Of a DNA stretch of 64,000 nucleotides, positions 1 through 64,000 are shown piece by piece. The stretch comes from Borrelia anserina Es (lineage in GTDB: Bacteria > Spirochaetota > Spirochaetia > Borreliales > Borreliaceae). Where the stretch lies: positions 806,001 to 870,000 of the forward strand of contig NZ_CP013704.1 in assembly GCF_001936255.1 (NCBI RefSeq), written 5' to 3'. The notes under the pieces are model-generated. The model saw nothing but the letters and a program-made list of their open reading frames with translations. It did no database searches and was not told where the DNA came from. Every line of letters starts with the position of its first letter. The stretch's first letter is position 1. Position numbers and translations under genes: made by a program.

Positions 1-391
1 GTTGTGAATGAATTATATATACTACGATTGCAATGATTCCGAAAGCTTCAAATAAACCAAGCATTAGCCCAAGTATCCTGTTAAAAAATAATAACTTTAG
101 ATGATTTACTATTGATTCCATTAATGCTTCTAAGATTAAGAATCCTATGTGTATTATTAAAAAAAATACTAATAGTGCTTGAACGTATGATAAATCAATA
201 ATGGGTGATATTAATATTTTAAAATCATTGGTTTTATTATAAAGTAGGAATATTAAAGTGAAAATCTCAACGAATCCAGCAATTTCTTTGATAAAACCTC
301 GTAAAAACCCTCTAAGACCTAGTGATACAAAAATTATTATTATTAGTATGTCGACTATACCAGTTATTTTAAAAGGGTTGTTAGTTAGCAT
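1..391 (-). CDS. CvpA-family membrane protein (partial, 3' end outside window)
   Basis: Translating the minus strand from the ATG at 391 gives an open frame of about 130 codons that runs off the window edge. The product begins [16 protein letters not shown] and is strongly hydrophobic, with several predicted membrane segments. A Gly/Arg/Phe-rich turn ([15 protein letters not shown]) follows the first segment, as is typical of the CvpA (colicin V production) family. The start overlaps the murG stop by 11 bases, so the two are probably co-transcribed, with murG first. Family assignment rests on hydropathy and the first-loop motif. The exact role of CvpA proteins in spirochaetes is not known to me. 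Confidence 0.7.
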
Positions 392-1481
392 TTGTTTCCT
401 CAAATTCTCTAAGCAATAGATTAGCTATTAAGCTTGATGAATTTTTATTGTGAAATTTTTTTATGTTATTTTTTAATGTATTAGACTTTTCTTTATTTCT
501 TAGAATTTCTTTTATTGTATTTATGATTTTGCTAACGCTTAAATTTTCTTCATCTATTTTTAAACATGCATTTTGTTCTTCTAATAGTTTTGCATTTCTG
601 ACTTGGTCTCCTCTTGAGCCTTTTACAAATGGAATGAAGATTACACATGCACCAGCATTAGCAAATTCCTTAATAGCTCCTGCTCCTGCTCTGCTTATTA
701 TTATGTTTGAAAATTGTATTATGCTTGCCATTTTTTTTGCATTAAAAAATTGACTTCTTAAATAATTATTTTCCCTGGTTGCATCTAGATTTCTTCCGCA
801 TTGATGAATAAAATACGCATCAATTTGGTTTTTGATATTTGCAGTTAATTTATTTAAAACTTCTGCTCCTAGAGAACCTCCAAGTATACTAATTATAGGC
901 TTTTGTGTGTTTTGAGTTAATTTCTTGATGATATTTGGATTTGGATTTAAGAATTCTTTTCTTATTGGTGAACCTGTATATAAGACGTTTTTTTGCTTGA
1001 AATATTTTTTGCTTTCTTGAAAGCTAATATGTATCTTGTTTGCGAATTTTGAGTTGATTTTTGTTGCAAGTCCCGGATCGAGATCCATTTCATGAGTTAT
1101 GCTTTTTACCTTAAGTATTCTTGCTGCGATAATTGGAGGAGTTGATACAAAGCCTCCCGTTGCGTATATAATTTGGGGTTTATACTTTTTTATTATGAAA
1201 AAGCTTTTGATTATTCCAAATATGACCTTAAAAAAATCAGTAAAGTTTTGTAGCGAGAAATATCTTCTAAGTTTTCCTGATGGAATTGCAATGAATTTAA
1301 TGTATTTGTGTTCTTTTATAATCTTGTCTTCCATTGAACCTTTTTTTCCTAACCAAAAAAATTTAATATTTGGTTCAATTTCCCTTAGTTTTGAAATTAT
1401 TGCTATTCCTGGGAATACATGGCCTCCTGTGCCCCCTCCTGTAAAAAAGATTATTTTCTTAGCTTTTATGTTTTCTTTCAT
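381..1481 (-). CDS. murG: MurG, undecaprenyl-PP-MurNAc-pentapeptide GlcNAc transferase
   Basis: MurG adds GlcNAc to lipid I to make lipid II on the cytoplasmic face of the inner membrane, the last cytosolic step before flipping by MurJ (also in this window). The 366-residue protein has the N-terminal glycine loop [11 protein letters not shown] (residues 15-25), a hydrophobic patch typical of the membrane-binding face, and a C-terminal GT-B donor-binding half with [10 protein letters not shown] and [15 protein letters not shown]. Length fits the family. The start ATG has no recognisable Shine-Dalgarno sequence and is directly preceded by an (AT)7 tract. It sits upstream of the cvpA-like gene, overlapping it by 11 bases. 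Confidence 0.95.
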
Positions 1482-1528
1482 ATATATATATATCGTATTG
1501 AGTTTGCATATAATTGCTCTATTTTTAT

Positions 1529-1558
1529 ATTTTAATTTAATAATATATCTTAATGCAA
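1529..1558 (-). promoter_or_regulatory. possible sigma-70 promoter for murG
   Basis: On the minus strand, TTGCAT (1558-1553) and TAAAAT (1534-1529) are separated by 18 bases, which would start transcription about 40 bases before the murG ATG. In DNA this AT-rich, matches of this quality also arise by chance. Confidence 0.25.
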
Positions 1559-1721
1559 ATTTTATATGTTCTTTTTCTTTTTAGTTATGAAGTTTGTTTG
1601 TTTGTTTAAATGTTTTATTTAGTTTTATAAAATGGCAGAATGTTTTTTTACTAAATTATTTTATTCTTTAAAAATTGCTGTTTGACGTGGGAGTAGAGTA
1701 GGTAATATTTTCCTAAATAAG

Positions 1722-2516
1722 TTAGAAGATATTTGTTAAAAATTGCTCAATTTGGATACCTTCTTTTTTAGAAGTATTATTTTCAATGGAATATTTTATT
1801 ATCGAATGAATTACTTTAATTGCTTTTTCTAAGGCATGTTCTATCTCCAATTTTTCCAAATATCCTATAAGTAAACTTGTAAATAAATCTCCTGTTCCAC
1901 CAAAGTTTTGCTCTAATTTTTCTAAAAAAATCTCTGAATATTCGTTTGTTTTTTTGTTATAAGCAACAGCTCCTATAAGATTTTCCCTTTCTACACTTGT
2001 AACTATAGTTATTCCATTTACATCAAGATTTAATATTGCTTTTATTATTTCATCCTTATTTTTTATCTCTTCAGTTTTAGCTAACATTTTTAGTTCTGTG
2101 ATGTTAGGTGTTATGATATCTGCATGTTTGATTAGGCTTCTAAATCCACTTACTATTGTGTTGTCAAAAGTAGGATAGAGTATTCCATTGTCTGCAAATA
2201 CGGGATCAATTATTATTTTTTCAAATTTTAATATCTTGAACATGTTTTCTATTATTTTTTGTTGATTGTTGTTTCCAAGAAATCCACTATAGAATATATC
2301 AAAGTTTTCATTTTGATTTTTCCAAGATAAAATGAATTTTTCTAATTTGTTTGTTAAATTTATTATTTCAAATTCTTTGTAATCTGTTGTTGCTGATAGA
2401 ACAGCAGTTACAAATGGACAAACTTGCATATTAAATGATGATATAACTGGTATGCATATTGTAAGTGATGCTCGACCGATAGTTGAAATATCATGCATAG
2501 CTAGTACTCTTTTCAC
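1722..2516 (-). CDS. pdxK: Pyridoxal kinase (PfkB/ribokinase superfamily)
   Basis: This protein of 264 residues belongs to the pyridoxal/hydroxymethylpyrimidine kinase branch of the ribokinase superfamily. It would phosphorylate salvaged vitamin B6 to pyridoxal phosphate. Visible signatures are the HDIS/GRASLT N-terminus, the DPVFADNG segment, TPNITEL after it, and the C-terminal GGTGDLFTSLLIG anion-hole motif, whose Asp is the catalytic base in this family. No de novo PLP genes are visible nearby, consistent with salvage. It begins five bases after the tsaD stop, so it is probably in one transcript with tsaD. A ThiD-like substrate (HMP) cannot be excluded from sequence alone. Confidence 0.85.
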   Translation of the reverse strand: MKRVLAMHDISTIGRASLTICIPVISSFNMQVCPFVTAVLSATTDYKEFEIINLTNKLEKFILSWKNQNENFDIFYSGFLGNNNQQKIIENMFKILKFEKIIIDPVFADNGILYPTFDNTIVSGFRSLIKHADIITPNITELKMLAKTEEIKNKDEIIKAILNLDVNGITIVTSVERENLIGAVAYNKKTNEYSEIFLEKLEQNFGGTGDLFTSLLIGYLEKLEIEHALEKAIKVIHSIIKYSIENNTSKKEGIQIEQFLTNIF

Positions 2517-2521
2517 AGTTT

Positions 2522-3529
2522 TTATCCTTTTATGTATTTATAGTTTTTTATTCTTGAGTTTGCATCAGTTTCAATTGGACTTGCTCCGTATTTTAGGTAC
2601 ATAAGATAGCCAATTCCTGCAATCATTGCTCCATTGTCTGTGCAAAGGTCAATTGGAGGATAGTATGTTTCTATTCCAAGATTTTTGATCTTTTCTCTTA
2701 AATAAAGATTACTTGCAACTCCTCCAGATATTATTAGTTTTTTTATTTTGGTATCCTTGATTGCTCTTTTAATTGGTATAATTAAATTTTCAAAGGCTAC
2801 TCTTTGGAAGCTTGCAGCAATATTGTTTTTTGTTATGTTTGCATTTTTATCTTTAAACTTTTTAAGTTGATGTATGCATGCTGTTTTGAGTCCTGAATAT
2901 GAAAAGTTGTATTTGTATTCTTTTTTGTCAAGAATTGTAATTGGAAAATTAAATGCATATTGATTACCATTTTGGGCTAATTTTTCTATTTTGGGTCCGC
3001 CTGGGAATCCCATTTCGTAGTATTTTGCTACTTTGTCAAATGCTTCTCCACAAGCATCGTCGAGTGTTTGTCCAAGTATTTCAATCTCATCAAAGTTATT
3101 TTGTTTTGCAAGGATTGTGTGTCCTCCACTGAGTATTAGGGATAAAAATGGATATTCTATTTTTTGAGTCATTAAGGGGGCATAAAGATGTCCTAAAATA
3201 TGGTCAATACAAATTAAAGGTTTTTTAAGGGCGATTGATAAGCCTTTAGCAAAGTTTACTCCAACTATTAAGGAACCAATAAGACCTGGTTTAGATGTTA
3301 CTGCTATTAAGTCAATTTCTGAGGCTTGTATTTGAGCATTCTTTATTGCCTTTTGACAAACAGACATGATGGATTCTGTGTGTAGTCTTGAAGCAATTTC
3401 TGGAACCACGCCATAATATTTTTTATGTTCTTGTTGACTAAGCTTAATATTACTTAAAATATTGGTACCATCTTCTACTATAGCTGCGCAGCAGTCATCG
3501 CACGAACTTTCTATTCCAAGTACTCTCAT
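2522..3529 (-). CDS. tsaD: TsaD, tRNA threonylcarbamoyladenosine synthase subunit
   Basis: TsaD transfers the threonylcarbamoyl group to A37 of ANN-decoding tRNAs, working with TsaB, TsaC and TsaE in the cytosol. The 335-residue protein starts with [12 protein letters not shown], typical of the family. It has the metal-binding HxxxH as HILGH (H110, H114), the phosphate loops SGGHT and GGVASN, and the C-terminal [13 protein letters not shown] block. Its first 35 bases overlap the end of the upstream deacetylase-like gene in another frame, suggesting translational coupling. Confidence 0.96.
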
Positions 3530-4421
3530 TGTTTTTCTCTCTTTGATAAAGGTATATTAAATTTTTAAATTCAAATTCTTTATTTAAGTTTTCTGACTCT
3601 TGTTTTAGTATTTTAAGAGTATTTTTTGACCAAATATGACCTATTACTTTTACAACTCCTTTTGTTCTTGCTATTTGCTTTGCGCTCTCGAGTGCTTTCA
3701 TAACAGCTTGTTCATTATCCTTGTTGTCAAGAAATATATCTCTTTGCTCTACGATAATTCCAATGTCTTTGCCAGTTTTTTCAGATATGCTTTCTTTGGT
3801 GGTTAGGCTGTCAAAAAAGTATTTATTTTCCTCTTTAAGTTTGATTAGTATGGTTTTCATTATGTTTTCATTTGAGGTAATAAGACTTCCCATGTGATTA
3901 TTCATTATCTTTGCATTGGGGTAAGTTTTGAATGTCTTTTCAATTTTTCTTCGTATTTCAGATTCATTGTCATTGATGTTTATGTGAAATTTTTCTATTG
4001 AATTGTTATACTTTGATTGCATTGGAAAATGAATCATTGTAATTTTGTTTTTGCTTGTTAGTTTGTTATAAAAATCCATTGATTTTGGTAAAAATGGGAT
4101 GATTGAAAAGTTGATATTTAAGTTAATTTTGATGAATTCATTTAGCATAAATTCATCATAGCCAACATCATCAATTATGAGATAAAATTCAGGTTTTAGG
4201 TTATTGAGTTTTAGTTTTTTTTGTATTTTCATTAAATTTTCTTTTCTAATTTTTTCTAATTTATCTTTAAGATTTAGATTAATTTTTTTTGCATTCGATT
4301 TTATGTATATAAAACTAGAAAATAATACGATTATTGAAGCAAAGGATGTAATGATAATAAATAGTATCGTAATTTTTAATTTATTTTTCTTAAGCAAAAT
4401 AAAAGCATTCTGAATATTCAT
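3495..4421 (-). CDS. Divergent polysaccharide deacetylase family protein (YibQ-like), membrane anchored
   Basis: The 308-residue protein has one N-terminal membrane segment (about residues 14-37) and a basic coiled linker, followed by a periplasmic domain of the divergent polysaccharide deacetylase family (YibQ/DUF610). Landmarks are [12 protein letters not shown], the SIIPFLP strand, [10 protein letters not shown] and MNNHMGS. These match the family's remnants of the NodB-fold metal site (Asp-Asp near the start, later His residues). The family is tied to cell-envelope polysaccharide metabolism, but a substrate is not established. The gene ends inside tsaD, a 35-base overlap, and no strong ribosome-binding site precedes its ATG. 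Confidence 0.8.
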
Positions 4422-4467
4422 GTTCAGTAGCTTCTCATTATAGCAAAATCTATTACTAAGTCAATGT

Positions 4468-5271
4468 TTATTGATAGAGTTCGTCTCTGAGCTTTTTAAG
4501 TACTCTTTTTTCAATTTGTCTTACGGTTTCTGAAGAGATTCCAAGCTCACTAGAAATGTCTTTTAAGGTGCTTTTTTTGTCATTGTTATCTAAATTATAT
4601 CGTTTTCTTATAATATACCTTTCTTTATCGTTTAGTTTTGTCTCTAATATATGATTGAGATGTTTTAATGTTGAGTTTTGTTCAAGAGTACTCTCAGGAT
4701 TGAAAGAATTGTCTTCATAAAGATTGAGGAGTGTAGAATTTTCTGAACCTTCGATCTTTTTATCAAGGGAATATTCTTTTTCGAGATAAGGTATGATTTT
4801 GATATATTGAGCAGTTGTTAAGTTAAATCTTTCCATTATATCTTCTTTTTTTGGTGATTTTTCTTCTTCCATGAGATATTTGTTTATTTGGAGTATTAAA
4901 TTTTCTTTTCTGTATGGTACCTTTACAAGTCTTGTTTTGGTATTTAATGCTCTTTGAAGAGATTGCTTAATCCAAAATGAAGCGTAGGTTGAAAATTTGG
5001 TATTCTTGCTTGGGTCGTATTTCTCAGCAGCTCTAATTAGACCTAAATTTCCTTCTTGTATTAAGTCTTCAACTTTTAATCCTTTGCCTGCATATCTTTT
5101 AATAATTTTTAATACAAGGCGTAGATTAGCATTTATCATTTTGTTTTTGGCTTTCAGGTCTCCGCGTTTAATTTGTTTTGCAAGTTCAACTTCTTCTTCG
5201 TGAGTTATCAGTCTATGTTCTCTTACGGATTTTAAGTATATGTTTAAATCTTCATTGCTAAATATATTCAC
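4468..5271 (-). CDS. rpoS: RpoS, alternative sigma factor
   Basis: A 267-residue sigma-70-family factor. Region 2 contains NLRLVLKIIKRYAGKGLKVEDLIQEGNLGLI and the -10 recognition helix around FSTYASFWIKQSLQRA. Region 3 follows, and region 4 ends with the helix-turn-helix LKDISSELGISSETVRQIEKR. In Borrelia, RpoS runs the tick-to-mammal gene programme and is itself activated through Rrp2 and RpoN (established for the genus). A GTG start is supported by GGAGAGG five bases upstream. The gene lies directly downstream of the flgF-G-A-I-J group on the same strand, so both the local sigma-54 promoter and read-through from the flagellar genes could supply transcript. Confidence 0.95.
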   Translation of the reverse strand: MNIFSNEDLNIYLKSVREHRLITHEEEVELAKQIKRGDLKAKNKMINANLRLVLKIIKRYAGKGLKVEDLIQEGNLGLIRAAEKYDPSKNTKFSTYASFWIKQSLQRALNTKTRLVKVPYRKENLILQINKYLMEEEKSPKKEDIMERFNLTTAQYIKIIPYLEKEYSLDKKIEGSENSTLLNLYEDNSFNPESTLEQNSTLKHLNHILETKLNDKERYIIRKRYNLDNNDKKSTLKDISSELGISSETVRQIEKRVLKKLRDELYQ

Positions 5272-5334
5272 AACACCTCTCCAATCTTTTAAATTTGTGT
5301 ATCAACATCTTTTTTCTCCCCCCTTTGATGTGAC

Positions 5335-5349
5335 GCAAAAATCGTGCCA
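5335..5349 (-). promoter_or_regulatory. Sigma-54 (-24/-12) promoter of rpoS
   Basis: The minus strand reads TTGGCACGATTTTTGCG. GG (5348-5347) and GC (5336-5335) are exactly ten bases apart, as required for RpoN promoters, and TGGCAC and TTGC match the consensus. Predicted transcription start is about 5323, leaving a 52-base leader before the GTG of rpoS. RpoN control of rpoS is established in Borrelia. Confidence 0.88.
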
Positions 5350-5351
5350 AC

Positions 5352-5396
5352 TTAAGAAATAATTAATATTACTATTAAATATGAATTATTTCTTAA
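5352..5396. repeat. Perfect 13-bp inverted repeat upstream of the rpoS promoter
   Basis: TTAAGAAATAATT (5352-5364) is exactly complementary in reverse to AATTATTTCTTAA (5384-5396), with a 19-base AT-rich spacer. The right arm overlaps the flgJ stop codon, and the left arm begins three bases beyond the -24 element of rpoS. No T-run follows on the minus strand, so it is not a standard terminator. An operator for an activator, or an RNA structure ending the flagellar message, is possible. Confidence 0.6.
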
Positions 5397-5727
5397 AGTT
5401 ATTTACTTCTGTTATCTGGTTGTGGATTAGCTCAGCAAGTCTGAAGCTTTTAGATTTGGCTATTTGTTTTGCTCTTTCTAAATAGAGCATATCTTCAAAG
5501 ATTTCTTCTGTTTGCCCTCCATTAATTAGATTATTTTCTTTTTTTAAAGAATTTCTCATGCTCTTGAGCATTTGATTTACAAACATTGCCTCAAATTCTA
5601 GTGCAGCTTCATAAAGTTTATTATCATTTTTATATTGATTTGTTTTTTTTACTTTATCTTTTAGGGTTTGAACCTGTTTGATTTGTTTTTTTGCTTCTAA
5701 TCTTTGTAGATTAATTTTGTTTATCAT
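5386..5727 (-). CDS. flgJ: FlgJ-like rod-binding protein lacking the muramidase domain
   Basis: This 113-residue protein consists of the rod-binding (FlgJ N-terminal) domain only. The core is EFEAMFVNQMLKSMR...GGQTEEIFEDMLYLERAKQIAKS. Proteobacterial FlgJ is about 300 residues with a C-terminal peptidoglycan hydrolase. Here that half is absent, as usual in spirochaetes, so it would act as a rod cap or assembly factor while another enzyme opens the wall. It follows flgI with two bases between them and is the last flagellar gene before rpoS. There is no signal peptide. Confidence 0.85.
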   Translation of the reverse strand: MINKINLQRLEAKKQIKQVQTLKDKVKKTNQYKNDNKLYEAALEFEAMFVNQMLKSMRNSLKKENNLINGGQTEEIFEDMLYLERAKQIAKSKSFRLAELIHNQITEVNNFKK

Positions 5728-5729
5728 TT

Positions 5730-6725
5730 TTATTCCTCCAGAATTAATTCTCCATGTAATTTATTGATTTTTTTAGCTGCCTTAATTACTTTTATTAATT
5801 CTTCATTGTTGAGATTATCTGAATTTTTTGATATAAATTCATTTATTTTCATTTTTTGTATTTCTATTTTTACCTTTTCATTGTTTTTGTTGCTAAATAA
5901 ATTTTTTTCATTTCTTTCAATTGAAAATATAAGGGGTCCTATTTCTGCATTTTTACTTGCTATAATGATTTTGTTTTTTTCGTTTACTAGCACTTTAGGT
6001 ATAGTTTCTATTTCTATTTTTTCAATTTCGCTTAGCAAATTGGTTTCGTTAATTTCAATTTCTATAATATTTCCTGATTTTATATTATTTTTTATATTTT
6101 TGCTTGTTAGTTTTTTACTTATTGAATTTACTAAGGTATAATCTTCCTTTTTGAGAATTATGTTGTAATTTTTGTATTCTTTATTCTCATGTATGATTGC
6201 TCCGTCTAGTATGTATCCTGTACCTTTTGATTTTTCATTAATTGTTATTGGACCTGATGCTATTGCTAGTATTTTTCCTTCTTTATCTTTTAATTCTGTT
6301 CTTAAAAGCATACCATTTGTTAAGTCTTTTGCGTCTAGCATAGATGCTATGTAAACATCTTGACTTGCACCTTTAATCATGTTTCCATTTATCTTGATTG
6401 TTACACTTACTAATGCTATGTTTTTGCTTCCTATATTTGTTAGATCTATTTCATTTATTCCAATTTTATTTAAAGTTTTGTTTAAAATTTCTTTACCTTT
6501 AAGCGAATCCCCTTTATCAGTAAGTCCTGCTACTATTCCAATTCCTGTTAACGTGTATGAGTTGGTAGATCTTATTTCTGCAATATTTTTCAATTTTATT
6601 TGTTCACTTATTTGGTTAGGAGTAATATTTTCATTGTCAGGAGTCTTTGAAGGTTGATTTTCTTGTGCAAATGAACTTAAAGTTATCTTTAAGCTTAACA
6701 TTGCTAATATTGCCAGTTTTTTCAT
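5730..6725 (-). CDS. flgI: FlgI, flagellar P-ring (P-collar) protein
   Basis: The 331-residue FlgI homologue has an N-terminal signal peptide (MKKLAILAMLSLKITLSSFAQ). Family landmarks include LTGIGIVAGLTDKGDS, ALVSVTIKING, GASQDVYIASMLDAKDL and GPITINEKSKGTGYILDGAIIHEN. FlgI forms the peptidoglycan-level ring around the rod. In periplasmic flagella it contributes to the P-ring or collar although the outer-membrane L-ring is absent. AAGGA precedes the ATG, and a weak promoter-like pair lies in the 214-base gap upstream. The coding sequence is AT- and Lys/Asn/Ile-rich, as in its neighbours. Confidence 0.92.
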   Translation of the reverse strand: MKKLAILAMLSLKITLSSFAQENQPSKTPDNENITPNQISEQIKLKNIAEIRSTNSYTLTGIGIVAGLTDKGDSLKGKEILNKTLNKIGINEIDLTNIGSKNIALVSVTIKINGNMIKGASQDVYIASMLDAKDLTNGMLLRTELKDKEGKILAIASGPITINEKSKGTGYILDGAIIHENKEYKNYNIILKKEDYTLVNSISKKLTSKNIKNNIKSGNIIEIEINETNLLSEIEKIEIETIPKVLVNEKNKIIIASKNAEIGPLIFSIERNEKNLFSNKNNEKVKIEIQKMKINEFISKNSDNLNNEELIKVIKAAKKINKLHGELILEE

Positions 6726-6939
6726 GATTTTATTCCTTGTATGGCAATATAGTTTACCTTTATTTTTATATTATTGCAATTGCTTTTGGTTTATTCATTT
6801 ATGCTTTAGATTTGTTCGATAGTTTGAAGCTTATTTTTATGACATAAAGGAATTTTAGGAAGATTTCCATAGTTATTTTATTGTTATAATGGATGAATGA
6901 AATTAGTAATGGAATTAGGACTTTGTATTTTGAAACGTA

Positions 6940-7584
6940 TTATTGTTGTTGTTTTTGTATTTTGTTTAGCTTTATTTCGTTATTTTTCATTATATCTTGT
7001 ATCACTATGTATTTACTTTGATTTAATTCGTTTAAGTTTAAAATCTCATTGTTTCTAGTTGTGTTTGTTTTATATTTAAAATAAACATTGTATTCATTTA
7101 GGTTTTGGCATACCTTTAAATCTGTTTTTGCAAATACAATCGGTTCTATTATGTCAATGTATACATTTACTTTGTTATGTTTTTTATAGTCTTCAAATTT
7201 TTTTGCATAATAAACCAAAGTCTTTTGTATTGGTATATTTTTATATGATGTGCTTTTTATTGCTTTAAATTTTAGATTGGTTAAGAATTTATTTTCTATG
7301 TTGATTTCTGATTCATCGAAACTGAATTGCAATATATAAATATTTTTACTTGCTAGATCCTTTGTAATATAACTAATCATTTCAAATATTATTTGTTTTT
7401 TCTTAAAATATGGGCCTATGTAAATTTGTGATAGGTTATTATTGCTGCATATTTTTGAATATTCTTTTGAGAAAAAGTATATCTTATTAGGGGATATTGT
7501 AAAACAGGTATCATAAGATATTATTTGCGATAAATTTATTGTAAGTAGATAGAATAATACAACTTTATTGGTAAGTGTTTTCAC
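6940..7584 (-). CDS. Putative FlgA-like P-ring assembly chaperone (weak assignment)
   Basis: A 214-residue exported protein: the N-terminus (MKTLTNKVVLFYLLTINLSQIIS) looks like a signal peptide. The C-terminal third (from PIVFAKTDLKVCQNLNEYNV through SKYIVIQDIMKNNEIKL) resembles the SAF-type repeat of FlgA, a periplasmic chaperone for P-ring assembly. Position supports this: in other spirochaetes flgA sits between flgG and flgI, and here the gene overlaps the flgG stop by four bases and precedes flgI. Sequence similarity I can see by eye is slight, so treat FlgA as an inference. It could be an unrelated flagellar-operon secreted protein. Confidence 0.6.
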   Translation of the reverse strand: MKTLTNKVVLFYLLTINLSQIISYDTCFTISPNKIYFFSKEYSKICSNNNLSQIYIGPYFKKKQIIFEMISYITKDLASKNIYILQFSFDESEINIENKFLTNLKFKAIKSTSYKNIPIQKTLVYYAKKFEDYKKHNKVNVYIDIIEPIVFAKTDLKVCQNLNEYNVYFKYKTNTTRNNEILNLNELNQSKYIVIQDIMKNNEIKLNKIQKQQQ

Positions 7585-8378
7585 TGCCTTTTTAAGTTAT
7601 TTGCAATTCCTAGCATGTTGTCTGAGGTTTGAATTGCTTTTGAGTTTATTTCATAAGCTCTTTGTGCAACAATCATTGTTACCATCTCTTCTGCAATTGA
7701 TACGTTTGACATTTCAAGAATACCTTGTCTTAGTCTACCCATTCCGTTACTTCCTGGAGCTCCTGATATTTCTTCTCCGGAGCCAATGGTTTCTTTAAAT
7801 ATATTATTTCCAATTGCATTTAGCCCTGCTGGGTTCACAAATCTTACGATTTCTATTTGACCAAGTTCAATTGGATCAGGACTTTCACCAATTTTTGCAG
7901 ATATTATCCCCTCTTGAGATATGGTAATAGAATCTTTTATATATCCTTCAGGAAAGGATATATCAGGTAATAATTTGTAACCTTGACTTGTTACAAGATC
8001 CCCATTTGCGTCGATTTTAAATGAGCCATCTCTTGTGTATCCATAAGTGCCATCTGGTAGAAGGAGTTTGTAAAATCCATCACCTTCAATTGCAACATCA
8101 GTGTTTATATTGGTGGCTTGCAAGTTTCCTTGTTCAAAGATTCTGTGCGTTGCTGATACTTTTGTTCCATGTCCAACTTGATTGCCAAGAGGACTTACTG
8201 TGTCCTCAGTTGCAGGAGTCCCTGCTCTTTTTTGTGTTTGGTATATTAGATCTTCGAATTCTGCTCTTACCTTTTTAAACCCTGTAGTATTCACATTTGA
8301 AAGATTATTAGCAATTGTATCTACATTATACTGTTGTGCTTTCATTCCGCTGGCTGCTGTCCATAGTGCCCTCATCAT
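7581..8378 (-). CDS. flgG: FlgG, distal rod protein
   Basis: The 265-residue FlgG has the conserved N-terminal axial-protein motif MRALWTAASGMKAQQYNVDT followed by IANNLSNVNTTGFKK. The central FlgG/E insert follows (GDGFYKL, GYTRDGSFKID), and the C-terminal helix ends SNVSIAEEMVTMIVAQRAYEINSKAI. The terminal helices polymerise into the periplasmic rod between the MS ring and hook. An ATG ATG start pair makes the exact initiation codon ambiguous by one residue. The gene lies 12 bases after flgF. Confidence 0.97.
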   Translation of the reverse strand: MMRALWTAASGMKAQQYNVDTIANNLSNVNTTGFKKVRAEFEDLIYQTQKRAGTPATEDTVSPLGNQVGHGTKVSATHRIFEQGNLQATNINTDVAIEGDGFYKLLLPDGTYGYTRDGSFKIDANGDLVTSQGYKLLPDISFPEGYIKDSITISQEGIISAKIGESPDPIELGQIEIVRFVNPAGLNAIGNNIFKETIGSGEEISGAPGSNGMGRLRQGILEMSNVSIAEEMVTMIVAQRAYEINSKAIQTSDNMLGIANNLKRQ

Positions 8379-8390
8379 AAGCTAATCTCC

Positions 8391-9239
8391 TTAAAACTTT
8401 GCAATTTCATTAATTAATTTACCAAGAAGTGAGTCCTCGGTTTGTATTGTTTTTTGATTTGCTTCATATGCTCTGTTGACTGTTATCATTGATACCATTT
8501 CGTTAATTGCATTTACATTTGATCCTTCTAAAGCTCCAGTTTCAATTTTAGGTCTTGAATTTATTGCGATGTTTTTAGCTTGTCCAGATATTTCTGTACT
8601 CTGCCAGAGTGAACTTCCTTGCTTTTTCAAAAATCTTGTTTTTTTAAAATTTACAATCTTTAAGTTATCAAGAAGTTCATAATTTTCCCATGAATTTTCA
8701 TATTCACTTACAAGTCTTTTGGGATTTTCTTCAAATGTTGTATTGTGAAATATTTGCCCTTGATCTGTTATTTTAAAGTTATTGTCTTTTAGATATATGT
8801 ATCCCTTTTCTCCAAGTACAGGATATCCGTCTTTTGTAACGAGCATGCCTTCTGGACCAAGTGTGAAAGAGCCATTTCTTGTATATCTTTCTCCTTCTGG
8901 TGTTTGAACAACAAAAAATCCTTCATCAGTTAATGCTAAATCAAGAGGATTTTCAGTTATTTTTAATGGTCCCTGTTCAAATGAAGTGTATATTTCATTT
9001 TCTTCAACTCCTGTGCCAAGCTTGCCAATCACAGGTGCTGTTTCTAGATATCCTTTAGGAAATTTGTAAAGACCATCATCATTGATTCGTCTGATTAACA
9101 TTTCAGGAAAAGCCTTTTGGACAGACAAATCTTTTTTATATCCTGTAAGGTCGATATTTGCCAAATTATTAGCAATAACATCTAATCTATGTCTTTGTGC
9201 TGTCATTCCGCTAGCAGCAGTATAAATGCCTCTTACCAC
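8391..9239 (-). CDS. flgF: FlgF, proximal rod protein (FlhO in older Borrelia naming)
   Basis: The 282-residue rod protein starts MVRGIYTAASGMTAQRHRLD with IANNLANIDLTGYKK, and the C-terminal helix contains SNVNAINEMVSMITVNRAYEANQK. These are hallmarks of the FlgF/FlgG axial family. First position in the flgF-flgG pair and greater divergence from FlgG indicate FlgF. The GTG start at 9239 has AAGGA about seven bases upstream. This is the first gene of the minus-strand flagellar group, with a candidate promoter at 9301-9273. Confidence 0.93.
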   Translation of the reverse strand: MVRGIYTAASGMTAQRHRLDVIANNLANIDLTGYKKDLSVQKAFPEMLIRRINDDGLYKFPKGYLETAPVIGKLGTGVEENEIYTSFEQGPLKITENPLDLALTDEGFFVVQTPEGERYTRNGSFTLGPEGMLVTKDGYPVLGEKGYIYLKDNNFKITDQGQIFHNTTFEENPKRLVSEYENSWENYELLDNLKIVNFKKTRFLKKQGSSLWQSTEISGQAKNIAINSRPKIETGALEGSNVNAINEMVSMITVNRAYEANQKTIQTEDSLLGKLINEIAKF

Positions 9240-9272
9240 ATGGAATCCTTATTACTTTTGTTTATGTTATTA

Positions 9273-9301
9273 ATATTATCACTAAAACTATTATATATCA
9301 A
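9273..9301 (-). promoter_or_regulatory. possible sigma-70 promoter for the flgF-rpoS group
   Basis: The minus strand shows TTGATA (9301-9296), 17 bases, then TAATAT (9278-9273). The start would lie near 9266, giving a leader of about 27 bases with AAGGA before the flgF GTG. The -10 match is only moderate. Confidence 0.35.
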
Positions 9302-9392
9302 TTCTGATTTATTTAGTTTACGTATTTTTGCTATAAGCTTAAAGCATTGGTTTATATTTAATAGTTTAAATCATACAGGTAAATTATCTCTT

Positions 9393-9421
9393 TTGCAAAA
9401 AGTATGAAATAAATGTATAAT
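9393..9421 (+). promoter_or_regulatory. sigma-70 promoter of the DUF2147 gene
   Basis: TTGCAA (9393-9398), a 17-base spacer and a perfect TATAAT (9416-9421). Transcription would begin near 9428, with AGGAG before the ATG at 9480. It is divergent from the flgF promoter in the same 240-base gap, which otherwise shows nothing I can identify. Confidence 0.55.
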
Positions 9422-9479
9422 TTTTTCTTGTCATGATCTATTTAAATTGTTGGTTTAGAGATTAGTTTTAGGAGTTTGT

Positions 9480-10016
9480 ATGCATAAAAATGCGTTAAAA
9501 ATTATATTTTTATTTTATTTTTCTTGTTTTGCATTTGCAGAGTCTGAAAAAATAGATATTAAAAAAGATGGTAGTGAAGTTTTGGGATATTGGGTTGGCT
9601 ATGATGATACTACCAATGTTAAAAATTCTGTAATTTATGTTTATAAATATAATGATAAAGTTTATGGACGGATTTTAAATGTAATAAAAAATGGGAAAGT
9701 TTATGATGTTGATAATCCTTCTAATTCTAAGGTGGTAGGTTTTGAACATTTAACTATTGAAGGTCTTGATTTTATGTGGGGGCTTAAATATGTTGAGTCT
9801 GCTGGCAAGTGGGATAAGGGTAAAATTATTGATCCTAATAATGGTAAGATTTATACTTCTGAAATGAGAGTAGATCCAAAAACGGGTAATCTTATTACCA
9901 AGGGTAAGGTTTGGATTTTTGGTAGGAGTAAAATTTGGACAAGAGCTAGAGAAGATGAAATTCCAGAGTTAGATGTAGAAAGCATAGTACCAAATCCGCC
10001 TGTGGCAGAAAAGTGA
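9480..10016 (+). CDS. Secreted DUF2147-family protein
   Basis: The 178-residue protein has a signal peptide (MHKNALKIIFLFYFSCFAFA) and a mature part matching the DUF2147 pattern: VLGYWVGYDDT, IYVYKYNDKVYGRIL, then DNPSNSK, GLDFMWGLKY, WDKGKIIDPNNGKIYTSEM and a final KGKVWIFGRSKIWTRA. The family is periplasmic or surface, probably lipocalin-like, and functionally uncharacterised. The Cys at residue 16 lies within the signal sequence (FSCFAFA), so lipoprotein processing is possible but not the obvious choice. Its own promoter is at 9393-9421. apt follows 36 bases later. Confidence 0.75.
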   Translation: MHKNALKIIFLFYFSCFAFAESEKIDIKKDGSEVLGYWVGYDDTTNVKNSVIYVYKYNDKVYGRILNVIKNGKVYDVDNPSNSKVVGFEHLTIEGLDFMWGLKYVESAGKWDKGKIIDPNNGKIYTSEMRVDPKTGNLITKGKVWIFGRSKIWTRAREDEIPELDVESIVPNPPVAEK

Positions 10017-10052
10017 AGAAGAATAAATATTTAATTTTTGTGGGAAGTCTTA

Positions 10053-10583
10053 ATGAGAGATAAAACGGAATATTATGATAAGTTTATTATGAAAGTGCCT
10101 AACTTTCCAAAGGAGGGTATACTTTTTTATGACATTACTAATGTTTTACTTGAAGCAGAAGCATATAAATTTTTAATGGAAGATGCACATGCTCTTTATT
10201 CATCAAGAGAAATTGATTGTATTGCCGCTATTGAATCAAGAGGCTATCTTATTGGTGCTCCTTTGGCTTTGAAAATGGGCTTGCCTCTTTTACTAATTCG
10301 AAAAGGAGGTAAGCTTCCAAGACAAGTCTTAAGAGAGGAGTATGAGCTTGAATATGGATTTGGTAGTATTGAGATACATAAAGATGATGTTAAACAACAT
10401 TCAAATATTTTGTTAGTCGATGACATTTTAGCTACTGGAGGCACTTTAAAAGCAGCTGCTATGTTGCTTAAAAAGGCAGGCGGTGTAGTATCTGATATAT
10501 TTTGTTTCATTGAACTTGTGAGTATGAATGGTAGAGATATTTTGAAGGAGTATAGTTTGAATTCTCTTGTTAAGTACTCTTAA
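10053..10583 (+). CDS. apt: Adenine phosphoribosyltransferase
   Basis: Converts adenine plus PRPP to AMP in the cytosol. Borrelia lack de novo purine synthesis, so salvage enzymes matter. The product is 176 residues, the usual length. Motifs are the FPKEGILFYDIT N-terminus, AAIESRGYLIGAPLA, RKGGKLPRQV, and the PRPP-binding loop LLVDDILATGGT. The ATG at 10053 is preferred over an in-frame upstream TTG because it follows GGGA and matches the family's MRDKTEYYDKFI-type start. Confidence 0.95.
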   Translation: MRDKTEYYDKFIMKVPNFPKEGILFYDITNVLLEAEAYKFLMEDAHALYSSREIDCIAAIESRGYLIGAPLALKMGLPLLLIRKGGKLPRQVLREEYELEYGFGSIEIHKDDVKQHSNILLVDDILATGGTLKAAAMLLKKAGGVVSDIFCFIELVSMNGRDILKEYSLNSLVKYS

Positions 10584-10648
10584 TGATTATTTAGCAATTA
10601 ATTTTGTGTTATTAAGTGGAATTAAGTAAGTTAATTGAGTTTGAATAA

Positions 10649-10677
10649 TTGACTTTAAATTCTGTTAAAGTTATAAT
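10649..10677 (+). promoter_or_regulatory. Strong sigma-70 promoter for rplU-prp-rpmA-obgE
   Basis: TTGACT (10649-10654), exactly 17 bases, then TATAAT (10672-10677). The predicted start is near 10684, about 22 bases before the rplU ATG. Confidence 0.65.
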
Positions 10678-10705
10678 ATTTGTCTGAACATGAGAGGTGA
10701 GTGTG

Positions 10706-11020
10706 ATGTATGCGTTATTGGAAATTAAAGGTAAACAGTATAAAGCTGTTATGGGAGAGATGTTAAAGATAGATAAGATTGGAGCTTGTGAAGGTGATAA
10801 GTTAGAATTTAAAAGTGTTATGCTTGTAAATAAGGATGGAGATGTAAAGATAGGAAAACCTTATGTTTCAGGTTCTTGTGTAAAATGTACTTATATAGAA
10901 GACAAGAAAGATAAAAAGGTTGTCTCTTACAGGTATAGAAGAAGAAAGGCTAGTGAGCGAAAGGTTGGACATCGTCAATCTTATTCTTATGTTTTGGTTG
11001 ATGATATAATTGTTAACTAG
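10706..11020 (+). CDS. rplU: 50S ribosomal protein bL21
   Basis: A 104-residue ribosomal protein starting [14 protein letters not shown], with the conserved C-terminal [25 protein letters not shown]. It binds 23S rRNA in the large subunit. The ATG at 10706 fits the family N-terminus; in-frame GTGs a few codons upstream overlap the ribosome-binding site (GAGAGGTGAG). It leads the conserved L21-Prp-L27-Obg cluster, and its stop overlaps the next start by one base. Confidence 0.96.
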
Positions 11021-11352
11021 TGATTAATGTTTTAATAAGGACTCGTAATGATATAGTTATTTATATTTTAGCTAATGGGCATGCTAAGGGAAGTAGTTAT
11101 GTTAATGTGGTTTGTGCTTCTTTTTCTTTTATTTTAAGGACTTTTTTTAGTATTCTTGATTATGAGAGAGAGGTGTTTATTATAGATAATTCTGTAAAAG
11201 GTTATGTAGAATTTGATGCGTCTTTTGGGGATTTGAATAAGCAAAATCTCTTTTATTATAGTAGATTTTTAATACAAGGTGTAAAGGATTTATGCTTTGA
11301 ATATCCTTATGATATTAAATTAGTTTTGGAGGAAAGTAGTGGCAACAAGTAA
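11020..11352 (+). CDS. prp: Ribosomal-processing cysteine protease Prp homologue (YsxB/DUF464)
   Basis: The 110-residue protein lies between L21 and L27, the classic position of Prp. The catalytic pair of the family is visible in [19 protein letters not shown]: the His of GHA and the Cys of VVCAS. In Firmicutes, Prp removes an N-terminal extension from L27. The L27 encoded next door (11339) begins directly with the mature sequence, so the substrate here is unclear. The start is GTG at 11020, overlapping the rplU stop by one base. The 3' end overlaps rpmA by 14 bases. Confidence 0.85.
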
Positions 11353-11584
11353 AAGTGGTGGTAGTTCTAAGAATGGAAGAGATTCTATATCTAAGAGACT
11401 TGGTGTTAAGAGAAGTGGTGGGCAATTTGTAAGAGCTGGAGAAATAATTGTACGACAAAGAGGTACAAAATTTCATGAGGGAAAAAATTCTGGACTTGGT
11501 AGGGATTATACAATATTTGCATTAAAAGACGGTATAGTAGAGTTTAAAACTTCTAAAGGCCGGAAGTATATAAATATTATTTAA
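11339..11584 (+). CDS. rpmA: 50S ribosomal protein bL27
   Basis: The 81-residue protein [20 protein letters not shown]... has the standard L27 core ([24 protein letters not shown]). Its N-terminus reaches the peptidyl transferase centre. The start is GTG with GGAGG just upstream. The nearest in-frame stop is at 11321-11323 and no start codon lies between, so there is no room for a Prp-cleavable N-terminal extension. Confidence 0.96.
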
Positions 11585-11606
11585 TATTATTATAATTGAG
11601 GTTGAT

Positions 11607-12590
11607 TTGCATACGTTTAAAGACTCTTTAAACATAACTGTGTCGTCAGGTGATGGAGGTGCAGGGTGTGTTTCTTTCTTGCGTGAAAGGTTTAAGTCTA
11701 AGGGAAGTCCTGATGGCGGTGATGGGGGAAGAGGTGGAGATGTAGTCTTTAAGGTCAATCCAAATCTTAGAACTTTGTCTCTTTATAAAAATGGACAGAT
11801 TCTTGCTGCTAATAATGGCAAGCCTGGTATGGGTTCTAGAAAGAGTGGAACTTCTGGTGAAGATTTAATTATTGTTGTTCCTCCTAATACTTATATTTAT
11901 GATGTTGATACTAATTCTTTGTTATTTGAGCTTCAGAGCTTTGATGATGAAGTTATTGTCTTAAAGGGTGGAAAGGGTGGACTTGGGAATGTAAATTTTA
12001 AAAGTTCTATAAAACGTACGCCAAGGTTTGCTCAGCCTGGAGAATCTGGTGCTACTTTGAATTTACGTCTTGAATTATCGTTAATAGCTGATGTTGGGCT
12101 TGTTGGGTTTCCTAATGCAGGCAAGTCTTCTCTTATTTCTACAATAACTGCTTCAAAATCAAAAGTTTCAAGTTATCCTTTTACTACTAAGGTTCCACAT
12201 CTTGGTATTTTGAATAATTCTTATGATGATTTAGTAATTGTTGACATACCTGGGATAATTGAGGGTTCAAATCGAGGTATAGGTCTTGGTTTTGAATTTT
12301 TAAGACATATTTCAAAGACTAAGATTTTGGTCTTTTTGATTGATATTGTTAGTGATAATTTTATGAGAGCTTATGATATTCTTGTCAATGAGCTTAGTGT
12401 TTATAATTTGGAACTTTTAAGTAAGAAGCGGATAATTGTTGCTAATAAACTTGATTTAGAAGGTGCAGTTGAAAATTTTAGTCAGTTAAAAAGAGCTTTG
12501 GGTAGTGAGAAAGTTTTAGGAATTTCTATTTATGATAATAGTGGAATAGACGAGCTTGTTAATGAGCTTTTTGCTTTATCAAGAATTTGA
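11607..12590 (+). CDS. obgE: ObgE/CgtA, ribosome-associated GTPase
   Basis: The 327-residue Obg GTPase is involved in late 50S assembly and stress control. The N-terminal glycine-rich Obg fold (SGDGGAGCVSFLRE, GGDGGRGGDV, GKPGMGSRKSG) precedes a G domain with Walker A GFPNAGKSS, switch region TTKVPHLG, DIPGIIEG and NKLD. The C-terminal OCT domain of some Obg proteins is absent. The start is TTG at 11607, preceded by TTGAGG at good spacing. It follows rpmA by 22 bases. Confidence 0.95.
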   Translation: MHTFKDSLNITVSSGDGGAGCVSFLRERFKSKGSPDGGDGGRGGDVVFKVNPNLRTLSLYKNGQILAANNGKPGMGSRKSGTSGEDLIIVVPPNTYIYDVDTNSLLFELQSFDDEVIVLKGGKGGLGNVNFKSSIKRTPRFAQPGESGATLNLRLELSLIADVGLVGFPNAGKSSLISTITASKSKVSSYPFTTKVPHLGILNNSYDDLVIVDIPGIIEGSNRGIGLGFEFLRHISKTKILVFLIDIVSDNFMRAYDILVNELSVYNLELLSKKRIIVANKLDLEGAVENFSQLKRALGSEKVLGISIYDNSGIDELVNELFALSRI

Positions 12591-12672
12591 AATAATTGTC
12601 TTTTTTAGAAGCTTAAAATTAATATTGTTTGGATTTTAATTAGTATATTTAGATGTTATATATGGAAAATGT

Positions 12673-13245
12673 ATGAAAATAGCAATATTGGGTGGTACTT
12701 ATAATCCTGTTCATATTGGGCATTTGTTTTTAGCAAAGGAAATAGAGCATTTTCTAAATGTTGATAAAGTACTGTTTATTCCTACTCATAAACCTGTTCA
12801 TAAACGTGTTGAAAATATTAGTATTAAAGATAGGATTGCAATGCTTGAGTTGGCATTACAATATGAAAATAATATGTTTATTGATGAATGTGATATGATA
12901 AATGGCGGAATTACTTATACTATTGATACTATTACTTGTATTAAGAATAAATATGTGCATGATGATATATATTTGGTTATTGGAGATGATCTTTTTGAGG
13001 ATTTTGATTCATGGAAAAATCCAGAGAGAATAGTTGAATCTGTTAATCTTGTAGTAGTTCACAGAATTTATAGTGAAAGATTAGTTAGTCGTTTTAGGCA
13101 TATTTATATTGAGAATAAAATATTTCCTGTTTCTTCTTCAGAGATTAGAAATAGGATTAAACAAGGATTGCCAGTTGACTATTTGCTTCCCTTTGATGTT
13201 TTACAATATATTAAGAGTAATAATTTATATATTAAAGGTGAGTAG
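12673..13245 (+). CDS. nadD: Nicotinate-nucleotide adenylyltransferase
   Basis: The 190-residue nucleotidyltransferase makes nicotinate adenine dinucleotide in NAD synthesis. It carries the family (T/H)xGH motif as [15 protein letters not shown] at the N-terminus and ISKT-like [12 protein letters not shown] near the C-terminus. Location after obgE is typical of many bacteria. The downstream LCP gene starts immediately after its stop codon, so the two are very likely co-translated. Confidence 0.92.
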
Positions 13246-14433
13246 GTGAGGAGAGAGTTATTTTTTTTAGTTTTAATTGTTTTAATAGTTCTTGGTATTG
13301 TAATTTTTTTTGTTGATAGTTCTAAAAGAGAGCAAATATATTTTGAACTAAATACTAAGAATAATGTTAGCTTTTTATTTCTTATAGAAGATGACAATGA
13401 TAATCTTTTAAGTATGCAAGAAATTTTTATTAGTGTAAAAACAGGAAATGTCGGATTTTTGGATATTCCTGTTTATACAGGTTATGAGGATTTAAAGGGA
13501 AATGTGTCTTGGTTTGAAAATTTGTATAAAAAAAATAGCTTTAGTGAGTTTTTGTCTAAAGTATCTAGACAGTTAAATCATGAACCTGATTATTATATTC
13601 GTTTTAAAAAGAATAATTTTGTGAAGTTTGTTGACTATCTTGGGGGAGTACGACTTTTTGTTAAAAATCCTGTTAAAGTATATAGTTTGGTGCGTCCTAT
13701 CTTAATACCTTCTGGTAATTCGGTCTTTGATGGGGATAAAGCTTATGATTATTTGGGTTATTTCAGGGATATTGCTTCTTATGATGAAAGATTCGAGTTT
13801 TTTAAAGAATTTTTCAAAAAAATTTTAACACAATTTTCTGACTTTAAGGAGGAGTATGATTACTTTTCTAAGATGTATTTCATGTTGGATACTAATCTTT
13901 CTGAAACTGTATTTAAGTATATTCTTGCTAATTATAAAATCAATAATGAGAAATTTATTTTTATTGATATTAAGGGGCAGGAGGAGATATTTAAGGATGA
14001 TGATAATAATTCAATAAAAGTAGTTTTTCCTTATTATGGGGGAGCAATTCTTAAGGAGTCGATAGAAAATTTAAATAAAGATTTAATGGGTGAAACTAGA
14101 AATGAAGAGGTAATCAAAGTTGTTGTTTTAAATGGTACTAAGACTACTGGACTTGCAAGAAATGCAGCAGATATTTTTAAATCTTTCAAATTTAAGGTTG
14201 TGAGGTTTGGTAATGCAGATAGACATAATTATGATCATACTTTGATAATAAATAATTCAGATAATTTGGAGATTGCCATTAAGGTTGGTGATGTAATTGG
14301 AGCAAAAAAAATTAAACCAATTTCTGAGTTTCATATAGATGATACTTTAGGACTTGATATACCTGATATGAGTCCTGATGTAATAATCATTTTGGGAGAT
14401 GATTTTGATGGGAGATATGTTAAGAGTAGATGA
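13246..14433 (+). CDS. LytR-CpsA-Psr (LCP)/LytR_C-type membrane protein
   Basis: This 395-residue protein has one N-terminal membrane anchor (about residues 5-23). The long extracytoplasmic part resembles a divergent LCP domain (YYIRFKKNNFVKFVDYLGGVRLFV, DGDKAYDYLGYFRD). The C-terminal LytR_C domain is clear: IKVVVLNGTKTTGLARNAAD then FKFKVVRFGNAD. LCP proteins ligate polymers to peptidoglycan in Gram-positives. Borrelia have no teichoic acids, and the canonical arginine cluster of active LCP enzymes is not evident to me, so the enzymatic role is uncertain. The start is GTG at 13246, directly after the nadD stop. Confidence 0.75.
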   Translation: MRRELFFLVLIVLIVLGIVIFFVDSSKREQIYFELNTKNNVSFLFLIEDDNDNLLSMQEIFISVKTGNVGFLDIPVYTGYEDLKGNVSWFENLYKKNSFSEFLSKVSRQLNHEPDYYIRFKKNNFVKFVDYLGGVRLFVKNPVKVYSLVRPILIPSGNSVFDGDKAYDYLGYFRDIASYDERFEFFKEFFKKILTQFSDFKEEYDYFSKMYFMLDTNLSETVFKYILANYKINNEKFIFIDIKGQEEIFKDDDNNSIKVVFPYYGGAILKESIENLNKDLMGETRNEEVIKVVVLNGTKTTGLARNAADIFKSFKFKVVRFGNADRHNYDHTLIINNSDNLEIAIKVGDVIGAKKIKPISEFHIDDTLGLDIPDMSPDVIIILGDDFDGRYVKSR

Positions 14434-14758
14434 TATTAAGAAGTTATGCAAAATTGTATCTGATTTTGGTGGAGCTGATGTTTTAAGTATTAATGTTAGT
14501 TCTATTTGTAATTGGGCTGATTTTTTTATTTTTGTTACGTGTCTATCATTTAGGCAAATGGAAGCTTTGTATACTGAAAGGTTGGTAACATTCTTTAAGG
14601 AAAGGGATTTTAATTACTGTATTCAAGGCAAGGGCTTTATTCCTGATTGGACGGTTATTTCATGTGAAGGCTTAGTTATACATTTGATGAGTGCAAATGC
14701 TAGAGAATACTATGAACTTGAAAAGATATGGGATAAGGGCGAAGTTATTTATCCTTAA
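14408..14758 (+). CDS. rsfS: RsfS, ribosomal silencing factor
   Basis: About 116 residues of the RsfS/Iojap family, which bind uL14 and block subunit joining under nutrient stress. Visible landmarks are ADVLSINVSSICNWADFFIFVTCLS near the N-terminus and the C-terminal DWTVISCEGLVIHLMSANAREYYELEKIW, whose WxxxD/E-type spacing is family-typical. Start choice: GGGAG at 14394-14398 fits the ATG at 14408; in-frame ATGs at 14399 and 14417 are alternatives. The first 26 bases overlap the upstream gene. Confidence 0.9.
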   Translation: MGDMLRVDDIKKLCKIVSDFGGADVLSINVSSICNWADFFIFVTCLSFRQMEALYTERLVTFFKERDFNYCIQGKGFIPDWTVISCEGLVIHLMSANAREYYELEKIWDKGEVIYP

Positions 14759-14799
14759 GAGTTGTTTAATTAAAAAAAATAAAAATATCGTAAGAATTA

Positions 14800-14828
14800 T
14801 TTACAAAAAATTAAAAATATTTTAGATT
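14800..14828 (+). promoter_or_regulatory. possible promoter of spoVG
   Basis: TTTACA (14800-14805), 17 bases, TAGATT (14823-14828) in the 98-base gap before spoVG. GGGAGG lies between it and the GTG start. The -10 match is modest. Confidence 0.35.
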
Positions 14829-14856
14829 TAGAACATGTATTTAGGGAGGCCTGGAC

Positions 14857-15147
14857 GTGGATATTACAGATATAAGAATTAGGAGAGTTGATAATAAAAG
14901 TCCCAGTTCAAAGTTATTGGCATATGTGACAGTTACTTTTGATGATTGCTTGGTTTTGCATAATATTAGAGTTATTAGGGGTCATAAGGGTGTTTTTATT
15001 GTTATGCCTAATAGAAAAACTAAGGTCGGTGAGTATAAGGACATTGTGCATCCTATTAATCAAAATTTTAGAGAGACTTTGCAAAGTGCTATTTTTAAAG
15101 AATATGTAAAGGAAAATCCTTCGAGTTTTGAACTTGAAATAGGTTAG
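14857..15147 (+). CDS. spoVG: SpoVG, nucleic-acid-binding regulator
   Basis: The 96-residue SpoVG protein ([30 protein letters not shown]...) is close to full family length, with the conserved [22 protein letters not shown] core. In Borrelia, SpoVG is a site-specific DNA- and RNA-binding regulator rather than a sporulation protein (established knowledge). The start is GTG with GGGAGG nine bases upstream. The C-terminal extension is short, as in other spirochaetes. Confidence 0.95.
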
Positions 15148-15154
15148 GAAATAA

Positions 15155-15183
15155 TTGACAAACTGTGGTGTATTTTGTATCCT
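15155..15183 (+). promoter_or_regulatory. Promoter of tRNA-Gln
   Basis: A perfect TTGACA (15155-15160), 17 bases, then TATCCT (15178-15183). Transcription would start near 15190, about 19 bases before the mature tRNA. The same TTGACA-17-TATCCT arrangement occurs before rimP. Confidence 0.6.
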
Positions 15184-15208
15184 TTTGACTTATGGATAAT
15201 TAAGTATT

Positions 15209-15280
15209 TGGGACGTCGACAAGTGGTAAGTCACCTGGTTTTGGTCCAGACATGCGAGGGTTCGAATCCTTCCGTCCCAG
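15209..15280 (+). tRNA. tRNA-Gln (anticodon UUG)
   Basis: The 72-nt cloverleaf has acceptor stem TGGGACG/CGTCCCA, D arm GAC...GTC with GTGGTAAG loop, anticodon loop TTTTGGT giving UUG, T arm GAGGG-TTCGAAT-CCTTC and discriminator G. CCA is not encoded. The anticodon stem has one C-A mismatch at its outer pair. It is the only tRNA I can find in the window. Confidence 0.95.
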
Positions 15281-15304
15281 TATTTTAGTATGAGGAGTTT
15301 CATT

Positions 15305-15853
15305 GTGGATAGTAGTAAGATTTTAGGATATGAAGATAGGCTAGGTTTTGGTTCTTTGTGTGCTCGTAGAATACGAGCAAAGTCTGAAATACCGGCTGTT
15401 GTGTATGGAAAAGAGAGTGATGTCTTGCATATAAAAATTAAGCATAATGAATTTAATGAGAAATTTTCAAAATTTACAGATAATACTGTTTTGGTTTTAA
15501 GTAACGGAAAAGTTGAGAGGTGTGTTTTTATTAAAGATGTGAGTGAAAATCTTACTAAAAGGTTGATTTATCATGTTGATTTTTATGAAGTGGATAGGAC
15601 TAAGGATGTTGAAAAAGATATTGCAATTAAATTTGTAGGAGCTTCTATTGGTGTTAAAGAAGGGGGTACTTTAAGTGTGCTTCGAACTAAAATTAAAGTT
15701 AAGTCTTTACCTTTGGATTTGCCAGAATTTATTGAAATAGATTTGACTCCTGTTAAGAAGGGAGATAAGGTAACTTTTAAAGATATTGTACTTCCTAATA
15801 ATGTTAGGCTTGCTGAAAGGGATGAAAATTTGGCAATTTTACTTGTAAAGTAA
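15305..15853 (+). CDS. rplY: 50S ribosomal protein bL25 (general stress CTC type)
   Basis: About 182 residues: an N-terminal 5S rRNA-binding bL25 domain (LCARRIRAKSEIPAVVYG, then HVDFYEVDRTKDVEKDIAIKFVG) plus the longer C-terminal TL5/CTC domain. The GTG at 15305 has GAGGAG at 15292-15297 with seven bases between; the in-frame ATG at 15290 lies over that site and is less likely. It directly follows tRNA-Gln by 24 bases, so read-through from the tRNA promoter is plausible. Confidence 0.92.
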   Translation: MDSSKILGYEDRLGFGSLCARRIRAKSEIPAVVYGKESDVLHIKIKHNEFNEKFSKFTDNTVLVLSNGKVERCVFIKDVSENLTKRLIYHVDFYEVDRTKDVEKDIAIKFVGASIGVKEGGTLSVLRTKIKVKSLPLDLPEFIEIDLTPVKKGDKVTFKDIVLPNNVRLAERDENLAILLVK

Positions 15854-15859
15854 AGAATT

Positions 15860-16432
15860 ATGGATTTATTAGTAGTTGGCCTGGGTAATCCCGGGTCTAA
15901 TTTTTTTCATACTAGGCATAATGTTGGTTTTGAATTTATAGATAAGTTGGTTGTGAAAAATGGTCTTTCTTTGACAAAGGTAAAAAATTATGAATACTCT
16001 GATTTTAAGCTTGGAAATAAACGGATAGTTTTAATTAAGCCTTTAACTTATATGAATTTGAGTGGTAATATTTTTCCTTCTGTTTTTTCTAAGTTTTGCA
16101 TGAATGTAAATAATCTTTTGGTTGTAGTTGATAATGTTGATTTACCTTTGGGTAAGTGTAAACTTAGAAAGGTGGGAGGTATTTCTACGCATAATGGACT
16201 TCGTTCCATATCTGGGAGTCTGGGAAGTGTTAAATATAGTAGACTTTATATTGGGATTGGGGTTTGCAGTAACAATCAGTTTAGCCTTAAGGATTTTGTT
16301 CTTGCAAAATTTAGCGATAGTGAGATTAAGCGTATTAAAAATGCGTTTGAATTTTTAAGTGAAGAGATGTTAGATATCGATGAGTTAAACTTTGAGCATA
16401 AAGTTGCAGTTATTAATTCTAGTAGTTTTTGA
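15860..16432 (+). CDS. pth: Peptidyl-tRNA hydrolase
   Basis: Pth recycles peptidyl-tRNA released from stalled ribosomes. The 190-residue protein has the hallmarks [21 protein letters not shown] (catalytic His in RHNVG), the substrate-gripping [23 protein letters not shown] (catalytic Asp region) and [12 protein letters not shown]. It lies six bases after rplY, the common bL25-Pth pairing. Its TGA overlaps the tilS ATG by one base. Confidence 0.96.
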
Positions 16433-17748
16433 TGTTTTGGAATAATATAATAACAAAAATAGACAGTTTTTATAAAAAAAATTATTTAATTAAAAGAAAA
16501 GTAATTGTTGCTTTTTCTGGAGGTGCAGATTCTACTACTTTGCTATTGGGTTTAAGGGAGTATTTAAATAATAATATAGTTGCATTTTATTTTGCGCATT
16601 ATATAAGGTCAGAATTTGAACAAAATCTAGAAATAGAGCATATAAAAAAGTTTTGTAATTTTCATGATATTGCTTTTCAAATAAAGAGATGCGATGTTGA
16701 TATAAAGGAAAAATCTAGGCAGTTTAATATGTCAGTTGAAGAGTTAGCTAGAAAATATCGTTATGATGCTTTGTTAAAGGCTCTTGAAGAAAATAGGGCT
16801 AGTTATATTGCTCTTGCACATAATGAAAATGATCAATTTGAGACTTTAGTGATGAGATTTTTTCAAGGCTCATTTTTAGATGGATTTTCCGGTATTCCAG
16901 TTGTCAATAGCAATATTATTAGGCCTTTACTTGAGGTATCAAGGAAAGAGATTGAAGAATTTCTTTCCTTGAATAATATCGTCTATTTTATTGATAGTAC
17001 TAATCATGAAGATTTGTATTTAAGAAATAGAATTAGAAATAATCTTATGCCAGTTATTGGAAAAATTTTTAAAGGATATGCAAAAGGTTTAAAAAGAATA
17101 TCTAATTTTTCAAGTGAACTTGTAGATTATTTTGACAGAGAGAATTTTCTTCCCCATGTTAAGGGTAATTATTATTATTCTTTTGATGCTATGACTTTTT
17201 TTAGATTGCCTCGATATTTAGTTTTTAGGAGTCTTTTTAAGATTTTAAATTTGAAAGGAATTGTATCTGGTTTATCATATGGAGCTTTAGGTGAGATTTT
17301 TAGGGTAAATCTTGCTGATAAAAAGAGTCAGATTTTACTTAAAACTAATGAATTTTTTTTGGAAAAGCGTAAGGATAAAGTTAATCTTGTCTTTAGAGAA
17401 GCTGAAGAGATGCGTGAACCTTTTGATTTTTTTTTAAGAGTTAATGAGTATCATAGTTTATCTTTGGGTAAGATTTTGTTAGAATATTTGGAGTGTAAGG
17501 ATGATTCTATATTGACAGTGAGATGTTGTTCTTATGAGTTTGGGCATAGATTTTTTAAAAATAAGTTACAATCAAAAAAGTTCTTTTCTAAGTTTGTAAG
17601 ATGTAATCCACTTTATTTAATGTTATTAGTGTTAAATGATAAGATAATTGGAATTATTGATTTAAATACTTTAAACTTAATGTGGAGTAATAAGAGTATT
17701 CTTACAAGAATTAGTATATCTTTGTTCGGAGGATTTTTAAAGGAATGA
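16432..17748 (+). CDS. tilS: TilS, tRNA(Ile)-lysidine synthetase
   Basis: TilS makes lysidine at C34 of the CAU-anticodon tRNA-Ile, an essential step for AUA decoding. AUA is a frequent codon in this AT-rich genome. The 438-residue protein has the PP-loop VAFSGGADSTTLLLGL, then AHYIRSEFEQN, ALAHNENDQFETLVMRFFQG and NHEDLYLRNRIRNNLMP, followed by the C-terminal TilS domain. The ATG at 16432 gives TGATG coupling with pth; the TTG one codon earlier is less likely. ftsH starts within its last four bases. Confidence 0.94.
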   Translation: MFWNNIITKIDSFYKKNYLIKRKVIVAFSGGADSTTLLLGLREYLNNNIVAFYFAHYIRSEFEQNLEIEHIKKFCNFHDIAFQIKRCDVDIKEKSRQFNMSVEELARKYRYDALLKALEENRASYIALAHNENDQFETLVMRFFQGSFLDGFSGIPVVNSNIIRPLLEVSRKEIEEFLSLNNIVYFIDSTNHEDLYLRNRIRNNLMPVIGKIFKGYAKGLKRISNFSSELVDYFDRENFLPHVKGNYYYSFDAMTFFRLPRYLVFRSLFKILNLKGIVSGLSYGALGEIFRVNLADKKSQILLKTNEFFLEKRKDKVNLVFREAEEMREPFDFFLRVNEYHSLSLGKILLEYLECKDDSILTVRCCSYEFGHRFFKNKLQSKKFFSKFVRCNPLYLMLLVLNDKIIGIIDLNTLNLMWSNKSILTRISISLFGGFLKE

Positions 17749-19652
17749 ATATTAATGATAATAATTTGAATAATAATGGTAAATCTAATAACAAAAAGAA
17801 AAATAAGAATTGGATTTTAGTTCTTGTTATAGTTTTCTTAATTTTAGCAATATTCATGTCTTATTTTATACGGGGCGGAGAGAATTATAAGAATGTGCCT
17901 TATAGTACGTTTCAAACTTATCTAGATAGTGGTTTAATTGAGTCAGCTGTCATAATTGATAAAAGCCAGATTCAATTTGTTGTTAAAAATTTAAATTCGG
18001 GGAAATCTTATTTCTCTACTAGTATTCCTTATTTTGATATTAATCTACTTTCTGAACTTAGGGCTAGGAGAGTTGAGTTCAGTGCTGGTAAGAGTCAATC
18101 ATCTTTAATTGGTGTTGTTCTTCAAACTTTACCATGGGTATTATTTTTTGTTTTCTTCTTCTTTATATTTCGTCAAACTCAAGGTGGTGGGGGCAAGGTT
18201 TTTTCATTTGGGAAAAGCAATGCTCAAAAGTATGAGGCAGGCAAAAATAAGGTTACATTTAGAGATGTTGCTGGGCAAGAAGAGGCTAAGCAGGAACTTA
18301 GAGAAGTAGTTGAATTTCTTAAAAATCCTAAGAAGTTTGAAAAGATAGGTGCTAGGATTCCAAAGGGTGTTCTTTTAGTTGGATCTCCTGGAACAGGAAA
18401 GACATTGCTTGCCAAAGCTGTCGCAGGTGAGGCGGGTGTAAATTTCTTTCATATGTCTGGTTCTGATTTTGTTGAGATGTTTGTGGGAGTTGGGGCAAGT
18501 CGTGTTAGAGATTTGTTTGATAATGCAAGAAAAAATGCTCCTTGTATAATTTTTATTGATGAACTTGATGCTGTGGGAAGAAGTCGTGGAGCTGGTCTTG
18601 GTGGTGGTCATGATGAGAGAGAGCAAACTCTTAATCAGTTGTTGGTAGAAATGGATGGTTTTGGAACATATACTAATGTGATTGTAATGGCAGCAACAAA
18701 TAGGCCTGATGTTCTTGATTCTGCTTTGCTTAGACCTGGTAGATTTGACAGACAGGTAACAGTTACTCTTCCTGATGTTAAAGAAAGAGAAGCAATACTT
18801 AATATACATGCTCAGAGGACTAAACTTTCAAAGGAAATTGATTTAAAGATAATAGCAAGAGCTACTCCTGGTGTTAGTGGTGCTGATCTTGCAAATTTGA
18901 TTAATGAAAGTGCTTTAATTGCTGCAAGGAATAATCAATCCGAGATTCTTATGCATGATTTGGAAGAAGCTAGAGATAAGATATTAATGGGTGTTGCTAA
19001 AAAATCTATGACTATTACTGATAAGCAGAAACTTGAAACAGCTTATCATGAGGCAGGACATGCGTTATTGCATTATTATCTTGAACATGCTGATCCTTTG
19101 CATAAGGTTACTATTATTCCTAGAGGTAGAGCTCTTGGGGTTGCTTTTTCTCTTCCTAGAGAGGATAGACTTTCAATAAATAAAAATCAGATTCTTGATA
19201 AGATTAAGATATGTTATGGAGGTTATGCTAGTGAGAAGATTAATTTGGGCTTTACTACAGCTGGTGTGCAGAATGATTTGATGCAGGCTACTAATTTGGC
19301 AAAGAAAATGGTTACAGAGTGGGGCATGGGAGAAGATGTAGGACCAATATTTTTAGTAGATGATGAAGCTCCGATTTTTCTTCCAAAAGAATTTTCTAAG
19401 CCAAAAGCATATTCTGAGAATACTGCTGATAGAGTGGATAGAGAAGTTAAAAAAATTCTTGAAGGATGTTTGAAAGAGGCATCGGATATTTTAATGAAAC
19501 ATAAGGAGCAGTTGGTTAAGCTTGCAGAAGCCTTGGTGGCAAGGGAGACTTTGACAGATAATGAAGTAAGAGAGCTTTTAGGGTTTGAAATGATTGAGGG
19601 TGATAATGAAAAAATTTTAAAGGAGTCTAACTTAGGGATAGTCAATGTGTGA
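17745..19652 (+). CDS. ftsH: FtsH, membrane ATP-dependent zinc metalloprotease
   Basis: The 635-residue AAA+ protease degrades misassembled membrane and regulatory proteins. The N-terminus has membrane segments near residues 24-42 and 125-147 flanking a periplasmic domain. The AAA module shows Walker A GSPGTGKT (G213), Walker [13 protein letters not shown], and the second region of homology [20 protein letters not shown]. The protease domain has zinc site HEAGH starting at H435. The Asn-rich first 20 residues are typical of this genus. ATGA overlap with tilS, the order seen in many bacteria. Confidence 0.97.
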
Positions 19653-19673
19653 ATAAAGTTTTTAAGGAGTCTT

Positions 19674-21152
19674 ATGGGTGTCTTAAAAATTATATTTTTG
19701 GTTTTAAGTTTGGCAAACTTGAATGCTGGTTTAAAGGATATAAATAATCATATATCGGAAATTCTTTTTATTGAAGCTAAAAATTTTGCTGGTACTCAGA
19801 GGGAGCTTGATATGCTTTATGGTTCTCTTGAGTTTAATTTAAAGAACTCAGATTCCCTTTATAGACTTTCATTAAGAAATGATATTTCATTGTTAGATAG
19901 AATTTATTTGTTAAGATCTGCTATAGAAATTGATAATTTTAAGTTTGTAAAGCCTAGAGATTTATATTATCAGTATTTTTCATTGATTTTGAGTCAAAAT
20001 GAAGATATCTCTGAAAATAGAAATATTATTGAGCTTTATGATAAACTGGACGGTGACTTGCAGAATGATAAAGATTTGGTTTACATGAGGCTTGAAGCTT
20101 CTAATAGACTTAAGGATTTTAAGGGGAGTTTTGATAAAGTATTAGAAAATTCTTTTGCTATGTATGGTGATGATTTAAGGTTTTTTAAATGGTTTCTGAG
20201 AGAAGATAAGTTTTTTCCAAGTCTTTTTAGTAAACTTAAATTAAAAGAAGATTCTTTTTTCAAAAGTGATAATATTGATTTTATTTTTAAAAATACAACA
20301 TTAAATGAATCTAATTCCATTGCTTTATTTACTTTTTTAAAGAATAAGAGTAAAAAATTAAATGGTGTACAGAGTACATATTTGCTTAAATATAAACTCT
20401 TAACACCTGATGAAGCTTATATGTTTTTTAAAGATGAGCCTCCCGAAATAATAGGTGAATATAAAATGTTTTATGAACTTTTAAGAGATCCTATTATACA
20501 AGATGAATTTTTAAGTCATTATAAGAATTTGTCTGGCACATATTTTGTGAATGATAAAAATAGTGTTGTAGTATTTGAGGATGGAAGTTTAGTAAGTTTT
20601 TTTTCACAAATAGTGAACTATTCTACAGATTTAAGCTTAGAAGAGAAGTATTTTAATAAAGTTTATTTCAAAGATAAAATTCCTATTCGTTATGAAAATA
20701 CCTTGCTTGGTTATAAGGTTAGTTATTCTGTTTATCCTTATGTTAGTATGATTGAGGTGGATTATCCAGATAAAAGATGTGTATATACTTTTGCTTTAGA
20801 TTCTTTTCGATATGAAATTTTTGATGATTTTGGTTATAGTTTTGATTATGTAGGTATTAATGAATTTTTAATGGCTGATGTTCCAGAAATTTTTCGTCCT
20901 ATTATGTTAAGCTTAAATCCAAAACGAGTGTCTGATTTAAAGATTCAAAAGAGTTTAATAGAGAAGAGAGTCTTTAATAATTTTGATGTTATTGAAATTA
21001 AAAATTATTCTTTTGGAGATTTGATTTCAGTTTATAAAAAGATTAATGGTGCTAAAAGGTTTAATTATGTTGAAATTTATGATAAAGGAGTTTTAAAAGT
21101 TAGGAGAGTTATTTTAGATGATAGTTTTGATGTTTATCATAACTTTAATTAG
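19674..21152 (+). CDS. Exported protein of unknown function, downstream of ftsH
   Basis: A 492-residue protein with an N-terminal signal peptide (MGVLKIIFLVLSLANLNAG). I recognise no catalytic family. The first half is helical with Asp/Glu/Lys-rich repeats around DRIYLLRSAIEIDN and NRNIIELYDKLDGDLQND, possibly TPR-like. The second half is rich in aromatic residues and looks like beta-structure (YLLKYKLLTPDEAYMFF, YFVNDKNSVVVFEDGS). It sits 21 bases after ftsH with AAGGAG before the ATG, and 20 bases before the HtrA-like gene. A periplasmic or outer-membrane-associated role is an inference from the signal peptide only. Confidence 0.7.
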   Translation: MGVLKIIFLVLSLANLNAGLKDINNHISEILFIEAKNFAGTQRELDMLYGSLEFNLKNSDSLYRLSLRNDISLLDRIYLLRSAIEIDNFKFVKPRDLYYQYFSLILSQNEDISENRNIIELYDKLDGDLQNDKDLVYMRLEASNRLKDFKGSFDKVLENSFAMYGDDLRFFKWFLREDKFFPSLFSKLKLKEDSFFKSDNIDFIFKNTTLNESNSIALFTFLKNKSKKLNGVQSTYLLKYKLLTPDEAYMFFKDEPPEIIGEYKMFYELLRDPIIQDEFLSHYKNLSGTYFVNDKNSVVVFEDGSLVSFFSQIVNYSTDLSLEEKYFNKVYFKDKIPIRYENTLLGYKVSYSVYPYVSMIEVDYPDKRCVYTFALDSFRYEIFDDFGYSFDYVGINEFLMADVPEIFRPIMLSLNPKRVSDLKIQKSLIEKRVFNNFDVIEIKNYSFGDLISVYKKINGAKRFNYVEIYDKGVLKVRRVILDDSFDVYHNFN

Positions 21153-21172
21153 CTTTTAAAAGTTAGTTGTTG

Positions 21173-22810
21173 ATGCATAGGAAAATTTTTATTATTTTGA
21201 TGTTAATTTTTTCATGCAGTACAATAAAAGACGTCGATGATAAGCAGATTTATTATATTCCATCTGAAAGTATAAGTAAGCATATAGAAGATAATAATTT
21301 TGAAGTTGCTCTTTCAAGTTATTACAATCTAAAAAATAGTGGTTTTGAGATGGATCAATCTATCTTAGACTTGAAAGATAGAGCTTTATCTGAAATCAAA
21401 AATGAATATCTTAAATTTTGTAGGGAAAAAGATTATGAGAGAGCATTCTTTAAGCTTGAGACTTTAAATTTATTTGGTATCATGCTGGGTGAGAGTAAAG
21501 AACATTTAATTTTGAATCATCTTAAGAGTTTAAGGCTCAAGGACCCAATGCTTGCAAGTTTTTTTGCAAAGTATTACTTATTTGATAATGCTTTTGATTC
21601 TTTAAAAAATTTTTTTGTTAATGAAAAATATCTTTCAAGGAATATCTTGCTTGATACGGCTGTTTTAACAGTTTGGGTAGATATGGGTACTAAAATTTTA
21701 AACGGCCATGTACTGCCAAATATTGTTTTGGGATCTGCTTTTGTTATTGATAGTCTTAACGGATATGCTTTAACCAATTATCATATAATTAGTTCTCAGG
21801 TTGATAGTGATTATCATGGAGTTTCCAGTCTTTATGTAAGACTTCCAAGAGGCAAAGGTGAGAAATTGCCTGCAAAAGTAATTGCTTATTCAAAAGAAAT
21901 GGATCTTGCTTTAATTAAGATTCCATTTAAATTAGATCATCAATTTAATTTGAGTTATTCTTCAAATATTAATGTTGGTGATAGAATTTATGCTATGGGT
22001 TCTCCCATGGGCTTCGAGAAGACTATTACTTCAGGGATAATCTCTGGCAAGAATAGAAATTTGTTATCTGTGGGTGATTCTTACCAAATTGATGCTGCCA
22101 TTAATCAGGGAAATTCTGGGGGGCCTGTTGTAAATGAAAATGGTAAGTTTGTTGGGCTTACATTTGCTGGTATTGTGCATTCTCAAGGTCTTAATTTTGT
22201 TATACCGTCAAAATGGGTTTTAAAGGTCTTACCATTTATGTATGGAGGTGGCATTTTGAGAAATAAGTGGTTAGGATTTACTTTTTTTGAAAGTATGAAA
22301 AACCTGGAGATATCATATGTAGCTCCTAATTCTCCTGCAGATATTGGTGGATTGAAGAGTGGAGATTTTATCCTGAGTGTTAATTCTTTGAAATTTGAGA
22401 GCTTAAAAGATCTTCAATATTATGTTTTACAAAGAAAGTCTATGTTAAAAATTAGGTATAAGAGAAATGATAAGGAGTATGAGAGTTATTTATATCCACA
22501 AGATCGGCCGGAAGATATTATTGAGAGTATTGTAGAACGAGATTCTTTTAGGAATTTGATGAGAATTTTTTTGGGTTTAAATTTAAGTTTAATTTCTGGG
22601 AGAGAGTATAGAGTTTCTAAGGTGTTTTTTAATAGTCTTGGGGATGAACTTAATTTTAAGGTCAATGATGAAATTTTTGTTTATGATTTTAAATATGTTA
22701 AATATAAAAGAGTATTTATCTTATTGCTTTATGTTAAAAGATTGTTTTCAGGATATTTAGGAACCCCTATGCAGTTTATTATTCCTTTTGATTCTATTGT
22801 ATTTGTGTAA
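21173..22810 (+). CDS. HtrA/DegP-like trypsin-fold serine protease, predicted lipoprotein
   Basis: About 545 residues. The N-terminus ends in a lipobox-like LIFSC, predicting a lipid-anchored protein. An extra helical domain (about residues 25-165) precedes a trypsin-like S1C domain with the complete triad: His204 in LTNYHII, Asp244 in MDLALIKI and Ser315 in GNSGGPV. A PDZ-like segment follows (SYVAPNSPADIGGLKSGDFILSVN), then a further C-terminal domain. HtrA-family enzymes act in periplasmic or surface quality control. The ATG at 21173 is preferred to two upstream in-frame TTGs, but no strong ribosome-binding site distinguishes them. It would be separate from any classical DegP elsewhere in the genome. 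Confidence 0.85.
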   Translation: MHRKIFIILMLIFSCSTIKDVDDKQIYYIPSESISKHIEDNNFEVALSSYYNLKNSGFEMDQSILDLKDRALSEIKNEYLKFCREKDYERAFFKLETLNLFGIMLGESKEHLILNHLKSLRLKDPMLASFFAKYYLFDNAFDSLKNFFVNEKYLSRNILLDTAVLTVWVDMGTKILNGHVLPNIVLGSAFVIDSLNGYALTNYHIISSQVDSDYHGVSSLYVRLPRGKGEKLPAKVIAYSKEMDLALIKIPFKLDHQFNLSYSSNINVGDRIYAMGSPMGFEKTITSGIISGKNRNLLSVGDSYQIDAAINQGNSGGPVVNENGKFVGLTFAGIVHSQGLNFVIPSKWVLKVLPFMYGGGILRNKWLGFTFFESMKNLEISYVAPNSPADIGGLKSGDFILSVNSLKFESLKDLQYYVLQRKSMLKIRYKRNDKEYESYLYPQDRPEDIIESIVERDSFRNLMRIFLGLNLSLISGREYRVSKVFFNSLGDELNFKVNDEIFVYDFKYVKYKRVFILLLYVKRLFSGYLGTPMQFIIPFDSIVFV

Positions 22811-22841
22811 AAAATGTTTAATATTTGTGGAGTTGATTTTT

Positions 22842-23948
22842 ATGAGCTTTTATCTGAATTTGGTAAGTGGAGGTACTGAATCTAAGCTTGATAATATTTT
22901 ATCTATTAGTCACTTTAATTTTAAAGATAATTTGAATTTAATACTTATAATTGGTCCTATGGGTAGTGGTAAGACAGAATACGCTGCTAAGATCTATAAG
23001 GATTCTCTTGTTATTAAGAGTAAATCTTCTAAAGTTTTAAGTTCCATTACCAAGGGACGTAGAAATAGGGCTAATGTATTCTTTATTAGAAATGTTCTTG
23101 ATAAGAAGAGGTTTAATGATTATCCTGAAAATGTTATTCCTTATAGGGGTGGTGGGAGTGATAAGATTGATGGAATTGATTTTGCAGGTAGTTCTTTTGA
23201 TGTAGATCAATTAATAGATAATAATCCTGAATATGGAACTTTTATTATTGATGAAACTTGTTTTTATGATGAACGTTTGGTTTTTATTTTAAATAAAATT
23301 GCATTAGATTCAAATGTGTTATTTGTACTTCCTACTTTACTTTATAATTTTAGGAAAGAGATATTTAATAATACTGCTAAACTGTTGATAGAATATTCAG
23401 ATAAAATTTGTCGTCTTGGTGCTTATTGTGAGCATATTAATTGTATGGATGAGTCTTTTTTAACATACAGATATTATTTTTATAGAGGAAAGGAAATAGC
23501 TGCACCTTATTTTGATCCTTTATTGATTGTTGGTGGTGATGAGATTGTTGAGTCTGCTGTTTATCCAAATTATGCTACAAGGTGCTCTAAGCATCATTAT
23601 CTTGTTGGTAGGGAATATTTTTTTACTATTCTTAAACCTTTTGCATTATTATATGCTCAAGGTGATAAAAAGTTGCTTGAGGCAGAGATTGTCGGCTTGA
23701 GCAGTAATGTGAGGAATTCAAATTTTGCAAATTCTCTTTTAATTGAGTCTAGGGGAAAATATGATATTGAGGTTTTAGAAAATTTGTTAAAATTGCCTTT
23801 CTTAGCTGAGAGGGCTTTGATTACGCTTTCATTAGAGTATAATATCCTTAGCAAGGAAGATTTTAAAGAGCTTATTAATAAATTTTCTCTTAGTAAAGAC
23901 TATATTCGAAAAGTAATTGTTTTAAGAGAGCATAAATGGATCCTTTAA
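22842..23948 (+). CDS. Thymidine-kinase-like P-loop protein with long C-terminal extension
   Basis: A 368-residue protein whose first 250 or so residues resemble type II thymidine kinase. Walker A is GPMGSGKTEYA (from G38), the TK signature Asp-Glu pair is FIIDETCFYD (D137, E138), and a Cys-rich segment CRLGAYCEHINC resembles the zinc-binding lasso region. Typical bacterial TK is about 200 residues; the C-terminal 120 residues are helical and have no match I recognise. The ATG at 22842 with TGGAG upstream is favoured over the long upstream in-frame extension, which overlaps the protease gene. A role in thymidine salvage fits the nearby tmk, but substrate is inferred. Confidence 0.75.
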   Translation: MSFYLNLVSGGTESKLDNILSISHFNFKDNLNLILIIGPMGSGKTEYAAKIYKDSLVIKSKSSKVLSSITKGRRNRANVFFIRNVLDKKRFNDYPENVIPYRGGGSDKIDGIDFAGSSFDVDQLIDNNPEYGTFIIDETCFYDERLVFILNKIALDSNVLFVLPTLLYNFRKEIFNNTAKLLIEYSDKICRLGAYCEHINCMDESFLTYRYYFYRGKEIAAPYFDPLLIVGGDEIVESAVYPNYATRCSKHHYLVGREYFFTILKPFALLYAQGDKKLLEAEIVGLSSNVRNSNFANSLLIESRGKYDIEVLENLLKLPFLAERALITLSLEYNILSKEDFKELINKFSLSKDYIRKVIVLREHKWIL

Positions 23949-23954
23949 AAGGAT
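23940..23954. terminator. short palindrome between convergent genes
   Basis: ATCCTTTAAAAGGAT is a perfect palindrome with 7-bp arms spanning the 3' end of the TK-like gene, and the stop of the facing gene is two bases beyond. No T-run follows in either direction, so it is at best a weak bidirectional terminator. Confidence 0.3.
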
Positions 23955-23955
23955 A

Positions 23956-24573
23956 TTAATAGTAATTTGGTCTTTTTTGAAAAAAATTCTTTGTTTTTTC
24001 AATACGCATTAATTCTTTTTCAATAATATCATAATAGTTAAGTTCTTTCATTTTAATTCTATGATATTCATTTTCCCAGTTTGTTATCATATCACCTTGC
24101 ATTTTAGTGAATTTATATTTGTCCAATTGTTCGTAGTATTTTAAAGCTTCTGTGTAGTAATTAGCAGCTATTTTATAAAAATTTGTAGCTTGATTTAAGT
24201 TTTCAAGGAACCCTTTTTTTTGGGGGGTTTTATAAAAATATGCATATCGTATATCGAATAAGTCTCCTAAGTATAGATGTTGCTTGACAAGAAGCAGATT
24301 TACATGCATTTTAAAGAGGAGTTTATATTTATCCCATTCTTCTCTTGTTTCTGTTTTTGCTAAAGAGTAGTTTGGGTTGCCAAATGGGTATTTTAATGCA
24401 TTTTGTAAAAAAAATATATTCCTTTTATAGTTATCGGGTTTTCTTTTCATTTGTTCATTAAAAATGACATACCATTGTTCAGCATAGAAAAATTTTGATG
24501 ATGCATTTATATTATTTATAGGTAGAATTGAAAATATTACTAGACATGATGCAAAAAAATTTTTATGGTGCAT
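23956..24573 (-). CDS. Secreted hypothetical protein
   Basis: The 205-residue protein has a signal peptide (MHHKNFFASCLVIFSILPINNINA) and an all-helical mature part rich in Tyr, Lys and Glu. Repeated motifs such as NQATNFYKIAANYYTEALKYYEQLDKYKF suggest TPR-like helix pairs. I do not recognise a family or function. A Cys at residue 10 lies in the signal region but is not in a good lipobox. It is 29 bases downstream of tmk on the same strand, so tmk and this gene probably share a transcript. Confidence 0.65.
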   Translation of the reverse strand: MHHKNFFASCLVIFSILPINNINASSKFFYAEQWYVIFNEQMKRKPDNYKRNIFFLQNALKYPFGNPNYSLAKTETREEWDKYKLLFKMHVNLLLVKQHLYLGDLFDIRYAYFYKTPQKKGFLENLNQATNFYKIAANYYTEALKYYEQLDKYKFTKMQGDMITNWENEYHRIKMKELNYYDIIEKELMRIEKTKNFFQKRPNYY

Positions 24574-24602
24574 ATTTGTGCTCTTCCCTTTAATTTATTA
24601 TA

Positions 24603-25211
24603 TTAAAATTTTATTAATTCAAAGATTTTTTGTGCGCTTATTTCTAAGTCTTTTTCATTTGAATTTACAAGGTATATAATGTCAATTAGGTCGTTAAACA
24701 TTTTGAGTGTTTCTGTATATCTAGAATTAATTTTTTTAAGTTTCGTTACTTCAATTTCAAAAAGATCAGCCTTTCTTCTATTATCTTGAATGCGCTTATA
24801 AGCAATGTTGGGGTCTGTTTTTATGAAAAAAATTTTTTCGGGCAGGGGGAAATCTTTGTTTAATTTGTATCCTAATTCTCCTTGATATGCTATAGATGAA
24901 AATAAGTATCTGTCGGTTATCACTTTTGTTTGACCTTTATTTAGTATTTTTATTATTCCGTTCTTTGTATTGTATAAATGTTCATATCTATCCGCTAAGT
25001 ACAAATAGGTCAATGATACTTGACTTAAAGGATTTTTAAAATTAGTTAGTTGCTGTCTTATGAATTCTCCAATTATTCCTTTTGATGGTTCTTGTGTAAA
25101 ATGGTACTTTAAGTTGTTATTACATAATTTTTTTAGCCTTTGAGTTATGCTTGTTTTTCCACTTCCATCAATTCCTTCTATGCAATAGAAGTTTTTTAGG
25201 ATCTTGTTCAC
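24603..25211 (-). CDS. tmk: Thymidylate kinase
   Basis: Phosphorylates dTMP to dTDP. The 202-residue protein has the P-loop CIEGIDGSGKTSITQRL, the Arg-containing TQEPSKGIIGEFIRQ loop (usually TREPGGT), the DRYLFSSIAYQG motif and a short LID region. Neighbouring TK-like and CMP-kinase-like genes in the window fit nucleotide salvage. The start is ATG; the divergent tamB gene begins within 80 bases. Confidence 0.93.
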   Translation of the reverse strand: MNKILKNFYCIEGIDGSGKTSITQRLKKLCNNNLKYHFTQEPSKGIIGEFIRQQLTNFKNPLSQVSLTYLYLADRYEHLYNTKNGIIKILNKGQTKVITDRYLFSSIAYQGELGYKLNKDFPLPEKIFFIKTDPNIAYKRIQDNRRKADLFEIEVTKLKKINSRYTETLKMFNDLIDIIYLVNSNEKDLEISAQKIFELIKF

Positions 25212-25244
25212 AAAATTTTCTCCTTAGATATTTTAATTGGTTAG

Positions 25245-25261
25245 ATACTTACTTTAAGTAT
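25245..25261. repeat. 7-bp inverted repeat in the tmk/tamB divergent promoter region
   Basis: ATACTTA (25245-25251), CTT, TAAGTAT (25255-25261), lying just before a TATAAT (25264-25269) that could serve as the tamB -10 element. The position is operator-like, but the element is short and AT-rich. Confidence 0.35.
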
Positions 25262-25289
25262 TATATAATAATAATACTTGCGTAAATAT

Positions 25290-28200
25290 ATGAATTTGTT
25301 TTTTATAAGGAATCAGATTACTCTGTCTTTTCTTTTTTCAGTTTTAGTCTTTATATCAATTCTTATAACTTTTATCTTATTTGTTCAATTTCAAATTTAT
25401 TCTGCTAGATTTCTTATTATAAATTATTTTGAATCGAAATCTGGCTTTAAAATTAAATATGATAAGATTGATCCTTATTTTTTATCTTCAATAAAAATAG
25501 ATAATTTGGAGTTGAGCTTGAATGATGAAGATAAAATATTGATAGGTACTGTTAAGGTTAATTTGGATTTGTTTAGGTTGTTATTAGGAGATGAAAATAT
25601 TATTTTGGATATTTTTTTGAGGGGCAGTACCTTAAATTTTGATTTAAATAATTTTAAGTTTCTTGAATCTCAGGATTTATATTCTAGTGAATTGAAGTTG
25701 AGTGGTGATAGTATTTGTCGTGCGATACTTAGCAAAATGTTTAATTCCTTTGATAGTATTCATGTGTGTTTAGAAGATATTGATATGAATCTTAAACTAA
25801 ATTCTGATAATTTTTTGAGGTTTCAGATTAAGAGTTTTGTATTAAAGACATTCGATGATGATTTTTTATTTAGTTTTGTTATTGATTTTAGTTCTCTTGT
25901 AGTTTTAAACTCTTCTGTTAGCCTTAAAAGTATTCTTGATTCAACTTTTTATTTTGAAGGTAAGTTTAAAAAAGATCTTGAAGATGGATATATTAATTTT
26001 AGTTTTTTAGAATTACATACAGATCATTTTAGTTTGCTTGAACAAGGATTTCAGATAAATTATTCGAAGGGAAATATTGAAATTTTTAATATTATAAGAG
26101 AAAATTTGGATTTTAATTTGAGATATGATTTTAATAAAAATTTTTTGAGATTGGAAGCTTTATTCTTTGATTTAAATCTTTTAAGTTGGATAAGTCTTAA
26201 TAAAAATTTAAGTAATTATAAAAACTATCTTGATACAAGTTTGAATGGTCAGTTGGCATTGTCTTATGATTTTAAAGATAAAGATTTACGGTATGCATTC
26301 TTATTAAATTCATCGTCAAATGCTAATATGATAAACAAAGAAATTCAAGGGGTAAGAGTACAAATTAAAGGTAATGAAGAAATTGCGAATGTACAGGATG
26401 CTTTTGTGAAACTTAAGAGAGGGTTTGTTGGTTATAAGGGCTATTATTCTTTAAAAGATTTAGTGCCGATGGGAAGGCTTGATTTTAGATCTGCAAAAAT
26501 CTTTAGTTTTAAGGATCTTAATGGATATTTAGATTTTAGTAAGGAAGGTCAATTTTTTTGTGTAAAGTCTGATGATTTTAGGATCGGCAGGCTTAAAATT
26601 CGAGATTTGGATATGAAAACGAGTTTTGCTCAAGATATTATCCATGTTGATTATTTACTGAATTTTGCTAGCAATAATTCTAAAATTTCATTGAAGGGTA
26701 ATTTTGATAAGGAGAATTTTAATCTTAATTTGAGCGTTAAAGAGTTTCCTATGCTTTTCTTAAAGGATGTACTTCCAGAAACCCTTATAACTAAGATTAT
26801 TCCTGAACATTTTTTGTCAGGTAAGTATTTAAATTTAACTTCAGAGTTTAATTTAAATACTTTTGATTATACTAGGAGCAAATTGAATAATCTCAATTTT
26901 TCTGTCTTATCAAAATTGGATAATTTTAATTTAATGTTTGATGCAAGTGGGGAAAAAGATGTTTATAAAGTAAAACACTTTAATTATAGTAATGGGGATT
27001 GTAGTATAAATTCTAATTTTTTGATACGGTTGTTTGATAATAGTTTAAATATAAATACTGAGTTTAATTATTTAGGCAAGAGTTATCCTTTGTATTTTGA
27101 GTTAGATTTCAAAAATAGGTATTTTAACTTTCAATTTTCGCCTAGATCACTAGTAAGTTTAAATTATTCTGATTCATCTATATCTTATTTTTTAGATATT
27201 AATGATTTTCATTTTTATAATGGGGATTCTGAGATTTTATTAAATGTTAATTCTTCTGGAGATTACCATAGAATACATAATGATTTGAAGGTTACATTTA
27301 CTAAGTTCAGCTTAGATAAAATTTCTAGTAATCCTGCTTATAATTTTAATTTTAGTTTTGAGGGCATATATGAGAATAAAAAAATTAGTCTTTCAAACAT
27401 TAGATTTACGAATAGGATTTCAAGTTTACAAGGGCAAGGATATTTTAATTTAAATGATAAACTTAGTGGTAATTTGAACTTGTTTTCGTATGTGAATTCA
27501 GAGCGTTATTTCTTGGGTGTTGACTCTAATGAAGATGGAAGTTATTTTGTTGGTAGATTTCAGGGATTTGATTTTAATAATTTAAGATTCTTTTCGTTCT
27601 TAAATGGAAAGATTAATGGTAATTTTATATTGAGCTTTAAAAATAGTGATTTGTTTAATTATTCTCTTAGTGCTTATCTTGCAACAGATGACTTGTCTTT
27701 GTTGGGTGTTCCCACAGATTGCTCTTTGAATTTGGGATTGGTTGATAATAATCTTAATATTTATAATATAAAGGCAAGTCAGAATGGAAAAAAAGTTTTA
27801 GCAGGTAGTTTCAGGTATGATATTAAGAATTTTATTGGTATTGCTAATTTGAATGTTGATAGCAAGATTTTCTCTTCAAAGGTGAATGCAAGTTTTCAAA
27901 AATTTGAAGAGAAAATTGATGAAGAGCTTGGTATTTTAAAGAGTAAAATTGATGGAGAGATTGCTTTAAGAGATTTAAAATATAAAGATAAAAATCTTTC
28001 TGATCTTACAATTGAATTTAAAAATAATAGCGAAAAGTTTATTATGTCATCAATTGAATATGATCTTATTAGTTGTTTGTATGAGTATAATGATGGTAAT
28101 TTTTATATTAGATTAAATGATTATTTGCCTCTTAGTTTCTTTGCATCAGGTAATATTTTTAATAATAAAATTACCAGTAATGTGCAGGATATTAAATTTA

Positions 28201-29681
28201 GTTCAAGTTCAATTACAGAAGATTTATTGGGTTCAAAAACTTTTTTTAATATTAAGGAACATTTTATTCTCTATAATCTTGATTTAATTGGTTCATTGGA
28301 TGTTAATGGTGATTTATATAATCCAAATCTTAATGGAGAGTTTAAGTTAATACATGCTTTGATAAGTACTGAATATCTAAGACTTTCTAGACAGAATGGA
28401 AGAAGTAGAATTTTAGAGTTGATTGATGTACCAGTTACCATTAAAGATAACAGTGTAATTATTGAGAACAAATTTAATTTAGATTATTATTCTGATATCA
28501 GTGTTGCTGCCCATTTGAACCTAAATTTTCTGAGTGATAGTATTGTTGACTATTATAAGATAGATATCGGTGTTTCTGAAGGTTCTGGAGTACCTATTCA
28601 ATTTGATAAAGTAACTATAAATTTTGTTGGACATGCTTCAGGTTATTTTTTTATTGAAGGTAATCCTGAAGAAATTATGTTTAGAGGAGATCTAAATGTT
28701 TCAAATGCTTGGGTTTATTTACTTGAAAATTCGATTGTTGATCTATTAATAAATCCTTATAAAAGATTCAAGAAGAAAGTTGGAGTATCTGATGTTAATT
28801 ATAAGGGTTTGGATATTGCTACAGATTTTAAAATTAATTTTGATAGTAATGTTGCTTTTCATTGGCCAGATAATAAGATTTCCTTCTTGAATGCTATTAT
28901 TACAAGAGGAAATAAACTTGAGTTTAAATCTGACACTAAAACGGATGATTTTACCCTTAAGGGAGATTTAAGTATTTCAAATGGTTCTTTCAATTATAAT
29001 AATAAACAATTTACCTTTAAGAGTGGTTCATATATATCTTTTAATGAAAATAAGAACAAATTTGATCCGTGGGTAAAAGTTGAGGCTACAAATGTGATTA
29101 AGGGTGGTAGTGAAAATTTTTTAATAACAATGAGCATGAATGGTCCTTTGAGTTTATGGGATCTTAAGTTTTCATCTTATCCTGCGAGAACGGAACAAGA
29201 AATTAAATATCTTTTATCAAACGCAATAATTGGAGGTGAATATGGACTACAGTCAGCAGGTACGAATACAGCTGAGATGGCACTTGGACTGGCTAGTGAT
29301 ATTTTAGTTGATCTGATAGTACAGCCTATTGAAGATTATATACGTTCTGTATTAAAATTAGACCTATTGAGTATAAAAACGGATATATTAAGGAATGCTA
29401 TTGGTGTTTTAGGTGGTCCAACAACTTTTGCAGGTGTTCTTGATAAAACAAATGTTAAAGTGGGTAAGTATATTGATGATGGTGTTTTTTTGAAGGCGGG
29501 ATTTGGATTTTTAAAAGAAGAAGTAACACCATTTTCTCAAAATTTAAGTTTTAATGTTAATTTTGGTCTTGAGCTCAATTCACCGTTTTTCTTTGTTGAC
29601 TATACTTTTGATTATAATTTTAAGGAAAATGGTCGTGGTATAGGCAATCAGATATCTATTTTTTGGAAATTTAGATACTAA
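25290..29681 (+). CDS. tamB: TamB-family envelope translocation/assembly protein
   Basis: A very large protein (about 1463 residues) with one N-terminal membrane anchor (around residues 10-35) and a long periplasmic part made of repeating beta strands. It ends in a DUF490/TamB C-terminal domain (WDLKFSSYPARTEQEIKYLLSNAIIGG, then VGKYIDDGVFLKAGFGFLKEE). TamB proteins bridge inner and outer membranes, helping outer-membrane protein assembly or lipid transport. In Borrelia, TamB is known to pair with BamA, encoded 21 bases downstream. No separate TamA is seen. The ATG at 25290 is chosen over an in-frame TTG four codons upstream. Confidence 0.9.
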   Translation: MNLFFIRNQITLSFLFSVLVFISILITFILFVQFQIYSARFLIINYFESKSGFKIKYDKIDPYFLSSIKIDNLELSLNDEDKILIGTVKVNLDLFRLLLGDENIILDIFLRGSTLNFDLNNFKFLESQDLYSSELKLSGDSICRAILSKMFNSFDSIHVCLEDIDMNLKLNSDNFLRFQIKSFVLKTFDDDFLFSFVIDFSSLVVLNSSVSLKSILDSTFYFEGKFKKDLEDGYINFSFLELHTDHFSLLEQGFQINYSKGNIEIFNIIRENLDFNLRYDFNKNFLRLEALFFDLNLLSWISLNKNLSNYKNYLDTSLNGQLALSYDFKDKDLRYAFLLNSSSNANMINKEIQGVRVQIKGNEEIANVQDAFVKLKRGFVGYKGYYSLKDLVPMGRLDFRSAKIFSFKDLNGYLDFSKEGQFFCVKSDDFRIGRLKIRDLDMKTSFAQDIIHVDYLLNFASNNSKISLKGNFDKENFNLNLSVKEFPMLFLKDVLPETLITKIIPEHFLSGKYLNLTSEFNLNTFDYTRSKLNNLNFSVLSKLDNFNLMFDASGEKDVYKVKHFNYSNGDCSINSNFLIRLFDNSLNINTEFNYLGKSYPLYFELDFKNRYFNFQFSPRSLVSLNYSDSSISYFLDINDFHFYNGDSEILLNVNSSGDYHRIHNDLKVTFTKFSLDKISSNPAYNFNFSFEGIYENKKISLSNIRFTNRISSLQGQGYFNLNDKLSGNLNLFSYVNSERYFLGVDSNEDGSYFVGRFQGFDFNNLRFFSFLNGKINGNFILSFKNSDLFNYSLSAYLATDDLSLLGVPTDCSLNLGLVDNNLNIYNIKASQNGKKVLAGSFRYDIKNFIGIANLNVDSKIFSSKVNASFQKFEEKIDEELGILKSKIDGEIALRDLKYKDKNLSDLTIEFKNNSEKFIMSSIEYDLISCLYEYNDGNFYIRLNDYLPLSFFASGNIFNNKITSNVQDIKFSSSSITEDLLGSKTFFNIKEHFILYNLDLIGSLDVNGDLYNPNLNGEFKLIHALISTEYLRLSRQNGRSRILELIDVPVTIKDNSVIIENKFNLDYYSDISVAAHLNLNFLSDSIVDYYKIDIGVSEGSGVPIQFDKVTINFVGHASGYFFIEGNPEEIMFRGDLNVSNAWVYLLENSIVDLLINPYKRFKKKVGVSDVNYKGLDIATDFKINFDSNVAFHWPDNKISFLNAIITRGNKLEFKSDTKTDDFTLKGDLSISNGSFNYNNKQFTFKSGSYISFNENKNKFDPWVKVEATNVIKGGSENFLITMSMNGPLSLWDLKFSSYPARTEQEIKYLLSNAIIGGEYGLQSAGTNTAEMALGLASDILVDLIVQPIEDYIRSVLKLDLLSIKTDILRNAIGVLGGPTTFAGVLDKTNVKVGKYIDDGVFLKAGFGFLKEEVTPFSQNLSFNVNFGLELNSPFFFVDYTFDYNFKENGRGIGNQISIFWKFRY

Positions 29682-29702
29682 ATTATGTAAGGGGTTTGGG
29701 GG

Positions 29703-32162
29703 GTGAAGTTATTTAGAATCTTTGTTGTTATGGTTTTTTCCTGTTTTGTGTTTGATTTGGTTTATTCTCAGGAGCAATATAAGGGTAAGATAATAAAGAG
29801 TGTGAACTTTGATGGTCTTAAAAATATAAGGGAAAATGATCTTGGACCTATTTTGAATGTTTATTTGGGACAAGCTTATTCTGATGAACTTTTTGATAAA
29901 TTGCAAGTTGACCTTTATGCTCTTGATTATTTTGAAGGACTTATTCGGCCTGAGTTTAGAATAGAAGATGATAAGCTTGTAATTACATTTTTTGTGAAAG
30001 AAAAGTCCTTAGTAAGAACTGTTACTTTTGTTGATGATAGTAGGGTTTTTTGGAATAGTGAACTGCGTGATAAATCACATATTAAGGCAAAAGAAGCTTT
30101 AAATCTTGCAAAAATTAAAAAGAGTGTTGTTAAATTTGAAGAAATGTATAAAGATGCTGGATATCTTGATGTTACTGTTGAGTTTGAAATTAAAGAGGAA
30201 GATAGTTTAGTAGATATTATATTTAAAATTAATTCTGGTTCTAAATATGTTGTTAAAGAGGTTTCTTTTGAAGGAAATTTGAACTTTAAGAGTCATGTTC
30301 TTAGAAAATATTTAGTATCAAAACCAGCATCTTTATTTTCTGACGGTAAGTATTTAGAATCAAATGTTGATAAAGACAAAGATCAACTTGAATCTTATTA
30401 TAGGAATAATGGATATATTAATGCTAAAGTTGTAAAGAGTACTGTAGATATACAAGTTCCCAGAGATTCTAAAAAATTAGAAAAAGAGGTTTACTTAAAA
30501 TATTTTATTTCAGAGGGTAGTGTTTTTAAATTTGGTAAGTTTGAGATTACTGGTAATCTAGTTTTTAAATTAGAAGAATTGCAATCTCTAATTACTTTTA
30601 AAGAAGGAGATATTTTTGATGATTCAAGATTTGAACAAGATTTTAAGAAAATTAGGGAAAAGTATTACTCAGATGGTTATATCTTTACAGAAATTGTGCC
30701 TTCTAGGACGATAAGAGATGAGTTTGTAGATCATGATATTAAGATAGTAGAAAAAGATAAAGCACATATTGAATCCATTACTGTTTCAGGTAATAAAAAA
30801 ACAGCTTCTCATGTAATACTTAGAGAAATTCCGTTAATGGAAGGTGATGTTTTTAGTTTAGAAAAACTTAGGATGGGATTGTTTAACTTGCAGAGACTTG
30901 GTTATTTTGGAAATGTTGTTCCCTATGCTGTTCCAAGTAATATTGAGGGTTTAATGAAAATAGATTTTGCTGTTGAAGAGAGAGAGACAGCTAGCTTTAG
31001 GTTTGGTATGAATTTTGGTGGGGTGAGTAATTCTTGGCTTCCATTTTCAGTTTTTGGACAGTGGGAGCAATCTAATTTCTTAGGTGAGGGGTATTCTTTG
31101 TCTGCAAGACTTAATCTTGCTTTTTCAGAGCAAAGCTTTAGATTGATGTTTGAAGATAATTGGTTTATGCAGACTAGATGGACTATTGGGGGATTTTTTG
31201 ATTTCTCACATTCTGTAAATACAGCTTATCAAGATATTAATGGACCTATATTTACAGGCAAAAAGGAGGTACCAGATCCTTTTGTAAGTTGGGAAGAATA
31301 TAATAATTCTAAGAATTTTTCAGATTTTAATATTATGAATTATTCTTTAGCTAAATTTAGCATTAGTGGGTTTACTGGATATACTTTTTCTAATTATCTT
31401 GGAAAGCAGTCATTTGCTGGAACTGTTCAAACGGCTTTGAAATATGTATATTATGATGATAATGTTAATAGACCTTCAAATTATTATTTGAGGGATAATT
31501 ATAATACTATTCGATTTGAAAATTCTCTTGGTATTAGTATTGCGTGGGATACAAGAAATTCTCATTCTTTATCTAATAACGGTTTTTTGCTTAAGCAGCA
31601 ATTTGATTTTTTTGGCGGGTTTTTATTTGGACAGAGTCATTTTTCAAAAGTTACAACTACTTTTGAAAGGTATTTCTCTCTTTTAGGTTATCAAGATGTT
31701 TTTACTCCAATTTTTGATTTAATCTTAACTTTACGAAGTGTTTATTCAAATATTTTGCCACCACTTGGAAATGGTTTTGAAATAGAAATACAGCCGCATC
31801 ATCTTATAGTTATTAGTGAAAACTTTATGATTGCAAGAGGATGGGGAACTTTGAATAATATTTATAGTTCGTTTGTAAATACTATTCAGTTATCAATGTC
31901 TTTGATTAAAAATATTTTAGTTTGGGATATTTTGTTTCTAGATATAGCTTCATATGCTTTGGAGAAGCAAGAAAATGCTTTATTTGTTCCCTTTAATAAT
32001 TTTATTTTTAGTTGGGGATTTGGAATTAGAAGTGTACTTCCTCAAATGCCTTTGTCTTTTGTGATAGCTTATCCATTTTATTTTAATGATGCAGGGGTTA
32101 ATAGGTATTATAATTACTTTGGTGGATTCAAATTTTTCTTAGCCATTGATATGAGATACTAA
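29703..32162 (+). CDS. bamA: BamA, outer-membrane protein assembly factor
   Basis: The 819-residue Omp85 protein inserts beta-barrel proteins in the outer membrane. A signal peptide (MKLFRIFVVMVFSCFVFDLVYSQ) is followed by about five POTRA domains: the first opens GKIIKSVNFDGLKNIRENDL, and the last contains ITVSGNKKTASHVILREIPLMEGDVF. The C-terminal barrel ends with an aromatic-rich strand (FFLAIDMRY), with VRGF-like IARGWG in the loop-6 position. The start is GTG. It sits in the order tamB-bamA-skp, an envelope-biogenesis cluster. Confidence 0.95.
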   Translation: MKLFRIFVVMVFSCFVFDLVYSQEQYKGKIIKSVNFDGLKNIRENDLGPILNVYLGQAYSDELFDKLQVDLYALDYFEGLIRPEFRIEDDKLVITFFVKEKSLVRTVTFVDDSRVFWNSELRDKSHIKAKEALNLAKIKKSVVKFEEMYKDAGYLDVTVEFEIKEEDSLVDIIFKINSGSKYVVKEVSFEGNLNFKSHVLRKYLVSKPASLFSDGKYLESNVDKDKDQLESYYRNNGYINAKVVKSTVDIQVPRDSKKLEKEVYLKYFISEGSVFKFGKFEITGNLVFKLEELQSLITFKEGDIFDDSRFEQDFKKIREKYYSDGYIFTEIVPSRTIRDEFVDHDIKIVEKDKAHIESITVSGNKKTASHVILREIPLMEGDVFSLEKLRMGLFNLQRLGYFGNVVPYAVPSNIEGLMKIDFAVEERETASFRFGMNFGGVSNSWLPFSVFGQWEQSNFLGEGYSLSARLNLAFSEQSFRLMFEDNWFMQTRWTIGGFFDFSHSVNTAYQDINGPIFTGKKEVPDPFVSWEEYNNSKNFSDFNIMNYSLAKFSISGFTGYTFSNYLGKQSFAGTVQTALKYVYYDDNVNRPSNYYLRDNYNTIRFENSLGISIAWDTRNSHSLSNNGFLLKQQFDFFGGFLFGQSHFSKVTTTFERYFSLLGYQDVFTPIFDLILTLRSVYSNILPPLGNGFEIEIQPHHLIVISENFMIARGWGTLNNIYSSFVNTIQLSMSLIKNILVWDILFLDIASYALEKQENALFVPFNNFIFSWGFGIRSVLPQMPLSFVIAYPFYFNDAGVNRYYNYFGGFKFFLAIDMRY

Positions 32163-32197
32163 TATAATTTAGCTAGCTTTTCATAAGGAGGGTTTTT

Positions 32198-32716
32198 ATG
32201 GCTTTTATAGTTCTTTTATTTGCATATTTCTTTCCATTAAATCTTTTTCCATTGAATGTTACAAAAGTAGGTATTGTTGACTTTGAAAAAGTTGTAATTG
32301 AATTTTTAAGTCCGCAATTAAAATCTAATCTTGATCAATTAAAAAGTCATTATCAAGAAAAAATAGATGCCTTGAATTCTGAGATCAAGGATTTGAGAAA
32401 AATGTATGATGAATCTATTAGTGCTCATGATATAGAGAGTGCTAGATTATATGGTAATCAATATAACCTAAAGGTTGATGAACTTAAGAAGCTTAAAAGT
32501 TTGGCTAGGGGTAATCTTGAACAGCAGAAGCAAATTAATATGAATAGTTTAAATAGCGATGGGTCGCTTCGAAATAAGATACTTAATGGCATTCAATATG
32601 TTGCAGAGACTAATGGTATTTCTTTAGTTATGAAAAAGGATAATCCTTATATTCTTTATTATAATAGTACTGTTGATATAACAGATGATGTTGTTAGGTA
32701 TTTGAATGAACAGTAG
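32198..32716 (+). CDS. Skp/OmpH-family periplasmic chaperone
   Basis: The 172-residue exported protein has a hydrophobic N-terminus (MAFIVLLFAYFFPLNLFPLN), then KVGIVDFEKVVIEFLSPQ, the OmpH/Skp start motif. A long coiled-coil follows (LDQLKSHYQEKIDALNSEIKDLRKMYDES through LKVDELKKLKS), and the C-terminal beta element contains GISLVMKKDNPYILYYNSTVDITDDVV. Skp holds unfolded outer-membrane proteins before delivery to BamA, encoded immediately upstream. AAGGAGG precedes the ATG. In LPS-producing bacteria lpxD and fabZ usually follow; here nothing does. Confidence 0.88.
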   Translation: MAFIVLLFAYFFPLNLFPLNVTKVGIVDFEKVVIEFLSPQLKSNLDQLKSHYQEKIDALNSEIKDLRKMYDESISAHDIESARLYGNQYNLKVDELKKLKSLARGNLEQQKQINMNSLNSDGSLRNKILNGIQYVAETNGISLVMKKDNPYILYYNSTVDITDDVVRYLNEQ

Positions 32717-32735
32717 TACATTGTAGGGTTTGTCT

Positions 32736-33245
32736 TTAGTTATTATTTTCTTTTCTAAGTCGCCTGATTAGGGTGCAAAATTCTTTTTTGTTGTTTTTAT
32801 TAATATTTGATAGTAAAATATGTGATTTTAACATTGATTTAAATATTGTATTTTTATGTACATTTAAGCAAAGATATTCTTTCATGTTACTTTTTTGTAG
32901 CTTTTCTTCTCTATTTTCTATTTTTAATATCTTTTCAAGACCAAGGGATTTTAAGTTTTCAAGTGCTTCTTTGCTTGAATTTATTATTTTAAAAGTTTTT
33001 TTGCGTTCATTACTTTTGTTATCAATATACAATAGCACGCCCATAAAAGTTGAATCTAAGTATTTGGTTTCTGATAAGTCTACGTATAATTTATTGATTT
33101 TATCATCATTATCTATAAATATATTTTTAATAAATGTTTTAAAATTTACTGAATATAACGCAGTAAGTCTGTTAATTAATTTTATGAAAATAGAATCACC
33201 TTTACATATATAAAAGACATTATTTTGAGAACTATCTTTTTCCAT
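32736..33245 (-). CDS. STAS-domain protein (anti-sigma-factor-antagonist-like)
   Basis: A 169-residue protein with an N-terminal STAS fold. The diagnostic segment KLYVDLSETKYLDSTFMGVLLYIDNK includes the Ser after Asp that is phosphorylated in SpoIIAA/RsbV proteins. An additional 60-residue Lys/Asn-rich helical tail is unusual. It is a single minus-strand gene between skp and mutS, convergent with skp. No anti-sigma kinase gene is visible in the window, so partner and target are unknown. Confidence 0.75.
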   Translation of the reverse strand: MEKDSSQNNVFYICKGDSIFIKLINRLTALYSVNFKTFIKNIFIDNDDKINKLYVDLSETKYLDSTFMGVLLYIDNKSNERKKTFKIINSSKEALENLKSLGLEKILKIENREEKLQKSNMKEYLCLNVHKNTIFKSMLKSHILLSNINKNNKKEFCTLIRRLRKENNN

Positions 33246-33275
33246 TTTTACATTCTTTTGATAATTTTAAGTATA

Positions 33276-33305
33276 TTGTAAAGTTTTAATAATATCAATT
33301 ATAAT
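33276..33305 (+). promoter_or_regulatory. possible mutS promoter giving a very short leader
   Basis: TTGTAA (33276-33281), 18 bases, TATAAT (33300-33305). The predicted start is near 33312, about nine bases before the mutS ATG, and no Shine-Dalgarno sequence is present. Confidence 0.4.
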
Positions 33306-33320
33306 TTTATTATTGTCTAT

Positions 33321-35903
33321 ATGAAAAAAGATATTACGCCGATGATGAGGCAATATTTAGACATTAAGAGTCAATATCAAGACGCTATTCTGTTTTTTAG
33401 AGTAGGTAGTTTTTATGAAATGTTTTTTGATGATGCTCTTGAGGGAAGTAAGCTGTTAGGATTAACTTTAACTAAAAGAGAGAGTGTTCCTATGTGTGGT
33501 GTGCCTTGTCATACAAGTAAAGAGTATATAAAAAAGTTAATCCTACTTGATAAAAAGGTTGCGATTTGTGAGCAAGGATTACAAACAGATTCTAAAGGGC
33601 CTTTAGAAAGAGAAGTTGTTGAAGTTATAAGTCCTGGAGTTGTTGTCGATGAGGATTTTTTACAAGATGATGCTAATAATTACTTGGTAGCTATTAGTGA
33701 TTATAAGGATTATTATTCGTTTTCTTATATAGACTTGTCAACTTCTAAACTTGGGATAATCCTTTATGAGGAAAGTTTTTTAGAAAGGTTAAGACGGGAT
33801 ATTGAGAAATATTATCCAAAAGAAATAATAGTTTCAGAGAATTTCTACTATGAGTATTTAGAAAAACTTTCTCTTGATCGATTTTTAGTCAATAAGGTTC
33901 CCCATTGGAATTTGGATCAAGAAGTTGCTAAAAAAACATTAAAAGAACATTTTAATGTTTTTAGTTTGGGTGCTCTTGGGTTTAAAGAGGATGAGCCTTA
34001 TTATATTTCGTCTTTTTTAATAATAGATTATATAAAAAATAACTTGAAGAATTTATTGATCAATATTGACACGATTCATATTAATAATGATTCTGCATAT
34101 ATGTTTCTTGATGATGTTACTCAAATAAATCTTGAACTTGTTAAAAACAATAATGATTTGACGTCTCGTTATTCTCTTTATTCAGTGTTAAATGATTGTA
34201 AGACTCCGATGGGGAAGAGACTTTTAAGAGAATATATATTAAATCCGCTTCTAAATATTGCTGAAATTAACAATAGATTAACTCATGTAGAATTTTTACA
34301 CGATCATGTTAATTTAAGTATGAAATTGAGAAATATTCTTAGTGATGTTTGGGATATTGAGAGAATAATCTCGAGACTTCAGATGAAAAAATATGCTAAA
34401 AAAGATTTTTTGTTTGTTAGAGAAACTTTGATATCATTTTTTTCATTAAAAAAGCTCTTTAATGAGCATTCTTTTAATTATTGGATATTTGATGTTGATG
34501 ATGAAGATAACATAAGAGAAGTTTATTCTTTAATTGATAGCTCTATCTCAAATGAGCAGGATGAGCTTATTAAACGTGGGTATAATTCTGAGGTTGATCG
34601 TTTAAGAGAAATTAAAAATAATGCAAGTAAGTATGTTGATGATTATCTTAATTTTGAAAAGAATTTTAGTAAAATTAATAGCCTTAAAATTAAGAAAACT
34701 AATATTAGAGGGTTATTTTTTGAGGTTACAAAGAGTTATTATGGTCAAGTTCCTTCTCATTTTATAGAAAATCAGGTTTTAAATTCTGTTAAACGATATA
34801 AAACTAACAGACTTATTGAACTTGAAAGAGAAATTAATGATGCTGAGGATAATTTATTAGCTCTTGAGCAAGAGATCTTTGATGACGTATCTTTAAAAGT
34901 TGTTAAGCACAGTTCGGTTATTAAGAAGATAGGTGAGTTTTGTGCATATATTGATGTGGTCTCTAATTTTGCGTATTTAGCTAAAAAGAACGAATATGTA
35001 AGGCCTATTTTAACTAATAATAAAGAAATTATTCTTGAATATGCTAGACATCCTGTTGTTGAGCATTATATGAGAGGAGTGGAGGCTTTTACTAGAAATT
35101 CCGTGAGGATTGATAGTGATAAGTATTTTTGTTTAATTACTGGTCCTAATATGGCAGGTAAGTCAACTTACTTGCGTCAGACTGCTTTAGTTGTATTAAT
35201 GGGGCATATTGGTTCTTTTGTGCCTGCTGATAAAGCTATAATAGGGATTACAGATAAGATTTTTTGTAGGATAGGGGCAAGTGATAATATTTCCAAAGGT
35301 GAGTCTACATTTTTGGTAGAGATGAATGAAACGGCTAATATTTTAAGGAATGCAACTCAGGATAGCTTAATAATTATGGATGAGGTTGGGAGAGGTACTA
35401 GTACTAATGACGGACTTGCTATTGCATGTTCGATTGTTGAATACATCTTGGAACATATCAGGGCTAGGAGTTTATTTGCGACCCATTTTCATGAGCTTTC
35501 TGCTATTAATCATGATTCTTTTATTAATCTTTCAATGAAAATTGAAAAACAAGGAAATGAACTTATTTTTTTGAGGGAAGTTGAAGAAAAGCCTTCTCTT
35601 AATTCTTATGGAATTTATGTTGCTCGCATAGCTGGTATACCTTTAAAAGTTATTAAAAGAGCCGATATTATTCTTAAAAGTTTAACTAGTCGAGAGCGCT
35701 TTTGTGCACAGACACTTTTTACTTCATTTACTTCTGTTATTAATGATGGTGAAGAAGAAAGAAAAGAAAATTTAAGTTATGAGTCAGATCTGACAGCTTA
35801 TTTAGAACTTAAGAATTTTGTTTCTAAGATAGATATCAATAACATTACTCCTTTTCAAGCTATGAGTTTACTAAGTGAAATAATTTTAAAGACTAGAGGA
35901 TAA
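33321..35903 (+). CDS. mutS: MutS, DNA mismatch repair ATPase
   Basis: An 860-residue MutS1. The N-terminal mismatch-binding domain has the Phe-x-Glu wedge as RVGSFYEMFFDDA, followed by connector, lever and clamp domains. The ATPase domain has Walker A GPNMAGKSTYLRQ (from G608), the signature GASDNISKGESTFLVEMNE, Walker B LIIMDEVGRGTSTNDG and FATHFHELS. Length is normal. No ribosome-binding site is visible before the ATG and the promoter candidate leaves almost no leader. comF follows after seven bases. Confidence 0.97.
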   Translation: MKKDITPMMRQYLDIKSQYQDAILFFRVGSFYEMFFDDALEGSKLLGLTLTKRESVPMCGVPCHTSKEYIKKLILLDKKVAICEQGLQTDSKGPLEREVVEVISPGVVVDEDFLQDDANNYLVAISDYKDYYSFSYIDLSTSKLGIILYEESFLERLRRDIEKYYPKEIIVSENFYYEYLEKLSLDRFLVNKVPHWNLDQEVAKKTLKEHFNVFSLGALGFKEDEPYYISSFLIIDYIKNNLKNLLINIDTIHINNDSAYMFLDDVTQINLELVKNNNDLTSRYSLYSVLNDCKTPMGKRLLREYILNPLLNIAEINNRLTHVEFLHDHVNLSMKLRNILSDVWDIERIISRLQMKKYAKKDFLFVRETLISFFSLKKLFNEHSFNYWIFDVDDEDNIREVYSLIDSSISNEQDELIKRGYNSEVDRLREIKNNASKYVDDYLNFEKNFSKINSLKIKKTNIRGLFFEVTKSYYGQVPSHFIENQVLNSVKRYKTNRLIELEREINDAEDNLLALEQEIFDDVSLKVVKHSSVIKKIGEFCAYIDVVSNFAYLAKKNEYVRPILTNNKEIILEYARHPVVEHYMRGVEAFTRNSVRIDSDKYFCLITGPNMAGKSTYLRQTALVVLMGHIGSFVPADKAIIGITDKIFCRIGASDNISKGESTFLVEMNETANILRNATQDSLIIMDEVGRGTSTNDGLAIACSIVEYILEHIRARSLFATHFHELSAINHDSFINLSMKIEKQGNELIFLREVEEKPSLNSYGIYVARIAGIPLKVIKRADIILKSLTSRERFCAQTLFTSFTSVINDGEEERKENLSYESDLTAYLELKNFVSKIDINNITPFQAMSLLSEIILKTRG

Positions 35904-35910
35904 ATATTAG

Positions 35911-36516
35911 GTGTGGGATTGGTCTGTTTTAAAAAGCATATTTCTTCCTTTTTGTTCTTGTTGCCATAGAAATTATGTTTATTCTTATGCTCTTTGCAAG
36001 GATTGTATTGAATTTTTTCGTTTTGATGTTAGGTTAAGAGATGATGTTTGGTATTTTTTTGACTATAAAGATGAATATAAGAAATTGGTTCTTGCTTATA
36101 AGAGAGATGGTCAGAGATTACTAGGCCAGTTTTTTGCAAGTGCGATTTTACAATTTTTGATGAGTATTGATTTTGACTTGGTTGTTAGTGTTCCTTGTAG
36201 TTTTAAAAGAAAGATTTTTTATAATTTTGACCACATGGAATATATTGGAGATTTGTTAAGTCATGGTGGAATAGATTATGTTAATATTTTTAAACGAGGA
36301 TTAGGGAAGAGTCAAAAGTTGTTGCGTGGGGATTTAAGGCATAATAATTTAGAGAATAAAGTTAAATTAAAATTAAATTATAAAAATATCAAGTTTAAGA
36401 AGGTTGTGCTTATTGATGATGTTGTGACAACAGGAGTATCTATGACTTTTTGTGAAGATATTCTTATGGAACATGGGACTTGGAGTGTGATAAAGCTATC
36501 AATTGCTCGGGTCTAG
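35911..36516 (+). CDS. ComF-family amidophosphoribosyltransferase-like protein
   Basis: The 201-residue protein has an N-terminal Cys-rich zinc-ribbon-like motif (FCSCCHRNY...CKDC), a central YKRDGQR segment and a C-terminal PRTase loop VVLIDDVVTTGVSM. This is the ComFC/GntX layout, linked in competent bacteria to single-strand DNA uptake. Borrelia are not known to be naturally competent, so the role here is uncertain. The start is GTG at 35911 with GAGG upstream. It is probably co-transcribed with mutS. Confidence 0.85.
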   Translation: MWDWSVLKSIFLPFCSCCHRNYVYSYALCKDCIEFFRFDVRLRDDVWYFFDYKDEYKKLVLAYKRDGQRLLGQFFASAILQFLMSIDFDLVVSVPCSFKRKIFYNFDHMEYIGDLLSHGGIDYVNIFKRGLGKSQKLLRGDLRHNNLENKVKLKLNYKNIKFKKVVLIDDVVTTGVSMTFCEDILMEHGTWSVIKLSIARV

Positions 36517-36533
36517 TTGTAATTATTGTTATC

Positions 36534-36562
36534 TTGACATTTGTTGTCATTAATGTTATCCT
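36534..36562 (+). promoter_or_regulatory. Promoter of the rimP-nusA-infB operon
   Basis: TTGACA (36534-36539), 17 bases, TATCCT (36557-36562), the same arrangement as the tRNA-Gln promoter. The start would be near 36569, only about 18 bases before the hairpin at 36587. Confidence 0.6.
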
Positions 36563-36586
36563 CAAACTGGATTGATGATTTAATTT

Positions 36587-36621
36587 AATAAGGTTCTTTT
36601 AAAAAGAGCCTTATTCTTTTT
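36587..36621 (+). terminator. Terminator-like hairpin in the rimP leader (possible attenuator)
   Basis: AATAAGGTTCTTTT (36587-36600) pairs with AAAAGAGCCTTATT (36602-36615): 14 pairs including one G-U, followed by CTTTTT. The T-tract runs into the rimP ribosome-binding site. It could end comF transcripts, or regulate the downstream operon by attenuation since a promoter lies just before it. Confidence 0.7.
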
Positions 36622-36631
36622 GGGAATGTTA

Positions 36632-37063
36632 TTGGTTAAAATTATTGATAATAATGAAATTTACAATCTAGTAAAAAATGTAACAGATCGATTGGGAATT
36701 GAAATTATAGAAATTAATATTTTCAGGAAAAGGGATAGAGGAAAGATTCAAATAGTTCTTTATAAGGGAAATGACTTTGGAGTTGATACACTTTATGATT
36801 TACATAAAATGTTTTTATTAAGCTTGGAGTCAGTTTTTAAGTGTAATTTTAGTTTAGAAATCTCTACACCTGGGATAAATAGGAAAATTAAGAGTGATAG
36901 AGAGTTTAAAATTTTTGAGGGTAGAAGAATTAAGTTGATGTTAAATAATGATTTTGAAGAAGGCCTGATCTTAAAGGCAGATTCAGGTAGCTTTATTTTT
37001 AAGACAGATAATGAAGAAACAAGAATTCTTTATAGTGATGTTAAGAAGGCTAAATTATTGTGA
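36632..37063 (+). CDS. rimP: RimP, ribosome maturation factor
   Basis: The 143-residue RimP is needed for 30S assembly. It has the N-terminal alpha/beta domain ([15 protein letters not shown]), the conserved [20 protein letters not shown] motif (usual LEVSSPGLDRPL), and an SH3-like C-terminal domain. Start choice: TTG at 36632 has GGGA six bases upstream; ATG at 36626 would leave no room for a ribosome-binding site. The gene directly follows a hairpin. It leads rimP-nusA-infB-rbfA-truB, a classic translation/transcription operon. Confidence 0.9.
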
Positions 37064-37076
37064 AGGAGTCTTAAGT

Positions 37077-38525
37077 ATGATAAAGGGTACTGGTCAAATG
37101 ATTTCCAATATTGCTAGTGAGCGTGGAATGAGCGTGGATGCTATTCAAAAGACAGTTAAGGAATCTATAATAATAGCTTATAAGAAGTATTTTGGAACTA
37201 GTGATAATGCTTTTATTAAATTTGATGAAGATACTGGAGATTTAATAGTTTATTCTAAGAAGAAGGTTGTGGAGAAAGTACAAGACGATGTTCTTGAGAT
37301 ATTGAAGGAAGATGCTCAAGAATTTGAAGTTATGGGAGATGGATATGCATATATTGAGATTGATCCTAAGATTTTTGATAGGCTTTCAATTCAAGTTGCT
37401 AAGCAGAGAACTAAAAGTGATTTGCGAGGAATTGAAGATAATGAACTTTACTTAGAATTTAAACACAAATTGCATAAGATTGTTATTGGTTATGTTCAGC
37501 AAAATAGGAATGGAGATCTCTATGTTAATCTTGGGAGTACAGATGGTGTTATTCCTAAAAAATATCAATCCCCAAGGGAAGTTTATGGACTTAATGATAA
37601 AGTTCGAGTTCTTGTTTACAGTGTAAAGAAGGGGAAAAATGGAATAGAGGTGATTTTATCAAGGACTCATCCTAGATTTATTGAAGAACTTCTTAGTCTT
37701 GAAATTCCCGAGATTGAAGAAGGTATTATTAAGATTCATAAGATAGTAAGGGATCCAGGTTATAGAACTAAGGTTGCTGTTTACTCTGAGAAAGAAGAGA
37801 TTGATCCTGTAGGTCCTTGTATTGGACAAAAAGGAGTTAGGATTCAAGCATTAATTAAGGAACTTGAAGGCGAAAAAATAGATATTATTCCTTATTCTAA
37901 GGATATTAAAGAATTTATTAGAGATGCCTTGACTCCTGCTAAGATAGATAATGTATATATTATTGATGAAACTTTGCATAAAGCTTTAGTAGTTGTTAGT
38001 GATGACCAACTTTCTCTTGCAATAGGTAAGATGGGACAGAATGTTAGACTTGCCAATAGACTTCTTGATTGGGCAATTGATGTTAAGACTAATAGTCAGT
38101 TTTCAGAGATGAAAGCAAGTGGAGAGTTTAAACAAGAGACTGTTGAAATGTTTAACAAGATTATTCAGGATAATGTTCAGGAGGATGAATTTGAAGAAAT
38201 AAACAAGATTAGTGAGCTTAAGATTCTTGATAGTGATATTGTTGATAAATTGATTGAGGCAGGTCTTGATGATATTGATAATTTTTTAGATGCTAATGAG
38301 GAAAATCTCTTTGAGTTAGGAATAAGTTATGAGAAGCAAGAGGAGATAAATAAAATATTAAAAGAAGGAATGGTGATAATTTCTAATGATGATGACTCTA
38401 TTGAAGGCGTAAAAGATGAAGAGGAATTGCTTTGTCCTGAGTGTGGGGCTGTTATTAATGAAAATATGACTTTTTGTCCAGGTTGTAAGATAGGGCTTAG
38501 CTTTGAATTTGAAGAGGAGTGGTAG
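37077..38525 (+). CDS. nusA: NusA, transcription elongation factor, with C-terminal zinc ribbon
   Basis: About 482 residues: an N-terminal RNAP-binding domain (ISNIASERGMSVDAIQKTVKESIIIAYKKYFG), S1 domain (GYVQQNRNGDLYVNLGSTDGVIPK), KH1 and KH2 (VGPCIGQKGVRIQALIKEL, AIGKMGQNVRLANRLLDW), then one helical acidic/HhH repeat. Unusually, the end carries a four-cysteine zinc ribbon (C453, C456, C467, C470; CPEC...CPGC). The ATG at 37077 with AAGGAG eight bases upstream is preferred to a longer frame that overlaps rimP. It likely autoregulates the operon through the leader hairpin upstream of rimP (inference). Confidence 0.94.
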   Translation: MIKGTGQMISNIASERGMSVDAIQKTVKESIIIAYKKYFGTSDNAFIKFDEDTGDLIVYSKKKVVEKVQDDVLEILKEDAQEFEVMGDGYAYIEIDPKIFDRLSIQVAKQRTKSDLRGIEDNELYLEFKHKLHKIVIGYVQQNRNGDLYVNLGSTDGVIPKKYQSPREVYGLNDKVRVLVYSVKKGKNGIEVILSRTHPRFIEELLSLEIPEIEEGIIKIHKIVRDPGYRTKVAVYSEKEEIDPVGPCIGQKGVRIQALIKELEGEKIDIIPYSKDIKEFIRDALTPAKIDNVYIIDETLHKALVVVSDDQLSLAIGKMGQNVRLANRLLDWAIDVKTNSQFSEMKASGEFKQETVEMFNKIIQDNVQEDEFEEINKISELKILDSDIVDKLIEAGLDDIDNFLDANEENLFELGISYEKQEEINKILKEGMVIISNDDDSIEGVKDEEELLCPECGAVINENMTFCPGCKIGLSFEFEEEW

Positions 38526-38526
38526 T

Positions 38527-40974
38527 TTGTCAAAAAGTATTGATGATAATTGTAATGAAGATGAAAAGAAGATTAAAGTTGTTAAATTACGAAAGAAGGT
38601 AGTAAAGGTTGTAGCCCATACTGATAACAATTTAGATAAATCCAAGAATGGTCTTGTTGGACCCTCAAATTCATTGAGTAATCAAACTTCTAATAGGAGG
38701 TACTCTTCTGGCAGTAAAGACAGGGGAGGGGTGAAGTCTTCTTTTGTGCGTGGAGATAAAGATATTACTGGAAGTCAGATCCAGCAACAGCAGGGTAGTA
38801 GAGGATCTTTCAATAAAAATTATGCTCAAAGCAGAGATAATAGGAGGTACTCTTCTGGCAGTAAAGACAGGGGAGGGGTGAAGTCTTCTTTTGTGCGTGG
38901 AGATAAAGATATTACTGGAAGTCAGATCCAGCAACAGCAGGGTAGTAGAGGATCTTTCAATAAAAATTATGCTCAGAGTAGTGGTTCTCATACATTTAGA
39001 CGAGTAATAAGGGCTAAAGTAGTTTCTAGTGTTGCGATATCGCCTTCTGATTCTGATAACAAGGGCCTTAATAGGAAGCTTGGAGAAAAGAAGAAGCAAC
39101 AACAGGAGAGTCAAAAGGGGTATAAGAGGAAAAAGGAAGAGATTGAGAGTCAAACAATAGAACAAAAAGTTTTTGAGCAGCTTCAGAAGAAGAAAAAAGA
39201 AAATCTAGCAAATCCAATTCCTAAGTCAATTGATATTATGGGAGCTATTACTGTTGCTGAACTTGCAAAAAAAATGAATTTAAAGTCCTCAGACTTGATT
39301 TATAAATTGATGACTTTGGGTGTGATGGCAACTATTAATGAGAAGATTGATGCTGATACTGCTACTATTCTAGTTGAAGAATATGGGTCTAGAGTGAATG
39401 TTGTATCAATCTATGATGAAACAGTTATAGAGATGGAAGAAGATGATGAGAGTAAGATGATTGCAAAGCCTCCTATTATTACAATAATGGGACATGTTGA
39501 TCATGGAAAGACTAGGCTTCTATCAGTGTTGCGAAATATTGATATAAATAAAACTGAGTTTGGGGGGATTACACAACATATTGGTGCTTATACTATTAAT
39601 TATAATGATCATGAAATAACATTTTTAGACACTCCGGGACATGAAGCTTTTACGATGATGAGAAGTCGAGGAGCACAAGTTACAGATATTGTTGTCCTTG
39701 TTGTTTCTGCTGTGGATGGAGTAATGCCACAGACTGTCGAGGCTATTAATCATGCAAAGGATGCAAAAGTACCTATTATTGTTGCAATCAATAAGGTTGA
39801 TTTGCCAGATTCGAATTTGGATAGAGTTAAACATCAGCTTTCAGAGTATGATTTGATTCCTGAAGATTGGGGTGGACATACAATTTTTGTTGCAATTTCA
39901 GCTCTTAAAAATATTGGTATTACTGATCTTCTTGATATGATTATTCTGCAATCTGAAGTAATGTCATTGAAGGCAAATCCAACTAAAAGGGCTATTGGTA
40001 GGGTTCTTGATGCTAGAATTGACATGGGTAGAGGAATAGTTTGTTCTGTTATAATTGAGGATGGAACTCTTTCTATAGGAGATTCTTTTGTTGGAGGAAT
40101 TTATCATGGTAAGGTGAGAGCATTAATTAATGAGAGAGGAATATCTGTTAAGAGTGTTGGTCCTGCAAAGGCTATTAGTGTTTTAGGTTTTTCAGCAATT
40201 CCTCAGGCTGGTGATCCTTTCCAGGTTACAAAGACAGAAAAAGAAGCTAAATTAATTAGTGCTAAGAGACAAGATCTTAGAAAATATGAAGATGCTAAAA
40301 ATGTAAAAAAAGTTACTATGTCAAATCTTTATGATTCAATCAAGGATGGAGAACTTAAAGAACTTAAGATAATTTTAAAAGCAGATGTGCAGGGTTCTGT
40401 TGAGGCTTTAAAGCATTCTCTTGAAAAATTAACTAACAGTGAGATTAGAGTGAAAGTTATTCATTCATCGGTAGGAGCAATAACAGAAACTGATATTGAT
40501 TTTGCAGCAGCAAGTGAGGCAATTATTGTTGGTTTTCATGTACGACCTACGGCCAAAGCGCAATTGTTGGCTAATCAAGAAAAAGTTGAGATTAGAAAAT
40601 ATAATATCATTTATGATGCAATTAATGATATTAGATCAGTTCTTGAGGGCATGTTGGAGCCAGATATTGAACAGCAATTTATTGGATTTGCTGAAGTTCG
40701 TGCTGTTATTAGTATTCCTAGGGTTGGAGTGGTGGCTGGATGTTATGTTTCACAGGGATGTATAAAACGGGATTCTATAACTAATGTTATGCGAGAAGGA
40801 GTTCAGGTACATTCTGGTAAAATTTTCTCATTAAAGCGCTTTAAAGAAGATGTTAAGGAAGTTAATGCACAATATGAGTGTGGAATTATGATTGATAATT
40901 ATTTTGATATTAAGGAAGGAGATATCATTGAGGCATTTGAAATTAAACAAATAAAGAGATGCTTTAGGTTTTAA
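38527..40974 (+). CDS. infB: Translation initiation factor IF-2
   Basis: About 815 residues. The N-terminal third is Lys/Arg/Ser/Gln-rich and disordered and includes two identical 49-residue-period repeats (residues 56-104 and 105-153). The IF2_N helix ([22 protein letters not shown]) follows, then the G domain with GHVDHGKT (from G322), DTPGHEAF and NKVDLP, and the domains that bind initiator tRNA. The TTG at 38527 has GAGGAG eight bases upstream and lies one base after the nusA stop; upstream in-frame starts are inside nusA. Confidence 0.96.
38691..38984 (+). repeat. Tandem duplication inside infB (147-bp period)
   Basis: Bases 38691-38828 are identical to 38838-38975 (138 of 138), with the remaining nine bases of the unit diverged. 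The period of 147 bp is 49 codons, so the frame is kept. Each unit encodes [17 protein letters not shown], then [15 protein letters not shown] and [13 protein letters not shown]. Complete nucleotide identity points to a recent duplication. Confidence 0.95.
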
Positions 40975-40998
40975 GCATTTGCTTTATTGTCGTTATTT

Positions 40999-41358
40999 AT
41001 GGAAAAGAAGATAAAAAAATCAAAACTCGAAAGTTTATTAGTTCAAGAGATTGGTAATTTAATAGTAACAAGGGTTATTAAAGATCCCAGGGTGCATGAA
41101 TTCTTAACTGTTGTGAGGGTTGAACTTTCAAATGATTTAATAAATGCTAAGGTATTTATTGGTTCTATTAAAGAAGGTTCATCTCTTGATAATGCTGTTA
41201 AAGCGTTAAATAATGCCAAAGGATTTATTCAAGGAAAGATTGTTAAACGTATTAGAATTAAAAATACTCCAAAATTAAATTTTTTAAGAGATAATACTAT
41301 TTCTAAAGCTTTTTATATTAATAAAATAATTGAAAATTTGAATATTGGTGAAGAATAG
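40999..41358 (+). CDS. rbfA: RbfA, 30S ribosome-binding factor
   Basis: About 119 residues with a KH-like fold: [43 protein letters not shown] is the family core, and [19 protein letters not shown] ends it. It binds the 16S 5' end during 30S maturation, functionally next to RimP. The ATG at 40999 ([14 protein letters not shown]) is preferred over an in-frame TTG at 40987; neither has a strong ribosome-binding site. It lies between infB and truB, the usual order. Confidence 0.93.
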
Positions 41359-41367
41359 TAGAGTTTA

Positions 41368-42213
41368 ATGAATGGAATTATTTTATTAAATAAGAGAATT
41401 GGAATAACTTCTTGTGATGCTCTCTTTCCTTTAAAGAGATATTTTTCTAAAAGCCGAGTTGGGCATACAGGTACTCTTGATAAGTTTGCAAGTGGTCTTT
41501 TAGTTGTTCTAGTTGGCAAATGTACTAAACTTTCGAATTATATTACATCTTTAGACAAAGAATATATATCAGAGTTTGAGTTTGGAATTGAAACTGATAC
41601 TCTTGATCCTAATGGTAAAATAGTAAATACGACATCTTATATTCCTAGTTTTGAAGAGCTAAGGCTTGGTATTAAATCTTTTATAGGTGAAATTGATCAA
41701 ATTCCACCTAAGTTTTCTTCAGTGCATGTTAAAGGAAAAAGGGCTTATAAGTTGGCTCTTAATGGGGACTCTTTCAGTCTTCAGCCTAGAAAGGTTACTA
41801 TACATGATATTCAGATCTTGAGTTATAGTGTTGATTTGCGTATTTTGAAGCTAAAAATAAAATGTTCTAAAGGAACGTATGTTAGAAGCATAGCAAGAGA
41901 TTTATCATTGGCTTTAGGATCATTTGCTTATGTTAAGACCCTTGAAAGAGTTAAAATTGGCGATTTTAGATTAGATAATGCTTGTTCTTGTGAGGATTTC
42001 AATAGTAATTCTTTGATAAGTGTAGGATCTTTAGGACTTTTCGAAAAAATTTATGTTGATAATGGCTTGATTAAGCCTATTCGAAATGGTGTTTATGTTA
42101 ATATTGTGATCAATGTTGGCGAGTTTAAGATTTTGAAATCTGAAAGTGAGGAAGTATTAGCAGTAATTTGTGGCATTGGTTTGAATAAGTATAAGTATAT
42201 TATTATTTTTTGA
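41368..42213 (+). CDS. truB: TruB, tRNA pseudouridine-55 synthase
   Basis: The 281-residue enzyme has the catalytic Asp in VGHTGTLDKFASGLLVV, then IDQIPPKFSSVHVKGKRAYKLA and CSKGTYVRSIARDLSLALG. It converts U55 in the T loop of tRNAs to pseudouridine. The C-terminus is short, without a PUA domain of full length. It ends the rimP operon; its TGA overlaps the ATG of a 25-codon ORF. Confidence 0.94.
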   Translation: MNGIILLNKRIGITSCDALFPLKRYFSKSRVGHTGTLDKFASGLLVVLVGKCTKLSNYITSLDKEYISEFEFGIETDTLDPNGKIVNTTSYIPSFEELRLGIKSFIGEIDQIPPKFSSVHVKGKRAYKLALNGDSFSLQPRKVTIHDIQILSYSVDLRILKLKIKCSKGTYVRSIARDLSLALGSFAYVKTLERVKIGDFRLDNACSCEDFNSNSLISVGSLGLFEKIYVDNGLIKPIRNGVYVNIVINVGEFKILKSESEEVLAVICGIGLNKYKYIIIF

Positions 42214-42290
42214 TGTTTAATTTCCGAAAAGTAGTGAGTCTATTATTTCTTATTGCAGTACTTTTTACAATTATAGAAATTTTTTTGTAG
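42213..42290 (+). CDS. Possible micro-ORF, single hydrophobic helix (25 aa)
   Basis: ATG at 42213 overlaps the truB stop (TGATG). The 25-codon frame encodes MFNFRKVVSLLFL then IAVLFTIIEIFL, a basic N-terminus followed by one membrane-length hydrophobic helix. Stop-start coupling is a favourable sign; against it, the frame is short and AT-rich DNA yields hydrophobic codons by chance. Nothing else is apparent in the 275-base truB-rpsO gap until the rpsO promoter. Confidence 0.3.
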   Translation: MFNFRKVVSLLFLIAVLFTIIEIFL

Positions 42291-42386
42291 GAAAATGTTT
42301 AATATGTTAGGATTACGATTGATAATTAGCTTGGTTGATATGAGAGGTAGTTTATGCAACTTGAGAAAAAAGTCTTTGATTTGTTT

Positions 42387-42415
42387 TTGTTATTTGCATA
42401 AAAAAATATTATAAT
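42387..42415 (+). promoter_or_regulatory. sigma-70 promoter of rpsO
   Basis: TTGTTA (42387-42392), 17 bases, perfect TATAAT (42410-42415). The start is near 42422, giving a leader of about 67 bases to the rpsO ATG. Confidence 0.6.
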
Positions 42416-42438
42416 TTACTTTAAGTATTTTAATTATA

Positions 42439-42465
42439 GCAAGAGGGTCTATTTTAGGCTTTGTT
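42439..42465 (+). promoter_or_regulatory. Possible structured rpsO leader
   Basis: The leader RNA can form GUCUA-UUU-UAGGC (42447-42459) stacked on an outer helix AGCAAG/CUUUGUU containing G-U pairs. S15 autoregulates its own mRNA in several bacteria through leader structures with G-U/G-C features. The structure here is weak and drawn by eye. Confidence 0.25.
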
Positions 42466-42488
42466 ATGATGGTATAGGAGTCATTTTT

Positions 42489-42755
42489 ATGATTAGTAAA
42501 GAGCAAAAACAAAGAATAATTGTAGAATTTGGGAAAAATTCAAATGATACAGGTTCAGTTGAAGTGCAAATAGCGTTAATTACAGATAGAATAAAGTATT
42601 TGACAGAGCATTTGCGGATCAATAAAAAGGATCATAGCTCTAAAAGAGGTTTATTAAAGTTGGTCGGGCAGAGAAGGAATTTGTTAAGGTATTATCAGAA
42701 AAAAGATTTAGAAGCTTACAGAACCTTAATAGCTAAACTTGGACTTAGAAAATAA
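42489..42755 (+). CDS. rpsO: 30S ribosomal protein uS15
   Basis: The 88-residue protein starts [17 protein letters not shown] and has the conserved [50 protein letters not shown] block that binds the 16S three-way junction. Length is normal. AGGAG precedes the ATG. It is paired with pnp, which starts 13 bases later, as in most bacteria. Confidence 0.97.
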
Positions 42756-42768
42756 TAAGGGGTTAATT

Positions 42769-44898
42769 TTGAGAAAAATTTTGAAGTTGAAAGTAGGAAG
42801 AGAAGATTTAGTTTTAGAAACAGGATTATTGGCTAAGCAAGCAAATGGTGCAGTTCTTGCTACTTATGGCGGTTCTACTGTTCTTGCTACGGTCTGTTGT
42901 TCAGATTCATTTCGTGAAGGTTTGGATTTTGTCCCTTTATCTGTTGAGTATAATGAGAAGTATTATGCTGCTGGAAAGATTCCTGGGGGATTTATTAAAA
43001 GAGAAGGTAAACCAAAAGATAAGGAAGTGCTTGTTTCTAGATTAATAGATAGGCCTATGAGACCACTTTTTGATAAAAGATTTGGTAGAGAAATTCAGGT
43101 TGTTCCGACGACTTTATCTACAGATCAGATGAACCCTCCTGATATTGTTGGGATGAATGCTGCTTTTGCGGCAGTTTTTTTGTCAGATATTCCGTTTAAT
43201 GGTCCAATTGCGGCTGTTAGGATGGCTTACTTAAATAATGAGTTTATAGTAAATCCTTCTTTTGATGAGATACAAAATTCGATTTTGGATATTGTTGTTG
43301 CCGGAAGTTTAGATGGTATTACAATGGTTGAAGGTGGTGCTAATGAGGTTAGTGAGGAAGTGTTACTTTCTGCAATAGATGAAGCTTATGAGTACATTAA
43401 ACAAATTTGTAATCTTCAAAAAGAATTTTTATTTGTAATCGGTGAAAGAGAGAAATTGCCACTTGCTTATGAAGAGAAGGTGTTTGAATTTAAGAATGAA
43501 CTTAAAGATTTAATTTACTCTGAACTTAAGGATGCTTGTTTTGTAAAGGGTAAGCTTAATAGAGATAAGGCCATAAGATTAGTTAAACAGAAAGCTTATG
43601 AGCATTTTTCTTCTATGGATCAGATAAATGAAGAGAATGAAGCTCTTTTTTATAAAGCTTGTGCTGATTTTGAGCAAGAAATTGTTAGAAGATCAATCCT
43701 TGAGAATAATTTTAGGACTGATGGGCGCGCTCCTACACAGATAAGAGATATTTTTGCTGAAGTTGATCTTTTAAAGAGAACACATGGTTCGGCTCTTTTT
43801 ACAAGAGGTGAGACCCAAGCATTGGCTGTAACGACTTTAGGAACAAGTATTGATGAGCAAATAATGGATGATATTGATGGTGATAAGCGTCTTAATTTTA
43901 TGCTTCATTATAATTTTCCTCCGTTTTCTGTTGGTGAGACAGGTAGACTTATGACTGGTAGGCGTGAAATTGGGCATGGACATTTAGCCCAAAGATCTTT
44001 GGAAGCTATGTTACCTAAGAAAGATGATTTTCCATATACTATTAGGGTAGTATCTGAAATATTAGAATCAAATGGTTCATCATCAATGGCTACGGTATGT
44101 TCTGGAAGTATGTCTTTAATGGCTGCTGGGGTTCCTGTTAAGGAGCAGGTGGCAGGAATAGCTATGGGACTTGTTAGTGATGGTAATAAGTATGTGATTT
44201 TAAGTGATATTCTTGGAGAAGAGGATCATTTGGGTGATATGGATTTTAAAGTTGCAGGTACTAAAAATGGTATCACTGGTTTTCAGATGGATATTAAGAT
44301 TTCAAACGTTACTAAACAGTTAATGAAGGATGCTCTTGAACAGGCACGAATTGGGAGAATGCATATTTTATCTGTTATGAATTCTGTGATTTCAAAATCA
44401 AGAGATGATATTTCTGTTAATGCTCCTAAGATTCTTCAGTTGCAAATTGATATTGATAAAATTTCTCTTGTTATTGGGTCTACTGGCAAGACAGTTAAAG
44501 CAATTACGGATGAGTTTGAAGTCAGGGTTCAAATTGAGCAGGATGGTAAAATTACTCTTTTTGGAATTGATAGCTTAAAGATGCAAAAGGCTAAGGCAAA
44601 GATAGAGAGTATTGTCAGGGAACCTAAAATAGGTGAGGTTTATGAAGGAATTGTTAAGAAAGTTAATAGTTTTGGAGCTTTCATTGAACTTACTCCTATT
44701 AAGGAGGGATTTTTAAGTAATCGATTAAGATCAAGAAATGATAGATATGGTGATATGAGACATTCTAGATATGGTAGAGATGGTAGGAATACATTTGGTG
44801 TTCGGCCTCCAAGGTTAGAAGAGGGACAAATTGTTAAGGTTAGGATATCTGATATCGATAAGTTTGGTAAGATTGAGCTTGAATTGGTTAGAGATTAA
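42769..44898 (+). CDS. pnp: Polynucleotide phosphorylase
   Basis: About 709 residues: two RNase PH domains ([51 protein letters not shown]), a KH domain ([17 protein letters not shown]) and an S1 domain ([10 protein letters not shown]-type [16 protein letters not shown]) with an Arg/Gly/Tyr-rich insert before the end ([20 protein letters not shown]). PNPase degrades RNA 3' to 5' and is central to RNA turnover. The TTG at 42769 (RKILKLK start) with AAGGGG upstream is preferred to the frame starting inside rpsO. Confidence 0.96.
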
Positions 44899-44904
44899 AT
44901 TATT

Positions 44905-46416
44905 ATGAAATTTGTAGATCATATAAATATTATTTTTAAAAATAAGCTTATTTTTGTGAGCTTATTTTTATTTTTCTCATGTCTGACTAGTAGAGATTCT
45001 GATTTATCTCTTGATTTTGTCGATGGTATTCAAGAGTCAAATGTTGATGAACTTGATACTGATGGGTTAAATATTGATAAAAGAACTTATTTGTTAGGTC
45101 TTGACGATGATGAATCTTTTTTCTTAAGTGATGCTTTCTTAAAAGAGGATAATCCTTATTTTAAAAGTGCTAAGGAGAGTTATGCCCAAAAAAATTTTGG
45201 CATGACCAATTATTATTTGAGTAAAATAGTAGCTGATGAGAAAAGTTATTGTAAGGAATTAGTTGCTAAAACTAATTTGTTTTTTGGTTATGTGAATTAT
45301 AGTATTGGTGCTTATGATCTTGCTGAATATAACTTTGATAATTTTTTAAAGAATTATAAATATTCTCATGCTAGTCTTAGGGTTGCTGAACTGAAATATT
45401 TTGTCAAAGATAGGATAGGTGCAATCTCTGCATTAAAGGAGGTTAATCAAGCTTCTCTTAAGTCAGACTATGATCTAGGAATTTATAATTTCTTGAATAA
45501 TAAATTTGGAATAAATTATTTAAATTTAGAGGCTTTAGGATTTTTGGATAACAGTGTTTTTGATATGTTTATTTTAGGGAGTAATATTTTTGTTTCAAAC
45601 ATATTTGGTGGTCTTTTAAGATATGATGTTACGAATAATGAGTATAAGATTTATGTTAAAGATAAGAAAAGTATTGTTTTAAATGGATTTAGAGGGTTTG
45701 CAGAGTGTAAAGGAATTGTATATATTGGTGGAAATAATGCTCTTTATTATATTGATGATTTGGAGGGTCCCATCAAACAAGTTAGGATACCTGCAAAAGT
45801 TAACTTAGGTAGTCTACAGGTTTTGCTGGGTGTCGAAGATGGAGTTTTTGTTGGTACTTTAAATTCTGGATTATGGTTTTATTCTGATATGGATAAGTGG
45901 ACTTATATTGAGCTTGGTTCTAATAAGATATCATCACTATATTTAGATGAGCAAAAAAATTTATTATTTGTAGGAACGATGGATAAGGCTATTTATAGCG
46001 TTGATTTGACTGATTTTAGTAATGTTAGGCATTTAAATTTTTTTAGTAAGACAGAGAATGAAAAAAATATCAATTTTGTAAAGAAGCAAGATGGTGATTA
46101 TTATGTTGGAACTTATGGGGGTGGTCTTTTTAGGTTGAATTTGGATAATTATACATATGTAAAATATGGAGTTGAAAATGATCTTAGTATTGGGTATTTT
46201 CTTGATATGGAGATTAGGAATGATAAATTATTATTTGCAACTTTTGAGCATGGTCTATTAATTTATGATACGGTTAATGATAATTGGGATTATTTAGGTC
46301 CTGAGGATGGGCTTATTAGTTTGAATTTAGTAAAAGTTTTAAGTTTTGACGATTATGTTGTACTTGGCACTCTAAATAATGGTTTGGTTTTTATAGATGA
46401 GGGTATTAAGAAATAG
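44905..46416 (+). CDS. Predicted lipoprotein with TPR-like and beta-propeller regions
   Basis: The 503-residue protein has a hydrophobic N-terminus ending in FLFFSC, a plausible lipobox at about residue 26. An acidic linker and helical TPR-like region follow (DNPYFKSAKESYAQKNFGMTNYYLSK, SIGAYDLAEYNFDNFLKNYK). The C-terminal 280 residues look like a beta-propeller, with repeats such as VEDGVFVGTLNSGLWFYSDMDKW, LLFVGTMDKAIYSVD, YYVGTYGGGLFRLN and YVVLGTLNNGLVFID, resembling two-component-regulator propeller repeats. A periplasmic scaffold or binding role is inferred. Its 3' end overlaps the next gene by 20 bases. Confidence 0.7.
   Translation: MKFVDHINIIFKNKLIFVSLFLFFSCLTSRDSDLSLDFVDGIQESNVDELDTDGLNIDKRTYLLGLDDDESFFLSDAFLKEDNPYFKSAKESYAQKNFGMTNYYLSKIVADEKSYCKELVAKTNLFFGYVNYSIGAYDLAEYNFDNFLKNYKYSHASLRVAELKYFVKDRIGAISALKEVNQASLKSDYDLGIYNFLNNKFGINYLNLEALGFLDNSVFDMFILGSNIFVSNIFGGLLRYDVTNNEYKIYVKDKKSIVLNGFRGFAECKGIVYIGGNNALYYIDDLEGPIKQVRIPAKVNLGSLQVLLGVEDGVFVGTLNSGLWFYSDMDKWTYIELGSNKISSLYLDEQKNLLFVGTMDKAIYSVDLTDFSNVRHLNFFSKTENEKNINFVKKQDGDYYVGTYGGGLFRLNLDNYTYVKYGVENDLSIGYFLDMEIRNDKLLFATFEHGLLIYDTVNDNWDYLGPEDGLISLNLVKVLSFDDYVVLGTLNNGLVFIDEGIKK
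44938..44969 (+). terminator. Hairpin with T-rich tail inside the start of the propeller gene
   Basis: AAAAATAAGCT (44938-44948) pairs perfectly with AGCTTATTTTT (44959-44969) and is followed by ATTTTTCTC. It lies within codons 12-22 of the gene after pnp, where it could partially terminate pnp transcripts. The stem has only two G-C pairs. Confidence 0.4.
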
Positions 46417-47686
46417 TTATGAATCTTATATAATTGTTGAATTTTTTAAGTATTTTTTAATTACTTTTTTATTTTTTTTCTTTGTATTTTTCATAAACCA
46501 AATACTTTTTTTTATGAGAATACTACTTCAAAATTATGTTCCGTTTTTAAAAGCTTTTATTTTTGTTATATATTCACTTCCTATGGTCATTGCTCTTTCA
46601 CCTCCCTTTTCAGCTTTACTTGCAGTGATACTTACCATTTATAGATTCAAGCTTCATAATGAAATATTGGCTTTTAGATCAATTGGGATATCTATTTTTG
46701 GTCTTTTAGTACCATTTTTTAAATTAGGAGTACTTATTGCATTTATTTCTTTTATTATGAATGATTTTTTGCTTCCTCTTGGTTCTATTGGTAGGTTAAA
46801 AATTTTTAGTGAAATAAAAGAAGAAGTCCCTCATCTGGTGTTGAAACCTTATTCAAGTAAACAATATGGAGATTTAATATTTGTATCAGGGGAAAAGTCT
46901 GAGATGGGGTATAAAAATGTTACTTTTTTTGATAATACTAATCTTAGGGGTTATGACAGAATATTTATGGCTAGGGAACTTAATATTAAAAAAGAAAATT
47001 CTCAGGTGTATTTTATTTTAAATGATGTTTTATCAATTGCTTTAACAGAGGATGAGAGTGGTTTTTATGATTATTTTTATGCTGATCAGATGAAATATTC
47101 AATTGATCAAGTCACATTTAGTGATAGTTGGTTGTTAAATCATGTGACACCATCTCAGATGAGTATAAGAGATGTTTTTAAACTTATTGCTACCCAAAAT
47201 AAGTTATTTGAAGATCTCAATATGAAGAATGCTTTAGAGGAAGATCTCTTATATATAAATTTTTTAAGTACTTATTTAAATTATTTATATGATGAGAGTG
47301 GTGTTTTAGATAAAGAATCTGTTCTTGAAACTTTAAATTATATATATAATTTAAACTTAAATTATATTCCTTATGAAGATCTAAGTCTTAATAGAAATAA
47401 TGCTCTTTATTATCTTGAATTTTATCAAAAAATTAGCTTGCCATTGTCAGTTTTATTTTTTATTTTTTTAGCTTTTGGTATGGGTATGTACTCAAATAAA
47501 AGATATTCTATCATTCTTGAACTTGTGATTTCAATTCTTGTTTGTGTTTTTTATTGGGTTATGTTTATTGGTGGAAAGGTTTATACCTTTCACTATACTC
47601 CAAGTCCTTTTATTGTTACTGTTTTACCAAATGTATTCCTGGTTTTTGCAGGTTCAATACTTTTCTTAAGACTTTTAAAAAAATGA
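46397..47686 (+). CDS. LptF/LptG-family (YjgP/YjgQ) permease, first copy
   Basis: The 429-residue integral membrane protein has about six transmembrane helices in the YjgP/YjgQ arrangement: two helices with LPMVIALSPPFSALLAVILTIYRFKLHNEILAFRSIGIS, a central periplasmic beta-jellyroll region (residues about 130-320), and three C-terminal helices. In LPS bacteria LptF and LptG form the membrane part of the LptBFG extractor. Borrelia lacks LPS; Lpt-type proteins there have been linked to surface lipoprotein export. The next gene is a second copy, starting with ATGA overlap, so the pair probably forms a heterodimer. Confidence 0.85.
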   Translation: MRVLRNSYESYIIVEFFKYFLITFLFFFFVFFINQILFFMRILLQNYVPFLKAFIFVIYSLPMVIALSPPFSALLAVILTIYRFKLHNEILAFRSIGISIFGLLVPFFKLGVLIAFISFIMNDFLLPLGSIGRLKIFSEIKEEVPHLVLKPYSSKQYGDLIFVSGEKSEMGYKNVTFFDNTNLRGYDRIFMARELNIKKENSQVYFILNDVLSIALTEDESGFYDYFYADQMKYSIDQVTFSDSWLLNHVTPSQMSIRDVFKLIATQNKLFEDLNMKNALEEDLLYINFLSTYLNYLYDESGVLDKESVLETLNYIYNLNLNYIPYEDLSLNRNNALYYLEFYQKISLPLSVLFFIFLAFGMGMYSNKRYSIILELVISILVCVFYWVMFIGGKVYTFHYTPSPFIVTVLPNVFLVFAGSILFLRLLKK

Positions 47687-48750
47687 AAGTAGATAAACTT
47701 TTTATAAGTAATATATCATTGACTTTTTTATTTATGAATTTTCTTTTTATGGTCTTAATTGTACTTCTCGATTTATTTACAAATCTGTTTAATTATATTG
47801 ATCATAATCTTAGTATTGATGATATTGTTTATATTTATTATCTTTATTTGCCAAAATGTTTTTCAGATGGTTTAGCCTTGTCTTTTCTTTTTGCTGTTTC
47901 TAATCTTATTGGCAATCTTTCTATGAGAAATGAAATAATAGGACTTTTTAGTTGTGGCATTTCTATTTTTAGAATATTAATGTCAATAATTATGCTTAGT
48001 ATTTTAATCTCAGTGATGCTTTTCTTTTTTGATAATTATTTGGTTATAGATACTGTTGCTAAGAGGGATTCTTTTCTTAAAAATAGTATTGGCAATCAGG
48101 GTTTAGCTGATAGGAATATAATCATTAGGAATTTTGCAAGAGAAATTTATAATATTAAACATTATAATGTCGAGAATGACACTATTGCTAACTTGATGAT
48201 TATTTTAAAAGATGGAAATGATAATTTTAAAAAGAGGTATGATATCACTAAGGCTGAGTGGGTTGATTCTAGTTGGAGGCTTTATGGTGTAAGAGAATTT
48301 TTTAGGGTAGATCGAGATATAGTAGAAAAATTTCATGAAGTTCTTGATGGTGAGGGCATTATTAATTTGGAGCCTGAATATATTAAAATAGTTATGCTTT
48401 CTTCAAAAACGCTGAATTTTTCAAAGCTTATTAGTTGGATTGGGGCTCTTAGACGGGAAAATTTAGATTATTCTGAAGCTTTGTTTGATTTGTTAAGCAG
48501 AATATTTTTTTCATTTAGATTAATACTTCTTAGTTTTACTGTGGGTTTTATAAGTCTTGCTTTGAAAAAGAATATTTTTATATGGAGTTTGTTAAATAGT
48601 CTTGCATTTGCAGTTGTGTATGTTATTTTAATTATGATTTTTAGCTTTTTAGCAGATCTTGGTTATTTATCTATAGCAGTTGCAAGTTCGTTACCTACTG
48701 TTTTGTTTGTTATTATTAATTTTGTCATTTATAATCTTGTATGTAAGTAG
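47683..48750 (+). CDS. LptF/LptG-family permease, second copy
   Basis: About 355 residues starting [20 protein letters not shown]. Family features include [47 protein letters not shown] after the first helices, a periplasmic domain, and three C-terminal helices ([23 protein letters not shown]...). It is smaller than the first copy. The ATG at 47683 overlaps the first copy's stop by four bases, indicating translational coupling. No lptB ATPase or lptC-like gene is in this window. Confidence 0.85.
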
Positions 48751-48769
48751 TGGGTTTTTTGGGAGTTTT

Positions 48770-49897
48770 ATGTTTAATATTCTTAGGACTGATAGAAGTT
48801 CTGCTGCAAGAGTTGGTATTCTTGAACTTCCTCATGGGAAGGTGACGACTCCTTGTTTTATGCCAGTTGGTACTGTGGGTACAATGAAGGCTTTAAAGCA
48901 TGATGTTCTGGATAAATTGGGATGTAATTTAATGCTTGCAAACACTTATCATCTTTATTTAAGACCTGGCATTGATGTAATAAAAGAATATGGAAGTTTG
49001 CATAGTTTTACAACTTGGGATAAAAATTTTTTGACAGATTCTGGAGGTTTTCAAGTTTTTTCTTTATCTAATTTGAGAAAGATTGAAATTGAAGGTGTAA
49101 ATTTTAAGTCTCATATTGATGGCTCTAATCACTATTTTACACCTGAGAGTGTGTTTAAGATGCAAGAGATTTTTGAAAGTGATATTATTATGGCACTTGA
49201 TATTTGTAGTTCTTATGGTATTGATTACAGTGAGGCGAGTTTGTATACGAACATTACGACTTCTTGGGCCCGTCGTACATTGCGTGCTTATGAGAATAGA
49301 AAAGAAGGATATAATGGTCTTTTATTCTTAATAACACAGGGTAATTTTTTTAAGGATTTGAGGAAAATGAGTACTGAAGCGATTTTAGAGTTAAATAGTC
49401 CTGGTATCGCAATTGGTGGAATTTCTGTTGGGGAACCAAGAGATAAATATTTAGAAATTCTTGAGTATAATTCTTCATTAATACCTAAAGATAAGCCAAG
49501 GTATGTAATGGGAATTGGTACACCCCACTATATATTAGATGCAATATATTATGGTATTGATATTTTTGATTGTGTGAATCCTACGAGGATTGCTAGGCAT
49601 GGTTCACTTTTAACTGATAATGGAATATTGCGTATTAAGAGGGCTGAGTTTAATGTTGATACTTGTCCTGTTGAGAAAGATTGTTCTTGTAGTTTATGTA
49701 CAAGATATTCAAGAGGATATTTAAGACATTTAATTAAATCAGGAGAAACTCTTGGAGTGATGTTGGCCAGTGAACATAATATTCATTATATGTTTAGACT
49801 TATTCAAAAGGCACGAGATGCAATTATGAATGATAATTTTACGAAATTTAGGAAGCTTTATTTAAACAAGTATGATGAAGGCAATTTGAATGAATAG
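48770..49897 (+). CDS. tgt: tRNA-guanine transglycosylase
   Basis: A 375-residue TGT. The signature [13 protein letters not shown], the catalytic/nucleophile regions [13 protein letters not shown] and the zinc-binding [23 protein letters not shown] are present. It inserts a queuine-type base at G34 of GUN-anticodon tRNAs. The ATG at 48770, with GGGAG upstream, starts [16 protein letters not shown] as usual; a longer upstream frame overlaps the permease and is rejected. murJ starts eight bases before its end. Confidence 0.96.
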
Positions 49898-51410
49898 AGA
49901 TATTATTTCAGCAGTTATTGTTATGATTTCGATCTTTTTTTCACGTGTAATGGGTTTTATTAGGATAAAAGTATTTTCTTATTATTTTGGTGCAAATCTT
50001 GAAGCAGATATTTTTAATTATGTTTTTAATATTCCTAATAATTTAAGAAAGATTATTTCAGAAGGTGCAATGACTTCAGCTTTTATTCCTGAATTTACTT
50101 GTGAGAAAAATAAATCTAATAAGCATGCTATTAATTTTTTCAGACTTGTTGTGACTTTTAGTATTGTTAGTATTGGTTTTATTATTTGCATTTTGATTCT
50201 TTTTTCTCGGCAGATTATGTATTTTTTATCTTCTTATAGAGGTAGTCATTTAGATTTGGCTAGTTGTATATTTAATTACTTAATATTGTATGTGTTACTT
50301 ATAAGTTTGGCATCGATATTTGCATCAGCTCTAAATTCTTATAAGTTTTTTTTTATTCCGTCATTTTCTCCCGTTTTGTTCTCTTTAAGCATTATATTAA
50401 GCATATATTTCTTCTATAGGCAATATGGAATATATAGTGCTGTTGTTGGAGTGATTTTTGGTGGGATTTTGCAGTTTTTGGTTCAGATGGTAAATTGTAT
50501 TTGGATTGGTTTTATATATAGACCAATATTTAACTTTAATGATTCTGCGTTTTTAAGGTTTTTAAAGAGATGGATACATATTATTTTATCAGCTTTGGTT
50601 ACAGTTGTTACTCAGCAAATTTCGTTTGCGTTGGCATCTACTTTGGATGTTGGAAGTGTTTCTGTTTTAAGTAATGCAATTGTTTATTACCAACTTCCTG
50701 TTGGGATTTTTTATGTCTCTATTTCTACGGTTATTTTTCCTAAAATGGCTGAATATGCTTCTTTAGGTAATAAGAAAGGATTAAATGCGATTTTGAATCA
50801 GGGAATTGATATTTTAATTTTTATTTTAGTTCCAATATCGTTTTTAATGTATATTTGGGCTGGTCCTATTTTAAATTTGTTGCTTACAGGGGGTAAGTTT
50901 TCTGTGTATGATACCCAAAGGACCGTGGGTATACTACAATATTTTTTGGTTGGATTGCCATTTTATTCAATTTTTGGACTGTTTCAGAAGTATTATTTTT
51001 CAGTGCATAATTCGAGAATTCCGCTCTACTTTAATCTTCTTTTTGCTTCCATTGATATTGCTATCTCAGTTTTTGGCCTTAAATTTTATAAGGTGGACAT
51101 TCTACCTATTGCACAATCAATTTCTTTTGCTTTATGTGTAGTTATTTTTTATTTTGTGGGATTTAAAATTGGGATGAAGCTTGAACTTATTAGATCTTTA
51201 GTAGCACTTATGAAGGCATTTATTTCTCTTTTTCCTTTATATTTATTTTATGCTCTTTTTAGGAATTTTAATTGGGATGTAGGTTTTAGTTTTAGTAATT
51301 TTTTCCTATTAAGTGTTGTAGGTGCAGTTAATATTATCATTTTAACACTGTGTTATTATTTGCTTGGTGTTATTAGTGTATTTAAATTTATAGGTAGGGA
51401 GATTACGTGA
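49890..51410 (+). CDS. murJ: MurJ (MviN), lipid II flippase
   Basis: The 506-residue polytopic protein has about 14 predicted helices of the MOP superfamily. The N-terminal [52 protein letters not shown] is diagnostic. MurJ flips lipid II, made by MurG (also in this window), to the periplasm. It overlaps tgt by eight bases and the next gene by four. Confidence 0.95.
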
Positions 51411-52837
51411 GATATTTAAAGTTTATTTTCCTATTTTATGTTGCATTTGATGTTTTTGCTATTAAGACTTTAATATTGTCAACTGGGTCTTTGACATTCC
51501 CGAAGCCTGAACTTAAGACTGGTAAGCATGTTAAGGAAAATTATTTTGAAAGAGATACTTCTCTTAAAAATTCTGATTTTAAAGGTATTGACTTCCATGT
51601 AAAGCAGGTAAATGATGCTATTTCTTATGGACTTGATGCTCAAGTTATTGAGATTGTGAGTAGTCTTAAAAAATCAGGTGATGGTGAATATAATGTTTTG
51701 CTTGAAAAAAGATTACAGAAAACTTTTAACGTTGATCTTAAGCGGGCAATTCTTGATTTATTTTTATCACTTAAGTATCCAGGCGGTATTGATACTGCTA
51801 ATTATATTCTTGATAATTATGAGAATAATAGATATCCTAGCAATTTGATTAATTTAGCAATTTTATATCTTAAGGAATTTGGTAATAAGGATTCCTTGAA
51901 GAAAACTCTTGTTAGTATTCTTGAGAGTAAGGAAGGGAATATTGCTGCTACTGCTGCTTATTATCTTGGTGAGCTTTCTTCTTCTGAATATTCACAAGAT
52001 ATGATGAATGTTTATGATAAATATTCTGTTAATGATGGAGTTAAATCAGCAATACTGATTGCTCTTGGCAAATCTAATGCCATTGATTATGCAGATAGAC
52101 TTTATGAAATTTCTATTGATACTTACGAAAATCCAGCAATTAAAGCCTCATCTATTAGAGCATTATCGTATCTTATGCCTGAAAAGGTTGTGGAGAATGC
52201 AGATTTATATCTTCAAAGTAGTAATAACAATTATAATATTAAGATTGCTATTGTTGAAGCACTTTCAAGAGATATATCTTTGAAATCAAAAGAGATTTTA
52301 CAAAATTTTTTGAGAGATTCTGATGTTAATGTTAGGATTAATGCTGTTAATGCTATTAAAGATCATGGTGATATTGCCTCAAAAGAGATATTAATTTATA
52401 AGGTAAAAAGTGATCCTTCTTTAAAGGTTAGAGAAGCATCTGGGAAAGCTTTAGTAGATATGGGACATGGTTATGAAGAGATACAAAATATAATGTTTGA
52501 TTCTGGTGTTGAAAATAACTTTAAACTTACTATGTTTAGTTATATTTTAGATAAAGATGCAAATTTTGCACATTTGATTGCTTTAAATCTTGTGAAAAAG
52601 GAAAATATCGATAAGCCTTCAAAGTTACTTACAGGGGTTGCTATGTTTCTTTCAGCTAGGAAAGGTAATTTTGGTGATTTTTATGCTAAAATCATTGATA
52701 GTAAAAATATTGATTTGATGAATCTTGCAATTAAAGGAGCTGTTTATAATAAATCCTCATTACTCTCAGTTAGACTTAAGGAAATTAAGAGAACAACTCA
52801 TTCAGAATATTTAAGAAAACTTTTAGCAGATTATTGA
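51407..52837 (+). CDS. Exported HEAT-repeat-like protein
   Basis: A 476-residue protein with a signal peptide ([18 protein letters not shown]) and helical-repeat architecture. Successive units such as KEILQNFLRDSDVNVRINAVNAIKDHGD and KEILIYKVKSDPSLKVREASGKALVDMG match the HEAT/PBS-lyase pattern. Likely a periplasmic scaffold; function unknown. The start is GTG overlapping the murJ stop (GTGA). The 3' end overlaps the convergent coaBC gene by seven bases. Confidence 0.72.
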   Translation: MRYLKFIFLFYVAFDVFAIKTLILSTGSLTFPKPELKTGKHVKENYFERDTSLKNSDFKGIDFHVKQVNDAISYGLDAQVIEIVSSLKKSGDGEYNVLLEKRLQKTFNVDLKRAILDLFLSLKYPGGIDTANYILDNYENNRYPSNLINLAILYLKEFGNKDSLKKTLVSILESKEGNIAATAAYYLGELSSSEYSQDMMNVYDKYSVNDGVKSAILIALGKSNAIDYADRLYEISIDTYENPAIKASSIRALSYLMPEKVVENADLYLQSSNNNYNIKIAIVEALSRDISLKSKEILQNFLRDSDVNVRINAVNAIKDHGDIASKEILIYKVKSDPSLKVREASGKALVDMGHGYEEIQNIMFDSGVENNFKLTMFSYILDKDANFAHLIALNLVKKENIDKPSKLLTGVAMFLSARKGNFGDFYAKIIDSKNIDLMNLAIKGAVYNKSSLLSVRLKEIKRTTHSEYLRKLLADY

Positions 52838-54006
52838 TATAAGATTTTTAAAATCTCCATTGCTGTTTCTTTTTTTGACATTTCAGGAAATTCTTTGATA
52901 TCATTTTTATCTATTATATAAATTTTGTTTAAATTTGATCCTACATATTTTAAATCGTTTGCAATAATATAGTCTAAATTTTTTGTTTCTAGTTTTTCTT
53001 TGGCTTTTTCTATTAGGAGATCATTTTTTTGAGCGCAAAATCCAATAATAATTTGGTTTTTAGTTTTGTTTGTGCCTATATGTTTTATTATATCTGGATT
53101 TTTGATTAACTTAATATTAAGCTCTTCCATGGTATTTTTTTTGATTTTAGTCTTATAAGCTTTTTCAGGTCTAAAATCTGCAACCGCAGCAGCGCCAATT
53201 ATTACATCGAATTCTTGGTATATGTTTATTGCTTCCTTATACATTTCTGATGCTGTTTTTATTCTAATAACGTTTATTCCATAAGGTGTTTTTTCATTAC
53301 TAGGGCCTGTAATTATTGTTACATTGGCTCCTAGATCTCGTGCTTTAATGCCTAGGCTGAATCCCATTTGTCCTGTTGATTTATTTGAGAAGTAGCGGAT
53401 TGGATCTACTGCTTCTTCAGTTCTGGAAGCAGTTATTAGTATTTTTTTGTTTTTTAATGGTGTTTTTTGTTCTAATTCGTTTAGTATTATATTTAAAATA
53501 TCTTTTTCATTTTTTAGGCGTCCGGTAGCACTTAAAGAGCATGCTAGAAATCCTTCATCGGGTTCAATGAATTTGTAATTGTATTTTTTTAATTTTTTAA
53601 TGTTTTCTTCTAAAATTGGGTTTTGATACATTATGTTGTTCATTGCTATTGCAAAATAAGTTGGAGCAGTACTTGCAGATATAACTGTGCTTAAAGCATC
53701 ATCAGCAATTCCTGATGCGATTTTGGAAATAATATTGTATGTTGCTGGAATAATTAATATTAAATTTGCCCATTTTGCTAAGTTTATGTGTTCTACTTCT
53801 TCGTGTGTTGTGTCCCACAGGCTTTTAATCACTCTGTTTTTAGATATAGTTTCTAATGTTAATGGGGTGATAAATTTATTAGCATTTTCTGTCATTATGA
53901 TTTTAACATTATGTCCCATCTTTACTAGACTTGAGATAATATAGACTGACTTGTAGGCTGCGATTCCTCCGCATACTCCTATTAATATATTTTTGTTTTT
54001 CTTCAT
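52831..54006 (-). CDS. coaBC: CoaBC, phosphopantothenoylcysteine synthetase/decarboxylase
   Basis: The bifunctional protein of about 391 residues carries out two steps from 4'-phosphopantothenate to phosphopantetheine. The N-terminal flavodoxin-like CoaC domain has IGVCGGIAAYKS, the active-site His in HINLAKWAN and MNNIMYQNP. The C-terminal CoaB domain has SRTEEAVDPIRYFSNKSTGQMG and IGAAAVADFRP. The ATG at 54006 (MKKNKNILIG) is favoured over one at 54021, which would lie inside the probable promoter. It is divergent from yhdT-panF, which import the precursor. Confidence 0.94.
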   Translation of the reverse strand: MKKNKNILIGVCGGIAAYKSVYIISSLVKMGHNVKIIMTENANKFITPLTLETISKNRVIKSLWDTTHEEVEHINLAKWANLILIIPATYNIISKIASGIADDALSTVISASTAPTYFAIAMNNIMYQNPILEENIKKLKKYNYKFIEPDEGFLACSLSATGRLKNEKDILNIILNELEQKTPLKNKKILITASRTEEAVDPIRYFSNKSTGQMGFSLGIKARDLGANVTIITGPSNEKTPYGINVIRIKTASEMYKEAINIYQEFDVIIGAAAVADFRPEKAYKTKIKKNTMEELNIKLIKNPDIIKHIGTNKTKNQIIIGFCAQKNDLLIEKAKEKLETKNLDYIIANDLKYVGSNLNKIYIIDKNDIKEFPEMSKKETAMEILKILYQ

Positions 54007-54022
54007 TTTGATTTTGTACAAT

Positions 54023-54051
54023 ATTATATAATTGCATGTAATATTTTTGAA
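54023..54051 (-). promoter_or_regulatory. possible coaBC promoter with very short leader
   Basis: On the minus strand, TTCAAA (54051-54046), 17 bases, TATAAT (54028-54023). Transcription would begin near 54016, about 10 bases before the preferred ATG, which has no ribosome-binding site. Confidence 0.35.
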
Positions 54052-54062
54052 AGGATTTTTGA

Positions 54063-54257
54063 TTGATAAATAAATTATTTTTTGCAGGCATGTTATATTT
54101 ATTTTTGTTTGTTTGGTGGCTTTCTTCAGCTTGTTTATCTTACTTTTCTGTTATGATATTTAATATTCCACTTTGGTTTTTTTTATCATGTATCTTTTTT
54201 CCTATTTTAAGTTTGTTATTGGTGTGTATTTTTGTAATTTTTTGTAAGAATGACTAG
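54063..54257 (+). CDS. YhdT-family small membrane protein
   Basis: The 64-residue protein consists of two transmembrane helices (LFFAGMLYLFLFVWWLSSACLSYF and IPLWFFLSCIFFPILSLLLVCIFVIF), the layout of the YhdT/DUF997 family. In proteobacteria yhdT lies immediately before panF, as here, and its stop overlaps the panF start by eight bases. It may be an accessory subunit of the symporter (inference). The start is TTG with AAGGA eight bases upstream. Confidence 0.8.
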   Translation: MINKLFFAGMLYLFLFVWWLSSACLSYFSVMIFNIPLWFFLSCIFFPILSLLLVCIFVIFCKND

Positions 54258-55671
54258 AGGATTTTTTTTATTTTTTATCTTTTTGATTTTATATTGTGTT
54301 TTTGGCATCTTTTCTGGAAAAAAAAGAGAAGGAACTTTATTTTTGCAGAGTTATTTTCTTGCAAATCGGGGTTTAAATTTTTTTGTAATGGCATTAGTTG
54401 TTGCCTCTAGTTATGTTAGTGCTAGTAGTTTTATTTCAGGGCCTTCGGCTGTTTATAGATATGGATTGTCTTTTATTTTTTTGGCTGTTATTCAGATTCC
54501 TACAAGTTTAATTTCATTTGTCATTATTGGTGAGAGATTGAATTTGGAAGCTAAAAAAATTAATGCAATAAATATTATTGATTATATTGGATATAGGTAT
54601 AATAGTCATTCTTTAGTTTTAATTAGTAGTTTTATAGTAATTTTTTTCTCTTTATTTTTACTCTCAGCTCAGATTATGGGGGGTGCTAAACTTTTAGAGG
54701 TGTTTTTCCAAATTAGTTATACTGATGCTCTTGTTTTGTTCTCTCTATTTGTTTTCTTTTATGTTTGTTTGGGGGGATTTAAGATAATAGCATATATGGA
54801 CTTAGTACAAGGCATTTTGATGGTTATGGCGTCTATACTTTTATTTTCAAGATTAGTTGATTTGGGGGGTGGAATTAATAATCTTTTTAAGATGGCTCAG
54901 TTAGATCTTAGAGATGATTTGTTTTTGCCATCAACTTTGGATTTGAAAATTGGGTATATCATTTCTTTTTGGGTATTAATAGGAATTGGAGTGTTGGGAC
55001 TACCTCAATTTGTTAATAATTTTATAGCGTTTAAAGATATGAAATCTATGAGATTTTCTCTTCCCATTGTGACCTTTGTAATAGGATTTTTAGTTGTTAT
55101 TATGCATTTGATAGGTTTTTTTTCTCTTGTTATTTTTCCTGAATTTGAACCGAATGATAAAGTTATTTTGAATGTAGCATTCAAAGTATTAAATCCTAAG
55201 GTATTTATATTATTTTTTGTGGGGCTTTTATCAGCGATAGTGTCTACAATAGATTCAGGTTTTCTTTTTCTGTCTTCTATTTGGGTAAAGGTCATATTGT
55301 CGTTGAGTAAGAATATTGGTACTAATATTGGAGTTAATAGAATTACTGTTATGTCTAATGTTTGTTTTATGTCAATAATAATTTTTTTATCTTTAAAACC
55401 ACCTGACTTTTTGCTTTTTGTAAACGTTTTTGCACTTGGAGCTTTGGAAGTTTCATTTTTCTGTATTATTGTTTTTGGACTTTATTTTAATTTTGTAAGT
55501 AAAATGTCAGCTTTTATTTCTCAGTTTTTGGGACTTTTGAGTTATTTGGCTCTAATTTTTTATGGTGATACTGATAGTTATTATTTTCATCCTGTTGTTC
55601 CTTCACTTTTTATTTCTGTATGTTCATTTTTGATAGTTAATTTTATGTGTCGAAAATGTAGTAAAGTTTAG
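54250..55671 (+). CDS. panF: PanF, sodium/pantothenate symporter
   Basis: The 473-residue solute:sodium symporter (SSS) family protein has about 13 helices. Characteristic segments are SYFLANRGLNFFVMALVVASSYVSASSFISGPSAVYRYG, the sodium-site region GLPQFVNNFIAFKD and the later SAIVSTIDSGFLFLSS. Imports pantothenate for CoA synthesis by CoaBC, encoded divergently next door. Substrate assignment rests on YhdT adjacency and the coaBC context; another SSS substrate remains possible. Confidence 0.88.
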   Translation: MTRGFFLFFIFLILYCVFGIFSGKKREGTLFLQSYFLANRGLNFFVMALVVASSYVSASSFISGPSAVYRYGLSFIFLAVIQIPTSLISFVIIGERLNLEAKKINAINIIDYIGYRYNSHSLVLISSFIVIFFSLFLLSAQIMGGAKLLEVFFQISYTDALVLFSLFVFFYVCLGGFKIIAYMDLVQGILMVMASILLFSRLVDLGGGINNLFKMAQLDLRDDLFLPSTLDLKIGYIISFWVLIGIGVLGLPQFVNNFIAFKDMKSMRFSLPIVTFVIGFLVVIMHLIGFFSLVIFPEFEPNDKVILNVAFKVLNPKVFILFFVGLLSAIVSTIDSGFLFLSSIWVKVILSLSKNIGTNIGVNRITVMSNVCFMSIIIFLSLKPPDFLLFVNVFALGALEVSFFCIIVFGLYFNFVSKMSAFISQFLGLLSYLALIFYGDTDSYYFHPVVPSLFISVCSFLIVNFMCRKCSKV

Positions 55672-55675
55672 TTGT

Positions 55676-56638
55676 ATGGTGTCTTTTAGTTCTGAAAGTG
55701 TTGGTAAATATATTGTTATTGATGTGCTGAAGAATGACGATGGTAAAAGGTTTGATGCAGTTTTAATAAAATTTTTGAAATTCCCTAAATCAAAAGTAAT
55801 CAGACATATTAGAAAAGGAGATATCCTTTTAAATAATTTAAAGGTTACTTTTTCTCATAGAGTTTCCAAGGGTGATAAGATTTATTTGTATAAACCTTTA
55901 CTGCAGGGTTTGAGTTTAGACAAGGTTACAGTCGAGGATGAGGCTGCTATATTGAGAGATGTAAAGAGAAGAATAGTATATGAAGATGAGGATTTACTTG
56001 TGGTTAACAAGAGAAAGGGGATTTTAGTTCATGGAGGTAAATATTCACTTGATATTCTTATTAATGCTTATCTTTTAGATAAAAATCTTGAGTCTCTTAG
56101 TTTTAAACCTTCAGCTGTGCATAGATTAGATAGAAATACTTCAGGACTTATTATTTTTGCAAAAAATATAGATTCTGCAAGACTTTTAAGTAAGGCATTT
56201 AGTAGTGGTATTGTTACTAAGAAGTATTTGGCTTTACTTGATGGTAAGATTAAAAAACCTTTGACTTATATGAACTTTTTATATCGAGATAGAACTGCAA
56301 AAAAAACTTTTATTATCGGCAATATAGATAAATTTAATGCTATAACTTATGTTAAACCAATTTTGGTGTCTCAGTCTTCGACACTTGCGGAGGTATCAAT
56401 TAAGACAGGATTCACACATCAAATAAGAGCACAATGTGCTTTTAATCAACATGCATTGATTAATGATGGGAAATATGGTTCTAAATTTGGAAAAACCAAT
56501 TACTTTTTACATTCTTTTTTGATAAAATTTAACCAGTCTTTATTTTTGAGAAATGAGTTTTTTGCTGAACCTAGTTCGGATTTTTTAAAACAGATAAATA
56601 GTATTTTTGGTGTGTATGATTTTAAAAGATTTATTTAA
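55676..56638 (+). CDS. RluA/RluD-family rRNA pseudouridine synthase
   Basis: The 320-residue protein has an N-terminal S4 RNA-binding domain (KRFDAVLIKFLKFPKSKVIRHIRKGDILLN) and a RluA-family catalytic domain with the Asp motif HRLDRNTSGLIIFAKN, then ITYVKPILVSQSSTLAEVSIKTGFTHQIRAQ. Probably modifies 23S rRNA, RluC- or RluD-like; the exact position cannot be told from sequence. It lies four bases after panF, and the next gene starts within its last 23 bases. Confidence 0.9.
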   Translation: MVSFSSESVGKYIVIDVLKNDDGKRFDAVLIKFLKFPKSKVIRHIRKGDILLNNLKVTFSHRVSKGDKIYLYKPLLQGLSLDKVTVEDEAAILRDVKRRIVYEDEDLLVVNKRKGILVHGGKYSLDILINAYLLDKNLESLSFKPSAVHRLDRNTSGLIIFAKNIDSARLLSKAFSSGIVTKKYLALLDGKIKKPLTYMNFLYRDRTAKKTFIIGNIDKFNAITYVKPILVSQSSTLAEVSIKTGFTHQIRAQCAFNQHALINDGKYGSKFGKTNYFLHSFLIKFNQSLFLRNEFFAEPSSDFLKQINSIFGVYDFKRFI

Positions 56639-57560
56639 TAAGTTCACATTTAAGAATGCGTTAGGTGCAGTTAAGGACATCTCGATTGCTATTAAACATA
56701 GGTTTGTAAAGATTAAGGTTTATTCTTTAGTAGGTGTTGCTGGTACTGGGAAAAGCTTTAGGTCTCATTTAATAGCAGATAAATATTCTATTCCTTTAAT
56801 CATTGATGATGGTGTTTTAATAAAAAATATGAAGATTATTGCTGGGAGTTCTGCTAAGTTTGAGGATAATGTGTTTGATGCAATAAAGCGTTCTATTTTT
56901 GAAGATGATGCTCATAGAAATGAAATTGTTGAAGCTCTTCGTAGAGAGAATTTCAATAAAATATTAATATTAGGGACAAGTATTCGTATGATCGATAAAA
57001 TAACGTCTAGACTTTTCTTACCCCGTTCTTCCAAAATTATTTATATAACAGATGTTTCTACTAAAAAGGAAATAGAAAAGGCAAGGATTTCAAGACAGAT
57101 GGGTGAACATGTTGTTCCAGCAGCTACCTTTGAGATAACGTCTATTAAGCCGAATTTATTATTAGATTCAATTCGAGTTTTTTTTAAAAGTAAAGGTTTT
57201 CTATCAAAGAAGAAAAACTATATTCGTTCTATTGTAAAGCCTCATTTTCATGAAGAGGGAGGGATTTTATCTGTTTCCAAAAATGCTGTGAGGCAAATTA
57301 TTGAACATTGTGTTTCTGAATATAACAAAGATTATATTGTCTATAATTTGAAGATTAAAAAGAATCAGGGTAGTTATTCTTTTAAGCTATTCTTGGATGT
57401 TCCGCTTGAGAATGATTTACTAGGTAATGCGGAAATGCTTAGACATTATATTATTGAGAACGTACTAAAATATACGGTGATTAATATATCTGGTATTGAT
57501 GTTATCATACATAGATTTTATGATCAAAAGGGTGATTTGGGAAAAAAAGATGAATTTTGA
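56616..57560 (+). CDS. P-loop NTPase fused to Asp23-like domain
   Basis: About 314 residues. The N-terminal half has a Walker A loop LVGVAGTGKSFRSHL, followed by a region with IIDDGVLIKNMKIIAG and a second strand ILILGTSIRM, consistent with a small P-loop ATPase. The last 100 residues (GGILSVSKNAVRQIIEHCVSEYN, then FKLFLDVPL and VINISGIDVIIHRFYD) resemble the Asp23/Gls24 (DUF322) envelope-stress family. The function is unknown. The ATG at 56616 is preferred; two in-frame non-ATG starts lie just upstream. It overlaps murC by 11 bases, suggesting an envelope link. Confidence 0.65.
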   Translation: MILKDLFNKFTFKNALGAVKDISIAIKHRFVKIKVYSLVGVAGTGKSFRSHLIADKYSIPLIIDDGVLIKNMKIIAGSSAKFEDNVFDAIKRSIFEDDAHRNEIVEALRRENFNKILILGTSIRMIDKITSRLFLPRSSKIIYITDVSTKKEIEKARISRQMGEHVVPAATFEITSIKPNLLLDSIRVFFKSKGFLSKKKNYIRSIVKPHFHEEGGILSVSKNAVRQIIEHCVSEYNKDYIVYNLKIKKNQGSYSFKLFLDVPLENDLLGNAEMLRHYIIENVLKYTVINISGIDVIIHRFYDQKGDLGKKDEF

Positions 57561-58956
57561 CTTGGATAATTTAGGTAATATCTTTTTAGTTGGCATTAAG
57601 GGCTCTGGACTTTGTTCACTTGCCTGTTTTTTAAATGCCAAAGGATATTTTGTAGAAGGAATAGACATTCCTTTAAAGTTTCATACGGAAGATGTATTAA
57701 ATAGCGATAATATAACTTATTATGAGAATATTGATGAATTTTCACTAAAGAATCATCATATATCTTATGATATATTAATATATTCACCAGCTTATGATAA
57801 AGATAATTTAGCTGTTTTGTTAGAAGCACGTGAACTTGGCATTCCTGTTCTATCTTATCCTGAGGTTATTGGGGAAATTTCTAAGAAATATTATAGTATC
57901 GGGGTTGCAGGTTCTCATGGCAAAACTACTACAGCAGCATTCTTGGGTATACTGTTTAATAGTTTGGGACTTTATCCCAATGTAATATTAGGTGCTAGTG
58001 TTAAAGATTTTGGAGATAAATCTAGTCTTGTTGGTCATGGCAATATATTTATTGCAGAGACTTGTGAGTATAGGAATCATTTTTTGCACTTTTCACCAGA
58101 CATGATTGTTTTAACTAATATTGACTATGAGCATGTTGATTTTTTTGAAAGTTATGAAGCAGTTGAGAGTGTTTTTTTAAAATATGTTAATAATTTGAAG
58201 AGAAATGGGATTTTGATAATAAATGCTGATGAAGTTAATTTGCTTGAAATTAAGAATAAAATTTCAAGGAAAGATATTAAAGTGTTTAGCGTTGGATTTA
58301 GTTTTTTGGCCGATTTTAGGATTGAACATTTTGAGGTGATAGACGAATTTTTAAAGTTTGATTTTTTAGGGATGGGTGATATTAAATTAAGGACACCTTT
58401 AATTCATAATGTTTTCAATTTTTCGTCAGCACTTTTAGCTTTAAAGTTATTTTTAGAGGAACATAAAAAATTGGTTTGGGGTTTTGATGAGAAAATAAAG
58501 ATAGTAGCTAAAGGGTACATGGGCATAAAAAGAAGGATGGAATTTATCATGGAAAAAGATGGAGTTATATATATTGATGATTATGCCCATCATCCAAAGG
58601 AAATTGAAAGTACACTTTTTGGACTTAAGAGTTTTTATAGGGGTAGGCGTATTATTTTAGATTTTATGCCACATACATTTACGAGGACAAAAACTCTTTT
58701 TAATGAGTTCGTTAAGGTTTTAAGTAGTGTTGATGTTTTAGTTTTGCATAATATATATCTATCAATTAGAGAAGATTTTGATCCTAACGAACTTTCTAGA
58801 GAACTATTTTTGGCTATTAAAGATTTAAATCAAAATGTTTATTTTTTTAAAGAAGTTGTCGATTCTGTTGATTTTATAAAGAGTGTGTTAAAGAGAAATG
58901 ATTTATTTGTTACAATGGGAGCTGGTAATAATTTTATATTACATGATTTTTTATAA
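57550..58956 (+). CDS. murC: MurC, UDP-N-acetylmuramate-L-alanine ligase
   Basis: The 468-residue Mur ligase has an N-terminal Rossmann loop (IFLVGIKGSGLCSLACFL), central ATP-binding motif GVAGSHGKTTTAAFL, AETCEYRNHFLHF, TNIDYEHVDFF and the MurC-type YIDDYAHHPKEIESTL. It adds L-Ala to UDP-MurNAc in the cytosol. The first loop has KGSG where MurC usually has GGIG. An Mpl-type ligase is an alternative, but DDYAHHP and the single-copy context favour MurC. The ATG at 57550 is used; upstream in-frame ATGs lie deep in the previous gene. Confidence 0.9.
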   Translation: MNFDLDNLGNIFLVGIKGSGLCSLACFLNAKGYFVEGIDIPLKFHTEDVLNSDNITYYENIDEFSLKNHHISYDILIYSPAYDKDNLAVLLEARELGIPVLSYPEVIGEISKKYYSIGVAGSHGKTTTAAFLGILFNSLGLYPNVILGASVKDFGDKSSLVGHGNIFIAETCEYRNHFLHFSPDMIVLTNIDYEHVDFFESYEAVESVFLKYVNNLKRNGILIINADEVNLLEIKNKISRKDIKVFSVGFSFLADFRIEHFEVIDEFLKFDFLGMGDIKLRTPLIHNVFNFSSALLALKLFLEEHKKLVWGFDEKIKIVAKGYMGIKRRMEFIMEKDGVIYIDDYAHHPKEIESTLFGLKSFYRGRRIILDFMPHTFTRTKTLFNEFVKVLSSVDVLVLHNIYLSIREDFDPNELSRELFLAIKDLNQNVYFFKEVVDSVDFIKSVLKRNDLFVTMGAGNNFILHDFL

Positions 58957-58967
58957 AGGTATTTTGA

Positions 58968-59834
58968 ATGAAAAGTATGACAGGATTCTTTCACTTAGAG
59001 AGAGTAATTTCAAATTATATGTTTAGTATTAACTTAAAGTCTTATAATGGTAGATTTTTGGAATTTAAGTTTAAATTACCTGAAATTTTATATGCCTATG
59101 AACTTGATATAAGAAATTTTATTTCAAATTATGTTAAAAGAGGAAATGTTTTCTTAGGGGTAGGATATAAAGAAATAGTTCCAAGTATTAATTTTAGTTT
59201 AAATCCTAACTATATTGAGGCTATTACTCGTCTTAGGGATAGCTTATCGCATATTAATTTAAACATTAAGGATGAATTAAATCTTAGTGATTTTTTATCT
59301 TTAAAAGGGGCTTTAGTTATTGATGAAGATGATGTTAGTAAAGAAATGGTTTATAGTGCTTTTAAGGAAGTTTTAGAAGAGACTTTATTAAATTATGATA
59401 AGAGTAGAACCTTTGAGGGTGAAAATACTAAGCAGGATATAAGTTCAATTCTTATGTTAATAAGGAAGGATTTAGATCTTTTAAAGGAATCTCAGAGTAG
59501 TATTAATAATAAACTTTTCTTTAGTATTAAGGAAAATTTATTAAAGTTACTGGATGATTTTAATGATGTTAATGTTGTAGAAGAAGCTGCTAAGATGTCA
59601 ATTCGGTTAGATATTAATGAGGAAATAGTAAGATTATATTCACATATAGATAATTTTTATAAAAACCTTGAAAATGAAACATGTGGAAAGATTTTAGAGT
59701 TTATTGCTCAAGAAATGCATAGAGAGGTTACAACAATGAGCAATAAGGCAATTGATCTTGATATTAGGAATTTAGTTTTAAATATGAAGTTAAATTTAGA
59801 GAAAATAAAAGAACATCTGAGGAATATTGAATGA
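58968..59834 (+). CDS. YicC-family protein (endoribonuclease-like)
   Basis: The 288-residue YicC-like protein starts MKSMTGFFHLE, the family signature (usually MIxSMTGF). It continues with INLKSYNGRFLEFKFKLPEIL, YVKRGNVFLGVGYKE and the C-terminal EETCGKILEFIAQEMHREVTTMSNKAIDLDIRNLVLNMK, which matches the DUF1732 end with its conserved Glu residues. YicC proteins are recently described RNases or stress-associated proteins in other bacteria. It is 11 bases after murC; the kinase gene overlaps its stop by four. Confidence 0.9.
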   Translation: MKSMTGFFHLERVISNYMFSINLKSYNGRFLEFKFKLPEILYAYELDIRNFISNYVKRGNVFLGVGYKEIVPSINFSLNPNYIEAITRLRDSLSHINLNIKDELNLSDFLSLKGALVIDEDDVSKEMVYSAFKEVLEETLLNYDKSRTFEGENTKQDISSILMLIRKDLDLLKESQSSINNKLFFSIKENLLKLLDDFNDVNVVEEAAKMSIRLDINEEIVRLYSHIDNFYKNLENETCGKILEFIAQEMHREVTTMSNKAIDLDIRNLVLNMKLNLEKIKEHLRNIE

Positions 59835-60370
59835 GAATAGCTATTTCTAGTAAGAGCGGTTGTGGTAGTACAACTATTAGTGGAATGCTTGCAAAGCATT
59901 ATGGTCTAAAGCTTATTAATTATACTTTTCATGATATTGCTAGGGAAAAAAATATTCCCTTTGATACATTTTATGAGAAAGAAATTATTTGTAAAAATGA
60001 TTATTATTGGGATGAGTATCTTGATAATAAATTATTGGAGCTTTCAAAGGAGGATAATACAGTTCTTGCATCTCGTCTTGCAATTTGGCTTTCAAAAAAT
60101 GCTGATTTAAAGATATATCTTTATGCTAAGATAGAAATGCGGGTAGAGAGAATAATAAATAGAGAAGGTGGCATGTATTCTGATGTTTTAAGTAGGACTT
60201 TTAATAGAGATTCTCATGATTTAAAGAGGTATTTGTCTATATATAATATAGATATTGATAATTATTTAGATGTGGCCGACTTTATAGTTGATACAACTGA
60301 TAGATCTGCAGACAAAGTTTTTGAGTTGATAAAGGATGAAATAAAGAGAAGGAGTTTATATATTAAATAA
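59831..60370 (+). CDS. Cytidylate-kinase-like protein (Cytidylate_kin2 type)
   Basis: The 179-residue P-loop-fold protein starts RIAISSKSGCGSTTISGMLA. The usual Walker A Lys is replaced (GCGSTT rather than GxGK[ST]), as in the Cytidylate_kin2 family with its GSGG-type loop. ASRLAIWLSK, MRVERIINREGG and the C-terminal DFIVDTTDRSADKVFELI are consistent with a CMP-kinase fold. Substrate is uncertain; a conventional Cmk probably exists elsewhere in the genome. It overlaps yicC by four bases and is followed by rpoZ. Confidence 0.75.
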   Translation: MRIAISSKSGCGSTTISGMLAKHYGLKLINYTFHDIAREKNIPFDTFYEKEIICKNDYYWDEYLDNKLLELSKEDNTVLASRLAIWLSKNADLKIYLYAKIEMRVERIINREGGMYSDVLSRTFNRDSHDLKRYLSIYNIDIDNYLDVADFIVDTTDRSADKVFELIKDEIKRRSLYIK

Positions 60371-60391
60371 GTTAAGGAGGTTGTAGGGGGG

Positions 60392-60589
60392 ATGAAAATA
60401 CCTTTAAAAGAGATACAAGATTTTGATGGCAATTATTATGAGCTTGTTATGGCGGTGATAGTTCGTACGGAGCAAATTATTGATCAAATTTCTTTAGCGG
60501 GGCATACTACTTCTGACGAAAGAGTGGTGGGACAAGCTTTTAATGATATTTTGACAGGCCGGTTTACGTATTCAATTGAAGAAAAATAA
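60392..60589 (+). CDS. rpoZ: RNA polymerase omega subunit (divergent)
   Basis: A 65-residue protein with the omega-family pattern: an N-terminal [30 protein letters not shown] helix (usual A-x-x-RA) and a C-terminal [17 protein letters not shown] (usual A-x-x-EIxxGKI). Omega stabilises the beta' subunit. AGGAGG and a G6 run lie upstream of the ATG. Position before miaA and after a kinase mirrors the gmk-rpoZ arrangement elsewhere. Its last 14 bases overlap miaA. Confidence 0.75.
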
Positions 60590-61490
60590 AATAGTTTTTA
60601 TATTTGGACCTACAGCCGTAGGCAAAAGTGATATTCTATTTAATTTTCCAAAGGGTGTAACTGAAATAATTAATGTTGATTCTATTCAAGTTTATAGAGA
60701 GTTTGATATTGCTTCTTGTAAGCCCAGTTTTGAATTAAGATCTCATATAAAACATCATTTAGTCGATTTTTTGGAACCGACTGAAGAGTATAATCTTGGA
60801 ATTTTTTACAGAGAGGCATGTAAACTCATAGAGAATTTAAAGGAGCAAAATAAGCTTCCTGTATTTGTAGGTGGATCGGCTTTTTATTTTAAGCATTTAA
60901 AATATGGATTGCCTGCTACGCCGCCTGTTTCTTCTGAAATACGGTGTTATATAAATACTCTTTTTACTCTAAGAGGTAAAGATTATCTCTTAGAGGAGCT
61001 TAAGAGAGTAGACTTTGAAAGATATGAATCAATCAGTAAAAATGATATTTATAGGATTAAAAGATCGCTTGAGGTTTATTATCAAACAGGTATTTCAATT
61101 AGTCAATTCCTAAAAAGAGGTCAGATGCTTGAAAATATCTTAGCTATTGGGTTGAAGAGGCCGATGGAAGAAATGAAGTCTAGGATAATATCTAGGGTAA
61201 ATGATATGATTGATTGTGGATTACTTGAAGAGGTTAAGAGATTATTGGGGAAAGGATACAATGATACAACGCCGGCTTTTAAAGGAATAGGATATCGTGA
61301 ATTTTTATTGTGGAAGAGTAGACCTTATTATATGTTAAATGATATAATAGACTTAATAGTGAAGCATTCATTTTTGTATGTAAAAAGGCAGATGACTTTT
61401 TTTGACAAAATTCCTAATGTTTTGTGGTTTCATCCTGATGATGACTTAAAGGACATTTTGGATTTAATTTTTGGTAGTAAGGAGATATGA
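60576..61490 (+). CDS. miaA: MiaA, tRNA dimethylallyltransferase
   Basis: The 304-residue enzyme prenylates A37 of tRNAs reading UNN codons. Motifs are the P-loop [33 protein letters not shown], the [14 protein letters not shown] block, [15 protein letters not shown] and [15 protein letters not shown]. Slightly short but complete. The start is TTG at 60576 inside the rpoZ end. The small basic ORF at 61494 follows its stop by three bases. Confidence 0.95.
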
Positions 61491-61493
61491 GAC

Positions 61494-61589
61494 ATGCCTT
61501 GTGGAAGAAAAAGAAAGTTAAAAAAAATATCTACTCATAAGCGCAAGAAAAAGAGAAGACAGAATAGACATAAAAAGAAGAATAAGTAA
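61494..61589 (+). CDS. 31-residue basic protein, bS22/mS38 (AURKAIP1/COX24) family
   Basis: ATG at 61494 has AAGGAGAT eight bases upstream and follows the miaA stop by three bases. It encodes MPCGRKRKLKKIS then THKRKKKRRQNRHKKKNK. Almost every residue is Lys, Arg, His or Asn, in the KRKxKKxxTHKRKKRxxxxRHKKK pattern of the AURKAIP1/COX24 domain. That domain is known as mitochondrial mS38 and mycobacterial bS22, located on the small subunit near the decoding region. It is too short for most gene callers. Ribosomal function is inferred from family resemblance. Confidence 0.82.
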   Translation: MPCGRKRKLKKISTHKRKKKRRQNRHKKKNK

Positions 61590-61599
61590 TTAAAATGTT

Positions 61600-61631
61600 T
61601 GTTAGTTGGTTTTTTGTTAGCTAACATTTTT
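61600..61631 (+). terminator. Probable terminator of the rlu-miaA-bS22 block
   Basis: TGTTAG (61600-61605) pairs with CTAACA (61621-61626), followed by TTTTTA. A nested TGTTAGCTAACA palindrome overlaps the right arm. It lies between convergent genes, where a terminator is expected; the stem is short. Confidence 0.4.
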
Positions 61632-61645
61632 ATATTATTAGCTGC

Positions 61646-62005
61646 TTATTCAATAATTATGTTATTTATTATGTTTATATCTTTGCTAAAGATGTATCCT
61701 TTTTTACCTTTATATGTTGCTAATATCCATTTACCTTTAATTCCGTGTTTTTCTGTGCTTTGCATGATTTTTTTGATTTTTACTATTTCATCTTTTCTGA
61801 TTATTGTCAGATAATCGTAATCGGTATTGTCTATTTTAGGTTTTTTATTTAAAAGGACATAATTTTTTGTTATGATTCCTACTTTTCTTGAAAATCCTAA
61901 GATGCTGCTTTTGGGTAATTTGCATTCTTTTATTAAGGGAATTTCTAAGTTCTTGTTGCATGTTAAAAACATTATAGAAATTAAGGATAGCAATTTTATT
62001 TTCAT
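61646..62005 (-). CDS. Small lipoprotein with SH3-like domain
   Basis: The 119-residue protein has a short signal sequence ending in a lipobox (ISIMFLTC, Cys at about residue 16). The mature part looks like a bacterial SH3 domain: GIITKNYVLLNKKPKID, then DYLTIIRKDEIVKIKKIMQ and GKWILATYKGKKGYIFSKDI. SH3b domains commonly bind peptidoglycan or cell-wall peptides, so a periplasmic anchor is a reasonable guess. It is a single minus-strand gene, divergent from the barrel-like gene at 62082. Confidence 0.7.
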   Translation of the reverse strand: MKIKLLSLISIMFLTCNKNLEIPLIKECKLPKSSILGFSRKVGIITKNYVLLNKKPKIDNTDYDYLTIIRKDEIVKIKKIMQSTEKHGIKGKWILATYKGKKGYIFSKDINIINNIIIE

Positions 62006-62023
62006 AATTTGTGTTTGTGTTAC

Positions 62024-62053
62024 TTGATATACAGTTGTATATAATAATATAAT
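62024..62053 (+). promoter_or_regulatory. sigma-70 promoter of the 62082 gene
   Basis: TTGATA (62024-62029), 18 bases, TATAAT (62048-62053). The start would be near 62060, and AAGGA precedes the ATG at 62082. Confidence 0.5.
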
Positions 62054-62081
62054 GTTTTTTTAGAAAGTTTAAGGATTTTCA

Positions 62082-62630
62082 ATGAAAAGATGTATTTTTT
62101 TATTGTTTCTATTGTTTCCTTCAAGTGACTTAATATTTGCATATCCATTGTCTTTTGGAGGGGGGATTTCTTATCAGTTCACTAATTATGCTAGTAAGGA
62201 CAATATAAGTGATTCTGCAGTAACTTATAGTAGAGTAGATAATGGGATAAATTTGAATTTGTTCTTTGATGTTAATTATCTTATTTTAGATATATCTTAT
62301 AAAGATGCTTTTTTGTCTGGTCATCATAGTAGATATTTTGCTTTTGGATTTTATGGAATTTATCCGATTATTTTTAGGGAATATGTTAGAGTATTGTTTC
62401 CTCTTCTTGGAATTAAATATACGATTGATTTAAGTATTAAGAGAATAAATTTGTTGTTTTTTTCTTTGGGATTTGCTGCAGATCTTTTCGTTCCTGAAGT
62501 TGAAGGGCTTTATATTAGACCTTTATTTATGCTTTCAATTTCACCTACTTCTTTTGCTGTAGAAAGTTTTTCTTCTTTAACAACTGAGATTACGCTTGGA
62601 GTTAATATTGGTTGGAAATTTCTCAGTTAG
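62082..62630 (+). CDS. Exported protein, possible small outer-membrane beta-barrel
   Basis: A 182-residue protein with a signal peptide (MKRCIFLLFLLFPSSDLIFA). The mature part alternates aromatic/hydrophobic and polar residues in strand-length stretches (LSFGGGISYQFTNYA, INLNLFFDVNYLILDISYKDAFLSG, RYFAFGFYGIYPIIF, EITLGVNIGWKFLS). It ends near an aromatic residue, as outer-membrane barrels often do. No family recognised. It is monocistronic, with the next gene convergent and overlapping by eight bases. Confidence 0.6.
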   Translation: MKRCIFLLFLLFPSSDLIFAYPLSFGGGISYQFTNYASKDNISDSAVTYSRVDNGINLNLFFDVNYLILDISYKDAFLSGHHSRYFAFGFYGIYPIIFREYVRVLFPLLGIKYTIDLSIKRINLLFFSLGFAADLFVPEVEGLYIRPLFMLSISPTSFAVESFSSLTTEITLGVNIGWKFLS

Positions 62631-63411
62631 GTAGTTTTATTCCTAAGTGAAAAGGAACGATTCTTTCTTGTCCAAAGATATTAGATGTGGCATTGAGTTT
62701 TTGAGATGAGTTATTTGATTTTGTTACAAGTGTACTTGAACCACCTCCATCTAGGTTAATAGAATTGGTAATACCATAGCTTAGTGAGAGATCTATTGCT
62801 TCATTTAATGAGATACCTTTGCTATTATTAACGCCTCTTCCTTCTACTGTTATTAGATATAGGTGTTTGTTTTTTTGATCAGTACCTATTATTGTTCTTG
62901 GATGTTTATTTTCTTTAAAATTTTTAGTGTATTTTCCATTTTTGATTAGAGGAAAGAAACCACTAAAACCATAATCAGAATTTTTAATCTCATCTTTATT
63001 AGGATTTAATATTATTTGGTTATTCTTGATTATAATTATTCCTCGATCTTTTTTTGCATTGGAGATTATTTTTTTATTATATATATAGAGACCATTAGGG
63101 TAGAACATATTTTCTTTAATCTTATATGGGCTAGTGTTAATGGCAATATCTATTTCGTTAGAAAGTAAGAATTCACTTGTTGTTTGACCTTTAAAGTAAT
63201 AATTATTCTTTTTTTTGTCGTAAATAGGCTTTGAGATTGTGAACTTTAAATTTTCATTTTTTATCTTGACAATAATATAGTTACTTTCTTTGAAAGATCC
63301 TTTAATTATTTTATATCTTGTTCTTATGTCTTCTGGATTGATTGATTCTTGTGCTGAAAAGATGATTAATATCAGAATTAATATTGTTGTTCGTAATGTT
63401 GTTTTATTCAT
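62623..63411 (-). CDS. Secreted phosphodiester glycosidase (NAGPA-like) domain protein
   Basis: The 262-residue protein has a signal peptide (MNKTTLRTTILILILIIFSAQ). The C-terminal half matches the phosphodiester glycosidase (NAGPA, DUF2233) family: HPRTIIGTDQKNKHLYLITVEGRG, then GISLNEAIDLSLSYG and the diagnostic INLDGGGSSTLV. Members remove N-acetylglucosamine or related sugars from phosphodiesters, often in wall metabolism. The substrate in a spirochaete periplasm is unknown. It overlaps the upstream gene on the same strand by eight bases. Confidence 0.85.
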   Translation of the reverse strand: MNKTTLRTTILILILIIFSAQESINPEDIRTRYKIIKGSFKESNYIIVKIKNENLKFTISKPIYDKKKNNYYFKGQTTSEFLLSNEIDIAINTSPYKIKENMFYPNGLYIYNKKIISNAKKDRGIIIIKNNQIILNPNKDEIKNSDYGFSGFFPLIKNGKYTKNFKENKHPRTIIGTDQKNKHLYLITVEGRGVNNSKGISLNEAIDLSLSYGITNSINLDGGGSSTLVTKSNNSSQKLNATSNIFGQERIVPFHLGIKLPN

Positions 63412-63916
63412 TTCTTTTTATTTTATAAGAATAAATACTTTTAGGATAGTTTTTTAAGATTATATTTTTGATCTCTAAAGATATTTTGTCATTTTTTATT
63501 CTTGTAATATTATATAACTGATAGATTATTTTTATGTCTAATTCTTTGTGTTTTTGTAGAAGATTATTGATTTCGTTTTCACTTATGTTTGGTTCATTAA
63601 TTCTAAGTTTTAGTAATAAAATTTCATTTTTTATGTTTTTATCTTTAGGTTTGTTCATTTTGTTTAAAAAGTTATTGGCTTCTTCATATTTCTTTATTTT
63701 AAGTAGATACTTGGCCATAAGTAAATAATAGTATTCTAGGTTTAGATTTTTAATTGCATTTATTGTTTCAAGTTCTTTTGGTAAGTTGTTATTTAGGTTA
63801 TATAACATGTATAGTTTATTTAGTTTTTCAAAATTTTCTTTGGATGTGCCGTATATTGGAATACTTGAGACTATTAGTAGTAAAATTAATAATATTTTAG
63901 ATGGTTTTAAATTCAT
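63404..63916 (-). CDS. Exported TPR-like hypothetical protein
   Basis: A 170-residue protein with a signal peptide (MNLKPSKILLILLLIVSSIPIYG) and helical repeats resembling TPRs (LEYYYLLMAKYLLKIKKYEEANNFLNKM). I do not recognise a specific family. The stop overlaps the glycosidase start by eight bases, so the two are translated from one message and may act together in the periplasm. The 84 bases upstream to the window end contain no visible gene. Confidence 0.65.
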   Translation of the reverse strand: MNLKPSKILLILLLIVSSIPIYGTSKENFEKLNKLYMLYNLNNNLPKELETINAIKNLNLEYYYLLMAKYLLKIKKYEEANNFLNKMNKPKDKNIKNEILLLKLRINEPNISENEINNLLQKHKELDIKIIYQLYNITRIKNDKISLEIKNIILKNYPKSIYSYKIKRNE

Positions 63917-64000
63917 ATAATTTTATTTCAGGTATTATACACTATTTTTGGTTTGAATAGGAAGAATGGAAGAATAAGAAAAAATTTTCCTAATTTCTTC

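Follow-up and report, generated by a model that had tools for sequence, protein, structure and literature searches.

A 31-codon open reading frame just downstream of miaA in the window, by which the whole stretch of 64,000 nucleotides analysed is meant, is almost certainly the gene for bS22, a stable, helical peptide of the small (30S) subunit: it closes a cmk-rpoZ-miaA-bS22 gene run, and its product would occupy the pocket formed by helices h2, h27, h44 and h45 of 16S rRNA. The protein has been known since the 2023 cryo-EM study of the Borreliella burgdorferi 70S ribosome (Nat Commun 2023, PMC10618245; PDB 8FMW), to which the discovery belongs; the first-pass annotation, which had proposed a bS22-like gene from the letters alone, was right but not new. 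What is added here is small, and consists of an ATG start, a K23Q replacement and further changes in Borreliaceae bS22 not listed so far. An easily missed ribosomal gene is thereby confirmed in a further Borrelia genome.

The frame, reported with its surroundings in Table 1, runs from ATG to TAA and encodes MPCGRKRKLKKISTHKRKKKRRQNRHKKKNK, of which 58% is K+R. When both strands of the 64 kb window are screened for ORFs of 28-60 aa, this one alone reaches 50% K+R. The TGA stop of miaA (61488-61490) is separated from the ATG by three bases, GAC, and the two genes share the same frame. The description of a basic 31-residue ORF with a good ribosome-binding site three bases after miaA was thus verified in its coordinates, in the AGGAG motif and in the GAC gap; the longer motif AAGGAG is kept upstream of the start in all aligned Borreliaceae copies. 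The frame is not an overlooked extension of MiaA, since a stop lies between miaA and bS22 in every Borreliaceae copy examined. The distance between the two genes varies within the family: MiaA ends 3 nt before bS22, and in frame with it, in the window (61470-61490) and in most Borreliella, while in most other Borrelia it ends 13-17 nt before bS22 and in a different frame.

Table 1. Features of the bS22 locus; positions are counted from the first letter of the window.
Feature	Position	Strand	Evidence and remarks
Cytidylate kinase-like gene (cmk)	59831..60370	+	PF13189, E 2.2e-13; upstream, same gene run
rpoZ-like gene (RNA polymerase omega)	60392..60589	+	PF01192, E 0.0014, under the curated cut-off; synteny; same gene run
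miaA (tRNA dimethylallyltransferase)	60576..61490	+	PF01715, E 6e-64; synteny; putative start
Shine-Dalgarno sequence AGGAG	61480..61484	+	9 nt to the bS22 ATG; inside the 3' end of miaA
bS22 gene (small-subunit ribosomal protein, 31 aa)	61494..61589	+	ATG/TAA; orthologue of B. burgdorferi bb0822
Possible AU-rich hairpin with a U-rich tail behind it	61600..61626	+	weak candidate terminator, just after bS22
Conserved Borreliaceae gene	61646..62005	-	no Pfam match
Conserved Borreliaceae gene	62082..62630	+	no Pfam match

The identity of the gene was established by a phmmer comparison with PDB sequences, in which the best match was chain V of 8FMW, deposited as '30S ribosomal protein bS22', with 27 identities over 28 residues and an E value of 3.9e-11. 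In B. burgdorferi the protein was 'genetically non-annotated'; it was detected from cryo-EM density and then assigned to bb0822, located at 867605-867697 of AE000783.1 and starting with GUG (PMC10618245). The window protein matches G251:C11:867605-867697 (locus L031), exactly the published coordinates of bb0822, and the neighbours at that locus are those of the window, with cmk, rpoZ and miaA before bS22 and the same two genes after it. Matching coordinates, matching neighbours and near-identity of the products identify the window gene as orthologous to bb0822. The two genes agree in 27 of the 28 modelled residues, in their place after miaA, in length and in Shine-Dalgarno context; they differ by K23Q and by the ATG which replaces GTG. 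In the window genome bS22 is matched only once, and the search for a paralogue elsewhere in it was negative.

Conservation was evaluated at two levels. Loss of the frame in close relatives, which the first-pass annotation had named as evidence against a gene, was not seen: the 18 genomes of the genus all carry it, open and in one copy. Across Spirochaetota, matches were found in 254 of 296 genomes, and in 211 of 231 when only good-quality genomes are counted; a few of these matches have E values above 0.01 and may be due to chance. In an alignment of 30 Borreliaceae copies, first, second and third codon positions vary at 5, 2 and 26 sites respectively, each of 30; variation at 26 third positions against only 4 of 30 variable residues, in spite of 26 variable codons, indicates purifying selection on the protein. 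The sequence is short and A-rich, and frames of this kind are often missed or spurious, so that an untranslated, low-complexity frame arising by chance after miaA had to be considered. This reading has next to no probability in view of the phylum-wide conservation with third-position variation, the conserved Shine-Dalgarno sequence and the orthologue modelled in cryo-EM density; the codon-position pattern and the B. burgdorferi structure refute it. Conservation on this scale, across the genus (intact in 18 of 18 genomes) and in 254 of 296 Spirochaetota, marks the frame as a real gene.

Within Borreliaceae the window copy stands apart at two points. Its start codon is ATG (61494-61496), against GTG in every other Borreliaceae copy read, and residue 23 is Q (codon 61560-61562), against K in the other copies read. 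The published account states K10Q as the only change of bS22 among Borrelia (PMC10618245). K10Q is present in loci L009, L010, L013, L015 and L016, but additional changes were detected: K23Q in the window, K31R in L014 and in B. persica (L054), and K29R together with K31R in L017. Three named Borreliaceae loci were gathered by using miaA as query. The modelled chain in 8FMW ends at residue 28 (PMC10618245), which may explain the absence of the C-terminal changes from the published list. In a tree based on rpoZ-miaA DNA the window genome is placed at the base of a group including B. recurrentis, B. persica, L013, L015 and L016 (group support 98/96). Since L009 and L010, which also carry K10Q, fall outside this group, there has been more than one gain or loss of this replacement.

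miaA and bS22 are probably co-transcribed. The hairpin following bS22 has a predicted energy of -7.6 kcal/mol (z -1.66), with 17 of 200 shuffled sequences as stable, and a terminator scan downstream of bS22 flagged nothing. Conservation downstream of miaA in other spirochaetes, a check suggested in the first-pass annotation, gave a divided answer: the linkage holds in all Borreliaceae loci, and miaA lies directly upstream of bS22 in some sampled loci of other Spirochaetota (L032, L035, L043, L061, L063), but it is missing at many others and is therefore not a general marker of bS22.

In the B. burgdorferi ribosome bS22 sits in an RNA pocket made by h2, h27, h44 and h45 of 16S rRNA and touches H68 of 23S rRNA (PMC10618245). 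Inspection of Borrelia 30S maps, also advised earlier, had thus already been carried out by others in B. burgdorferi, with a positive outcome. By analogy with that structure, bS22 would take the same position in the window species, whose protein is orthologous by sequence, and by its place after miaA, to the one modelled in 8FMW. Proteins of this pocket (bS22, mS38, eL41) are short, helical and contain about 55-65% K/R, a range into which the window protein falls, its pocket position being taken from B. burgdorferi. In Cutibacterium acnes the protein of the same pocket is reported to form an additional intersubunit bridge and to contact the 30S neck (PMC10085706). In yeast mitochondria mS38 contacts h44 and affects the decoding region, and its loss alters both the region of h44 and initiation at COX mRNAs (PMC6582356). 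The peptide would be made from its own strong Shine-Dalgarno sequence beside the miaA stop, as the last product of a presumably co-transcribed cmk-rpoZ-miaA-bS22 run. Its K/R-rich, bent helix would insert among the four 16S helices and reach H68, and might both stabilise upper h44, in the decoding region, and add an intersubunit contact. An influence on initiation or antibiotics, proposed for relatives, may by the same analogy extend to Borrelia, as may one on the joining of the subunits or the binding of drugs.

Other data on the B. burgdorferi gene are consistent with a ribosomal function. No transposon insertions have been recovered in bb0822 and its transcript is abundant (PMC10618245), which fits an important ribosomal protein, keeping in mind that a 93-bp gene can escape insertions by chance. 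Detection by ribosome mass spectrometry, the remaining check put forward, turned out negative: bS22 is the one ribosomal protein missed by LC-MS/MS of B. burgdorferi ribosomes (PMC10618245), either because the database lacked it or because a K/R-rich digest hid the peptide. Since the same protein was modelled in density, absence of the peptide from tryptic data is a poor refutation. A main role outside the ribosome, antimicrobial or in nucleic-acid binding, with the ribosomal position being secondary, could be suggested by the observations that growth of bacteria is inhibited by the bS22 peptide of C. acnes, and cell-free translation by external addition of this peptide or of human eL41 (PMC10085706). 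Such activities are however expected of any added cationic peptide from its charge, the gene is found among housekeeping genes, and the ribosome structure shows the Borrelia protein in place (PMC10618245), which makes this role very improbable. Literature searches on bL38/Flavobacterium and on bb0822 returned only the B. burgdorferi paper (PMC10618245), and no literature was found in which a spirochaete lacking bS22 had been examined functionally.

The ribosomal assignment of bS22 leaves its ancestry to be considered separately. The next PDB matches of the window protein were S22-type chains, with E values of 5.6e-06 (Flavobacterium-type) and 3.6e-04, and a profile of spirochaete relatives retrieved only three convincing PDB sequences, all of them S22-type ribosomal chains. 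The Flavobacterium johnsoniae-type S22 (PDB 7JIL chain 5, 9OZ9, others) shares length and the pattern MPxGxKRK...THKRKK...NRHKKK, with about two thirds of its residues identical to the window protein. Actinobacterial bS22 (NF047430; PDB 5O61, 8CRX) is similar in size, in K/R content and in its reported location in the h27/h44/h45 pocket; its sequence profile, however, does not match the window protein. Mitochondrial mS38/AURKAIP1/COX24 (PF08213) has a reported analogous position and bend (PMC10618245), but is longer, with an N-terminal extension.

The bS22/mS38 (COX24) resemblance initially noticed is upheld for bS22, through chain V of 8FMW, and not for the COX24 domain: the recommended search with PF08213 (COX24_C) gave no match to the window protein at E values up to 10. 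None of 100 Spirochaetota genomes contained a PF08213 match above the curated cut-off of 23 bits. Below it, the profile matched 6 of 21 spirochaete relatives, nearly end to end, with a best E value of 2.2e-4; the best relatives scored 18-21 bits. Divergent Spirochaetota members (MPSVKKKKRAKIAKHKRKKKLRKNRHKKK) are matched end to end, with E values of 2e-4 to 2e-3. No match was obtained with shuffled sequences, four derived from one of the matching relatives and three from the window protein, so that the resemblance of the divergent relatives is not due to composition alone. NF047430, with its cut-off of 34 bits, does not match the window protein and is weakly matched by two spirochaete relatives (best E 0.0083). 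Loci L056-L063 represent a divergent bS22 type (MPSVKKKKRAKIAKHKRKKK...) with a weak link to PF08213.

Independent origin of two analogues, spirochaete/Bacteroidota bS22 on one side and actinobacterial bS22/mS38 on the other, converging on the same pocket, would account for the failure of both profiles on the window protein, and for the 14% probability obtained by hhalign when the spirochaete alignment was compared with one mycobacterial-type bS22 (a sequence checked only by its strong NF047430 and PDB matches). Convergence is less easily reconciled with the PF08213 and NF047430 matches of the divergent members, lost upon shuffling in the case of PF08213, or with the same pocket and bend being reported (PMC10618245), and is considered rather unlikely; it bears on ancestry, leaving untouched what the gene is and does, and so can be held together with the assignment of the window ORF to bS22. 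Common ancestry of Borrelia bS22 with the actinobacterial protein and with mS38 of mitochondria is plausible, though sequence does not prove it, and the MPSVKKKKRAKIAKHKRKKK type may plausibly form a bridge to the PF08213 family. On balance the reading leaned towards is that bS22 is nearly phylum-wide in Spirochaetota and that forms such as MPSVKKKKRAKIAKHKRKKK link the Spirochaetota/Bacteroidota proteins with actinobacterial bS22/mS38 in one ancient homologous family.

Being widespread in Spirochaetota, bS22 should be taken into account in models of the spirochaete ribosome, in annotation pipelines and in work on drug binding. Its genes may be recovered by a spirochaete-type profile with GTG starts allowed, rather than by PF08213. 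The naming is inconsistent, the same Flavobacterium-type sequence being called S22 or L38 in different PDB entries (7JIL chain 5, 9OZ9, others).
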